The position numbers were made by a program, and so were the translations under genes. This document shows positions 1 to 64,000 of a stretch of 64,000 bases of DNA, piece by piece (positions within the stretch are counted from its first letter, which is position 1; each line of letters begins with the position of its first letter). The notes under the pieces are model-generated. The model was given only the letters and a program-made list of their open reading frames with translations. It had not been told where the DNA came from and ran no database searches. Location: assembly GCF_029784155.1 (NCBI RefSeq), contig NC_073693.1:315007536-315071535 (forward strand), given 5' to 3'. This DNA is from Uranotaenia lowii (taxonomy: Eukaryota; Arthropoda; Insecta; Diptera; Culicidae).

Positions 1-2290
1 TGATTGAGAGAAAAAAATCTCTCCTGAATATTGTTGGTATCAGCTTTAACTGAAGAATTGATCATGTTGTATTTCAAGAAATATAAAGTGAGTTTGTGCA
101 CTGCGTAAATGAACTTTTGAAGCATTTTTTTTTTCTAGATAACCAGAAGAATTTGAATTTATTTTTCATTTTATCTTTGACATTGATCACTAGCACTCTT
201 GATTTCTTTTAAATATTTTCTTCTTTTAATAAAATTCATTTCATCATCAACTTCAAGTGTGTGTTTTAAAAATTCTTATCAGTATAAATGAATTTTTTTC
301 CTTATCTAAAATTTACATTTCAACCCAATTTTAATTAAGGACTCAGATTTGATTCGATTTCGGATTCCAATTTTTTTTGTTTTTGAATCTGGTGTTATAT
401 TTTACATATTATATTTCTGATTTTAATGTCCGAAGCTTGAAAGTCTTGATATACTAAAAAAATATTCACAATAGTTTTCTAGTGTTATGTTAATATTTGT
501 GAACTAGGCTACTGAAAATTTATTTTCAACTAAAATTAATTATTGACTACTTTAACTAAAATTTATTATTGACTTACCAGAAAAACCATTGCAACAACTT
601 TGATTCTGTTTTTTTTCAAATCGTAGTTGGAAAATTGAAAATTTTTTTGAGTTTGTGTGATGATTAAAAGGGTTTCAAAAATCAACTTTATTTATTGTGC
701 ATTTCCGGATTTATTAATATTATTTATAGCTTTATTTGAAAATCGAAAACTTTACCCTTTGAACGAGTTCTTCGCACGGACCTGCAATCAACAAAGAGTC
801 GTATAAGACTTTCTGACTGGTTATGTCATTCTTGTGTTCCACGCTCAACTGGTAGTTTTTTAAATCGTTCAATTTTTTTTTTAATATTTTGTACTTTACT
901 CCAAAATATTTTTTTTGCTCTCACAACACTTTGTTTTGAGAATATCTTTGAATGCATGGATTGATGAAACTTTAAGGGAAAATACCTAGCAATGTAATAT
1001 TTACAAACACAAATTTTTGTGATGTTCTCTCAAGTGGTTTTTAAGAAAGCGCCTGATCAAGATATTTTTAGAATTTAATTTTCTGGGAAAACGTGCTGAA
1101 TCTAGAATGCATACTATGAACTTCAAATCAAGGCTATGTTTGGTTACGTTTGCTATTTCCTGAAGCTTGATGATCAAAATAATTTAAAATCTTGAATGTG
1201 GACGAAGTTATAACAAATTTAGCCAATTTGACTTTATATCACTCCATCATCGTTTTTGCGTAATGGCTCGATTTCAGATCCAACTTAATCAGAGATTTTT
1301 TTATTTAATTTAATTTTTTTTTATCTTTGTTTATCTTTGGAAATTACAGACGAGACTGGTCAATGGGAAATTTATGATTGGAAACCTGCCAGGTGACCGC
1401 TAAAGAGTTTGTTATGAGGTCCATTACGAAATTTTTCAAAATATCTTTTCACAAGCTGTCCAATAATTTTACGTACGATTTGACCACCGTATTTTGTTTG
1501 TTTACCAATGGGTAGCTTTTTTACCTTGTAGAAATGAGTTCAAGCCTGTTTATAAATCAGCTAGACGAACCAATCAGAAAAATTTGAATTTTTTATCACT
1601 TTCTCATTAATATTTTCGATTCGAGCTTGAAAAACCCTCTCACATTTCTCTCACTTCATGGAATCAATAATCTTCACTTTTATTAAAATTTTAGCACTCT
1701 GTTGGGTACTTTAGGAATTTTTTAACAGTCTACCATGTTAACTTTGGTCAATTAGTTGATTTCTAGCTGTTTTTGGGTCTCCCACTGGGACTTTTCTCGA
1801 TCCTACCATTTTGTAAATGAACTCCAGTATTTAACATAACCTTAAATACCACTTGACAGATTGTCGCCAAATTTTTTGCACGTACACAATATATCACTAG
1901 GTAGCTTCAGTAAAAGTTTCATCAATTTTCATCCATGCATTCAAAAATTTTTTACGAAGCAAAGTGTTGCATTTTTCTTGAAAACACTCCTTATTTGAGC
2001 AATTTGATTTGATGAAATACGCCTAAAATTTTTAAAGAAACTATAATAATGAGATTCTTTAGCACGTAGCTAAAAACTAATGCTAAAAGATATTTTCCCT
2101 GAAAGGAAAAATCAAAGCGGACTAAACGAAATTTGAAAAACAACCAATACTTGTTTTTTTCGGAAAGAATAATATCACGAGCCACCAACTTTTTATAAAT
2201 GCTATCTATTGAATGGAGGATAATTTATCTTTTTATCCATTTAATCAGTTCCTTACTCCTACATTCTTTCATACTGTTTACCTCACTCGA
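1..2290. other. AT-rich noncoding sequence
   Basis: No open frame longer than about 65 codons, no splice-site pairs framing coding sequence, no tRNA-like boxes and no terminal inverted repeats with target duplications were found. Composition is strongly A+T with many T and A runs. Probably intergenic or intronic DNA holding old, unrecognisable repeats. Confidence 0.6.
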
Positions 2291-2677
2291 TAAATATACC
2301 TTCACTAATAACTAACAAATTGCACCATTTTCAGTTTTGCTCCCAAATGCATTGCTAGTAGAAACATTGCTACGCAATGCTCAAAACATGAACGAGAACG
2401 AAACCGTACGGGACAATGATGGAGGAAACGGGTACAGGTGCGTTTCCATTTATGCATTCTACACACAATAAATCGAACAATGCATCCGATGTCATTCATG
2501 TTCCAAGCTTGTTCCCAATTCTATCCTCCTAACCCCCCTTTCTAGTAAAAGTAAGCTCCAACATTCCGAATAACGGAATAAGGATGAGTAAAAGCTTCCT
2601 ATCAAATGTGAAATTATTCAATGCATTGCAAATCGATCGATCGACGCCTAATTGCCTACGGACGAGTGACTGGAGGA

Positions 2678-2877
2678 ACACTGAAAAAAATATGCGGTAT
2701 ATTTTTTAACAAAAGTAACTCAAAAAGCACTTTCAAACAATATTTGGAAAAAAGTTCATTGGATGAAATGTTGGTTTTAAATTTGCTTGAGGAGAAGTAT
2801 ACACCCTTGAGTATAATCATCGACGGAAACAGTTCATGAATAAGTTTATAATTTTTCAAGTAATTTTTTTTCAGTGT
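2678..2877. mobile_element. Small MITE with ACACTGAAAAAAA ends
   Basis: The left end reads ACACTGAAAAAAAT (2678) and the right end is its inverse, ATTTTTTTTCAGTGT (ending 2877), giving a 200-bp element. It splits moderately GC-rich, lower-repeat DNA on both sides (2290-2677 and 2880-3140). No clear target-site duplication was found, so the superfamily is not assigned. The open frame through it (2621-2839) starts outside the element and is not considered coding. Confidence 0.5.
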
Positions 2878-4341
2878 CTTCTTGATCGCTGCTGCCGCAT
2901 TTCCGATTGGACAATTTTGAGCCCATCAAATCGATTGCAACAGGATATCGATGATGGATGGCTGGCTGAAGTGATGGTTGGGAAAACACATTTGACAGAA
3001 AAGGGGAGATAGAAAAAGGGAAATGCGTTTCCAACTGTCAAAGCAAGTGATGTTTTTGCTAGTTTAAGGTAAAACGGGTGGAAATGAATCATCATCGCTG
3101 ATGGGACTGCCAGCTGCGTGCTTTTTGATGGTTAGTTGGAGGCAAAATGTATAGCTAAGGAATAAAATAGAACACTTTGAAATAATTTATTTTAATTGAA
3201 AAAAAAATTTTATGATGAAATTTTTATTTAAAATTGATTTTAGTTAATGAGAGTGTACTCTTAAAGAGTCACTCGTTCAGCAAATCAACAATTGCCTCAA
3301 CTCCATTAAGTTCAACCCTTGTGGGCAATAGTTCGGCCCTAAAAGCTCACTGAATGATAAACTGTAACGTTCGATACATTGTTCTTTCCATTATCCATTC
3401 GATTGAGTGTGGGTGGATAGTGTGCAGATGATAAAAAAAAACCTCATAAAAAAGAGGGATTCCTTCCCCTCGCACTATTTGTTGGCAGGTGCTTATGTCT
3501 TTCAAGTTCGAATGGCAGGCAAACGGGACGTATTTATAGCCCAGGCAGGTATCGGGCAAAAGTAGAGCAAGCGACATGCAGCAGCAGCAGTGATAGAAAT
3601 GTATGGCTAATTTGAATAATAAAGCGCTATTTGTGCACAAATGGATTACAACTTCATTCACTGTACTGGCAGGCTCTATCCTGGCAATTTATCGGAAAAA
3701 TGGTGCTGGATTTGTGCGCTTTTCCATGATGAACAGAATTGTCATTCCGGTAGATCAGCGATTTGGAATCACAATAATTGACTGGTGTGACCTTTCGGAA
3801 TGTGTCAATAGGCACAGCGCGCCTCTGATGTTGAAAAATGTCGCTCGGGTTTAAAACATTTCATTTTGATCACTGAAAAATTGACAAGTTCAGCATAATA
3901 CACAACTAAACCTTTTGACCCGTTTCTGTAAAAATGAATGAATCATTTACGTGAAAATTTTCAACATGTTTTATCGATTCAATAAACGTTGAACTTACCG
4001 GGGGATGAAACTTCGCAGGGAAGTGTGATGGTGTCTCCTACGGCAAATTTAAACGCTTCCGACCGGGTGATGAACAGAGGCTCTGCCGTGTTCATTATTT
4101 TGCTGGCTGCTTCACCTATGAAAGAGAAGATAGTATCCGTTTTATTAAATGCATTTGAGGGATGTGAAATGCTAAGTTGTACATGATAGTATTGTTGAGA
4201 TATGATTTTTTGGGATATCTAGGTCTGAAAGTTCTTGGAATAGGAAAATTTGAGACACAAACTGGTGCCAAAGTCTGGACAGAGGCCGGCAATTCTATTC
4301 CAACCGTATGGAGCACATCTCTCAGATTTCCCCTTTTTTGA
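2878..4341. other. Lower-repeat, moderately GC-rich noncoding island
   Basis: This stretch has more balanced base composition and few homopolymer runs, unlike its surroundings. It has several open frames of 60-105 codons on both strands (for example 3347-3661 minus and 3603-3854 plus), but they overlap each other, lack convincing protein character and have no supporting splice signals. Likely unique host DNA (intron or intergenic), possibly regulatory. No gene is called. Confidence 0.4.
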
Positions 4342-4413
4342 CAGATTTAAGCTTTTTTCTTTAAATTTGAGCTTTCATCTCCTATGCTCTCAAGGCAAAA
4401 AAGCTTAAATCTG
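4342..4413. repeat. Perfect 17-bp inverted repeat (hairpin)
   Basis: CAGATTTAAGCTTTTTT at 4342-4358 is followed after about 38 nt by its exact inverse at 4397-4413. The loop holds a related TTTAAATTTGAGCTTT string, so the site may be a decayed foldback MITE core. No flanking duplication was identified. Confidence 0.6.
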
Positions 4414-7400
4414 AGGAAAAAAAAACTTAAAAACGAGATTCACGACCACTTATTTAAAAGATGTTGGTCACACGATACATAGACAAATCGTGTAACGTTG
4501 CCGCCTCCAGCCTCTAGCAAAAAATTTCAACACCTATCAATCTTTCTCCTGTTGGTGCTCTTATGCCTGTCTATCTACCTTTCTTTCAAATTTCTATAAA
4601 ATAAACTCTTTTCAGTTTTCATTCCGCTGCACATGCCATTAAAATTTTAATCATAAAAAAATACAGCGATTAAAATCATATAGCAAACTCAAAAAATATT
4701 ATATTTTACTGATAAAGTAAATAAAAAAATTTCCGAACAAATAATAGTAAATTATTTCTGGACACAAATGAATTAAAATAAATTTTTCTGAACTAAAAAT
4801 TTGCTTCAAGTAAATTCTAAACAGTCTGGTTTTATAATTTTAAATAAATATTCCTTAAACACAGGTTTTGTAAAAAAAAACAATAATTCTAAAATAAATG
4901 CCAGATTACAAAAAAAATTACCACGATTTATCGTTAGGGAAATGATAATAATTTTTATTTATTATTGATCTAAATTTATATTTCTTAAAGGTTTATGTTT
5001 CTCGAAAATAATAGAACTAAGAATTGAACAACATAGATAAACTTTTCAAATATAATTTTTAAAATTTTAATAGTTTGGCTTTAAAATTCGGAAAATTTGT
5101 TTAAAAATTGAAATATTATTAATTCGGTAGATTCATTTGAGAAACAAAACATAAGTTTTCAACCATTAAAGGAGGATTTTTTTATTATTGGGTTTTATTT
5201 ACTCAAGGGAGAAGCATTTTGGTGCTTCTGTTTTAATGATTTATTTGGTAGATTTTAAGCGTCTAAACTCGAATCTTCTGTCAAATATGGACTATCACAT
5301 TAAGTTTTTGTTATAAGGATTTTTAAAATGTATCAGTTTTAAGTGAAATCAATCATTGATAACTGATTAACAGTCAAACCTACATTTAAGAAAAAAAAAA
5401 CTGATTCTGATTTTGTTTATAATACGTCATTTGGAAAATTTTGTTCTGTATAAATAGTTTTGGCATTACTGTAGAAAGACAAAACAAAATGATTTCATTT
5501 AATAACTTTGTTGAAACCTGCACATTGCAGTGCACAATGATTAGATTTATGCTTTTAAAAATATTTTAAATTCAATCTGATTGAAACATTTTAAAAACTC
5601 TTTAAATGAGAAAAAGTAAACAATTGGAAATTTTTTTTTACTTTTTTCGCAGAACTTACTTAAAAACCTTGAAAAAAGTTGATAATTGATTTGAATCTTC
5701 CAAAGCCGTTCGCTAAATATCCGTAACGGGGAAATTTGAGTTGTAGTTTGATTTCGTTCTCCTGGCTGTAAATGTTTTTATCGATTTTGATGATATTATA
5801 TTCATTGTGTAGGTTATTTCTTCTAAAAACTCAATATTTCAAAATAAAGTCGATATGTATTACCAGGTTATCAGAAACTAGTTCAAAAAGTAAAAAGTCC
5901 GAAAAATCAATTTTATTTTTAAAACTCTCATAACTTCTGACATCTTTTCTGTATTTAACTGTTTCATTGATGTTCAAAATTGTCAAGAACCCATCTATCC
6001 GACATTGTAAAGATATGTTGGCGTCTAACGCAAGTTCTGACCGCTATGACAGATCTTCCGGTAGAAAAAAAATCTAACTTGAAAAAAAACGACATCTAAT
6101 TTTGGCTTTGCTTCGATATATTTCATTTCCCAATGAACCGATTTTCAAAAATCAAATTTTAATTTTTTTTTGTCGATAATTTGATCATTATTTTAATACA
6201 ACATACTTGGTCAGTCAAAACTACCAGTTCATCAGTAGGATATTGGAATGATGATAAAGATTTTGAAATGATTGCTTCGGATCATATTGACCCGAACAGC
6301 TTTGGAGGGTTAAAATTTTATTTTAAAATGTTATGTTCTTGTTTTGAAGTTTTGGCAATAAATGCAAAAATTTCTTTATTTAAATTTAAATGAATTAAAA
6401 AAAAAATCAACCAATTTAAAAAAAAAAGCTGATAGAAAAAAATGCAAATTTAAATTCAGGGCAGCCAAAGTAGTCAAAATTACATTTTAAATTCATTGCA
6501 TCTAGGAAAAAATGTCAACTTTGTGGCCTTGTGTAATTTATCAAAACCTTTTTAAATTTGATGATGAGCATTGAAAGGAACAAGAAAAAAAAATTGAGGC
6601 TGATATTGGTTTTTTGGAGAATATTTCATAACAGTATAATATTTGTAATGAAATAAACTATTTTCCTAAATTAAAATTTTTGGTATTCAAGTAGAGAATA
6701 TTGAAATTTTTATTTCTTTTGCTACTTCTGTGGACCATCGTGAAATTTGAACGCCTTTTACATGGTGTCCGACTTGTTGATGTATTGGTTTGATTGATTA
6801 ATTGGTATTCGATAAATTACTTTTGAAGTTAAATTGATTCATTTCAAACTGTTCAGTTACACTTCTTAAAAAACCAATTCTAAGTCGAGGTAAGATATTT
6901 GTTTGTCAGGTTTAAAGTTTTACTACAAAAAGTTAATTGAATTGCAAATCGAAATTTATAATTAGAAATAAGTTTCGGTGAAAATTTTACTTAATAAAAA
7001 AGGGAGAGGGTTAAAATTTTCAAGTTTTTTCAGTCTTTTGGTATCAAAATTAAAATTTCTATTTTCGGATTTCCGTTGGTCCCCTCCTTTCAGATTTTCA
7101 AAATTTGAATGCCAACTTTTGACCAAAATTTGTCTTCGAGCTAACAAAAGATTTTGTCATTTTCGTGTTTTTTTTTAAGGTGAATAAACCTAATTTTGAG
7201 CGCCTTGAGGCCCAGGTTATTTAAACAAATTCTGTGTTCTCGACAAAATCATTTCTTGAATTTTGAATTTTTTGCTCAAAGTTTTGTAATTTTTTGTGAT
7301 TATTAGCCTAACTTTCTAACGTAATTGGAAATGCAATAAAACACAAAATATGAAGAAATAGGATCAAGCAATTTATTTAAATGCAGTTCTTCTTATTATA

Positions 7401-7774
7401 GGCACTAGTTTGTAGATAAGCATGTTTTGAGTGAATATATAGACTCAAACATTTTACTTCTAAAGCTTTACAAATTAATAAGTAGTACTTTTGATGTTAT
7501 TTGAATAAATTATATCTCCATTCGTCTTAAACATTTTTTGATTTCGGAATTTATCAACCTTACGTGTGATTTGAGTAGCTGACAGTTAAAATCATATAAA
7601 GTTTTTCCAAAATTTTTATGAATCTATGATTTTTCACAAAATTCTAAGATCTGTAACATAGACTCTGTGTTGAAAATTTTCTCAAAATTTTGTGAAACTA
7701 CAGATTTTTCTGTAATTTTAGCAACCTTGCTTGTGGCACCCTAAATCAAGACGGAATTTTTTTTCCACTTTTTT
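4414..7774. other. AT-rich noncoding sequence
   Basis: Very A+T-rich with long A and T runs. No supported gene, RNA gene or bounded mobile element was found. Around 7680-7735 the string AGCAACCTTGC looks like the end of a hAT-type MITE, but no partner end was found. Confidence 0.55.
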
Positions 7775-7783
7775 AGCTATATG

Positions 7784-8222
7784 ATCATTTTCGTAGGTGA
7801 TGGAAAGAATTAAAGAAACATAAGCTATCAAAGAACGAAAGGACATAAGCCGTAAATATCATGAATTTTTCGAAAAAGATACAACGGCTCACCGGCGAAC
7901 CCGAGCAATCGAGCTCTGCCAATCAACTGCTGGACCTTCTATCGAAAGGACCTTCTATTCGATTGCTCGATTGCTCGGGTTCGCCGGTTTCATCACGTTC
8001 ACCGTGGTGAAATTGGCTAACGCGCCGTTGTACTGAAGCGGAGATTGCAGGTTCAAGTCCTGCCGGTGAGCCGTTGTATCTTTTTCGAAAAATTCATGAT
8101 ATGGCTTATGTTCTTTCGTTCTTTGATAGCTTATGTTTCTTTAATTCTTTCCATCACCTACGAAAATGTGATTATTTTCAGGTACAAAGATGTACCAAAG
8201 CGATTTCATAACATCAGTATTG
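7784..8222 (+). mobile_element. Palindromic tRNA-derived SINE, copy 1
   Basis: The element is bounded by an exact 9-bp duplication, AGCTATATG (7775-7783 and 8223-8231). The left arm (from about 7787) is the reverse complement of the right part (to about 8178): CATTTTCGTAGGTGATGG on the left matches CCATCACCTACGAAAATG on the right. The match continues inward through a block with CAAAGAACGAAAG and one with CGGCTCACCGG. The right half holds a tRNA-like unit with Pol III boxes that the left half lacks. A 3' tail after the palindrome (TGATTATTTTCAGG to CATCAGTATTG) is shared with copy 2. Variable-length TSDs suggest LINE-assisted retroposition rather than cut-and-paste transposition; this is inference. 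Confidence 0.75.
7998..8070 (+). ncRNA. tRNA-Arg-like unit with Pol III A and B boxes
   Basis: The acceptor stem TTCACCG (7998-8004) pairs with CGGTGAG (8064-8070), with one wobble. The T arm is a perfect GCAGG-TTCAAGT-CCTGC. The A box TGGTGAAATTGG (8005-8016) and B box GGTTCAAGTCC (8050-8060) both fit Pol III consensus. The string AGATTGCAGGTTC resembles insect tRNA-Arg. The anticodon arm is not a convincing stem, so this is read as the promoter head of a SINE and not a working tRNA. Confidence 0.7.
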
Positions 8223-8357
8223 AGCTATATGCTATTTTGGTAAGTTTATACAATCTTTTCATCTGGTATACTTGTTTGAATGATTCTGTTGTTCCTGCAA
8301 TATACCTGCTTAAATTTTTGCTGGGTATGACTAAATCTTACCGTGGGACGCGATTCG

Positions 8358-9083
8358 AACATGTACCACAATCCAATCATACGTCATAATCAGACCATGT
8401 GACATAATGTGACTATGCTACACAATTGAACCATGTAACATTATCTAATCAAGCTACATAATTTGACCACGAGACATAATCTGACCACAAAGAAGTGAAA
8501 TAAATCTGTTTGGTTTGGCTATCGGCTTGCCCCGGTTTCGAGTTATTGTTGGGTGATAATAGTGTATAATTTTAATGAAATGATTTGAAATTTTCGAGTA
8601 ATCTCAGTAATGCAAGTTAATCCATGATTTGGCAAAACTGCGGCGAATCCATGCAATCTAAATCCATGGCCATCATACATACATACATGAGATATTATCT
8701 GACCATGCATCATTTTTGGACCGTGCAACATAATCTGACCATGGGACATAATCAGATCATGCAACATAATCTAACCATGTGACATAATCAAACCATACAA
8801 CATAATATGATCATGTAACAAAATTGAACCATGCAGCTCAATCTGAGAATGTAACATAATCTGATCGCGCAGCCTAATCCAAACATGCGACATAATTTGA
8901 CTATGTGACATAACCTGAGCAGAAATGAGTCATCTTAATATGTAACTTAATTGAACCTTGAAACATAATCTGACCATGCGATATAACCAGTCTATGTAAT
9001 CATATGACATGATCAGATCATGCAACATATTCTGACCATGTTACATAATCTGATAATGTGAAAGAAACGAGCCATGCGACATA
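8358..9083. repeat. Degenerate ~17-bp minisatellite (ACATAATCTGACCATGC)
   Basis: Units close to ACATAATCTGACCATGC repeat with many substitutions over 8358-8489 and again over 8688-9083. A non-repeat piece of about 200 bp (8490-8687) lies between. The units are AC/AT-rich with a recurring CATG core. Open frames through it are not considered coding. Confidence 0.8.
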
Positions 9084-9168
9084 CTCTTATCCCATCTAAG
9101 TCTGTAACGCAAAATAAATAATATTATTTCTTAAGATTATTTAACTGCACAAGTAACATCTAATCTAA

Positions 9169-9663
9169 GCTTGCCAGATTGCCCGGTTTTATCCGGGTTT
9201 GCCCGGATATTTGATGCAAAATTTCGAGAAAGTCCGGTCCGGCCCGGTTGCCCGGATATCGTGAAAAAAGTCCGGATTTTGCCCGGTTTTTTTCACAATT
9301 TTCACAAAGAAACCAAAAAAAAAATCAAAGTTTTTGAGTAAGTTTCAACAAAATCGTTTAACGGTATGGAAATTTTCAACGGTTGTTTCAAATAATTTCG
9401 CTGATTTACTTTCATAAACCTTTAAATATTTAAGTGTTCCAAAAAGTTTTTGGAAGTCTGCAATTACATTAATAAAATATTAATTTCATTTTTTTTGCAT
9501 TTTTTCTTTGCTTTTTATATAATAACACCTAAATTTTGCCCGGCTTTTGCCCGGTTTTTGGATTTGAAAAATTGAAATCCATGCCCGGATTTTGCCAGGT
9601 TTTTTTGAAAAAATGCCCGGAATTGCTAGGCCCGGATGGAAGTGGAAAAAATTCTGGCAACCT
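9169..9663. mobile_element. Non-autonomous hAT element with GCCCGG-rich interior
   Basis: An exact 8-bp duplication TAATCTAA flanks the element (9161-9168 and 9664-9671), as expected for the hAT superfamily. The ends are imperfect inverted repeats with the shared core TTGCCAGA (left GCTTGCCAGATT; right, inverted, AGGTTGCCAGAAT). Subterminal DNA is packed with GCCCGG and CCGGATTT/AAATCCGG motifs on both sides. No transposase frame is present. Confidence 0.85.
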
Positions 9664-9671
9664 TAATCTAA

Positions 9672-10436
9672 TCCATACGACATCTCAATGAGTACAAAAA
9701 ATGAATTAGAGGGCATCCATGAATAACATATCGCTTGAAGAGGGGGAAGAAGTTATCTCTATCGTTACGAATTGTGACAAGGGGAAAGAGAGAAGAATAC
9801 TCATCGTTACGTAACAATCCTTCAAAAATTTTATTGTGTAACTTTTTTATGATACATCACCACATTTTTTACCATATTCTTAATGATGAGCAAACCTATG
9901 TCAGCTTAAAATCGATCAGTTTCAACACTGTTGAACTCAGAATGTATGTGCTAGTTTTTTTTTAAAGATTCTGGAAAAACTTTCTTATGATCGGTACTGC
10001 ATTTCCGTGAAATGATTAAAGAAAATCAAATTTTACAAACTGTAGTGTATTTAATATGCTCCTAGTTTTACTCCTTGAATAAAATAAAAAAAAACTGGCT
10101 AGAACATCAGTAATCAGTAATCAGTAAACAAGCAAAGGCAATCAATAAATGTGAACATAAAATTATCATAATTGGTTACAAAGAAGCAATGTGAACAGAT
10201 GTGGACTCTCAAGTAATTTGTTTCGTTTTTTAACATAATGTTTGTCAAACTAACTATGAAGAACGTCAGAGTTTCAAAGGGGGGGGGGGGGGTGTACGTC
10301 GTTCCGTTATGATTTAGGGCATATGGGAGAAGGGGGTTAAAAAGGTTATTTTTTTAAACACGTTATTTAGGGTGCTGACTTTTTTAAACACTATGCTTCT
10401 ATTGTGCCAAAATCCAGCATTTTTAACGTCAATATA
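9672..10436. other. Noncoding spacer with a poly-G run
   Basis: AT-rich sequence without supported genes. A run of about a dozen G residues sits near 10279-10292. The only long open frame (9735-9965) shows no protein-family character. Confidence 0.5.
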
Positions 10437-11337
10437 TGTAGGGCTAGGTGGGGTAATTATGAACAAAATTACTCAGGTTTTCATATTATCAGCTCAAACA
10501 AGTAGCTCTTTAATGTTGAAGATATGGAAAGTAAGCAAAAATGAATGACTGGTTCCCTTCTTCATTTTAAGATTTTTTTCCTATTTTTTAAGTTGCAGCT
10601 AGTGGGCGTAAAACGCTTGTTCGTAATTACCCCATTTGTTCGTAACTACCCCCTTGTCTATGGGGTAATTATGAACACTGTAATATATCTTGTTAAGTGT
10701 TGGCTTTTGATATTGGCTTTATTCCTAGATTGAAACTACATCTAAACAGTGCATTGTAGTGAGATTTGTTGATTTTTTTTATTTACTGTTGAGAAGTTAT
10801 AGGTTATTTTCAGGTTTACACAGCTGGGAGGCATCTTTTCATATAATCACAGATCCACAATTCTAAAACTATTATAAAGTAATGTTTTTGGCTTATTTTC
10901 AAGATTTGGATGGGTATCGTGATTTTGAAGGTACAAAATAAACTTGAATCAGAAACCAATGCTGAGAAGACACGTGTTCATAATTATCCCGCACCTTGAA
11001 AAGTATGGGGTAAATATGAACACTTCTTTGTGCGTGGGTAGAATTTTTTTTCAACGTAAAATCATATCACACCACATAGAGCATCAATAACCAAATGTAA
11101 AACTTTCAAAAACAACATTTTATCTTTATTTACATTGACGAGGGGATCAATTGATAAGACACATCTTAAAACGATTTTCGTTCCTCAGAGACATACATTT
11201 TGTTAATAATTGTAACTACAAAATTTATACAGTTAGGTTTGCAAGTTATAACTGTAACTTATCATATCACCCTAACGGTGCTTACGGCCTTTGTTCGGAA
11301 TTACCCCTTGATCATAATTACCTCACTTAGCCCTACA
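10437..11337. mobile_element. TA-flanked MITE with repeated GGGGTAATTATGAACA motif
   Basis: Inverted ends TGTAGGGCTAGGTGGGG and, on the right inverted, TGTAGGGCTAAGTGAGG lie directly inside TA dinucleotides (10435-10436 and 11338-11339). The motif GGGGTAATTATGAACA or close variants recurs at both ends and inside (near 10451, 10619, 10660, 10970, 11008 and 11290) in both orientations, which resembles an array of transposase-binding sites. No transposase frame. TA targets point to Tc1/mariner-like or another TA-specific superfamily. Confidence 0.8.
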
Positions 11338-12976
11338 TAATTAAAGCAGGAATTGTACGCCATTTACAATTTGATTCACAACAACTGACATAGAAGTGGG
11401 TGTAGGCTTCATCTTTAATTGTATTATTCAAAACGATGTAGGTACTTTAATCAAATAGATCAAATGGAAAGAGTTTTGATCTGAACCGAAAGTACTACAG
11501 TTTAGTTTCTCCTTAAACATGAACTTTTTTTTAATGAAATATAAAGTTACCGTTTATATAAATTTCAAACAATAACTCAAATGTACTTACAAAACCTTCT
11601 TCCTTTTCTCTTCAAAATAAGTATTCACTTATTTTCAATTGTCCTTATTTTTGAAAGGCATATCTATAGGTACTAAGTTATTAGCCCTGCTTGTTCTAGA
11701 ATCAAACAAATTGAAACAAATTTGAAATTTTGAACAAAGATTAATTCCAATAATTCCAACTACCGTGATTTGGCTATTTATATCTTATCCATCTATTGCT
11801 GCCTGATGTCTTGCAGGAAACATGTTCTCATACTTGTATCAGGAGATCCAATTCAAATCAATTGAAGCAATCTCTGTGTATTATATTTATTTTAAAATAA
11901 TGTGGAGGTTTTTGCCTTTTGAAGGAGTCATAGCTAAACTGCTCCAGGGGGCTTTTCTCTCCTCAAAAAAAATACTTTTCATAAGTCAAATGAATCAAAT
12001 TTGGCAATAATTTCATAATAAATCTAATTTATAGTTTTGATGATGCTTTGCGAAGATTTAATTATAGTTTTTCAATTAACTTTTTTGCCCGCAATATTGA
12101 TGAATGTTATGTTGAGTGATATGATATTTTAATGAATTTAAATTTTCATGACTTGGTCTAAATTTGTTGTTATTTAAACTGATAAAAATGTCTGGGTCAA
12201 ATCATCTGGATCAAACTCTGATATCATTCAATAATCATGAGAAGAAGAACACTTGTAGGAATATATTTTCAAGTCGAACCTCTGCAGATAGTTTTTAAAT
12301 TGTTTTCTTGGCTTCGAATGTGAAAAGCAGCGATTTTAAGATGATTGAAACAATCAACCAATAACAAAAATAGTAAAGGGAAGTCACAACAGCATGAGGT
12401 GTAGTACGTAGATTGCATTTCTAATCATAAGATTTATCAAACAAAACGAATAATGATAAGGTATTTACTTATTCTGCAGTATCCAACAGTTAGTGAAAAC
12501 AGTTGTCAGAACCTGGGTGAAGCAAATAGAAATGCACTGCAGCATTTTTGAAGCATTTTTGCAGCATTTTTTTACTTTTCGACAAAAACTGGGCTGTTTT
12601 TTAAGTACTTTGGCATTAAAAGTTTTCGTATTACGTCGAAACTTTAGAAATCTGATAATTAACGTCAAAGATGAACTAAACTCGTTTTCATCTATAGCTA
12701 TAATTTTAGAATTCTGGTAGTCTGGTAGATCAAACTTAGTTGATTTGAACATTAAATAAGGGCGTTAAAAACTTATTCAATACTAAAATTAAACAAACCC
12801 AATCTTCCAAACTATTTTGCAAGTTCAAATATTTTAACCTTCGATGAAAATAAATAAAAATTTTTAAATAAAAAGTAAAAGATGAAAATTTTCGATTTTC
12901 GGATAATTTTTTTTGAGGCAAACTTGAATCAAGTTAATGATTTCAGTATGAAATTTGGCTTTAAAAAGCTTCAATA
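11338..12976. other. AT-rich noncoding sequence
   Basis: Nothing supportable beyond AT-rich DNA. Around 12535-12570 a GCAGCATTTTT string recurs three times. The overlapping open frames near 12465-12752 lie on both strands and have no coding signature. Confidence 0.5.
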
Positions 12977-13206
12977 CTAACACATTGCGGACGAGATAAC
13001 TTGTTTTTTCGCTTGCCGCTTACATGCTCCTTTAAAATGCATAATTCAAACGTCATGAATTTGATATTGAAACCTCATTCTACAAAATTTAACACAACTT
13101 TTCCCGTTACTCAAATATCTATATAAAATTAGCAGGATTTTGAATTGCTGAATTTATTGATTTCTGAAACATAAAATGCCGAACTTTGGTGTCCTAAATG
13201 TGTTAA
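12977..13206 (-). mobile_element. TTAA-flanked (piggyBac-type) MITE, copy a
   Basis: The left end CTAACACATTGCGGAC (TTAA mutated to CTAA) and right end GTCCTAAATGTGTTAA form inverted repeats. It is related, in reverse orientation, to the copies at 13460-13697 and 23414-23662: all three share the TTAACACAT(T)GCGGACC-type end and internal CCGAA-TTTGG and TTTC-AGAAA strings. A TTAA target is the hallmark of piggyBac-type elements. Confidence 0.65.
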
Positions 13207-13459
13207 CAATGTTAAACAATAAACTGGGAAAAGATTTTAAGGTGAAGATGTTTCTTAAACAGCAAATATTTTTCATAAAATCAATTCCATAAAGAAAATC
13301 CTGTGGATGATTTTTTTTTTTTTCAAATAAAATTAGGGGTTTTCGGATAAAACAAAGAATTCAAATTCTACCTTTTATTTGTGCTTTTCAATTGAACTGT
13401 GTACACAAACTAATTTTGTTTAAAAAATTTAAATCTGGAAAATGAATTGACAAGCAATC

Positions 13460-13697
13460 TTAACACATCAAGGACCGCGAAGAAATCTATGACGAGGAAC
13501 ACCGAAATTCGGCATTCTCCATTTCAGAAACCCCTGGAAAAAATTTAAAAAATCTAGCATTTTTAAGTCACGGTCAATGTTGTTTCAATTTTGTTGAATA
13601 AAGATTAACACTCAAATTCGGTCCATTCAAATTATACTTCGGAGTGTAGTCAAGCAAAAAAATCGAGATATCTCGTATTTGGTCCGCAATTTGTTAA
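13460..13697 (+). mobile_element. TTAA-flanked (piggyBac-type) MITE, copy b
   Basis: Starts TTAACACATCAAGGACCGCG and ends TTTGGTCCGCAATTTGTTAA. It can be aligned along its length with copy c at 23414-23662 (shared GACCGC-AAGAAATCT, GGCAT, CAGAAACC and ATCTCGTATTTGGT). Too short to encode a transposase. The two copies are visibly diverged, so the family is old. Confidence 0.7.
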
Positions 13698-15824
13698 GTT
13701 CAAGATTTTTGAATTCTTCAACAATTTATATCGATTGTAAAATTCAGTTACAAGAACAGTTTTTTTTTTAAATTTTGAATCTACATTCTGAATCTCTATT
13801 CTGTACCAAACATTGAAAAATTGCGCTGTGAATCAGTTTCCGGATTTCCATACAATTTCTAAATGTACCAAAAGAACCTTTTCCAATCTTTTTCCAGATC
13901 AGTATTTCATGAGCCAAGTTTTAAAGCCCTTGTTCAAAAATCTATTATTTAAATTCTGTAGTTCAGGTGTAATCACTGTTTGAATTAAAATATGGATTGT
14001 CATTTCAGAGCTTTAAATTTTTGAAATTGATGTAAGATTTAAGTTTGAAAACTTCGAATTTGAATATGAAACAAAATTTCTCTCTATTCGAAAATTATTA
14101 TCAAAATATTGAAAGTGCATATGATCTTTAAAGACATGATTTGATTATGATATAAAATGCAAAAGCAATTTGAACCAGGATTTCAAAGAAGCTTTTTTTT
14201 TCTTATGATTATTCGAACTGAAAATCAAGAATCCTATACTGGATACAAAATCCGAAATACTAAAATAGGAATACAATTTTGGTAATAAGTATTATGGAAT
14301 CAGAACCTCAAAAATAGGTTTAATTTAATTCAAAATTTTATATTCAGACCTGAATTTCGAAGAACAAGTGAGAAAATTTTAAAATAGTGTAGCAGAATTT
14401 TGGACTTGGGATGGATTTTTGAGATTATGGCATTAGTTTTAAAGTCTAGATTGTTACTCTTCATTAACCATACTCTATCATCATAATTTGGTTCAGAATT
14501 TTAAATATTGATCGTAGAGTAGAACACCTCGCTTGCTGTTCTGGTTCCTATTGGGAGGGGGGGGGGGGGAGGGGTTTAACCCTCAAAGCCACCCCCTTCC
14601 GATCCTACGGCCATGATTTGAATAATATTTTAAGCTTTTAAGCATCGGCTCCAAAAATTTAGTTTCCTTTGCTGACGTTCTTACCAGCTGAAAATTTCGT
14701 ATAAACCTGGTAAATTTAAACCTAACAACAAAATAAAATCTCACAAAACGTAGAGAACGTTTTGAATAATTTTTATGTATTCCAAACAGAAAAAGTTAAA
14801 TTTGACTCCGCAATCCATTATTTTGAAAAGCCAACAAGTTGTTCCAACATTTAAGAAAGTTTCCTATTGTTAAAAAGATTCTTTTGACAGTTGTTTGTCC
14901 AAGAAAGTCATGTCTTCTGATTTGATTTGCTATTTTTTTTTTTCAAATAAAAAAAACCCTGTTTCCCCACACAAAGCTTCAGCAAGACCGGGAAAAGCTT
15001 CCTCCAATAATACTTTTCGAGGGATTCGCGCAATTTCACCGTACAATGATTGAGCACTTTTACCCACTCTGCCACCCACTTTACCCCACGAGGCTGTTGA
15101 TTTCTTCGAGTGCCCTTTCAGGATAAAAAAAAACCTTGGATTGATTGCTTCCTCGTCTCTGGCTGGGTGCCGTGAAAATTTTGGGCCAAGGCAACGGCTT
15201 TTTTGTTGTACCCTGTTTTTCAGCCAGCGGCGGCTATGTATCGGGGAAAATCGAAAAACATTCTATTTTTGGTGTCAATTTTCGAACCTCACGCATTTTT
15301 TGTTCTCTATCTTTGCTCCGTACTTCAAACTGACACAATTTTATTTGCCTCCAATAGGCGGGGTGAAAAAAATTTGCCTTTTGACGTTTTCCATGCAAAG
15401 CGTTCACCTTTCTTCAATGATGTATGAGTTCTTTGGAAGTTCTTCACAGTATGGCAGGTTTTTTTTAAATTAGGGTGAATAGACTTTTTATGTGATAATA
15501 TTGTATTCTCAATCTCTCAAATTTTTTTTGTCAATTTAAATATTCTGGAAAAAACGCTATTTTAAATCTTCTGAATCTATTAGCATTTTGCATATTGAAA
15601 CACGTAACTTTGAACGTAAAAGCTTTCGAAGAAATCATCCTGTTAAGAGACTGAAAGATGAGCTCCAACTGATCGCAAACATCAAGTTCAATGAACGCAT
15701 ATAATTCAAGTAACAAGCACGTCCCGGAGGCTTTCGTGACGTGACATTTTCGTCTGAGAGTGAAACATTTGCGCCGTTGTTGTCCCGAAAAATGTGTTTA
15801 TTTGAAGGTCGTGCTCATTGAACC
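13698..15824. other. Noncoding sequence, AT-rich then more balanced
   Basis: 13698-14940 is AT-rich with no supported element; a poly-G run lies near 14556-14568. From about 14960 the composition becomes balanced and repeat-poor, running into the candidate promoter region. Overlapping open frames at 15141-15473 have no recognisable protein content. Confidence 0.45.
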
Positions 15825-15913
15825 GTAAGTATCCGCGCCGGGTTACCGATGATCGTTTTGTGTTTCACTGGGGTTTTTTGCTCGTCTTTTTTTGCCGTTG
15901 CCTTTTTTTTCAG
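15825..15913 (+). other. Candidate 89-bp intron
   Basis: A donor ACC|GTAAGT at 15825 and an acceptor with a strong pyrimidine tract ending TTTTTTTTCAG at 15913 frame an 89-bp interval of normal insect intron size. The sequence is repeat-poor. Neither flank shows a convincing coding frame, so if real these are untranslated exons. Strong-looking sites do occur by chance, so this is only a candidate. Confidence 0.3.
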
Positions 15914-16168
15914 CTCCAGACGAGAAGAAAACCACTCAATTGATTGGTTTGCCGGAATTTTCGTTTCCCGAAACCGGAAGAAAATACGATTGAAGGTGGT
16001 GCGATTGTATTTGTGTGTCGGTACTCGATATATCCTGAGCGCACGCACTTCCGTTAACCTTGGGTGTTTTGTTGTTTGTCTGGAACTGAGTTATTCATTC
16101 CGGATCCGGAAGGGTTCGATACGATTGGGTCGTACGCACTATTGTATGGAGTTGAATGTGTACGTTCA

Positions 16169-16176
16169 TATATAAG
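16169..16176 (+). promoter_or_regulatory. Candidate TATA box
   Basis: TATATAAG in a GC-balanced, repeat-poor stretch, followed by a GCCGCCG string. A start site would be expected near 16199-16203. No arthropod TCAGT initiator is evident there, which lowers confidence. Confidence 0.3.
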
Positions 16177-16330
16177 CCGCCGCTGGGAAACCTCTTCGGA
16201 ATCTGATTTAACCAACCTCTTTGATGTGGTCTTATAATGTTTGCCTCCCAGGCAATCAATCCTTCGTCAAGTGAGAGAATTGAGTGTGTGCGAGATGAAG
16301 TGTGAAGCGGTTCGATTTGAAGTGCGTTGA

Positions 16331-16349
16331 ATGGAATCACAAATGAAAG
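16331..16349 (+). CDS. Candidate first coding exon (partial, six codons)
   Basis: About 130 nt downstream of the expected start site of the TATA box at 16169 is an ATG (16331). It is followed by five more codons (M-E-S-Q-M-K), then AAAG|GTAAAA, a fair splice donor at 16350. No downstream exon could be placed: the intron would run into the LTR elements at 16.7-25.6 kb and beyond. The product is unknown. The region from 15.7 to 16.35 kb is the cleanest promoter-like DNA in the window, but the call rests only on motif spacing. Confidence 0.25.
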
Positions 16350-16681
16350 GTAAAATTATTTGTTTGAAGGTTGAGGTAGAAACAAATTCTGATATAATTT
16401 AAATTTTCAGAATTGAATAAATTCACATTTATCACTTTTTTAAATCATTTTCGAATATTTTGGAAGGGGTTGCTTTTTTGTGACACTTAAAAATTTAAAA
16501 TTCTTACTGAAGTAAGGATCATAAAGCATGATCATTAATTGCAGAATATTTAAATGACATTAGTGGCTATAACTAAATGTTTGTCACAAAACCAGATTTC
16601 ATGTTTAGGGGTAACTTTTATCACTATGGTTTGAACGTATCTCAACAGCTTCAAAACTATTGTTTTGATGCCAATTAACAT

Positions 16682-16710
16682 TGATCTCTAGTGACAGTCG
16701 GAGTTGCACA
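16682..16710 (+). repeat. 5' LTR remnant of the outer element (29 bp)
   Basis: These 29 bp, ending GGAGTTGCACA, are identical to the last 29 bp of the 3' LTR (25602-25630). Upstream of 16682 the match stops abruptly, so the U3 and most of the LTR are missing, by deletion or by insertion of an incomplete cDNA. Confidence 0.75.
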
Positions 16711-16712
16711 TT

Positions 16713-16728
16713 TGGCGACCGACAGGAC
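16713..16728 (+). other. Primer-binding site of the outer element
   Basis: TGGCGACCGACAGGAC lies 2 nt after the LTR end, the usual place for a primer site. Its first eight bases fit the 3' end of tRNA-Arg (CCA preceded by GGTCG), the primer used by mdg1/412-type elements. Confidence 0.65.
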
Positions 16729-16974
16729 ATTTTTGTGTTTGGTAGCAAGTATAAAAGTGAAAAAAGTATATTTTATGTTTTTACTGTGAAAGATTTGGTT
16801 TATAAACACAAAAAGAAACCTTCTTCAGAGATCACCCTCCAAAGAGAAAGAGAATCGTGTGAAATTTAGCTAGGGAGCGGAAATTACCAGTGTTGCTAAA
16901 GTGACATTTTATGAATATTCGTCATATTGGTAGATGGAAAAAAATTGAAAGTTTCTATTTTCACGGATTGAAAA

Positions 16975-17590
16975 AGCGAGTTTTGAGAACAGCTGTTGAA
17001 AAAAGGCGAGTCGTGAGGACAGCCTTACCTTTGCGAGTCGGGAGGACAGCAAAGAAGAACAGCGAGTTGGGAGGACAGCTGTTGAAAAAAGGTGAGTCGT
17101 GAGGACAGCCTCACCTTTGCGAGTCGGGAGGACAGCAGAGAAGAACAGCGAGTTGGGAGGACAGCTGTTGGGAAAAGGCGAGTTGTGAGGACAGCCTTAC
17201 CTTTGCGAGTCGGGAGGACAGCAAAGAAGAACAGCGAGTTGGGAGGACAGCTGTTGAAAAAAAGGTGATTCGTGAGGACAGCCTTACCTTTGCGAGTCGG
17301 GAGGACAGCAGAGAAGAACAGCGAGTTAAAAAGACACCTGTTGGAAAAAAGCGATTAGTGAGGACTTAATTCTGCGAGTTGGGAGGACCGCAATGATGAA
17401 TTGGAGAAAAGCTATGGCTTGTTTAGAAGACAGCAAAATAACTGCGTGTTAGGAGGACCGCATGAGCAAAACCAGCGTGAAGATGAAAACTTAATTAAAA
17501 TAAATGACATGTTTAGAGGACAGACAACTATTTGAGAGTTTGGAGGACCGCAGTAATAAAAAAGCACGTTGAGAAGACCGCTGAATTAAT
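16975..17590 (+). repeat. Hairpin array with covarying stems (outer element)
   Basis: At least twelve copies of a 14-nt loop close to GAGTCGGGAGGACA are each enclosed by short complementary stems that differ between copies. Three types alternate: AAGGC/GCCTT (17003-17007 with 17022-17026), CTTTGC/GCAAAG (17029-17034 with 17049-17054) and AACAGC/GCTGTT (17058-17063 with 17078-17083). The trio repeats every 86-87 bp (CTTTGC stems at 17029, 17115, 17201 and 17288). CTTTGC/GCAGAG copies keep pairing by a wobble. After 17320 the array decays, but GAGTTGGGAGGACC-type loops with TGC/GCA or AGC/GCT stems persist to about 17580. The period is not a multiple of three, which argues against coding. Confidence 0.85.
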
Positions 17591-18675
17591 ATTAGTGATA
17601 ATTCAAGGGTTTAAACTTTTACAAAAAGGGAAAAAACGGTAAAATGATAAATGCAGAAACAACATGATTAAAAGATGAGAAGGTGAATGAATTCAAAAAA
17701 TAATCGGTTATTGAGATATCAGAGAGATACAGTAAGTCAAAGTAAAAGAAAATTACAAACTATGATGAAGACATAAACAAAAAAAAAACACGCTTTCAAG
17801 AGAAAGAAATATGAGCAGTCAAAGACAACAAGCAAAAAAATGCATAATTCAAGATAAGTGGACAGGAAATCAAAGCAAATGGATATTTTCAATTCGTTGT
17901 CTGATCTAGCATCGAGAAACCACTATTTATGAAATGATCATAATCCTTTTTGTAAAAATGGAGCATGTGGTATTCTGAAAAAAAGAGAAAATCTCATGCA
18001 CCTAGAAAAAACGATAAAAGAAGAGCATGGAAAATATTGGACAAATGGGTTCATCTGTTTTTATACTGGACCAAGAAAACGGTCCAAAACGGGAACATCT
18101 CAGAGATAACCCTATAGATAACAGTGTGATGAGATTGATGTTAATATAGGTATAGCTATGCGAATTATTACACTGTTTAATGGATAATTGATTAACTATT
18201 TTAACCAATGGATAATATATATGATTTGAAAGAAATAAAATACCTATCTTGAAGTATAAAAAGATTTGGTAATTTCTATCCGTTACGAAATTTTATTCAT
18301 GAGAGTGAGGCAGAAAAATGCTGAGTAAAACTTTGAAAGATACAAAAAGATGACGAAGAACTAATACCACGGGCAGCCTTATCTCAAGAACAAATTGAAA
18401 GAAAATATTAGAAATCAAGTGCTTACAACATCAACAAACCATAATGGCAAATGATACTCAATTTCATTGAAGTTCATTCTTCCGTAAACAAAAAATAGAA
18501 GGAATAGTCTTTGGAAAAAAGAGCCGTTTGGCTTCCCTGACTTGAGCTTTTCGAGGCTAAACAAAACGACATAGCCTCCCTCGCTGAGGTAAGTGTGGAG
18601 ATTATCTCTTGAAAATGTGAGAGAGCTCAAATGAGCTTGCATATGCCTGTTTACTAACTAACGACAGCGCTCAAG
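17591..18675 (+). other. A-rich noncoding body of the outer LTR element
   Basis: Plus-strand A-rich DNA with no gag or pol frame and no stems of the array type. It runs from the end of the hairpin array to the hAT MITE at 18676. Strand A-richness is common in retroelement RNA and fits plus-strand orientation. Confidence 0.5.
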
Positions 18676-19119
18676 CATGGTTGCCACATGTACAGATTCT
18701 ATCTGAAAATTACAGTATGACGTACTTCTTTTCGGTTCAGATTATATATGTACAGATTTGTACAGGTTTTTCATCACGATAAAGAATAGAATTTAAATAT
18801 GGTCAACCCATATCGAATAATAATTATTATAATATTTGATTATAAAAGGACAGATATATTAAACGGTATGCAGAATTTCTAGCAATAGTATGAAGTATGA
18901 TACAAAATGCTTGAAAAGCAAACATTGATATTTAATTTTATGTGGGTTAAAAACGCATATAATGGTAAAAAATTCAGAATACATAGATGTTATTTGAGTT
19001 GCCTATAGAAAACTTCTATGTTGGTACAGATTGTGGAACAGATTTTGGTCCAAATGGTGCAGATGAAAAACAATTTATTTTTCGATTTGAAGATCTTATT
19101 TTTTAATGTGGAAACACTG
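18676..19119. mobile_element. hAT-type MITE inside the outer LTR element
   Basis: Ends CATGGTTGCCACAT and, inverted, CAGTGTTTCCACAT. Flanks CGCTCAAG (18668-18675) and CCCTCAAG (19120-19127) match at 7 of 8 positions, fitting an 8-bp hAT duplication. TACAGAT-type strings recur inside. No transposase. It inserted after the outer LTR element. Confidence 0.7.
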
Positions 19120-19303
19120 CCCTCAAGCCAGACACGAAAAATTTCTCTCATCGGTGCGTCCATGAATAAGCATGCGTTACCCACCGTGCTTTGCTATTCG
19201 TTCTCCGGTGGAGGACGGAGGAGGAGATGGAGATTAGGAATTCGCTCTCTCCGCCTTCAAAGAGACGCATATTCTTCCAAGTTGGTATTGTGTTATTGTG
19301 TAG

Positions 19304-19519
19304 TGTGTGGTACGCCCCTGACTAGTCGACATAACGTATAAAATCGACAGCTACCGCGTGGTGCTTCACGCACACTAGCAACACTCGGGCTCGAGATATT
19401 TGCAAGCATGTTGCAATGCAAGCTTTCGCGAGTTGGCATTCGGCTGGTTAGGTTCTACTTGAGCATAGTGCTCGATCCCCGTGAAGGATGATTTCCTCGT
19501 AGCGAATCGAGCTTGCACA
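19304..19519 (+). repeat. 5' LTR of the inner element
   Basis: 216 bp, TG...CA boundaries, with a TATAAAA box at 19337-19343 that would drive element transcription. A small GCGTG/CACGC hairpin lies soon after it. Identical to the 3' LTR. Confidence 0.92.
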
Positions 19520-19521
19520 TT

Positions 19522-19539
19522 TGGCGACCTAAACAGGAC
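19522..19539 (+). other. Primer-binding site of the inner element
   Basis: TGGCGACCTAAACAGGAC starts 2 nt after the LTR, the same spacing as in the outer element. The first eight bases again fit tRNA-Arg; the middle differs from the outer site. Confidence 0.7.
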
Positions 19540-19698
19540 ATCATTTTTCAATTTATGTGGAAGAGGAAATCATCCTTGCGCGTGGGACTAATCCACTGGT
19601 GTGTAGAAAGTACCGGAAACACACAGCTCGGGGAGAATTTGAGTAAGTATAAAAATTGTAAGAGCGGCATAGAAAGGAAAGATGGCTGCCACATTTGA

Positions 19699-20118
19699 AA
19701 GCGTGTTGGGAGTCCGCTTGTGGTAAAAAAAGCGCGTTGAGAGTCCGCTTGCCAAAAACAAACAGCGTGCTGGGAGTCCGCTGTGGTAGAAGTTTGAGAA
19801 AACAAGTGCGAAGAGAGTCCGCTTGTCAAACTTAAATAAAAAAGGCGCGTTGAGAGTCCGCCTGCCAAGAAAAAGCGTGCTGGGAGTCCGCCATGAAAAA
19901 GATTGAGTAAGCAAGCGCGCTGAGAGTCCGCTGATCAAACTTTAAGAAAAAAGCGAGCTGAGAGTCGACCTGTCATTGAAACAGCGCTCTGGGAGTCCAC
20001 TGTGGCAAAAGTTTGAGCAACAAGTGTGTTGAGAGTCCGCTTGTCGAAAGTGAAGGAAAAGAGGCGAACTAAGTGTCAGCCTGCAGGTAAAAAAAACAGC
20101 GTGCTGAGAGTCCGTTGT
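19699..20118 (+). repeat. Hairpin array with covarying stems (inner element)
   Basis: About twelve units share an 11-nt loop close to TGTTGGGAGTC or CGTTGAGAGTC. Most are closed by stems that change in step. AAGCG/CGCTT: 19699-19703 with 19715-19719, and 19730-19734 with 19746-19750. ACAGCG/CGCTGT: 19762-19767 with 19779-19784. ACAAGTG/CGCTTGT: 19802-19808 with 19820-19826, and 20020-20026 with 20038-20044. AGGCG/CGCCT: 19843-19847 with 19859-19863. A late copy keeps pairing by a wobble, ACAGCG/CGTTGT (20096-20101 with 20113-20118). A few copies are mismatched. Spacers of 10-25 nt are A-rich and not conserved. Confidence 0.85.
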
Positions 20119-23100
20119 TGCAAAAACTTTGAGAAAATATGGGAAGAATGACAGCTTGCTGTGAAATTCTTTGAAAAAAATTGAGAAAATAGAAGGTTGA
20201 GAGTCTCTTGTAAAACTTTTGCTTGTGCTGAAAACACGTAAGCAAACGGAAAGAGTGAACACAGGGAGAGTTCGCTGGCCATTACGAAAGGTACGAGTAG
20301 ACGGAAACGTCTGTTGGGAATTCACTTGACGAGCCAAAAGAAACATAAGACCAATTGGATGAGAAACGTTAACCCCGTTTGAAGCGAAGAGAAAAAGATA
20401 GCATGTGAGAGCTGCAAGTGCAACGACAAATGAGAATATTTTCATGTGGCGAGAGAATCACAACTATTTACCAAAATACATAAGTTGAAGAACCCATGAT
20501 AGACAATGGGATAAGACGAATAACCGTTTCTTCGAGACTTTGCCAATACCTTCACATAAATCCTTTGATAAATGAGCCCTCTGGGTGTTTAATTCTGGAG
20601 ATCAAAATTATAGAATGAAAACTATATTGAAATATAAACAATCACGTCAGTTATATCTGAGATGAAAGCAAGACATCTAAAATATTGTTTATAATATCGG
20701 ACAGAAAAAAAACACTTCAGAGTTTGAAGGAAGTCAAAACAGTTTCACAAAAAAATGTAAAGCACTGGACAAAAAAATCAAAAGGGCTCTCATAAAAAAA
20801 AAATAATTTTAATTACAAACAAAGTTCTCAAGCTCACAAACCGAATTTGTGATTGAAATATGAAATTTAAGATGATACTTGATTTGATACTTGATAATTT
20901 TTAATTTGAAATTGAAGGTAACAAAAAGGTTTTGGTCCGGAATCTGGAGTTTCGTTTGAATATAAATCAGAATTAAAAAGAAATTTGACTTCTCAGATGA
21001 ATTTTGAATAAAGCTCGAGAGTGATATCGACCTTCAAACGTGGATCGGGAAAATTGTTGAAAAATTTAAAAACTACTTTTTGGTGGATACTAAGAAGTTA
21101 AGCTGATATAGAAGAGACTAAGCTTAAATTACCTGTCAGAAATTCAAAACAGATTTTTTAGTTCAAAATCTTCTTCGAAATCACCTGAGAAGCAAATAAA
21201 AGTTTGAATCATGAATTCTATGTAAAAAAAAACAAAACAATGAGCTTATTCTCTGTTATTCCATGTTTAGGCAGCCTTATACAAATATGGATACCGACTC
21301 TGAGAACTGAGTCAGCGATTTACTTCTAGCTTCACTTAAAACTTAAATAAATCCCTGAAGTTTGAAAACGGTAGACACCATTCTGCCCGCGGTAATGTGG
21401 GAAAAGACCACATTGAATGATAGATATCTCGGATAACGTTAAATCAGTGGAAATACATCAACACAAATCATATTTTTACACGAGTAAATATTCGTCGTTG
21501 GATTTCCATCCGTTTTTAATCTTGGGAAAGTGAGGTAATGATAGCGGGAAGCGATTGGCCTTCCGAACAGCGTTACCACATTAATACCTGTTCATTTCAC
21601 CCAAAAGAATCAATAATTCTGATGAACTACCTATATATAGATTTTTCACCATGTCAGAATCATTTTAATGGTATATCGAGAAATGCAGTGCTAGTTATTA
21701 CAACAAATCCAAAAAAATCTGTAAAAGAAAATTGTACCAAATTTCAAAAATCCGACACCCGTACGTACAAAGTCTGTTCCGAAAACGAGATTAAAAAAAA
21801 TCTGTACATGTGACAACAAATGAACGAAGATATGGGTAAATGGCGGTAAAAGATGTAAACATAACAGTTAACAGACTCGGAATAGTATTGATAAAATAAG
21901 TTGCGGAAGTTTACAGGAATGTGTTGAAGAAAAAAATACCACTAGCCAAGTGGGATTGAATGATCTCATACGAAATGCTGGAAATATATAAAAAAAAAGT
22001 GTTAATAATAGGTAGTATTGAGCTTGTAGACCAGTTAAAAAAAAAACACTTTAAAAATTATATTGGGAAGATAGAAGAAATATTTATATTTGCGGATTTG
22101 AACGGATTTGAGCAGTATGTTATCCTTTGTGATCTTTTTACTTGGGAACCACCCGATTGCAACGCTTGTATAATTAATGCGAAAAAGTTAGGTCTGTTAT
22201 GAATCGTTACCATTAAGTTCATGAAATACTTCAGAATATCATCAAGTGATTTGATTGCTGCCAATCTTGATAATCAGTAGTATGGAGAAGTGCCATCAAA
22301 ATTATAAAGAAAGAAAATTTAAAAAGTGTGTTGAAATTTACGGCGCAGTAGTGATTTGAATTCTTTCCGCGTTCATTATTTTGCATAAAGTTTGCATTCA
22401 ACAAACAAAGTCAATTGAAACAAAAGTATTCCGAATTTAGAAATTTAAGAGTGGCCTTAGGCAATTTAAAGATTTAGAAGTTTGGGAAGATCAACAAAAC
22501 TAAATATGCTTAATACAACATATACGAAAAGTGTTCCTATGATTTTCTATCGGGCTAAGTGCATCTACATTCGTTAGTCAGAACTGTAGAGAATATGGCA
22601 ATGGAAATAATCGAATAAACATTTGAAGAATAAGTTATGAACTGAACGATGAGGTTTCCGTGTGTGATGCGGATACGGCATCAGTCAGTTTTTGGAGTGA
22701 TGTGAAACTGTAAAGATGCCAGTTTAAAAGACGGTCGCGTTTTAAGAACCCTGAAACCGAACGGACACGACAAGAATGATGATGAATGATGAAAAACATT
22801 TATATTTCTAATCAATCAAGATAAAAATAAAAGAAATACATTTTCAAAAAAATAAAAATGGAAAAATTAAAGCCTGTGAAAAGGAAATAAAATGATAAGA
22901 TATTCGAATGGAATATGGGGATTGAACACCCTCACCAGATTGTTAAAACGCCTCTATTCAACAAAATGTAAGGGTTTATGTCTAAATAATAGATATAATA
23001 ATTACTTTTTATCATTGAAACTTTGAATCCCAGTTTTAATCCAAATCTTGAAGAGACAATAGAAAAGCTTAAGAATGATTTTATAAAGCATGGCAATTTT

Positions 23101-23413
23101 GGGCAATGATATTATAATAGAGAAACGTTAATAAATGATTATGCCATGAATAACAAAACCGTGGTAGGTATTGCTTATAACACAACATAGGTGCATTTAG
23201 CCAACACGTTTTGAGTTTTACCAAAAAAGGCTACTTTTAGTTAAAAGGAAAAAGAATTCCTGATAGCTATTGGGAATTTCAACATAACATAGCTTTCTTG
23301 GAATGGCGCATATAGCCCGTCTTGCTCTTACATTTGTATCATGCCGTGGGATGAATAAATTTTCGTCTTTTGGAAAACGGTACAGAAAATCCTACGATGA
23401 ATTCATGTTTATA
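20119..23413 (+). other. A-rich noncoding body of the inner LTR element
   Basis: Plus-strand A-rich DNA without retroviral-type motifs: no zinc knuckle, no DTG protease, no YxDD reverse transcriptase and no integrase frame was seen. The minus-strand frame at 19942-20445 is the complement of the hairpin array and its flank and is not considered coding. Confidence 0.55.
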
Positions 23414-23662
23414 TTAACAAATTACGAACCGCAAAGAAATCTCAGCCGTTAAACACCAAATTTTGGCATCGTTTACCTCAGAAACCACTGAACCAAATTC
23501 TACAAATTCAGTTCATTTGTGTTAACGAAGGTATTGTTTGCATATTTGTAGAAACAAGTATTATTATAAAATTTATAGTTTTTGAGTTATGCTTCTAAGT
23601 TTAGGCACACATGCGGTGAGCAAAAAAACGAAATTTCTCGTATTTGGTTCGCAATGTGTTAA
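23414..23662 (+). mobile_element. TTAA-flanked (piggyBac-type) MITE, copy c
   Basis: Starts TTAACAAATTACGAACCGC and ends TTTGGTTCGCAATGTGTTAA. It aligns along its length with copy b at 13460-13697 but is clearly diverged from it. It sits inside the inner LTR element, whose LTRs are identical, so the MITE probably entered a parent copy and has been carried along since. Confidence 0.7.
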
Positions 23663-23882
23663 GATATGTTACTGATGTTTGCAAGAGGCAGAAGAACGAA
23701 AGAAACGAGACAATGGACACACTCGAATTCGAATAGAGAAAACATAACCCACACTAAAATGTGCGTTGGCATCATGCTCTCAATTGAAGTGTTTTGAATG
23801 TGACACACTCTGTCAGTCGATCGGCGGCCGGAAACTCGGCTTCTCTTTGCAGATGTGTGAGTTGAAATGATATAAGCCCGAG

Positions 23883-24189
23883 CAGGGACGCCAGGTGGTT
23901 TTGTCAAAAATCAGGACATAACGAAGAAAAAATCATGATTTTTCTAAACGCCACTAACTCAGTTAAGATTGTAAAAATTAAGCCGAAAAGCAGGTAATGC
24001 AGACGCTTGAAGTTATAAAACTGATGCCAGCATAATCATGGTCATCATGGTCTGCTATTTGTATGGAAAAACACCATTTAAATATCACATGATACACATG
24101 AACTATCTAATTACAGATTTGTTCGATATACTCGGTGTCTCGAAAATCAGGACAAATCCTGAAGAAAATCAGGATATCTGGCATCTCTG
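23883..24189. mobile_element. hAT-type MITE inside the inner LTR element
   Basis: Left CAGGGACGCCAGGT and right, inverted, CAGAGATGCCAGAT are terminal inverted repeats. Flanks AGCCCGAG (23875-23882) and TTCCCGAG (24190-24197) agree at six of eight positions. Subterminal AAAATCAGGA motifs occur on both sides. 307 bp, noncoding. Confidence 0.65.
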
Positions 24190-24606
24190 TTCCCGAGCCC
24201 CGTGTGGTTTGTTTTATTCACGAACACCAAAAAGAATCGGGATGACGTAATGGTGCACCAACACCTGCGACCTGCGATAATAGATGCGGATAAGAGTCCC
24301 CAATGATTTATCAATGCGATTAGATATGGCATTCTAAAAATTACGAAATTAAAGTAGGAACACTTTATGACACACTTAACCATGAATAAATTTGATTTCG
24401 GGTATTTCCCAATGAATCTCCGATCAATGGTAATGTTATCTCGATTAACCTGATGAAGTATAAATTTAAGAAAAAACTATTGACAAAATGTTTAAAATTA
24501 TATTTTTGTGGCAAGAATAACGAAACAAGACACTGTTGGAAAACTTACGAAACTCACTCATAAAAATAAAGGGGTGATTGAAAGACTCATTCAACTTCAA
24601 TTGTGT

Positions 24607-24616
24607 AGAAGGAGGA
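24607..24616 (+). other. Polypurine tract of the inner element
   Basis: AGAAGGAGGA directly abuts the 3' LTR start, where the plus-strand primer for reverse transcription is expected. Confidence 0.75.
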
Positions 24617-24832
24617 TGTGTGGTACGCCCCTGACTAGTCGACATAACGTATAAAATCGACAGCTACCGCGTGGTGCTTCACGCACACTAGCAACACTCG
24701 GGCTCGAGATATTTGCAAGCATGTTGCAATGCAAGCTTTCGCGAGTTGGCATTCGGCTGGTTAGGTTCTACTTGAGCATAGTGCTCGATCCCCGTGAAGG
24801 ATGATTTCCTCGTAGCGAATCGAGCTTGCACA
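24617..24832 (+). repeat. 3' LTR of the inner element
   Basis: 216 bp, identical by direct reading to the 5' LTR, followed by the TGTAG duplication. Confidence 0.92.
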
Positions 24833-24837
24833 TGTAG

Positions 24838-25456
24838 GTAAATCTAGAATTCATTGATCAATTCGTCGAGGGGAATGTATTGCCTTGTCACGGTGCATGT
24901 ATAAACATGTTCGCTAGGAAATCTCCCAGCAGCAGCGAACGTTTTCCGAGGCTGATGTATAGCAACAACGTCCTGGGCAATCAGGAAAGATAAAAGCGCC
25001 AAAACGAAATGAGCGTGCGGTGCCAAGAGAGCCAATTCCCCCTCTCAGACATGCGACATACGGAACGTGGAAACATTTAGGCGTTTCCGTCTGGCGCAAG
25101 AACTTCATTTTGTGCTTGCGCGTCAGCCTATCTAAAGGCGCGTTGTTTAATGTATGAAGTGATGAAATTCGCTGAAATCCTGTAATTGCGAAAACCAGTT
25201 GTATCGCCTATTCTGCTGTTTGATTGAGCTTGATTCGGGTTGCAAAAAAACCCTTGTGGCATGGTGTATATTGTTGTTTGAGCAAATTACAGTCCAATGA
25301 CTCCGATCCTTATTCTTCATAGATATTCAATGCAAGAATATTTCGTCGCAAGATAGGGAAAACTAAAATTTTTAAATGCGTGTCGTTATGAACTATAATA
25401 GAAAAAAAGAATTTTGAAATCTCTATTTTCATTTTTTTCCCCGAGAGGAAGGGAGA
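24838..25456 (+). other. 3' internal part of the outer LTR element
   Basis: Continuation of the outer element after the inner insertion. More GC-balanced than the rest, but no pol-like frame. It ends in the purine run GAGAGGAAGGGAGA (about 25443-25456), the outer element's polypurine tract. Confidence 0.6.
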
Positions 25457-25630
25457 TGTGTGGGTCAGGGATAGACGAGAGAATACTTCTATGTATTCTC
25501 TCAGGTCAGGCCCGAACATTCGAGCATCGTCTCCAGTAGCGACGCGACATTCGACCAGTAAGCCGCAACGTCGGTTCAGAGGACGAGAATACCTTGGTGG
25601 GTGATCTCTAGTGACAGTCGGAGTTGCACA
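25457..25630 (+). repeat. 3' LTR of the outer element
   Basis: Starts TGTGTGGG right after the polypurine tract and ends GTTGCACA; 174 bp. Its start and end resemble those of the inner LTR (TGTGTGG...TTGCACA), so the two families are probably related. It contains a perfect 10-bp hairpin, GAGAGAATAC (25477-25486) with GTATTCTCTC (25493-25502). Its last 29 bp equal 16682-16710. Confidence 0.75.
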
Positions 25631-25987
25631 AAGGCTTTGGCACATTTGGCCCGCGAACGCCAATTTGTGGCCCGCGGAGCTTTGACAAATTTCCATGTTA
25701 TGATTAAAGAATTATGCTTATAAACAGATAATATTTGTGAACTTCTTTTGAAATGAAAATTTAAAAAAAATCTTCGAATTTATTTCAAATTCTCGCATTT
25801 AAGAATTTGAATAAAATAATTTCGTAGCCCTGAAGGCAGTAAAAAGTCGTTTCATTGAACTTGAAAATCTGTGAGAACTATTCATGGTATAAATTTATTC
25901 AAAAGTTTCATAAGCATCACCAATTTACCAATAGCATCACCGAAATGCCAATACACACTGAGTTAAAGGAAAAATATCATCATCGGG

Positions 25988-26178
25988 CTTGTGATATAGC
26001 TCAGTTGGCAAGTCTGTTGTCTCCTGAGCCGATATCTGTGAGTTCGAGCCCGAGAGTAAACATCGAACACAGTTGTACCGGATAAGTTTTTCAATAACGA
26101 TCCGCCAATTGCAACATTGATAAAGTCGTGAATGCCATAAAGATGGTAAAACGACTATAATCGAAACAAAAAAAAAAT
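25988..26178 (+). mobile_element. tRNA-derived SINE (second family)
   Basis: A tRNA-like head has an A box TAGCTCAGTTGG (25997-26008) and a B box around AGTTCGAGCCC (26041-26051), 32 nt apart as in real tRNAs. A roughly 110-nt body follows, ending in CGAAAC and a run of A (to 26177). It has no sequence in common with the palindromic SINE at 7784 beyond the promoter type. TSDs are not clear. Confidence 0.75.
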
Positions 26179-29100
26179 CATTAGTTTGTTCTGGAAGGGC
26201 TTTGTAATACAAACTTGGATGAGGTGAAGTATACTCTATTTTATAAACTTGGTTTATTGATGAAGGGTTGCTAGCGAATCGGACGAAAGTTTGGGATGCC
26301 ATTCCTTCACCAGGAAATCATTAAAAAAAACTGGGAATTTCAGCACAAAACCAGTAAAACTGTATTTTTTTGGGACTTTCACTACAAATTTAAAAAAAAA
26401 TATTTTGTACAAAGAATGTAAGGAATTGTTGGGTTCAACTATATGTGATAATAATAAAGCTCCTTTAAAAGCATAGAAATATTTTTCATCAGAATTTCTT
26501 AAATCTAATAAATTGAATCGCAGACGTATGAATAAATTGATTTTAACGAAATTCTACTTAAAATTATCCAGGCTTAATATTTTCTTCAAAAATCATGAGA
26601 ACATTTTACCAACTTTAAAGGAAAAAATTCTTACTCAAACACTTCTATCCTGCATAGATTTTAAGAATATTATATTTTATATCAAAAAGAATCAAATTTC
26701 GTGAAACAAATATTATTAAGATAGCTTCATTCGTCGTTCTTAAATTGCTTTAGTTCATGTTATCTGAATATTTTTAATTTTGGAAACTATTTAAATTTAT
26801 AAAAACAATTTTATAAATTTCTATAGATATTTTAATACCTACGAAGGCGAATCTTCAAGATAATTTTTGAAAAATAAAAGTTTGAGGGTGATTTTTTTGT
26901 ATTGTTATATTATTTTTTATTTGTGCTAATGCTTGTTCCACTCGAATTGATATACTGATGAATGATTCATTTGTTAAACTTTCCAATTTACTTGATGTAG
27001 TTTTATAATAACGAAAGGCCATCACGATTTTTGGAAGAAGTCATCTCTTTGCGTGATACATTTTCGAATATTTTCAGCTATTTACATTTAGTACATCTCT
27101 GGAATAATTTTCAAATGCCAAAATTTTTACTTTTGTGATGTGACTCGAAAGGGGTCTAAAATTATTAAAATTTCAAAACAAGGTTGCGGATCTCGTTTTC
27201 TCAAAACTGTTAAAATTTTTGAAAATCCATGTTTTCAGATTGAAAACTAATGTAAAAAAAATCAGGAAAATAATCATTTTTAACCAAGAAAATCCGTGAA
27301 AAACTTGGAAAAAATCACTAGCAACCCTAGATATATATTTTTTGGTGTCGATTAAAATCGTTTTACATATTCTATTAAAATAAAGTAATAGAAATACAAT
27401 GTGCTATACCCTTACAAATCTTAAACGCGTTTTCTAAGCTTTACTTAATTAAATATGTTTAAAATATACTTCAAAAGTGTGAATGGAAGAAAGAAAAAGA
27501 TTCTGGCAAGAATTTTTCGGCCCCGCAGACAAATCACATTTCTAAAATTTGGCCCGCCGAATTTTTGTTTGGACTCAATTGAATTTTTTAAGGTATCTTT
27601 TTCAAAACCAAATAGATGGACAATGTAGCTGCATACATTTAGAGGCAAAAATTAGAAACATTTCTCAATATTTTTTGGCCTCGGAAACTAATGAAATTTT
27701 TCCATCATGCAATTCCATAGGTCCTCGTACTGTTCCTGTGATCTTTTTTTTATTGAAATTTAACCATTTGATAGGGTTTACAGGCTTTCTAATCGAAAAT
27801 GTCAGTTTTTTTAAATATCCAAATGACCATAGAAATAACTCTAAAACTTTAGCCAAATAAATTGGAAATTCATATAAAACAACCCATTTGCTTCTAAATG
27901 CTATCATTTTATCAGGAGTGGTGTTTGTTTGTGAGTTTTCAAAAAACCGATATTTTAAAACTTTGAAACTACATTTTAAGACATATCAAAAAATCTACAA
28001 CTACAAACCAAATTCAGTGAATTTGAAAAACAATTTATGTATATGCTTTTAAACGTAGAAATAAGTTTCCAGATAATTTAACTACAGACTTAATTAATAA
28101 TGAAATTTGCTAAAATTTCATGTTGATCAAAGTTACCCCGGTGATCAAACTTCCCTGAGTTTACGGTAAATGTTCATATGCATTGTTGATGATAAATAAT
28201 CATAATTCTCTATTGCAAACCAAGTTGAACATGGATAAGAAAATTTAACTTTAGATTAAGCAAAAACGTTATGAAGAGATTAATCACCGTAACGCTTGTT
28301 TGTTGCTTAATTTTTTAGTTATTTTTTATCAAAAAATTCAATTAAATCAAGAATACGAAATAACTCTCATCTTACACAATTTTTTTAATAGTCTTGTAAT
28401 CTTTTGAAAATTTGATTTTTTTTTTCAAAATTAACATTAAATACTTCAAACTTTATTTATTCTCCCCTTCTGTTTTTTTTTTTTTAATTTCGAAGGGGGA
28501 TGACAAAAGAAGAAATTTGTGTTTGTTATAGCTTTATTTAGAAGCATTATCATTACATATAAAATTTTGTTCAGCACGGGCCAACTACTATGAAGTGGTC
28601 AATGTTGTAAAAATTCGACTTAATACGTTGAAATTGAAAAAACAAATTCTCCTGGTCAAAATATCCTCCTGACTACCATAGTACATGGAAAATAACAGGT
28701 AGGCCATTGCGCTTAACCTCACTTGAAAGCTCCGTGTATGTACACAGCACGCTTCCATATAAACAAAAATAGTTATGAAAATTTGGCAGTTTATATAGAA
28801 TGGCAATCAAAATTAATAATTTCTCTGTCGATAGCCATTCGTATCTTTTGAAAAGGGCTTCAGAATGAAGATTGATTCTTCAGGCTCATCGGAAACTATT
28901 TGTTGCATTGAATTTTTGGATCTGAACCATAAATAATGAGCATTCAAAAGAACTTTCATCGTCATCTCTCTTTTTTAAAGTATTCAATGTAATTTTTTCT
29001 TCTGTCTATGTTAAACATTTGGTAGATGATCTAAAATACTTAATATTTCTGAGATTATAAGTCAACTTGTTTGGATTTTTATTCAAATCACGCAAGAAAA

Positions 29101-29519
29101 AGGCAAACATATCACCAAATTTTAGTTTTAAATCGACAAAAAGCTTATTGCATGTTACTTTTAGAGGTATTGAAAAGCCAAATATTCATTGTTGCAATAG
29201 AATGCATCAGTGAGTATTTTTCTCATAATTTTATCGCTTGTCAATTTTAAGAAAAATGTGATTTTTTGATAAATTCCATACATTTGCCGGTTTTTTCCAT
29301 AACTATTTTTCGGGGCCTCTTACCAATACGTCGAAAGGGAGCGGAATGGCCTACATTGAATATTTCAAAGTAGTGTTTGTTCTTTCACTTTCACTCGGAT
29401 CACCATGAAAACGATTTCGGCAAGAATTCATTTTCAGTAAGAGCAGTATGCGAAAGAGTGTGGAAGGAATGTAAAAAACAAATCTCCGAACGTGATAGAA
29501 TTTTGATTTCATGAACGTA
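26179..29519. other. AT-rich noncoding sequence with scattered repeat ends
   Basis: No supported gene. 27178-27329 has CAAGGTTGC at its left and GCAACCCTAG at its right, looking like a small hAT-type MITE without a clear duplication. TTTGGCCCGC strings near 25650 and, inverted, near 27525-27560 could be subterminal repeats of one larger hAT remnant. Open frames at 26513-26704 and 27549-27860 look random. Confidence 0.45.
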
Positions 29520-30364
29520 GGGGAACATGCCCTATTATGCGCCACCTAAGCGAATCGCTGATTTTCTATGTATTCCACGTACAAATTGTGTTAAAAATGG
29601 GTGCAATCTTTGAAGAAAATTGTTTTCTACAAATGCCTTTGATTTTTTATCACTCAAATTGCTATAGTTGCTTCAAAAACTTGATTTTTAAAAACCTTAT
29701 TCAAAGCCACAGAACAAAACTGTGTTGCAAATACGCGCCGCCGTGTATTCAATACGCGCCTAGCAGCCGAACACACCCGAAAGCAGCCGAAGACCGAAAA
29801 CACATCAATACTTACAGACACTTTGAATGAAAATAAAATCAAAATGGACTAATCAAAATTTAAAAAAAAAGTAGATTTTTTGGGCTGAATTAACGCTCAA
29901 AATAAGGTTTAAGACTTTTTGTTCATTTTCAATGAAAATTGGCCTTTTTGAAAAATTAATGCTATTTTCAGCCTACTACGATCGGCGCGTTATAACGAGC
30001 GCATGGGCCGTGATAAAACATACCCATAAAAAGCATACCATAGCGAGTTCGGTATAATTTTTTAGCATTAAATCGTAGTTTAGTTTCTCCTCTATCGATG
30101 TGTCAGAAAATATTGTCTTATTCGTTTTTCTCTGCTTGGTGACACCTTATTAAAAGTGTTTTAAAATTTAGATCGAAATGAAAAAACCTAAATTGTGAAA
30201 TTATCACGACACAGGAACATTTTAAGGAAAAATTCATACTTGCCATGACCAATCACAGCATTTAGAACAAATAGGTAATATTTTGCAGGCTTAAAATGCT
30301 TCAGATTCTTCAAAACAAGGGTGGCGCGAATTAGCCACATGGGGCGTTATATGAACTTTTCCCC
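29520..30364. mobile_element. TA-flanked MITE with GGGGAA ends
   Basis: Left TAGGGGAACATGCCC and right, inverted, TAGGGGAAAAGTTC sit at TA dinucleotides (29518-29519 and 30365-30366). Internal ATTATGCGCC and GGGGCGTTATATGAAC strings echo the design of the MITEs at 10437 and 53073. About 845 bp, noncoding. Confidence 0.65.
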
Positions 30365-30509
30365 TACCTCTAGTTTGTTTATTATGATTCGCGGAAAATA
30401 ACTAGCTGACTGAGATTTTTTCTCATTGTTCGGCAATGTAAGGCAAGTGAATATGAAATTTTTCAAGACTGGAAGTGGTACTATTCATGAAGCCAACGAA
30501 TTACGACTA

Positions 30510-32158
30510 CGAGCGTAGGATGATTTCCTCAATACAGAGTTGTTAATCATTAGTAAATGAGGACAGCCTTTTTTAATGAAATAAATAAAAGATTGGTTGT
30601 GAATGATCGGTGGAATAAAACCATGAGTTGAAGTCGAATTTTGTTGTCTGACGCCACCATGAAATCCAAGATAGCGGCTTTCGCTTGAGGATATTATGTT
30701 GTAAACGACTTAAAATCGCATGAAAACCCAAAAAATGGGTATTAGGAGAAAAGGCTGAACTAAAAGGAGTTGAATTTCGCTATCTGAAGCCATATTTAAA
30801 TCCTATATGGCGGCTTCCGCTTTAGTTTACAATACTGTTTAATACAGACAATATTGGTATTGGCTGAAACGGCTAAACTATAGAAAGTCATATTTTGCTT
30901 TCTAGCACCATCTTTAAATTCAAGATGGCGGTTTCCACGTAAGATTAAAATTTGTTGATCAATTCAAATCGCATGAAATACCCAGAATATGGGTATTGGG
31001 TGAAAGGACCAAACTAGAAGTAGTCAAATTTCGCTTTTGGACGCCATCTCTAAGTCTATTATGGCGGCTTCCGATGAACTTTTAAATTCTGTAAATGACT
31101 AAAAATCACATTAAGCCCACAAAATGTAGGTATTAAGTGAAAATGCTAAACTAGAAGAAGTTGAATTTCGCTTTTTGACGCCATCTTGAAATCCAAGATA
31201 GTGGCATCTGAATAACTTTAAAATGCTGTAAAAGACTAAGCAGCACATGAAACTCCCACGATATGGGTATTGAGTGAAAGGGCTAAACGAGTAGAAGTCA
31301 TATTTCGCTGTCTGACGCCGCCCAAGATAGTTACTTACACTGATCTTTGAAACCCTGGAAATGGAAAGTCTCATAAAAGTTCAGCGAAGGCCGCTCTCTT
31401 AAAGTTCAAGTCAGCGTTAGATAGCGAAATTCGACTTCTTCTCGTTTAGCTCTTTCACCCAATACCCATTATATGGGGTTTTTCAAAGCATTTTCAAAGT
31501 TAATTGTTAACCGCTATTTTATGTTTCAAGATGGCGTCAGATTGAGAAATCCGACTTCTACCCCTTTCACTTATTAACCCATATTGTGAATGTTTCATGA
31601 GCTTTTCAGTAATTTACAGCTTTGAAACGAAAAGCAGAATCCACCATCTTGGATTAACGATGGCGTCAAGCAACTTTTTTTTCTCCTGCTAGTTGAGCCT
31701 TTTCAATTCATGTTGTAGAGATACTTCTACCCCTTCCGATGATTTGAAGTATTTCAAAGATTTTTATATATTTTTTAATTTAACTCAAAAACAAAACACT
31801 TGACTTATCAACAATGTGTAAAAATGGGGACTCCAGTTCAAATATGTGCAGTCTTGTCTGAGCGTGTATGTTTTGACATCTTCATCGTGAACACCGAACA
31901 CGCAACAAAAAGCTTGCTACAAGCTTTCTAGTTAATTTACTTGAGTTTTAAAATAGCATTAAGAACTCTTTCTAAACAACTTAAACTGGATTTTGTAAAT
32001 GCTTCATAAGCATTTTCAGAACTACCTGAAAAAAATGGTTAAACCAAGAATCTAAGCAATTCTCATGACCATATTGAAACAGTTATGAAACAAGCTGCGT
32101 CTAAAATGCTATAATCAAACCTTCCAATGCTAGTTGGTTTAATCCATGTAAGTTGGGA
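30510..32158. mobile_element. Foldback element with ATGGCG palindromes, copy A
   Basis: A unit of about 130-140 bp, containing a CGCCATCTTG...CAAGATGGCG-type palindrome followed by GGCTTCCG, recurs five or six times in one orientation (30650-31330) and then in the opposite orientation (31388-31680). The right end, AATGCTAGTTGG...AAGTTGGGAAG (to about 32158), matches the right end of copy B at about 48280-48311. The left boundary, near GGATGATTTCCTC, is shorter than in copy B and looks truncated. No coding frame. Confidence 0.65.
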
Positions 32159-33330
32159 AGCAGCTTATTTAATTAAGAGATGAAGCGTGAAAACGACCGT
32201 GCTAGAGCAACTTGTCTCGAGCGATCGGGCGGCAAATACAGTTTGCAAAAGTACAGTTTTAGGTCCTCAAGATCAATGCGATTCCTTGCAAGTCAACAAA
32301 CAATGGATCAGAAGGGATAAAAATATTGTGACTTGAATTCAGTTTATGACGCTGTTTTGCTTAAACTGAGTGAATTAATGTCATAATTTAAAAAAGGCAA
32401 AACTTTGTTTGATGTAAATCAATCAGGAAACAACGTATATCAAATTATGGGTAATTTAACGTTTATCACAATCACACACTTTGAAAAACATTGATTTTTT
32501 TCATGACCAATTAAAATTTGCGACCGTTTGCTACTATTTTTTTTATTCTACAGTAACATTCTACAGGATTGCCCTCTAGAATGATAACTGTTCAGAAAAA
32601 TACAGAAAATTGAATTCACGACATGGTGGAATGTGTCCAATATATTTTGAAGCTAACAGTTTAGCTTAGAACAACTTAAACATTTAGGAACAGTGATACA
32701 ATATAAAAAATATAAACAAATATAATAAAAAGTATCAAACTAAAAAAAAACTAAAAGTTCACTACCCAAGTGTTTTAAATACAATTTAAAATTAGGTAAC
32801 AGACTAAGGTCCAAAGGGGTATGAGTGCAAAGTGATCGATTTTTTGTAAAAAATGCCAAACAATTCTTCTTTTCATCCATTTTTTCAGACTTTAAAAAAA
32901 ATGTTCACATACTTTTACGTTAAAAAGAAAATTGCAAATGTTTGAAAACTGCTAGGAAAACGGCAAATCACAACGATTTGAAAGCGTGTTTTCTCAAAAT
33001 TTGTTTTTAACACTTATACCGCTTTGGCTTCAAGGGCCTCATATCTTATTTTATGAAGAAAAGAATAAAATGAAACCATTTTATAACTTAAAAAATAAGG
33101 CTTGAAGATAGTTAATACTGAGTTTCCGTTTTGTTCGAATTTCTCAATACGGTATAAATGATAAATTTTTACACAAAAGTGCAATAAGTCTAGTTGTTGT
33201 CAGAGCTCAAGTGAAATAACAAATATGCCAAAAGTGACTGGGCAAAATAAAAAATTGAACCAAGACTTGTAAAAAAGTCGTGTTTTTTCTAGCGTTCATT
33301 CAATGTAACGGAGAAAAAAACATGAAACTT
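32159..33330. other. AT-rich noncoding sequence
   Basis: No supported gene or bounded element. Imperfect inverted strings near 32815 (CAAAGGGGTATGAGTG) and 33010 (ACTTATACCGCTTTGG) may be the ends of a small MITE, unproven. Confidence 0.45.
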
Positions 33331-34620
33331 ATGCTAACAAGCTCCACCGATTTCCATTTTCATCCGACAGAGTCCCACCAGTCACCCAGTCAGCCAGCCA
33401 TCCAACCAATCAACGAAATTGAAACATAAGCAGATTTTCGCGATCGCAAGCCCATTATCGGGCTTTCGAAAGTTCACTTGTGAAGCCATCCATAGCCTCA
33501 CATCATCATCATCTGGCGCTTTTGAGCCGGGAACATTGATACCCCACTCCCATTTTCTGGCTTTCGGAAAAATGTAGCAAAATGTAGCCAAATGTCATCA
33601 TCGGCGGAGATGCGTGACGGAATCGTCGACCATTTGCTTGCCGGAAAAAATACGCTCCAGCAAAAATAAGCCGTATGGAAAAACGATTCCCCGTCCGCGT
33701 TTTCTGAGCCTTCTTCGGCAAGGACCTGCCCCACAACCATGTATGTTTGTGTTAATGTCAGCTCAATTTTGTCTGCTAGAATATTCCGGGGGCGCCTACA
33801 TAGTAAAAGACAACAATTTCCGAAAATTAAATCCATTTTTATTGTTCATTTTTGCTGTCGTTTGCATAGTGGCACTCTTAAATCATCGATTTTTACGACC
33901 ACCCTGTTGCCATCTGGCTGGTTTCGTTCGTTGGCTCGTTGGCTGAGATGAAAATAAAACAAAATTCCGGCCATAGTTCAGGTTCAGCCATTTTTGGTGG
34001 CTTTTCTGTTGTTTGGACTAGCGCAATTCCGAACTCCCCCGCTTCCCCCCAACAAGAAAACTGCGCTCTAATGGAAGTGTGGAAAAATGATAAAAAATTT
34101 AATGTAATGTGCCCCCGGGCGATCGTTTGCCGCTGAATAATGATAACGAGCTTATATTGTTTGGCTGGTTTGGCTCAAGCAGTTGATGGGGCGTCCATTA
34201 ATGACGAAAAATGTATTTTCTTAGAATATTTGGCCATCTCGTCAGATAACTTTTAAGGAAGGCCCCACAAGCTGAAGGTGCGAGGACGACGAACAATTTG
34301 TTTGTGTTCCGGCTGCTTTTGGGACCAGAACGATGAGGATGGCCGGCCACCGAACTGTTTTATGGTCTCTAGGGTTCCTGCCTGAAGAGAGAGGTTCCAC
34401 GTCCTCTAGCAGCAAAAACCAAATCGGTCGGTCTGTGAACTAAAGTTTAATGTGGGTCAGCCATCCTAGTATATGTTTAGAGCTAAGTGGTTTATGGTGC
34501 AAGCCCAAAAATTAGTACTGGGACTTTGCTGCCGGCTAGGGAATATCTCGGGCGGCGCGGTCGGTAAGATTAATTTATATTTTATTCAAACTTTTGGGGC
34601 TTCCAGCAACTATGATATCG
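33331..34620. other. Repeat-poor, GC-balanced noncoding island
   Basis: About 1.3 kb with balanced composition and no multi-copy sequence seen elsewhere in the window. Overlapping open frames occur on both strands (33498-33836 minus, 33614-33946 plus) without protein-family features. Candidate unique or conserved noncoding host DNA. Confidence 0.4.
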
Positions 34621-34976
34621 TTGCACAATGTATCCATTGAACAAGGATAGAAAGGTGGCAACGAAAAGAATCTCAATGAATATAACTGTACGGTTATTTT
34701 AAAATATTGCAAGCACACTACATTGAAAATTAAAAGTGTTAAAAAAATAAGTAATTGTTGATTATATATTAAAAAACAAAAAAAAAAAGTTTGAATGAGT
34801 AAAAGTATGATTTTGGTTTGGACTTACAGGTTACACTCAGATGACAAAAATAATCAAAAAGGACACGAAAGTGACACAGAAAAAAACCCTTAAAAGGTAA
34901 AAGAATAAAAGAATTTTGAGATTGACTATAAATGGAAGGAAATTGACCAAAATCAAACAAAGACAAAATAAACTAA

Positions 34977-35607
34977 ATTAACAAAATTGACAAAATTGAC
35001 AACATAGACAAAATTGACAAAATTGACAACATTGACAAAATTGACAAAATTGACAAAATTGACAAATTTAAAAAATTGACAAAATTGACGAAATTGACAA
35101 AATTGAGAAAATTGACAAAATTGACAAAATTGACAAAATTGACAAAATTGACAAAATTGACAAAATTGACAAAATTGACAAAATTGACAAAATTGACAAA
35201 ATTGACAAAATTGACAAAATTGACAAAATTGACAAAATTGACAAAATTGACAAAATTGACAAAATTGACAAAATTGACAAAATTGACAAAATTGACAAAA
35301 TTGACAAAATTGACAAAATTGACAAAATTGACAAAATTGACAAAATTGACAAAATTGACAAAATTGACAAAATTGACAAAATTGACAAAATTGACAAAAT
35401 TGACAAAATTGACAAAATTGACAAAATTGACAAAATTGACAAAATTGACAAAATTGACAAAATTGACAAAATTGACAAAATTGACAAAATTGACAAAATT
35501 GACAAAATTGACAAAATTGACAAAATTGACAAAATTGACAAAATTGACAAAATTGACAAAATTGACAAATTGAAAAAATTGACAAAATTGACAAAATTGA
35601 CAAAAAT
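34977..35607. repeat. 9-bp satellite, block 1 (ATTGACAAA)n
   Basis: About 65-70 tandem copies of ATTGACAAA, almost perfect from 35107 to 35566 and more degenerate at the left edge. Because the unit is a multiple of three, every frame without a stop yields a long tripeptide-repeat ORF on both strands. These are artefacts. Confidence 0.97.
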
Positions 35608-35690
35608 GAAAAAAAATAACACAAAGACAAAAATGACCAAAAAGACAAAAATAACACAAATGAAAAAAAAATGACAAAAATAACACAAAT

Positions 35691-36612
35691 GACAAAAATA
35701 ACAAAAATGACAAAAATGACAAAAATGACAAAAATGACAAAAATGACAAAAATGACAAAAATGACAAAAATGACAAAAATGACAAAAATGACAAAAATGA
35801 CAAAAATGACAAAAATGACAAAAATGACAAAAATGACAAAAATGACAAAAATGACAAAAATGACAAAAATGACAAAAATGACAAAAATGACAAAAATGAC
35901 AAAAATGACAAAAATGACAAAAATGACAAAAATGACAAAAATGACAAAAATGACAAAAATGACAAAAATGACAAAAATGACAAAAATGACAAAAATTACA
36001 AAAATGACAAAAATGACAAAAATGACAAAAATGACAAAAATGACAAAAATGACAAAAATGACAAAAATGACAAAAATGACAAAAATGACAAAAATGACAA
36101 AAATGACAAAAATGACAAAAATGACAAAAATGACAAAAATGACAAAAATGACAACAATGACAAATTTGACAAAAATGACAAAAATGACAAAAATGACAAA
36201 AATGACAAAAATGACAAAAATGACAAAAATGACAAAAATGACAAAAATGACAAAAATGACAAAAATGACAAAAAGATAAAAATGACAATTTCTGTCACAG
36301 AAATGACAAAAATCAAAAAAATGACAAAAATGACAAAAATGACAAAAATGACAAAAATGACAAAAATGACAAAAATGACAAAAATGACAAAAATGACAAA
36401 AATGACAAAAATGACAAAAATGACAAAAATGACATAAATGACAAAAATGACAAAAATTACAAAAATGACAAAAATGACAAAAATGACAAAAATGACAAAA
36501 ATGACAAAAATGACAAAAATGACAAAAATGACAAAAATGACAAAAATGACAAAAATGACAAAAATGACAAAAATGACAAAAATGACAAAAATGACAAAAA
36601 TGACAAAAATAT
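35691..36612. repeat. 9-bp satellite, block 2 (AATGACAAA)n
   Basis: About 100 tandem copies of AATGACAAA, differing from block 1 by a single T-to-A change fixed in nearly every unit. Short interruptions lie at about 36155-36170, 36270-36315 and 36433-36462. A degenerate transition (35608-35690) separates the two blocks. The minus-strand frame of 562 codons spanning both blocks is not a gene. Confidence 0.97.
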
Positions 36613-36960
36613 AAAAAGGACCAAATTTTCAAAAATGACAAAAATTAAAAAAAATTCACTCCAAAAGCTTGAAACCATTCTTTATGTATTTGTTCTAAAC
36701 GTGTTCCAAAATAATATTCATCTCAAAACTTGATTTCTCCTGAATTTTCAGAAGACTGTGTTGTTATCAAGTTTTGCTTTATTTGCTCGGGTTGGTATTT
36801 ATAAATTTTGCAAAAATTAAATGGCCACTTATCGAGGGTCGTTAAAATATCAACTATCTTGCCCGGTTTCCGGAGCTTAGCGCCCATTATCGATTTCCCA
36901 GCAATGCAACGGCCAAGCCATCCGGAAGGTTGGCCAAAGCAGACGGGGATGGGCCAGGAA

Positions 36961-38343
36961 TAGGGTGGTCTAACCGGTTTTACCGAAACCGGTAAAACCG
37001 GTAAAACCGTCCATTTTCTCTATACCGGAATACCGACTTTTGGGACGGTAAATAACCGGTATTTCCGGTAAATTTTTCATTATTTGGCATTGTTCTAAAA
37101 TTGACACAGCTGAATGTTTTTTTTACCAAATATTTATGAGTACAAATACTCAAATTTTGTTCAATCAGCTTCAAAGTCCAAGCTCAATAAAACTTACTGC
37201 AAGGTTTATGTGAGATATGATTATTGCTAAAACTGGTCGATGTTATTTTTTGAATCATAGCTTTTTTTCATGAAACTTTACACATTTCAGTTCAGCTTCG
37301 AAATCACGCTCCACAACATTTAAAGACGTGCTTTTAAAGTGTACAATGACTGAAAAAAAGATACAGCTACAAGAAATTTAACAATGCTTCACACTAATCA
37401 CTGAATTTTTCATTGATAAGCTGGAATTTGATAAAATTTGCAAAAATGTTTTATCTATAAACAGGCCAAATTTATCAAAATCGTTCTAAGCGGTGCCGGC
37501 CTTTCGCAAACTTGAAATTTAAAACGAAAAATATTAAAAACTGATTAGAAACTTCCTAGTGTGATTCAAAACATAAAATGTTTCAACAGAGTCAGCATTT
37601 CAAAACATGTTTACATCAATTCTGACTTCAGTTCTAACAAAACTTTCAACAGAGTCAGCATTTAAACAAATTTTAGACTGTTTGAATGAATTTTTTTATC
37701 AATATTTTCAAGTTAATTGATGGAACTTTGTTATTTTTTTTAACGCGGTTGAAGAATTTTTTTCCAGGCATAACAGTAATTAAGTTTCTATAAATTTGCA
37801 ACAGTTTTATAGCAACAAAAAGCGTATGGATCAGATCCAAACAATTTTATTTATTGCTGAATTTTGACCGGTTTTAAATAGATTTTTATTTCTATTTGTT
37901 TGTTTTATTTTTGGGAAGGCAAACTTAATGCGATCACGACCAAGGTTGCGGGGAAAACATCCGTATTTTAGATAACAATAATCTGTAATTCTGTGGGTCA
38001 TTTAAAAACTTTGTGACAGTGTTTTGAGTTTTGTTTATTAATTAGTTAAGTCATTCCCGCATCCTCACAGCAAAATTATAAAAATAAATTGAAGATCATA
38101 AATATTTTTGATTATCATGAGGATGATGGTAGATTTATGACAAAGGGATAATTAAAAATATTATTAATATATTGCATCATAAATTCTGAGCGTATTATGC
38201 CATTACTACTGCAATTAGACGAAACCTTTTCATGATTTCGAAATATTTTGAAAAATACCGGTTTTACCGGTTTTATCGGTTTTAAAAATTTCAAATACCG
38301 AAATACCGGATTTGAAAAAAAACCGGTAAATCCGACCACCCTA
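36961..38343. mobile_element. Non-autonomous hAT element with ACCGGTTTTACCG repeats
   Basis: An exact 8-bp duplication GCCAGGAA (36953-36960 and 38344-38351) flanks perfect 10-bp inverted ends TAGGGTGGTC/GACCACCCTA. Subterminal arrays of ACCGG, TTTTACCGG and AATACCGG motifs occur at both ends and look like clustered binding sites. The 1383-bp interior is AT-rich without a transposase frame. It inserted into repeat-poor host DNA that resumes on each side. Confidence 0.92.
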
Positions 38344-38351
38344 GCCAGGAA

Positions 38352-39059
38352 AAACACACTCTGATTTATTTCCCGGGGCGACGATAAACGACCCTGTAGA
38401 ATTAATCTCGGAACCCAAACTCGGAAGCCCCCTCTCTCGATTTTTCCGGACCCGAGAGTTGTTTCGATCTTCAGAGCACCCGTGTCGTAATTAGCTGGTG
38501 CTCGTGCATACTTTCTGGCGCTGCTGCCTCATTTTCAAAGATGAGGAAAATCAGCCGAGTTCCACCGTTGCCTTGTGTTGGCCAACAAATCGTTCGCTTT
38601 TATCGCATATAATTACGCTTATTGGCTGCTAATCGGTTTACATAATTTTCATAATTTTGGCTTAGTATTCAATTTGGCTCAGCTGCCGAGGAAGGCTAAG
38701 CATGGAATCAGAGCCAGCTGAGATTGTTTGTTAGCAAAGAATTAATTTTTCTGTTGCTTGAACAGTCTCTCAAATCGATTGGATAGTGGGATGTGCCAAA
38801 ATTTAAAATTATTATATTTTAAAAATATATATATTAATTTTATTTTCAAATCACGGCTTATTCAATTTTTGAAATAAGAAGATTTTTTTTATTTCAACTT
38901 AACTTTGTTTTTAATTTTTTGTTATCCTCAACTTTTCTGTTATATTTTTCTTGAACAGGAATTCTCAACGCCATGGTGTGGTTTAATAAAAAAAAATTAA
39001 ACCGTCCGTCATCAGTTTCAAACCTCAGCTAGACTCACCTAGAAACCACCAAAATTAGC
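38352..39059. other. Repeat-poor noncoding island next to a candidate exon
   Basis: GC-balanced until about 38770, with homeodomain-type strings such as CATATAATTACGCTTATTGG near 38606. On the minus strand this is downstream of the candidate coding exon at 39060-39351 and could hold its 3' untranslated region: an ATTAAA hexamer reads on the minus strand near 38980-38985. Confidence 0.35.
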
Positions 39060-39351
39060 CTACACGTCGGACTTTTCGTTTCGGAATGGCTGCGGGGAAG
39101 CCGTCTCAATTAGCGTTCCGATGCTTGATAAGAAGCACCTTGGCTTCCCGGCTAGATTGGGAGTTTTATGCAAAATCCCCTGGGGTTCTTGCTGAATTCT
39201 ACCGCTAGGCTGTTGAACAGCAGCCTTTTGGTCCGCATCGGATAGCAACGAACCAAAATTCCTGAATGTATTACGGAACGAAGCAAAAGAGATCCAATCA
39301 TTGTTAGATGGAAGGATAATTTTGAAGATGGAGATCAAAACGTTGATTGAG
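39060..39351 (-). CDS. Candidate terminal coding exon, product unknown
   Basis: On the minus strand a pyrimidine-rich acceptor ending ATATCCGCCAG abuts 39351. The exon then stays open for about 97 codons to a TAG at 39060-39062. The other two minus-strand frames close quickly. The predicted peptide is not low-complexity: a hydrophobic start (SINVLISIFKIILP), an amphipathic middle (SFRNTFRNFGSLLSDADQ), then a polar tail with QQPSG, one cysteine and a terminal NEKSDV. Codon use is more GC-balanced than in neighbouring spurious frames. No in-frame ATG starts it, consistent with a 3' exon. Upstream exons would lie above 39.4 kb and were not found. The family is not recognised; it could be a chance open frame. 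Confidence 0.35.
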
Positions 39352-39580
39352 CTGGCGGATATAGAAAGAGGAGTATTGTTATAGAAATTTTCGGAGCCAA
39401 AATAGCGACATTAAAGGTGTTGATGGCTTTATGAATGTAATGTTAGGCAGCTCATTTAAAATAGGCTGAAATGAGATTGATATAGGTTTTTAATTTTAAG
39501 TCAATAGCTAACAATTTTTGGCTTAAAAATACGAGAGATATTTATCTGGAAATGGATTGTTGTTTTGAAAATGGAAGTAT

Positions 39581-39805
39581 TTAACACGTTCGTCGCCCCG
39601 CTCATTTTGATAGTTTTACAAGCCGGGCCCAAAGAAATTTTCAGAGAGAGAAAGCAAAGAGGGAGAACTCCCATATTTGAAACGTGTCGCGAAGCTGAGC
39701 GGTAAACTCTAGTGAGAGAGCGTCACACGCTTTTTGATGTGACGGGGCCCCCCAGGAAATACACCCGTCACCCGAATATGGGTGCCGTGGCGACGAACGT
39801 GTTAA
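39581..39805. mobile_element. TTAA-flanked MITE with CACGTTCGTCGCC ends
   Basis: TTAA at both edges (39581-39584 and 39802-39805) and perfect 13-bp inverted repeats CACGTTCGTCGCC/GGCGACGAACGTG identify a piggyBac-type MITE. It is GC-richer than its surroundings and different in sequence from the TTAACACATTGCGG family. An internal GTCACACGC...GTGACGGGG region can fold. Confidence 0.88.
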
Positions 39806-41108
39806 ACAGTTTTTTTTCCTAAAATTTCAAAATTTCAAAAAAAAAATAGTAAAGCAACTTGTTTTACCTCAATACCTAATGCACTTGATCTAGAAATAAA
39901 GTTTTGTTCGGGAATCAAAACCCTAGGAGCTGAAATGGTATTTGGCCTGCCAGAGAGTCCTGTGCCAAATTTCAGCTTATTAAATTAAGTCCCTCTTAAC
40001 GACGCTCAAGTTTTTATTTAAAAAATCACATTATTTGTTCTAGTTAAGTCTACATTAATGGTTCAAATTTTTATGTGATTTCTAACTCATCTGGTTATAA
40101 CTTTACTAAATTCTTCTTAAAGGTAGGAAATTTGGGAGGATTTTTTAAACTATGTTCATCATTTAAAAATTAACTACAGCATCACTCAGATACATTCTCT
40201 TTGAAATATGCGCTGCAATTTGAGTTTCAAATTGAAATTCAAAGAAGATTATTTCTGATTCTATGAATTGATTTTATCTTAATTTTTTCGAGATTTGCAC
40301 AAAAATTTGCTCTCTTCTGAATTAAGGGATTGGCATTTAATCATCATAAATATATTTTTGTACGCGAACACCCTCTCATGTAAATTGTATGGGAGCCTCT
40401 CTACCCTTTCCTATCTTTCTCGTGGAAAAAGAAAGGGGTCTCGAAAAATAATACAAATATATATTCGCGTATCCGTAACTACTCACATATTTCTCAAACT
40501 AACTTTCTTGGTTAACTCTTGAGCTTTGCAACAAAATTAGCATGATAAGTTCTTGAGCTACACTTAAAACATTTTTTTTGAAATTCCCTCTCTCTTACCT
40601 TTCTCCAAATGGGAAGGGAGGTACTTCAGATATTCAAAAAAAAAACATTTCTGGTACCCTGGTAGTTTGGTTTCACTTGCCAAATTTGGTTTAATTTGTC
40701 CTATAAGTTCTCGAGTTATGCCAAAAGAATTCTTCGAAGCTCAAGGTAGAACAATCATTTCCTAGCTGAATCGGACCCATAATAAAGGTCGTGTAAATAT
40801 CTGTAAAGGAGACTAAGGAAATATATAAGATTTTAGGTTTTCTGGTGTACATGGATGTGCAATATACGGATTAAAAATCGCTATGGGACCAAAAATTCAA
40901 CCGTGAAAGAAAACAAATTAATTGAAGGATTGGTTTTAGTTTAAGAAGCTTATGTTCAGCATATGTGTCTATTTACCTACATCATCAGTAGCAGGTTTAC
41001 ATTTATTATTCGGGTTCAGGGATTCCCAGGATCTTCGATCGTTTTCCGAAGTTCCGGAACTCCCGAATCATTTTGATTCTCGGGAACTACCAACCTGGAT
41101 TCCCAGAA
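39806..41108. other. Noncoding sequence
   Basis: AT-rich to mixed composition. CT-rich strings such as CCTCTCTACCCTTTCC (near 40395) and CTCTCTTACCTTTCTCC (near 40590) recur loosely and probably belong to an old repeat. No bounded element or gene supported. Confidence 0.45.
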
Positions 41109-41116
41109 ATGAACAC

Positions 41117-41885
41117 TAGACTGCCCCAAATTTGTATGGGAAATTCAAAACCTGTTTAATGTTATGCGCTGCAGGCTGAAATTGATCCTAGTCCTAGTAC
41201 AAGATCTCATGCCAAATTTGGGCCAGATCGGATCACGGGAAGGGGTCGCTCAACGAACCTGAAGTATGTATGGGATTTTGAGACATTTTGTTCGGGAGAA
41301 AAATGAAAAACCATAGTTTCATCAATAACTTTGGTACCCGTCGACCGATTTCTTTCAAAAACGGGTTTTCTTAAAGTCTAAACTATGAAAAATATTTCAT
41401 CCCAAGACAGCATTTCAATTAGAGTTAAGATAAGAAAGTTATTAGGCTTGAAAAATGGGCTAACTTTTTTAAGGATGGTATTCATCACTGTTAATGAGTC
41501 GAGGCGGTAGAACTTATTGACGCTTCATTAATAGTGCTGAATACCACCGTTAGCCCATTTTTGAAGCCTTATAACTTTTTTATCTTAACTCTTATCGAAA
41601 TGCAGTCTTCGGATGAAATATTTGTTATAGTTTAAGCTTTAAGAAACCCGTATTTGAAAGAAATCGGCCGACGGGAACCAAAGTTATTGATGAAAAACTG
41701 GATTTTCGTGTTCCTTCCGATCAAAATGTCCCAAAATCCCATACAAACTTCAGGCTCGTTGAGCGACCCCTTCACGTGATCCGATCTTGCCCAAATTTGG
41801 CATGAGATCTTGTACTAGGCCAAGGATCAATTTTAGCCTGCAGCGCATAACTTTTTCAAAATTCGGGTCATTTGGGGCACTCTAA
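41117..41885. mobile_element. hAT foldback element with very long inverted arms
   Basis: An exact 8-bp duplication ATGAACAC (41109-41116 and 41886-41893) flanks ends TAGACTGCCCC and GGGGCACTCTA. The whole 769 bp is one imperfect palindrome: arms of about 370 bp meet near 41500. Matching landmarks include GCGCTGCAGGCTGAAATTGATC on the left against its inverse on the right, and GATCTCATGCCAAATTTGGG likewise. A transcript would form a long imperfect hairpin. Confidence 0.92.
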
Positions 41886-41893
41886 TGAACACT

Positions 41894-44800
41894 CTACTTC
41901 CAGTATGCTTTACAGCTCAGAATTGCAGAACTTATAGTTTAAATATAAGGAACAAGTTTGTAGAAGATTGAAACGCGATACGAGTTAACTGTGGTGGAAT
42001 ATTCGCGGATGAATGTGTGTTTAAAAAAAATCGCCAATTTATCAATCGCAAATGCGTTGAATTCCAAAATGAAATTTGAAAAAACAATCTAGAAAGAACA
42101 AGGTTTTCGTTTTGTTAAAAATATCACATTTTTCTCGAAAAAATACCTACATGTTCATAATTCCAAATATCTCGGGCTACATATGTATCATCATTTTGGA
42201 ATCTGATTTTCTCATATTGAATGTGAAAATCTGCTCGCATGAATTTCGGTCATTTTTTTGTAAGATTAACAGTTTTCTTGATGTTTGTGGATTAAAAATA
42301 AAATTCAAAAATTCATTTTTGATAAATTTAAATTATATCGACGGCTTTAGATTAGATTTTCACATAAAAAAAAAACAATTTCTTTTGGACATTTTAAATT
42401 AATTTCCGCTAACCAGAAGTAATTAATCAATATTTGTTGGGAAAATGAAGATTATTGTTTTTCAATATGAGGAGAAAAGAATTCAAATTGATGATAGCCC
42501 GAGATAACTGGATTAGTGTACAAGTAAATTCTTCTTTTATCAAAATGTCATATTTTAAGCATAACTCAAACATTGCTCTACTAAGATTTTTTTTAATTTC
42601 ATTTAAGAATCAAGCACCCAATTTTATTTTTGTTTTGTTTTGTAAACTAGTATAATTCGCCACTACACCGTGCATGAAATATCAACGAAATACGGAAAAA
42701 TCACGCATTCAATTGCAAATATCTCAACACAGTAAATTTGTATCGCGTTTCAATCTTTTACAAACTTTTTCCTTTTTTCAATAAATTCTTCAATTCTGAG
42801 CTATAAAGCAAACTGCGAGACTGAAAGTATATTTTCAAACTTTTTTCCTTTACCGCCCCCTTTTGCTAAGTTTTCAAGCTCAACGCCCTCCTGGGCGAAT
42901 TTTTGAAAAATTCTTGCAAAAGAATGCTATTTGGCATCGCAACAAAACCAAAATTTTGTTGCTTTTGAAATTTTGATGTAGTATAATAGTGTTCAATGAA
43001 GCACATTCAAAAATTGTTTTAATTGATTTGAGAAGATTGAAAAGCTAACGCATAACCATCAATAGTAGCAAGACAAACTTAAATTTTTTTAAATAACATA
43101 AACGTTAATTTCAAAACTCAATATTCATTCAGAACTAAATTGGTTCAAACCCCAAGACTTACATATAAATAAAATAAAAATTTATTCAGGACAAATACTA
43201 AAAATTGAAAAAAATAGTAAACATAATTCTTTACTTATTGAATTTGCCTTGAAACAAAATAATTACTGTTATTTCGAAAAAGCATAAAAGGAAAAATACA
43301 TATATAGTATTATTTCTTGATAAATTAAAATGCAAACTTTTATTTATGTAAATTGTAGACTAAAATATTTAATTTTTTTAAGACCTGTGAAAGAAACAAT
43401 ATTCAAGTTTCTTTGACGGTACTAAAAATTTTTAATAGATTCCCACAAGTTAGTGAAAATCGAATAACTTTTAATGTTTGATCATGAAAATTTGCTGAAT
43501 TTATTTTTAATCGATTGAATTAAAGATCAATAAATCAGATCTAAAAATAAAAGTTCCTTTGGCTTGTTAGCATTCTTCTTTTTCATGCCAAAAATCTTTG
43601 CCAAAAACTGAGACACCTTTTAACCCAGATTCGAAAGCTTTTTTTGTCAATTTCTTATGACAATACATTTCGAAGGATTTTCAGGCATTACCATCCATAA
43701 TTCTTGCTTTTATGTACAACCCATAATATACATACAAAACTATACAGATCTCAACAAATCTGTGAGTTTACCGACATTTGTCCTTTACCTGGCTATCATT
43801 TGGTTTTTTGGAGTTCTTCAAAGTCGTTTCATTGTTCAAAAATTTGTGAAAATGTGAATTGATCCCACCGCCCTCTGAGCCCCTCCAACGCCCCCCAAAT
43901 TTCAAAGTTGAGCTCACCGCCTCCCCAAAAGCTCTCAACGCCCCCAAGGGAGCGATAGTGACCACTTTGAATACCACTGTTCTAGAACACATCTAAAGAG
44001 GAAAAGTGTGATGATTATTCACACATTTTGCCAAGAATCTCTATAAAGCTAAAAGTCGATTGCACCAGCTTTTGGTTCAACCAAAATTTCAGAAAGTCAT
44101 TTTTTCACCTAATGGCACCAGTCTGGGGGATGCCGCCTTGAAAAAAGTGTTAAAAAAAAATTATCCCCTACAAATATGCGCCGGTCTAGTGTCCAACTTT
44201 TCTCTGGAAGTTCTTAAAATTGGAAAAAAAAACCTAAAACGTGCACTATGTCAAATGTTTTGAACATAATATTCATGTAAATCCGAAACTAACAATAGTT
44301 AGGTGTACACAACAATTTGAAATTTATTTTAAACTAAAAGATTTGTTACTCTGGAAAATCGCAAAATGATACAAGCTTCGACAAAAAAGTTTTCAAGATT
44401 GGAAAAGAGGTATTTGAATCTTAGTTGACTTTGTAATTTATTTTGTAAAAATATGTGAAATTTCAATACAAACTTGAGCGTCAATGAGAAACCTCAATAA
44501 TTATTCAAATTTGCTTAAATTTGTCATGGGTCTTACTGGCAAGCTGAGGAACGATTATTTTCCGCAAAGTTTTGATTCCGAAACTAATTTCTATTTTCGG
44601 AACACCCTAATCTTGCTGAATTTGAACTTCCAAATCGATCAAATCATAAGTGATATTCGACAGTCACTACCAAAATCTGTATGAGAATAGAAAATAAGAA
44701 GGATTAATCAATCAATTCAATCTGTAAATTTGTAAATAATTTCTCTGGTATGATCGATCGAAGAGTTAAGTGTTTTGAAAAAGAATCTCCCATTTCGAGG

Positions 44801-45085
44801 AAAACCGGATCACCACTGCTAATTTTGATCTACGCCCTTTTTGCAGATAATCATCATTAACTAAGCCTGAAATTAAAATATTTGAAAACTGTTTTCAACG
44901 TTTGAAAACCTTGAGTTTCGAATAGGCTTAATTTAATTTTTGAATGGATTTTTTTTTTTAATATTACTTGAAATGTAGTTCAAATGATTTGAAATATCTG
45001 TTTGTGCCGTTGTGTCGTTTGTGTCCCGACCAAATAATAGTGCAAGCTAATTATCCAGCTCTAACTTCGTTTTTTTTTACTAAAC
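41894..45085. other. AT-rich noncoding sequence with a probable hAT remnant
   Basis: The end CTTTGAATACCACTG near 43964-43978, read inverted as CAGTGGTATTCAAAG, is typical of hAT termini. CCGCCCCC-type strings at 42853 and 43866-43955 may be its interior, but the left end is not clear. No gene is supported; 42076-42402 is an AT-rich chance frame. Confidence 0.4.
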
Positions 45086-45548
45086 TAGACTTGTTAAATG
45101 GTTTTCGAAAAAAGCGGGACATTTTGGGTAAAAAAGCGAGATACAGCCGTAAAGAGCGGGACATTTTAAAGTTTACTTCTTAAATATAAAATTTTATAAA
45201 ACGACAATCAAGGCATAACTCAGATGGAAGAACATACGCTTTTTGATTGAACGTTCATTATTTTGAACCAAGTAGAAATTGTCAAAAAAAAATTGAAGAT
45301 TTTTAATGCTTTTCGTCAACTGTATCGTTAGATAGGAAAAGTGCGAGCGAATGACTCAAACTGGTTGAAATAACTTTGATTGAAAAAAAGGATATACATA
45401 CATTTTCATATGTGATGAAAGAAATTAGAGAAACATGAACTATCAAAGAACGAAAGAACATAAGCCGTACCATGTGCTCGCTCGGCTAAAATCCCGAGTC
45501 GATGGGTGGGGTTAGAGAAACAAGAGAGATCAATAGAGGGAAAGATCA

Positions 45549-48311
45549 CATCCCAAGTAACAATTTTAGCTTTATTATGGTCAGCAAAACATCGTTTGGA
45601 CTATCGCATTAATCTTCATAAAAAGCTAAAGCGCATTCTATAACATCACCTGGACTCTAATAAAGCCAAAATCAGGCTATTTGGCCCTACCCTAGAAACG
45701 TCATCAAGACATATAATTGTTGGTCATCAATATTGGTCACCAAAGCTTTTAAAAAGCTATTATAAAACATGTTAGAAATTTTTGTTTTTTTTTCGGTTCT
45801 GTCAGTTCTCGGAGTTTTTTTTTATTTTTTCCAGCAACCATAATGGTTGATGAATGATGATTGCATTATTCAGATATGATCTGGTAAAATTAAAAGCTAA
45901 AAAAACCAATGTTTTACCCATATATTGAGCTTCTTTTCTACTGCCAGTCAAGATTTTAGGTAAAATGTATATGAAATAGTATCTTAAAATAAATGCGCCT
46001 CGTTAAATCTGATGGTCAATCATGATGGAATTGATGGAAAAAGGCCTGAAAAAATATTTTCCAATGCTTGCATTGTGAATCCATCAACATGGCGTCATTT
46101 TGTGCCCTTCGATTTTGCAACCAACATGGCGTGAGTCAATTCATAGTTTTATTATGGTTTAATGATGACCCCAAAAAAAGCTACGATTTGAAGTTTCTCT
46201 CGCAAGCCAACCAATTACACGCTAAGGTTGAGTTCCTCATCTCTGAGTTGTTAATCATTAGTACAGTAAATGAGGACAGACTTTTTGAATGAAAAGGGAT
46301 TGGTTTTGAATGACCCGTGGAATAAATCATGAGTTGAAGTCAAATTTCGTTGTCTGACGCCATCTTGAAATCCAAGATGGCGGCTTCCGCTGAACTTTAA
46401 AATGGTGTAAATGACTTGAAATCGCATGAAACCCCAACAAAATGGGTATCGGGTGAAAGGGCTAAACGAGTAGAAGTTGAATTTAGCTATCAGACGCCAT
46501 CTTGAAATCCAAGATGGCGGCATCCGCTCAACTTTTAATGCTTAATGCTGACAAAAAGTCGCATTAAACCACCACTATACGGGTATTGGGTGAAAGGGCT
46601 AAACTAGAAGTCGATTTTTTTCTTTCCGACGCCATCTTGAAATCCAAGATGGCAGCTTCCACTGAATTTAAAATATTGTTAATCAATGAAAATCGCTTGA
46701 ACACAACTTTTTTCACGTAATACTACATTAAAACTACTATTTTAAGACACTTTAGATAATTTTAAATCACTTTTATTATTTTTTCATTATGTTTCTAATG
46801 CATTTAGCACTTTTCTTGTTTTGTTTATAGTTTTTGATTTTTTTGCCATTTATGAAATTATATTATTCCTATCATGCTCTTATGTTTAAATTGTATTGGT
46901 CTTATTCTAGCGAAAACTATAAGGTTATGTTGTTTCTGTTTACCGTCTGATTTAGGCACATGTGCCAAATTCGATGTTGCCAAAATCGAATGTTGCCAAA
47001 AACGAATGGGGTCTGCATTGTGGTGGTTTTTGTGGGATTTTCAGTCACTTACAGATTTTCAAAGAAACGCGAAAAGAGATATTTGACTTCTATCATTTAG
47101 CCTTAGCACCCAATACAATATATTTGGGAGTTTCATGCTATTTTCATTCATTTACAGTATTTTTAAGTTCAGCTGAAGCCACCATCTTGGATTTCAAGAT
47201 AGCGACAGAATACAAAAATAAACTTTTTATAGCTTATCCCAATTGACAAACACCCATATTTTGGAGGTTTCATGCGATATTCAATGATTTAGAGCATTTT
47301 TAAAGTTTATAGAAAGCTGCCATCTTGGATTTCAAGATGGCGTAAGATAGCAATATTCGACTTCTACTCGTTAAGCCCTTCCACCCACTACCACCTGGGT
47401 TTCATGTCATTTTAAGTCATTTACTACATTTTAAAGTTTAGCGGAAGCCACCATCTTGGATTTCAAGATGGCGTCAGATAGCGAAATTCAACTTCTACCG
47501 GTTGATTTCTTTCAACTTATTCCCCCTATAATATAGGTTTTATGCGATTTTCAGTCATTTACAGTATTTTCAAGTTGAGTGGTAGCCGCCAACTTGGATT
47601 TAAGATGGCGACGGGCAACGAAATTTGACTTCTACTCGTTTATTACTTTCACCTAATAACCATATTGTGAAGGTTTCACGATATTTTCAGTAATTTACAG
47701 CTTTGAAAATAAAAGCGGAAGCCGCCATCTTGGATAAATGATGGCGTCAAGCAACAATTTTTTTCCTACTATTTGGGCCCTTTCACTCAATACTCATATT
47801 GTAAAGATATTCATACCACTTTCGGTGATTTCAAGTTATCAAAGATGTATTTTTTTTTTTATTTTAACTCAAAACCAACACGCATATCTTACCAAAAATG
47901 TGTAAAAATGGGAGTTCCAATTCAAATATGTGCTATCTAATCTGAGCGTGTTCTGTTTTGACATCTTGATCGAGAACTGTCACTAAGTTTTATGACGGTT
48001 TAATAATCATGCACTGAGTGCTATTATAGAACATGCAAAAGAAAGCTTGAAGCAAACTTCTAGGTTTGTGTTTTATTATAGTTTAAAAAAAGCATTCACA
48101 ACTCTTTCAAAATAACTAAAACAGCATGTTTAATAAAAGTTTTATTAGCGTTTTCAAAACCATCTAAAAACATATGGTCGAAAAAAAATTATAAGCATTC
48201 TGCATGACCATAATAAAACCGCCATAAAACGAGCTGCACAAAAAAATGCCATAATCAAACCATAATAAAACTTCCTAATGCTAGTTGGCATAATCTGTGT
48301 TACTTGGGATG
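45549..48311. mobile_element. Foldback element with ATGGCG palindromes, copy B
   Basis: Ends are inverted repeats with the 14-bp core CATCCCAAGTAACA (45549-45562; inverse at 48298-48311). Forward-oriented units with GACGCCATCTTGAAATCC and AAGATGGCGGCTTCCG lie at 46350-46670, inverted units at 47170-47770. Unit spacing is about 135 bp. It also has ACATGGCGT strings near 46088 and 46124. It shares the GAGTTGTTAATCATTAGTA block and the right end with copy A at 30.5-32.2 kb. No transposase frame was found. Confidence 0.8.
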
Positions 48312-48393
48312 CGGGATATACATGGTGTTTCGATAGAAGGTCCAGCAGTTGATCGGCAGAGCTCGATTGCTCGTGTTCGCAGGTTCCATCACG

Positions 48394-48466
48394 TTCACCG
48401 TGGTGGAATTGGCTAACGCGCCGTTGTACCGAAGCGGAGATTGCAGGTTCAAGTCCTGTCGGTGAG
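48394..48466 (+). ncRNA. tRNA-Arg-like unit with Pol III boxes (copy 2)
   Basis: Nearly the same as 7998-8070: A box TGGTGGAATTGG (48401-48412), B box GGTTCAAGTCC (48446-48456), acceptor TTCACCG with CGGTGAG. Only a few bases differ between copies, although the copies sit 40 kb apart in different contexts. Confidence 0.7.
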
Positions 48467-48633
48467 CCGTTGTATCTTTTTCGAAATTTTCATGATATTT
48501 ACGGCTTATGTTCTTTCGTTCTTTGATAGTTCATGTTTCTCTAATTTCTTTCATCACATATGAAAATGTGATCATTTTCAGGTACAAAGATGTACCAAGC
48601 GATTTCATAACATCAGTATTGAGGATATACATA

Positions 48634-50340
48634 GTTGATGATGCTTGCTTTCGAATGTTAATACACATCAATTGGTTGGATAAGGTTCTAATTTTTATAT
48701 ATTTGTTAATGCAAAATTCCATTCAATGAAAAAGTTACATAAGTTTCGTTTTAAGATAAAGAACATCTTAAAAATCAGAAAAATTTAAATCCCAATCAAA
48801 TAAATCCTTTTTTAGTGCAAAGTAGGGCCAGTGGAGCATTATTTCAGCAGTCTTCCTTGCAGTCACCATGCTTGGTGACCGTTCAATTTGAATTTTTCAT
48901 TAACGCATTTTTCCTGACTATATCTCGTGTTACCTCCTAAGTCCCCCATTTTCAAATACAAAATAAAATCAGTCACAAAACCTTTTTTGAACGGTTTCTA
49001 TTTTAATTGGAGATTTTATTTTAACAAAAGTCAAAAATCATAGCATATCTAAGATTTCAATTTTTCCTGTAACAAGGGCTGGTCTCTGCGCAGTTTTATA
49101 TCTCGCTATCAGGAAAACGATTTCTAAAGTCAATAAGAACTTTTAGAAGAAACCTAAGCAAAATTAGAAAATAAACAGAAGTGGTACCGATTTGGGTAGA
49201 AAATGATTTTTAAAGCAGTTATGATATTAGAAAAAATAAGTTATTTGCCAACTGAAACTTATCGCCTCTTGAAGAATAAAGGTATTCAAAACACTTCATG
49301 TTCAGTTATCGAGTCGGTGTTTCAATTTTTATGACATAATGTGTAACTCGTTATTTCAATTATGTGCTTAATAAGGTGTTGTTCAGAAATTCAGCAAAGA
49401 TGTGCCGTTACTTAAACAAAAATAGAAGATGAAAGTATAACGGGAAATCTTAAAGATCGCAAAGAAATGTGAACGGAAATGTCTCATAATTCTACTAGTA
49501 AGTTCTCAGTAACAACTGGATCATTATAGAGTTGCTCAAACCTGCAAGTTGAAATTTTTTATCATGGTTTTTGTGAAAGATTCACACTTTTTCAGTTATC
49601 CTGGAGCATTTCAGCCACTAATATATATTCACTGATTTTTGTGTAAATTTTATTTAAAAACCATAATTTTGAACAAAAATGTTTTCGAAACTTGTTAGCT
49701 TATTTTCACCAGTTTTGAAAGTAGAAAAACAACATAATTAAAAATTGTGTCAAAAAATTAAGCCTGACTAAAAACAAAAACTTTAAAAATATTAAAACAA
49801 ATGGAATATTTTTAATTTGATTTGAAAAGCAGAATCTTGGCCGTAAAATTTGAAGGATTTATATCTGCCATGAATTTGTCAAATGAAACCTATATGTTTT
49901 ACATTTTTTGAAGAAGTGAGTAAAGTATGTATTATATTCCATTCCAAATAAAATCAGGTAGAATCTCCTGATATGTATGGATGAGATGAGGTGCATTCTT
50001 GAAAAATTGATGTTTCATTCAAAATTATATCTCGTGGGGTTTCTTGTAAAGATGAAACATATTCTAAGTACTCCAATGAAATGCTTTGATGTGACATGCA
50101 TCGCAAAATTTTAAAAAATTATTTTCATACAGATTTGTGATCGTAGAAAAAGAAGGTCTTAATTGTTTGTTATGAAGTTGTGAGATAGCAATTAAATCAA
50201 ATTAATTCAGGAAAACATATATTTTTATTTAATCACTTTGTTGCGGGTCATTTCGATCGGGACAGCGGGACATTTTAAAAAAGCGGGTCATGTCCCACTT
50301 TTGCGAGACGAATAACCCTAGCTTTAACCACTTTTGGTCA
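48634..50340. other. AT-rich noncoding sequence
   Basis: No gene or bounded element is supported apart from the GCGGGACATTTT-type end motifs at 50245-50320 noted for the possible hAT-like element. Confidence 0.45.
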
Positions 50341-53070
50341 TAATTCTTCAAGGAAAGTTGATGATCATTGAAACATTAAAATCCTGAGCTTGAAGATAAG
50401 TAGGTACCTAGTTCAAAAAGTCAGTTTAAGCTTTCTGACGTCCATCAAAAATTTGAGTTTGAGTCTTGAGTCTCAAGCTTATGAAAGTGTTAGAAATTAT
50501 TAGGGGGAATGCATTTATTACTAAATTCTCTAAGGGAGAGGGGTGTACATAACGAATTGTGAAAAGGGAGGGGGGAGGTGATGAACGTTTGAAAAAGCTA
50601 AGTTTAAACTAATTGATGATATCATTTTGATTGTCTCATATAATAAAAGAACTGGTGGAAATTATAAGCTCTCAAACGCAGCTTTGAATGAGATATTTGT
50701 GACTTAGCTCACCTTAAGCTGTAGAAGACATTTTTAAGCCTCTAATGTTTTTTTTTTATCAAATCTAGCCAGTTGCAATAAAGTAACATTTGTTGTACGA
50801 CTTTTTAAAGACTCACTTGAACCCAACGATCAATTTTTGAACCACTGCCCAGGAGGAGTAGTAGCAGCATGTGATTTGAAACGTTGAGCCCTCCCGCAGT
50901 TCCCAGCAGAATCGAAATTAAATTATTCTAAACCATATGGTTACATTGTACCCATCCACAAGGAAATTGTATGCATGCAGCACCTGTTTCCGCAATTCTG
51001 GTTTAGAAACGAAACTTTCCGGAAAACGTATGTGAACACACACACACACCTATCTAGACCCACATTCGCTTTCAAAGACGGAATTGCGAACCATGCACGT
51101 TACAAAACTCTTCCAGTGACTAAGATGAATGCCATTTTCTTGAAAATTGCCAACCCCAAAGCACCCAGCATCGGCGCCAGTTGGAGCAGCATCTGTCTTT
51201 TGATGATGGAGAAGAAAAGACCTCCACCATCTCAGCATCAGCAGGCTTTCCCAAACCGCACTTTCACCCACTCACATCCACCCACACGACCCATTCATTC
51301 ATGGAATTCCCTTCGAGCAGTGGAGACCTCGGTAAGACATTACGATTCATAATTGCTAGCACATTTGTTAATTAAGGCGTGCCTTGATGTGCTCATATTC
51401 TGGAGAGGAATTTATGCCCATCAGGGCCACATCTGCCAGCTTTGAAGATAAATTGCATGATATGAACACAGGAGCAACACACTTAAGTATAACTGCTGCC
51501 GCTGCCTTCCTTCTGTTGCTGGAAAGTAAACGCCTGAAAGTCTTTGAACATATAATTTTCGCATTGAGGAGACGAGATTGCCATCGCCCGCCACCGGGGT
51601 CGTTTCAGCCCAAAATGAAACTTCAAGACAAACGAAATGCAAACACACCGTCGTCTTCCTCTTAAGTCGTCACAGCCCGGTACTAAATTATTAAATAATT
51701 TTCCAAAGTACTTAGCCCGGAAAGGAACAAACGAAATTCCACCGGCAGGTATTCGAGGTAGGAACCGACTTCATGAATGTGTGACACCAGATTTACGACG
51801 ATTGCGTGTTCGAAATCGTAATGGTTTATTGCAATAAATATACGTCGTCGTCGTCGTTCACAAAACAGGGTGCTCGGAAGTGTTACTGTGAGGTTCCATT
51901 CACTCGCGATTTGGATTGTTAACTGGTTTTTTTTTCTGTGAGTCCTGTTTGAAACGGCCTTTATTTGGTTTTTACATCCCTCTTCCCGCCAATCCCACAG
52001 CTTTGCTCGGTTGGTAATTCATTTTCCGCGCAATCAAACTGTCAGTACGGTAATTTTTCGGCTGAATTGTGACTGTATTTCGTTCGGATTGGGTTCTGGT
52101 CACGGCTAAACCGTCGTGAATTGCCAACCACTGAATGGGCTCGCCCCAGTTGAATGATTTGCTTATGGTTATAATCGTTTAGAGATCGTTTGCGATTGAG
52201 TTTTCAGGTGAAATTCATTTGAAGGAAGCAGGAGAGGCTGTGATAATCGATCCGATACTAAACGGTTGGTTTATTCTTACAATTGATTGGACTTTTGGTG
52301 AATGAAATTGAAGAACTGATTACATCGCTTTTTATTTATTTGTTTATGTTGAACTCTTCCAAAACGAGGTATAAGAAATATAGTTTGTAAAATTTATTTC
52401 AAGGCAGCACTTATTTGATTTTTATTTAAAAACAATGTATTCGAGTTATCCTTTATGGAATACAAAATGATGATGACATAGTTTTTCTCAAATTAAGCAA
52501 GCTTCTTTAGGCTTTTGATTCTCATTGAAAACTAATAAAATGGAGCAATAGATACATGAACAAATTTAACATTTTTTTAATGATGTCAAAAACTTTATCC
52601 AGTATAACGGATTAGCAACCTTACAACTTTATATTGGTTTCATTATCCTATACCACCACTGTTATTGTAAAAATATTCATCGGGCTATCATTAAGTTTTT
52701 TTTATCAATAAATATTTTTATTATTTAGTTTTTAGTCACGCATCTGAGGTAAGATGCAACAAAATACAAATAAAAGTGACAATTTGAAAATCTCTTTTCC
52801 ATTTGATTGAAAGATAACTGTTTTGCTTCACACCTTTGTTAACATTGCATCCAAACAATTATTTTTATGATTTCAGCTAGTAGAATGATATGTAGTTTTT
52901 TTCACCCCTGAATGTATGCGACATCCTTCTGATTTTTCTTAAAACTGCTTTATTGCAAGAGAAAATGTAAAATTTAGTTCGAACACATCCCAAAACTACG
53001 GCATTTAGTGTTTTTATGAGTTTTGGCCTTTCCGGTATACAATTTTTCTTTCAAAAACAAATAATTTACA
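50341..53070. other. Mixed sequence with a GC-balanced island
   Basis: 50840-52300 is GC-balanced and repeat-poor. Overlapping frames on both strands (50975-51352 and 51384-51665 plus, 51421-51648 minus) lack protein-family features. A TCGTCG run (51844-51855) and a short CA repeat (51037-51049) are present. A donor-like CG|GTAAGA occurs near 51331 without a matching exon. 52300-53070 returns to AT-rich DNA. Candidate noncoding host sequence. Confidence 0.4.
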
Positions 53071-53072
53071 TA

Positions 53073-54114
53073 GGGGAGATGGGGGCATAATGGCCACTTT
53101 AAGGAAAACGGTTATTTAACCATAGAACATAGCTATAATATGGAGGTTACATTATTGTTTCGTGTTCAGACACTTGAAAAGCCTATTCCATAACGGGCTG
53201 AAACGTGAAAAACTAGATGAAAACCTTAAAAATGCATTTTAAAAATTTTTGCCAAAAGCTGAAAACCAGCCACTGTGGAGGCATAATGAGAACCCCCCCT
53301 GAGGCCGTATGAGCACCATTAATCAGAGCAAGATGTGCGTTTTTGCCGGGGAATCTAGCAGCGAATTCAATTCGATGAAGTCAGGTGAGTCGTAGATTCA
53401 TCAAACAAAGCAATAACAAAATAATCTAGGTCTGTTTGTAGAATACAAAAAATTCACGCACGCTCATACATTATGTGCTTTGTTCGGAGGATGATGCTAC
53501 TAGCCGTATAATGTAACAATAAAAAAATCGATCATGAATTGTGAATGGAAAAAATCACCTCGAACAGAAATCTAACTCTAGTCTTTTGATTACCTCTCCG
53601 ACACCTTACCAATAGGCTAAATTGTCGTATGGAAACTAGTCAAGGTGTGGCGCTATAAATCAATTTTAATTCGCTGCTAGATTCTACGGCAGAAAATGCT
53701 CATTATGCCTCGATAATATGGTGCTCTATATGCCCCTAGTCAACAAATTTAAGTAAAAACGTGTTTTAAAATTGATAAAAGTGAAAAATCAAAAATTTTA
53801 TGATGCTAAAAATTGAGAAACAATGTGTACATCATGTTGCAGTGCGTACATTATAGATCAAGGTTATTTTAAGATCATAAGAGCTTATTTCGTGGTGCTC
53901 AAAAATTATAATATTTTCGTAACTTGAGAACCAAGCTAGTTTTTTTTAAATATCTCTGTAAAGATGATAAGGAGATTCCTTTTTTTGTGAAAAATTAATA
54001 CTATAGGAAGTACGAAACAAATCCTCATGAAAATTTATTTAAGAAAATACGCACTTTCGTAGAAAAGCGTAGTTCTCATTATGCCTCGGGTGCTCGTTAT
54101 GCCCTCATCTCCCC
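53073..54114. mobile_element. TA-flanked MITE with GGGGAGATG ends
   Basis: Inverted ends TAGGGGAGATGGGGGCATAA and, on the right inverted, TAGGGGAGATGAGGGCATAA lie at TA dinucleotides (53071-53072 and 54115-54116). Motifs of the type GGCATAATGAG or CTCATTATGCC recur at both ends and inside (near 53281, 53699 and 54075). About 1.04 kb, noncoding. Same architecture as 10437-11337. Confidence 0.85.
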
Positions 54115-54116
54115 TA

Positions 54117-55369
54117 CGTTTTCGTGGGATTTTTAAATCAAAACAAAGTGAGATGCAAGTTACCCTTTTTCAGATTAGGGTTAAAATTGCATGTTTTCCG
54201 AAAATCAGAGAAAAAATTTAGATACCAATATTTTTTTACTATGCAAATTTGATATCCCATCATCGATAACTTTTGATGATTATGTGAGGAAATTATTTTT
54301 TTTAGAAGCCATTGAAGCTAGAAAGTGTTACATGTTACCATAAATGACCATAAATGGTATTTAGAAAAATCACTTGAAATTTTAAAATTTTGTTTTGAAT
54401 GTGTAAAAATTTTGCATAATCAATAATAATTTAAAAGATTCTCTATTCTTGCGTACTTATTAAATTCTTGACATCATGCTTTTCGCTCTTATATAACAAA
54501 CATATTTAAGGAAAATTTTAAATGGAGAAGGCTTTTTTCAAAGCAGAAAATAAAAAATTAAATTTTTTTTAGTAAATTCCACAAAAACTGGCATTGAATC
54601 ATGCTAGCAAAAATGTCAACCATCAAGACCAAGTTTAACAGTATCGTTCATTTGTAAGATCTTTGGCTCATCCGTTACTTTATATTCTGATAATAATTCT
54701 TCTTCAAACTATATGTAATAGTTTAAGAAACTATACTGTAGTGATTTAACGATCCTAATGAGACTCATCTCAGTAATCAACTCAGACACGTCTGTCGTTC
54801 AAAAGAAAAGATCAATGACTTACTAGTGTGTTTGTAGGGGTATTGCAATAGAAAGAGAATTCTTTGAATTTGAAGTAGTAATGATCAAAATTGCACAACT
54901 GCTTCACAAGTTGCAACCATTGGCAACAATTCTCTCATTTGCTCTCTCTGAGAACTGGTTTCACTCATTTTATTTCAAATTTACTCATTTTTCCGCTTAA
55001 TTGGCCACAATTTACCACAACTCTAATCTTAACTGCACAATTTGCGTGATTTTTGAATCATCTTCTCTTTTTTCTCGGTTTTTGTTTACACTTTGTATCT
55101 TCTTTTCCAGTGTTGCCACATTTTTTCTTCATAACTTTTATATTTATTTGTACTCTGTTTATCTCATTACTGCTTTCTTTCCAACCTCCAATCTTAAATG
55201 AAATATTTCATAATTTGAAAAATTGTTTTTTCAAACCATTTTTAACTTTAATCTCTATTCCTCTCATTCCTTATCTCATCACTACATTCCTTCTCTCCTC
55301 CATTCTCATTTAAAATTTTAATACAGATTCCACCGGAATCAAAACATTAAAAAAACAATTACAGCAACA
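54117..55369. other. AT-rich then pyrimidine-rich noncoding sequence
   Basis: 54900-55315 is strongly C+T-rich on the plus strand (CTCTCATTTG, TCTCCTCC and similar strings). The open frames here (55001-55201 and 55053-55313) reflect that bias. No gene is supported. Confidence 0.45.
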
Positions 55370-55890
55370 GTCCTTGTATCGGCGGTTTTTGAACTGTTTA
55401 TCTTACTACCAGAATCAGAGTCTTTGAAAAACAATAGCAGCAGTCATAACAATCTGCACTTTTCCCGCACAATCCACAATCATATGAGCAGCCTTCAAAA
55501 TTTGTTCAGAGGAAAATTCAAGAACATACAACCAGCAGCAGCAGTCTTAAGAATTTGCGCTTCTTGAGAAAATCCGTCTTTTGCACCAAAAGGCCAAATT
55601 GAAACAAACAAGAAACAGCTGCAGCTATAAAAGTCTGAACTTCCTAAGCAAATCCGCCTTTTTTTAACCATCGAAAAGCCAAATCAGAACTAACAATCAG
55701 CAGAAGCAGCCTTAACTATCTGCGGGTTTCCAGCTTCTCCGTCTTATTTATTTATTTATTTAAAATAAACAATTCTGGCAACAGTTATGAAAATCTGCGC
55801 TTCCTAAGCCAATTTCGTCTTCTTTTACCAGAAGGCAAATTAAAAAAAATCAAAGAAGCAGCCTCAAAAATCTACGCTTTTCGCCTTTTT
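55370..55890. repeat. Degenerate ~80-90-bp tandem repeat
   Basis: Six or seven imperfect units contain, in order, AGCAGCAGCCTTAA, AATCTGCGCTT, CCTAAGCAAATCCGTCTT, a T run, ACCA-AAGGCCAAAT and AAACAAAC. Clear units start near 55530, 55612, 55700, 55770 and 55855. An ATTT run (about 55745-55762) interrupts one unit. Origin unknown. Confidence 0.65.
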
Positions 55891-56544
55891 TTATTTTAAG
55901 TATCGCAGCGCTTATGTAATTACGCTTCTAGAATCGGCATGCAATTCGCTTCCTAGTGAATATAAATTTATTACGAAAATATTACGTGAACAAACTCAAA
56001 ATCCAATGCAAAGTGAAATTGAAACTCAAGAAAATCTGAGAAGTTAAAAATTGACAAAATGTTCTAAAAACAGCTAGCTACCTTTGAAAATTCGTCAAAA
56101 AATCTGTTTTTCGTATTTTAACAATCAATCCTCTTTTTATTTATTTTTTTTGGGTGTTGACGAGTTTGACGGTTCATAGATTGAAAAGTACGGTTTTTAC
56201 ACTACTTTTTTTTTTATTTTTTGTGGCCATGATCTTAAAAAATATAAAAAAAAATTCTATCTTGATGTGCAACGTTTAGCTTCTTACTTCAGCTGATTAT
56301 TTGTTCTTTAACATGAGTTGTGAGGATTTTTACATACGCTCAAAAAACGGATTCAAATTTGAAAATTTTTATTTTTGAAAACTGTGTAACTCAAATAAAC
56401 CCGATTATCAATTTTCCAGTGAAAATATTTAAAGGCCAAGAATTGTTGAACTTGAGCCCTGAATCTCAAGTAATCTAAGTTATTTTTTTCTAATAAATGA
56501 AGTTTCTGTCGTAGAATGATTCTTGAAAAAAAAAAAAAAACACA

Positions 56545-56850
56545 CCGCATAGCTAAAGCATATTTTTAAAGCTAAAATCTGGCTGTTTGGCCCTTGTCTC
56601 GTAAAACGTCATCATGACCATTTTTTAATTTTCTATAAAATTATTCTGTTTCAAAATAAGGTCGTTAAATCTTTTAAATCTATGACAGTCGCGTCATATT
56701 TTGTCTTTCGATTTTGCAAATAGCATGGCGTTTGTCAATCCAATGGTAAGTAGTTTAATAAGATCACAATCGACTTTACTCATTTAGCCCTTCCACCAAA
56801 TATCCATATTGTGGGAGTTATTTAATTTTTCATGTACTCCGAACATCACA
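56545..56850. mobile_element. Fragment of the ATGGCG foldback family, copy C
   Basis: Strings from copy B recur in the same order: TAAAGCTAAAATCTGGCTGTTTGGCCC, ACGTCATCATGAC, CTTTCGATTTTGCAAA, CATGGCGTTTGTCAAT, then CTCATTTAGCCCTTCCACC with a CATATTGTGGGAG block. Heavily shortened; the transposase pseudogene follows directly. Confidence 0.55.
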
Positions 56851-56889
56851 AATTTAATTATGGGAACCGAATAGGGTGTCCCAATATGT

Positions 56890-57930
56890 CTAAGCACGGT
56901 TTTGAAACAATTTTGCTCATACCAAATGACGTTCAAACAGACGATTTCTGCAGTTCAACTTAAAACTCTGTGTACCGTGCGATCCAGTTTTCATAATTTT
57001 CCTGAAAATGGGAAGCTTTTTTCAGAGAAATGCAAAAATATCGAAAACATATGGTGTACTTTCCCCAACGTTTCGTTGAGCCAGTTAGCGAAAATGGTAA
57101 AAGAAAGCATTGGAGCGGTCCGGAATGAGATCCGGAAGAATTGATAGGAAATCAGATTTGTGGACCAAAAAAATCTGGGTCCGGTGGACAAAACTTTGGA
57201 CCAAAAAGTCATGCGTGCTAACGCCAGTAAGTAGACTGCCTCAGTTCGGGATGTAGACAAAAATGTAGGATCCCTCTCCGCACCATTTATAGTGCCAAGG
57301 TAAGACTGGGTCTAAAGGCTTATAAGAAGCAGAAGAAGCTAAAGCGGAGTCAAAATCAGGCTACTTCTGTCAAACCAAGAGCTCCTTAATTATATGATCA
57401 ACTGCTGTGTGGAGAACCGGTGTGCGTTAGCATCATCGATGCTCGCTTCCGGGTGTTTAATGTACAGGATGGAAAAATTATTGACGAAACAGTGACATAC
57501 ATTTTTTAACCGAAAAATTTAGTTAAAAGGCAATGGTTTAGAAAACCATATGTGAGTGTGGCATGTTTTCCGAGCCAACTACTGACACAATGAATGCAGC
57601 TGTTTGCGAAGGAGAGTGCCTGAACTGTTTCCTGCTTTCCACGATCCGCAAGCTTGATCACCCAGTACAGTTTTTGGTTGGATATAGCATCAGTTGACTA
57701 CTCGTAGGACACGATAGCTTAGTAAATCCAACATTGGACAACATTTCGAAGGAGATGAATCAGCCAAATTGTCCTCAAGCGAGACCGGTTGAAACATTTT
57801 GGGCCCATATCAAATCGAAAAAAGTGGTCATAATCATCCCAAAGATGAAAGGGTTTTTCCATCTTCATCACGATGCCTTTCAATTCAATTCCATTTGTGG
57901 TTCGTTGTGGCCGAGAATCAGTATTTAACC
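56890..57930 (+). pseudogene. Degraded Tc1/mariner transposase (ITmD37E-like)
   Basis: Conserved transposase landmarks occur in order on the plus strand but in shifting frames with stops. There is a helix-turn-helix-like FPNVSLSQLAKMVKESIG (about 57060-57115), then AYKKQKKLKRSQNQ (about 57320). IIDETVTYIF (about 57478) is a likely first catalytic Asp region, and FWLDIASVDYS (57672 onward) gives the second Asp at 57681. Last comes MNQPNCPQARPVETFW, with the catalytic Glu at about 57791. Asp to Glu is 110 nt, about 36-37 codons after one frameshift, fitting the DD37E group better than DD34E. A GGGTGTCCCAATATGTC string at about 56873 may be the left end. Non-functional. Confidence 0.65.
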
Positions 57931-58846
57931 GTTTCTTATCGCGCGCCGTAACGTAGCGATTTCGCCGCGGGACCATTTCCCGATATCGATGCGAACATTT
58001 CCATTAAACTCACAACAAGTATTAAATGTTCGAATGTCCGCTCGCGGTCGCGGTACCCGGAAAACTCCGTGACATTTAAATTCAACATTCATTTCATCGT
58101 TTTCCTAAAGGCACAGGCTACGGGAGTAGGTGATATCCCGCGTAGACGCCCGAACACACCACACTCACATTAATCATTCATAGCCATAGCGGGTAATTAA
58201 TTTATGAAAAATGCGTCTCTGGCACGTTTGTGATAATTATTATAATTAATGGGCGTTTTATTTACCCTTACTCAGCGGGATCAGTGGCAAAACATACACT
58301 CATTCAGCTCGTCAAACGCACACCAAAGCGGCTAAAGCCAAAGGCAAGGGTAAACCGCACTCACAATCAACAACATTCGAGCGCGTTCCAATAGTATGTA
58401 GAGTACTCAAACTCAAAATAGAGTAGGAATGTTGTTATGTGGCTTTCTACAAATGAGCTTTCCACGTGTGTTCAACACCACCCGCACCCATTTCCACCAT
58501 TCTAAGGGCTTTCAACAGTCACTTGGAGCTAAGCCAGGATGAGGATGAGTAGGACGATGGTGATGTTCATGTGGCTTGTAGGAATTTTTGCCAAAGAAGC
58601 ATTATTTGCAGATTAATTTCGACCCGAGCTGCCGCTGATAGTTGACGGATTGAATCAGAAAGCGAAACGCATGCCTTTGAGCCCGCAGAGAGCGCCCCCA
58701 TGTGGATCTGAGGCTATAAATTTTAGCTTCATATCCATTCAGATCAAATTCATCGATCCGAACTCGGAAGGAAATCCATCAATATATTTTTCACACAGTT
58801 AAACGATATACGGAGCACACGCTCGGCCATATTCAACCATAAATGT
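57931..58846. other. Repeat-poor, GC-balanced island
   Basis: Includes AT-rich homeodomain-type clusters (GGGTAATTAATTTATG near 58191, GATAATTATTATAATTAATG near 58231) set in GC-balanced DNA, a pattern common in insect enhancers. No coding frame is supported. Possible unique host DNA with a candidate core promoter at its right end. Confidence 0.4.
58715..58745 (+). promoter_or_regulatory. Candidate core promoter (TATA plus initiator)
   Basis: TATAAA (58715-58720) is followed 26 nt later by TTCAGAT, an initiator-like string with its A at 58741. Spacing is within the normal range. Just upstream, GCGCCCCCATGTGG (58692-58705) resembles an insulator-protein (CTCF-type) site with mismatches. No transcript body or ORF could be defined downstream before the foldback at 58847. 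Confidence 0.3.
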
Positions 58847-58957
58847 TTGAAAAATAACCATAATCGAAGTTTTGTGGATCAAGTCGTTTTATGAGTTTTC
58901 AGTGAAAACTCATAAAATGAGATTTCACGGAGAACTTCGATTATGGTTATTTTTCAA
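58847..58957. repeat. Nested perfect inverted repeats (foldback)
   Basis: Outer arms of 25 bp, starting TTGAAAAATAACCATAATCG (58847-58871; inverse 58933-58957), enclose a second hairpin of 14 bp, TTTTATGAGTTTTC (58887-58900; inverse 58904-58917), with a 3-nt loop. A related fragment with ATAACAATAATCGAAGTTTT lies at about 63538-63560. Likely the core of a MITE. Confidence 0.75.
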
Positions 58958-60628
58958 CCGTTTGCTAGAGCTGGATAATGGTTGTAAAATAACCGTTTTC
59001 CGAAAAGAAAAAAGCAGGGACCTTTTTTGAAGCTGAGAAGAAGGTTTTCCGAGTTAAATATAAAAGATCAATGCATTAACGCAATGGTGTTAATAAGCGG
59101 AAATTGTTTATTTCTGTTCAGTTATCTATCAATGAAAATCTCAAATTCAAACATGCAAGAAATTTTACCAAAGTTGGGTGGATGGAGTACGTGAGAAGCT
59201 CGTTCCGGAAAATTATTGCCCCAGGTGCACCAGTTAATCCGTGTGTGTGTGTGTGATCCATCCAACGACCCCCTGAACTGGCAGGTATGTTATGCAAAAG
59301 AATCATTTTTAATCCATTTGATTAAAATTGTTCAATTGCGGGTGCTGGTAGTGTTAGCTCTATTGAAATTCCAGAAACCCATTTCAGAATGACAGAGACC
59401 TAGCTGCACATTCCGAGGTAACTTTCCTTGTCAATAAGCCCCGCCCAATCACAGACACACGACCAAATGGGTCATACGATTATGATTAGACTTTCCATCA
59501 TTTATTGTTGGCACATCTAAGTACTAAATAGATATAATTGTCTGGTTATATCTTATTAGTACCCTAATATGCCCAATAAAAGATAGACGTGTATTTAGTT
59601 CATGGTGGTATACATTTATGATTATATATAAATTATGGAAAAAAATAGTTTTATTTAAAGAATACATGAAAAATAAAATAAAATGCCGATTTGCCGATTG
59701 AAAAAGCTGAAACACAGATAAAATATTACAAACTCTTTGTTGATAATAAATATCAAATGCACAACATGTTTGACTTTCTAAATGTGTAACGTTGATAAAC
59801 AAAATGCTATTTTTCATCTTACCCTCCTACTGCTAAACATCTGATTTGTAGGCTACTATTCTTCTGGTTGAAGCTGCAATAAAATAGTAATATTAACATA
59901 TTGAACGCCATGCACCAATCATGCATTTCAAGGGATGAAGGCGAACCTCGGCTTCTTATGCTATACACTGAAAAAAATCTTTGATAAAATGATGCTGTTC
60001 AATTTTTTTGTGAATATATGAAGAACTTAAAGTGCATTACAACTAACAAATTAGAATAATAAACCGTCCTTCGTTTGACGTGCTGAAAATAACGATTTTT
60101 TTTAGTAAGAATTATTCCTTATTCGCCAATCTGCATCGTAGATATTCCCACATTTTGTATATTATCTGAAAAGTGATTGATTGATTTTCAATAGAGAGGA
60201 GCTCGAAAAAAATGAGTTGAATTCAAAATTTTTGAAGAATTTGAATCAAGCCGTCCAAAGCATTTTCACCAAAGTTATTTTCATTAAATAACGTTATGTT
60301 TTGTTTTTAAGGTTCATACAATGTATTGCATAAACAAATTTAGATACGATTCAATGATATTTTTCTTTTCTTTTTCAAAAAATGTAGAAAGAGGAAATAA
60401 TCAAAATATTTCCATTTAAATGCACGTAAAAAGTAAGTAAGTAAGTAACTCCACACAACAAATATTTAAAGCCGTTCCTCTCCATTTATTTTTCGTATGT
60501 GTTGTTTTATTAGCATTGGCAGTGTATTGATTGATTGAATTGATATGAATTTTAGATATACGGTATCCACCACAGATGTTTCAATCTATTTTATACCGTG
60601 GTTCCCTGTCCTATTTTACATATATCTA
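58958..60628. other. Noncoding sequence
   Basis: Contains a short TG repeat (59241-59256), a CACTGAAAAAAAT end-like string near 59967 and a GTAA run (60429-60445). The 20-mer CCAGGTGCACCAGTTAATCC (59221) is repeated exactly at 62817. No gene supported. Confidence 0.45.
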
Positions 60629-61023
60629 CACGCAGCGAAAAAGTTTTTTATTTCAAAGGAAAGTGCCGCAAAAACAAAGGATTTTTTCCTTTGGTTTTGG
60701 GACAAATAAAAATTCTTTTGGTTCAAATACATTTTCCTTTGTTTCAAAGAATTTTTCTTTTGAAAAATCTTTGAATCAAAATCTTAATACTTTGAAACAA
60801 AAAACAGTTTCATTTGATACAAAGTTGTTTTCGTTTGCCACAATGTTATTTAGATTTAGATTTAAAAAGATTGGTTCATTGAACCATTTTCCATTCATTC
60901 CAATTGGTGGACATATTTCCTGTTGTTTTGAAATTCCTATTAGGAATTTCAAAAAATAAAAAGAAAGAAATTTATATGTTAAATTTATTTTTATTTACAA
61001 CAGATGAAACACTTGGCCACAAA

Positions 61024-61134
61024 CTAGTTCACTAAAATCGATCCGGTCCAAATTTTTGTCGACCTGACCGCTGGATTTGGAGCGGTGTCATCGTGCCCAG
61101 CTTTCATCTCGGTTGAGGCATCCACGGAAACCAT
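61024..61134 (-). CDS. Small ORF (36 codons) in the spliced-looking core of a MITE
   Basis: Minus strand, ATG at 61134 to TAG at 61024-61026, in the second exon of a structure whose intron is 61150-61211. The same spliced RNA also has an upstream ORF of 23 codons beginning at 61221 and crossing the junction (starts MKYEPEPKDGF, ends DESWAR). AATAAA-type hexamers follow about 30-40 nt after the stop (near 60980-60992). Neither peptide is recognised. Possibly a host gene fragment captured by the element, or a noncoding spliced RNA of the element; coding status is uncertain. Confidence 0.3.
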   Translation of the reverse strand: MVSVDASTEMKAGHDDTAPNPAVRSTKIWTGSILVN

Positions 61135-61149
61135 CCTTCGGCTCTGGTT

Positions 61150-61211
61150 CTGTAAAAACGCAATCACTTATAGAAAATCTTCAATATTCACTCTTTAATT
61201 AACATACTTAC
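61150..61211 (-). other. Candidate 62-bp intron (minus strand)
   Basis: Donor ATG|GTAAGT (61211-61206) and acceptor GCGTTTTTACAG (ending 61150) frame 62 bp, the modal intron size in flies and mosquitoes. Both sites are near consensus. Flanking exon sequence is GC-balanced in contrast to the AT-rich intron. Confidence 0.55.
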
Positions 61212-61653
61212 CATACTTCATCCTGAATCCTTCTAATATAGCTAACTCTGACCTACACTTTCACACGACCGGCCAAACTTGATTCGAATTTTCGGTTTTG
61301 TATTCTTCTTGCAAGGCAAATCAAAATATCTTTTGAATCAAAGGCTGAAGTTTTTATTTTAAGGAATCATTTCTTCAAGTTAAAAACATTTTCCTTTGGT
61401 TTAAAAGAAGTTGACTTTGTTTTAAAAGAAATAAGCTCAATTAACATTTATTTAGAATCAAAGTATTTGCATAAATTCAAAATCCAAAAATATTTAGTTC
61501 AAAGAATTAATTCTTTGTTTCAAAAAATATTTTTTTGAATCAAAAACAAAAGTTTTTGGTTCAAATAAAACAGGAGTTAGATTCAAAAAAATGAATGTTT
61601 TGAAACAAAATCATTTTTGTTTTGGTTCAAAAGCCTAGTTTTCTCTGCGTGTA

Positions 61654-64000
61654 CTGTTATGCATTAGCTTTTTAAGGTGACATATATATTGTTTTGATGT
61701 TTTATAAAAGGCTGAAAAATAAATAAAAAATTTAAAATAAATTTTTTGCAATGCAATATGGAAATAGGTAATTGTAGTTATTCTTCAGCATACCAGTAAT
61801 TTATATGAGTTTTTTTCACTAGTTATCCTGAAAATTTTGAAAATGATGTTAAATAAATTCAAAAATTTATTAATATGATTGACGAAATAAATGAAAGAAT
61901 TAAAAAATAAATAAATAAATTTTTCATTGTTAAAAGTAAAATCATACACAGCAATAATATGTCAGTAAATATTTAGATATTGGCGGTATGGGTTCGCTAA
62001 GTGGAGCTGTAATGAAGCGCACGTCAGAATAGGACAAGTTTAGAATATTATGTATTTGTTTTTGCGGCATATTAATAAATTTAGTTAATAAATTTGGTAA
62101 AATATCGATATTTAAGTTTAAATGAGTTCTATGAAATGTAAAAATATATATGAAAGCTAACGCGATGTTTGTTGTTTTGGTTTCTTTGATGTATTTGCAA
62201 CGTATATAAATAGTGTTTTTAACTTTTAGCTATTCGTGGGTGGTAAACGCCTAAATGTATACTACATAATATTTCGTTAAGATGAAAAAGCTCCATAGTG
62301 TTATATTTCGTTGGAGTGAGCTTTTTCTTGCAACTTATCTTGCATTCAATCTTCCATGCTGTTGAAATTAAATTTGCCAACATTTACTAAATTTTGGCTC
62401 AAATTGTGAACTTTTATAACAAATATAAAAAAATTATAATTTAGGAAAAACTAGGATGGAGTTAAGTATTGGAAACATATACTTATCTTAAATTTCAACC
62501 AGAAATTTCCCTCTCTAGTTCCTGGAGTCCACGTCATCATTCGGTTCCATCATAATATTCCCAGTTCGTGCCGGAGGGCGTAGCGCCAGCCCTTGCGTTT
62601 CAATCACTTGGAATTATTATCAAGTTTTAAACACTTTTTGACTTGATTTCACACAACACTTTACATTCACAGTTTGAAAACTTAACAACAATGAACTGAA
62701 CTCTAATATAACAATGTGAAACGCAATTGTTCGGTTAAATTTCAGAAATCTTTAACCGAGAAAAATTTTTGTCACCATCAACACGGCAGTGTTTCCAACT
62801 TTTTTCACCAAAGCCCCCAGGTGCACCAGTTAATCCGACTCCAAAATTCTCGTCAGATTTCAGATCGTCTCAAAAATCGTTCCTTTAAATCAGGCTTCCT
62901 CTGAAATTGTCCTTTTCTGGCCCGACAAACAATCTTCCGGCTGAATGTATGTTAGAACACTTTGTCTGGAAAATCAAAGAAAATTTGATTGATTTGTTTG
63001 AAAATTAGTGTACAAAATTACTACCTTTTCTCAGCTGTTCCAAAGGTGACTGAAGTCACCAAGTAGCACATATTTCTAATTGCGGACATAGTTTTAGAAA
63101 AAATCGTAGATGAGCTCTTCCAGCTGATGTATTTTTTCAGGGATTTCTCCGTAAATTTGTTGCGGTCAGAATTCCACTGCTGGAATTAGTTTAGCGGGAA
63201 GCAGCTGTCGCCAGAAAGTCCGGCTGCTTATAATTGTCCACTCATTTATCGGAACGCTCTTCTTGGGATTCTCTGGAACGGCACTGACAATATGGACCGT
63301 AAATATCGCATAATAATATAGCACAACAATTAAAATTTACCTGCTCCTCTTGGCAATAGTTTCCAATTTTCTATTTTTGTCCTCAGTAACCCGAATATAA
63401 TTGAACGACACACGAGTTGAACTGAAAAAAAAACAATGGCGGACCGCTCACAAAAGTTTGTGCTAAAGTTTTATCCATTATTTTGGTTTTCTTCCAGTAC
63501 TTAGAAAACGGTTGAAATTTAACAGTGCATTATGGTTGAATAATAACAATAATCGAAGTTTTTAGAAGAAACCCATTAAACGGTTGAAAAATACTCGAAA
63601 ATGGTTATCAAAAATGAGCGTGCAATAAAATCTCACGAGGGCACCAAATTGTTTGGGGCATCGAAAACATGAAAATAATTTATTCTCTGAATTTATAAGT
63701 TTTCCTATGAACAGAACATTGTTCATATAGAGGACAAAGAAAATTTCGATTGGAAAAAGATATTTTACCATCGTAGATTACTGTTGAGAACTCAACATCG
63801 AGAAAAGGGAAAGTGTTCCTTTTTGTGCATGCGCCTAATGTCATTTGAGAGAATGGTTGATCGATCAAAATTTTCGATCATTTATGATAAGGCATGGAAT
63901 AGTTTTAAAGATATTAAGTCAGCAAATTTCGAAAATATCAATAAGTTTTTGATTTTTTTAAACTTTATAATTCTTGAAAATCAACTGTGCCAAATGTAAA
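61654..64000. other. Noncoding sequence to the window end
   Basis: AT-rich to 62500, then mixed. Notable small items are a perfect GGTGACT-GA-AGTCACC hairpin (63044-63059), the second copy of CCAGGTGCACCAGTTAATCC (62817), and a fragment related to the 58847 foldback (about 63500-63610). Open frames at 62716-62904 and 63784-63999 are not convincing. Confidence 0.4.

Follow-up and report, generated by a model that had tools for sequence, protein, structure and literature searches.

The window, by which we mean the whole 64-kb stretch of the Uranotaenia lowii genome analysed here, contains two LTR retrotransposons on the forward strand, one nested in the other, and each of them carries an array of small hairpin units downstream of its primer site. 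The outer one (element 1) begins with the last 29 bp of a 5' LTR at 16682-16710, an exact match over 29 nt to 25602-25630, and continues with a primer binding site at 16713-16731 (TGGCGACCG-ACAGGACAT), which we take to be of the tRNA-Arg type and which was found at the equivalent position in 32 other loci. Array 1 follows at 16972-17587, and the element closes with the polypurine tract GAGAGGAAGGGAGA (25443-25456) and a 174-bp 3' LTR (25457-25630, TGTGTGG...TTGCACA). A sister copy of element 1, represented by the loci L274 and L342, is 99.9% identical over 2.4 kb. The same polypurine letters precede the 3' LTR in L342, and the 3' LTR in the window and the 5' LTR of L274 share 98.9% identity. 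By comparison with L274, which has the whole 174-bp LTR, the window copy is truncated at its 5' end to the 29 bp given above. The sister is about 3.6 kb long, with 174-bp LTRs that are 98.9% identical to each other, and a target site duplication GTAAT; none of its sense frames reaches 110 codons.

The inner element (element 2, 19304-24832) is a protein-less LTR element flanked by the target site duplication TGTAG at 19299-19303 and 24833-24837. Its two 216-bp LTRs (19304-19519, TG...CA, and 24617-24832) are 100% identical and enclose a primer binding site at 19522-19540 (TGGCGACCTAAACAGGACA), presumably also of the tRNA-Arg type, array 2 at 19695-20121 and the polypurine tract AGAAGGAGGA at 24607-24616. 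The sister copy of element 1 lacks element 2 and preserves the empty site: positions 1-212 of L342 match the window up to 19303 and positions 208-1005 match from 24833 onward. The insertion of element 2 and its 5-bp duplication are supported because these flanks meet in L342 with the five bases present once. Sense frames in the two window elements do not exceed 110 codons, and an antisense frame of 171 codons running across array 2 (19945-20457) had no Pfam match.

Other repeats are found elsewhere in the window. About 186 copies of the 9-bp tandem repeat ACAAAAATG occupy 34981-36653, two clusters of a partly inverted 136-138-bp repeat with GCCATCTTGGATT-like motifs lie at 30517-31319 and 46225-47977, and irregular 18-bp tandem repeats resembling ACCATGNNACATAATCTG occur at 8304-9102. 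An open frame at 57698-57925 presumably corresponds to the end of a Tc1/mariner transposase.

Structure of the hairpin arrays

Array 1 consists of 20 hairpin units, about 12 of them well preserved and the rest degenerate; 19 were recovered by a consensus scan and one (17507) was added by eye. The units are built of a 5-6-bp stem and a loop of the type GAGTYGKGAGGACA, and the three unit types follow one another in the order A-B-C. The initial annotation had described, at 16975-17590, hairpins with a repeated 14-nt loop, the stems AAGGC/GCCTT, CTTTGC/GCAAAG and AACAGC/GCTGTT with a wobble variant CTTTGC/GCAGAG, and a higher-order unit of 86-87 bp some 260 nt beyond the primer site. All of this was confirmed: the 14-nt loop is exact in 10 of the 20 units, all three stems and the wobble variant are present, the A-B-C period measures 86, 86 and 87 bp (TRF period 86), and the first unit lies about 260 nt downstream of the primer site at 16713.

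Folded as sense RNA, the segment 16975-17590 reached -175.3 kcal/mol, compared with -149.4 +/- 3.5 kcal/mol for shuffled sequences (z -7.5, 20 shuffles), and the minus strand folded more weakly (z -2.9, 20 shuffles). The seven units beyond 17350 did not stand out when folded singly against shuffles (z above -1 in five, about -1.1 in two). In the A-type unit at 17086-17115, the pairing AGGTGAG/CTCACCT, noticed by eye, competes with the standard stem, from which the computed folds depart at this place. The units of array 1 are mostly tandem copies of the three types, so array 1 alone holds few independent changes and permutation figures derived from it alone overstate their number; the strong evidence for stem compensation comes from the other genomic copies rather than from array 1 by itself.

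Array 2, which lies 2.7 kb downstream of array 1 in another LTR element, has 12 units spaced 30-41 nt apart, with the loop YGYTGRGAGTC between GCG and CGC. The loops of the two arrays are related, as seen from array 2, GCG-Y-GYTGRGAGTC-CGC, and the degenerate copies of array 1, GCG-A-GTTGGGAGGAC-CGC. Array 2 folded as a whole was no more stable than its shuffles (z +1.05), and its covariation taken alone was modest (equalled in 6 of 500 shuffles for paired cells and in 35 of 500 for double-changed cells). Two core patterns matched the window 11 and 8 times, all on the sense strand of the elements and never on the opposite strand (0 and 0). A covariance model was built from 31 units (19 of the 20 in array 1 and all 12 in array 2); in the 64-kb window it detected nothing below E 0.01 beyond the two arrays, whose units match by construction. 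An Rfam scan of 16000-25500 gave no match at E<=1.

Stem covariation and strand of action

Stem pairing was examined in several alignments. Alignment A1 holds 16 of the 20 array-1 units, A3 holds 19 of these 20 together with all 12 array-2 units, A4 holds 150 of 185 model hits from 16 of 30 loci, and A5 holds 150 of 172 model hits from 19 of 30 loci, with 123 distinct rows. In A5, 89.5% of the cells were paired, compared with 79.4% when partners were shuffled (0/500), and double-sided changes numbered 87 against 31.4 (0/500). Another shuffle test of stem covariation also gave 0/500, and sliding the partner lowered pairing to 21-50%. At one stem pair, 103 of the 123 distinct rows had C-G and 12 had U-A. 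A4 and A5 had been fitted to the model and statistics on them lean towards it, while the within-array, single-array and slide tests described below are independent of it; the within-array permutation test was added because A5 had been fitted in this manner.

In the within-array test, loops were placed by loop letters only, with the arms unused, and right arms were permuted inside each array only. The loci were chosen to thin near-copies (15 of 30 for the array-2 type and 12 of 30 for the array-1 type). At stem positions 2-6, 439 of 565 cells were paired in array-2-type arrays (77.7% compared with 67.9% after permutation, 0/3000) and 709 of 910 in array-1-type arrays (77.9% compared with 60.3%, 0/3000). 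At positions 7-9 the array-2 type did not exceed permutation (28.8 vs 29.6%), and the array-1 type did so slightly (33.3 vs 28.4%). At positions 1-3 the array-2 type was again above permutation (79.6 vs 73.8%, 1/3000), and the array-1 type, in which position 1 is a G-A mismatch in most cases, showed no excess (56.6 vs 55.8%). Taken singly, eight of the 15 array-2-type arrays reached p<0.05; the 15 include some near-identical pairs. The slide and single-array permutation tests drew on 18 and 19 loci. Partners slid by +1 or +2 in array-1-type arrays slightly exceeded permutation as well (40.9 vs 34.3% and 45.1 vs 41.6%, 0/1000 each), which points to residual relatedness among these units. Covariation across genomic copies had been named beforehand in the initial annotation as the test of its reading of a conserved loop with compensatory stems. 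This reading came through, with 0/3000 for both array types at positions 2-6, and selection on RNA structure in the arrays is well supported.

Wobble pairs were informative about the strand to a different extent in different parts of the hairpin. At positions 2-6 of array-2-type arrays, A-C was depleted more strongly (26 observed, 45.9 expected under permutation) than G-U (41 and 52.3). Array-1-type arrays showed no excess of G-U over A-C at these positions (G-U 66 vs 85.1; A-C 69 vs 84.5), and neither did the two arrays of the window in any consistent manner (4:2 and 3:5). Among 242 distinct 25-mers, the inner GUY/RAC mini-stem of array-1-type loops was U-G in 118, C-G in 55, U-A in 49 and C-A in only 6; Fisher's test on these 228 gave p 0.0017. 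A pair that tolerates U-G and not C-A fits sense RNA. Since the stems lack a consistent excess of G-U over A-C, the assignment of the strand of action rests mainly on this inner pair and on the orientation of the elements.

Distribution in the genome and leader position

Both arrays were used to search the assembly from which the window was taken (1.08 Gb in 2009 contigs, including three of 437, 370 and 216 Mb). Array 1 gave at least 109 matches (40 of 321 candidates scored) and array 2 at least 60 (40 of 310 candidates scored), 58 of the latter at 67-84% identity. Some array-1 matches span about 2.7-3.9 kb and are close to satellite-like (C1:157095044-157098923, about 3.9 kb; C3:24787286-24790294; C2:80563611-80566345), and at positions 167-1030 of L284 extra hairpin matches lie upstream of the locus's own LTR, as if two carriers stood side by side. 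Among 60 loci, 33 had a strict primer-site match 129-298 nt upstream of the first loop and fell into six leader groups. Eight of the 27 loci without such a match contained the bare TGGCGACC, and the remaining 19 had neither, many of them being views into long arrays. Several carriers have the primer site TGGCGACCGTGACAGGAC, which we take to be a tRNA-Arg match.

A pattern of 25 bases spanning the LTR end and the primer site, GCACATTTGGCGACCGTGACAGGAC, was picked independently of the array and occurred at 22 genomic places, while the reversed control occurred at none. All 22 places carry the array; they belong largely to one broad array-1-related lineage, on which the model was partly built. 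Twelve of them fall at array loci already known (10 scored by the model, 2 by array DNA match only), and ten were newly examined over 1 kb each. Model hits were present at every one of these ten, two at L345 (E 7e-5 and 0.01) and at least six at each of the others. The leader position after the primer site, part of the original reading, is thus supported in several element families, including all 22 places with this pattern.

Complete carriers and their coding content

Six complete carriers were delineated, each with a primer site after the 5' LTR, a polypurine tract before the 3' LTR and a 5-bp target site duplication. Besides element 2 (TGTAG; LTR pair 100% identical) and the sister of element 1 (GTAAT; 98.9%), four extended loci proved complete: L309 (about 5.4 kb, ACATG), L315 (4.6 kb, CCTAC), L321 (6.7 kb, CCAGT) and L325 (4.7 kb, GGTGT), with LTR pairs 99.5-100% identical, so that the identity of the LTRs ranges over 98.9-100% in the whole set. 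We read these complete copies as having moved recently. Five other extended carrier loci showed partial LTR matches (three) or none (two). Between the LTRs of the four extended carriers there was no sense frame above 112 codons, the first 3 kb having been scanned for frames of at least 120 codons only, and neither the open-frame scan nor Pfam revealed a recognisable gene in any of the six. The description of the host element as coding-less is supported for the complete carriers as well as for the window elements.

The extent of sequence shared between carriers was assessed by comparing element 2 with 14 array-2-type loci. As these loci had been found through the array, their similarity in the array is given, and it is the dissimilarity after the array that is informative. 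The 1494 bases following the array at the element 2 locus did not align in 12 of the 14 and aligned over 73 and 58 bases in the other two. Of the LTR and flank, 0-312 of 1330 bases aligned. The 163-nt leader preceding the array aligned in full in four loci; the aligned part was 14-42 bases long in seven others and 0-1 bases long in the remaining three. In the four comparisons with a fully aligned leader the array is therefore not the only shared part.

Lineage and search for an autonomous helper

The initial annotation had suggested an mdg1-like affiliation, which was not supported: target site duplications are 5 bp in all six complete carriers, whereas the one mdg1 family for which PMC3286476 displays them has 4 bp in each of five copies. 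Mag-type elements are described there as having mostly 5-bp duplications. The same source names an Arg primer class, to which the Mag-type cqgypsy_25 belongs, so that a tRNA-Arg primer site is not specific to mdg1 (PMC3286476). Mag-lineage Ty3 elements like cqgypsy_25 are a candidate kind of helper for the array carriers.

An autonomous element with the same array was not found among the carrier loci, by Pfam on 18 open frames or in the 3 kb after ten primer sites, and none of the complete carriers contains pol. Seventeen of the 18 open frames in or near carriers had no Pfam match, and one gave a sub-threshold RVT_1 match together with a weaker PlyB_C match. The RVT_1 match (L276:2989-3330, E 5e-5, 23.5 bits, under the cut-off of 29.6) begins about 1.15 kb past the last family-matching base (1838), beyond the sequence repeated from the 5' flank of the element, and for this reason was read as the remnant of a neighbouring element; the frame had no match among solved structures. 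In the 3 kb following the ten new GCACATTTGGCGACCGTGACAGGAC primer sites, no CCHC motif of the form searched was present. Sense frames of at least 100 codons in these stretches numbered one in L346, overlapping leader and array, six in L348 and two in L349, and six frames of L348 and L349 had no Pfam match.

In public viral contigs, two core patterns occurred in 11 and 10 stretches with one match each, and the LTR-end pattern occurred once. Searches of the same contigs with paired-core patterns gave at least 120 rows, L154 having six matches among the matches listed. A scan of both strands of the window and the loci together (273 records, 2.39 Mb) found at least four cores of one pattern within 400 nt in the window only. 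Ten single matches of the LTR-end pattern in prokaryote genomes look like chance and were set aside.

Discussion

We consider it about an even chance (probability near 0.5) that the arrays are cis-acting RNA elements whose loops ensure packaging by docking a protein that is provided in trans, with the Gag nucleocapsid of a helper as the likeliest candidate. According to this proposal, the sense transcript of a protein-less LTR retrotransposon would fold, some 130-300 nt past the primer site, into small hairpins, about 5 to 20 or more in a row. Each would have a variable stem of 5-6 bp topped by a bulged base or a small mismatch, and a fixed purine-rich loop (GUYGKGAGGAC or GYUGRGAGUC). These loops would dock the nucleocapsid of an autonomous helper, and many weak docking sites could jointly ensure that an RNA without its own Gag is packaged. 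Gag is the leading candidate reader because of the leader position, because a protein-less RNA needs the Gag of another element and because the zinc knuckles of Gag bind G residues exposed in loops like GGAG (PMC7599994). According to the same source, the GGAG loop of HIV-1 could be replaced without a significant effect on packaging (PMC7599994), so that the GGAG-like loop argues only weakly for this role.

The main rival to Gag is a host RNA-binding protein, which would dock on the hairpins to act in export, stability or the control of translation, or to help the RNA evade silencing by small RNAs. Zinc knuckles of the Lin28 type also read GGAG-like RNA, protein-less transcripts need export and stability too, and the same structural data, namely covariation and the bias of the inner pair, would fit such a protein. 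Retroviral packaging signals also lie directly behind the primer site, which slightly favours packaging without being decisive, and we regard the host protein as an unlikely reader of the loops. A role at the RNA level other than docking for packaging or export, such as 3'-end processing or translation control in the leader, is the least probable of the alternatives: 3'-end processing sites in the mdg1 leader are named in the title of a 1991 paper cited in PMC11952523, but the complete carriers have no recognisable protein to regulate and their lineage, with 5-bp duplications, is unlike mdg1.

It is improbable that the repeats act as double-stranded DNA, for example as protein sites of an insulator or enhancer, like those bound by Su(Hw) in the leader of gypsy. 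A DNA-binding protein would fix the letters of the stems, whereas the observed letters vary and complementarity is kept; stems of 5-6 bp are also too short for cruciforms. Speaking for it, array-1-type stems lack an excess of G-U over A-C, and the tandem repeat in the gypsy 5' UTR is an insulator (PMC3286476). Still less probable is neutral amplification of a palindromic unit by replication slippage, spread passively with the elements and devoid of function. Arrays do expand, as illustrated by the matches over about 3.9 kb on C1, and the copies in array 1 are tandem duplicates. Slippage leaves unexplained, however, the near-invariant loops, the covariation of stems across diverged arrays, including the stem pair that alternates between C-G and U-A, and the alignment of the array where the downstream region does not align, with the reservation that the loci were found by their arrays.

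Reading the arrays as docking sites for Gag, we tentatively extend the proposal to a modular Gag-capture tag, at odds somewhat short of even: diverse protein-less families would share little but the hairpin, a single class of helper would read it, the array would confer mobility, and the number of hairpins would set the competition between parasite and helper. TRIM and LARD elements are likewise non-autonomous, having LTRs, a primer site and a polypurine tract and no proteins; we know of no such hairpin array in them. Retroviral packaging signals consist of few, dissimilar hairpins, whereas the array carriers have many copies of one hairpin as a putative Gag site. The Su(Hw) repeat of gypsy, unlike the arrays, is a DNA-protein site without covarying stems. 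It resembles them as a multi-copy leader repeat in the 5' UTR of an insect LTR element (PMC3286476). The hairpins SL2 and SL3 of HIV-1, with the loops GGUG and GGAG, share with the array units the leader position after the primer site, the small size and the exposed loop G (PMC7599994).

LTR elements of mosquitoes that lack coding sequence and contain tandem repeats have been described before (PMC3286476). In Culex quinquefasciatus, the cqUNK group comprises 38 protein-less LTR families with tandem repeats; 11 of the 38 have a tRNA-Arg primer site, target site duplications are mostly 5 bp, and a master copy is not known (PMC3286476). By their description they resemble the array carriers in the absence of coding sequence, LTRs more than 98% identical, a clear primer site, a polypurine tract, a target site duplication and tandem repeats between the LTRs (PMC3286476). 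They differ in that their repeats are given by period and composition, and the main text of that paper has no mention of hairpin, packag* or virus-like (PMC3286476). It suggests regulation, recombination or trans-mobilisation and leaves two options for mobilisation, the elements being either inactive or moved in trans by the machinery of a related element (PMC3286476). The Mag-lineage Ty3 element cqgypsy_25 is likewise similar by description, with a tRNA-Arg primer site, a 198-bp LTR, a 5-bp target site duplication and tandem repeats in the 5' UTR; it differs from the array carriers in having two ORFs and being listed as putatively active (PMC3286476). Our searches of the open-licence literature yielded no description of such a hairpin unit or of an array with covarying stems.

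The families described here have one main internal feature in common, an RNA hairpin of the leader whose stems covary. If the loops capture Gag, the arrays would represent a packaging-type signal present in many copies, in contrast to retroviruses, whose signals comprise few hairpins. With its 30 positions, the search model may help to detect similar parasites, together with their helpers, in other genomes, and the covarying leader hairpin offers a testable handle on the trans-mobilisation of protein-less LTR elements.
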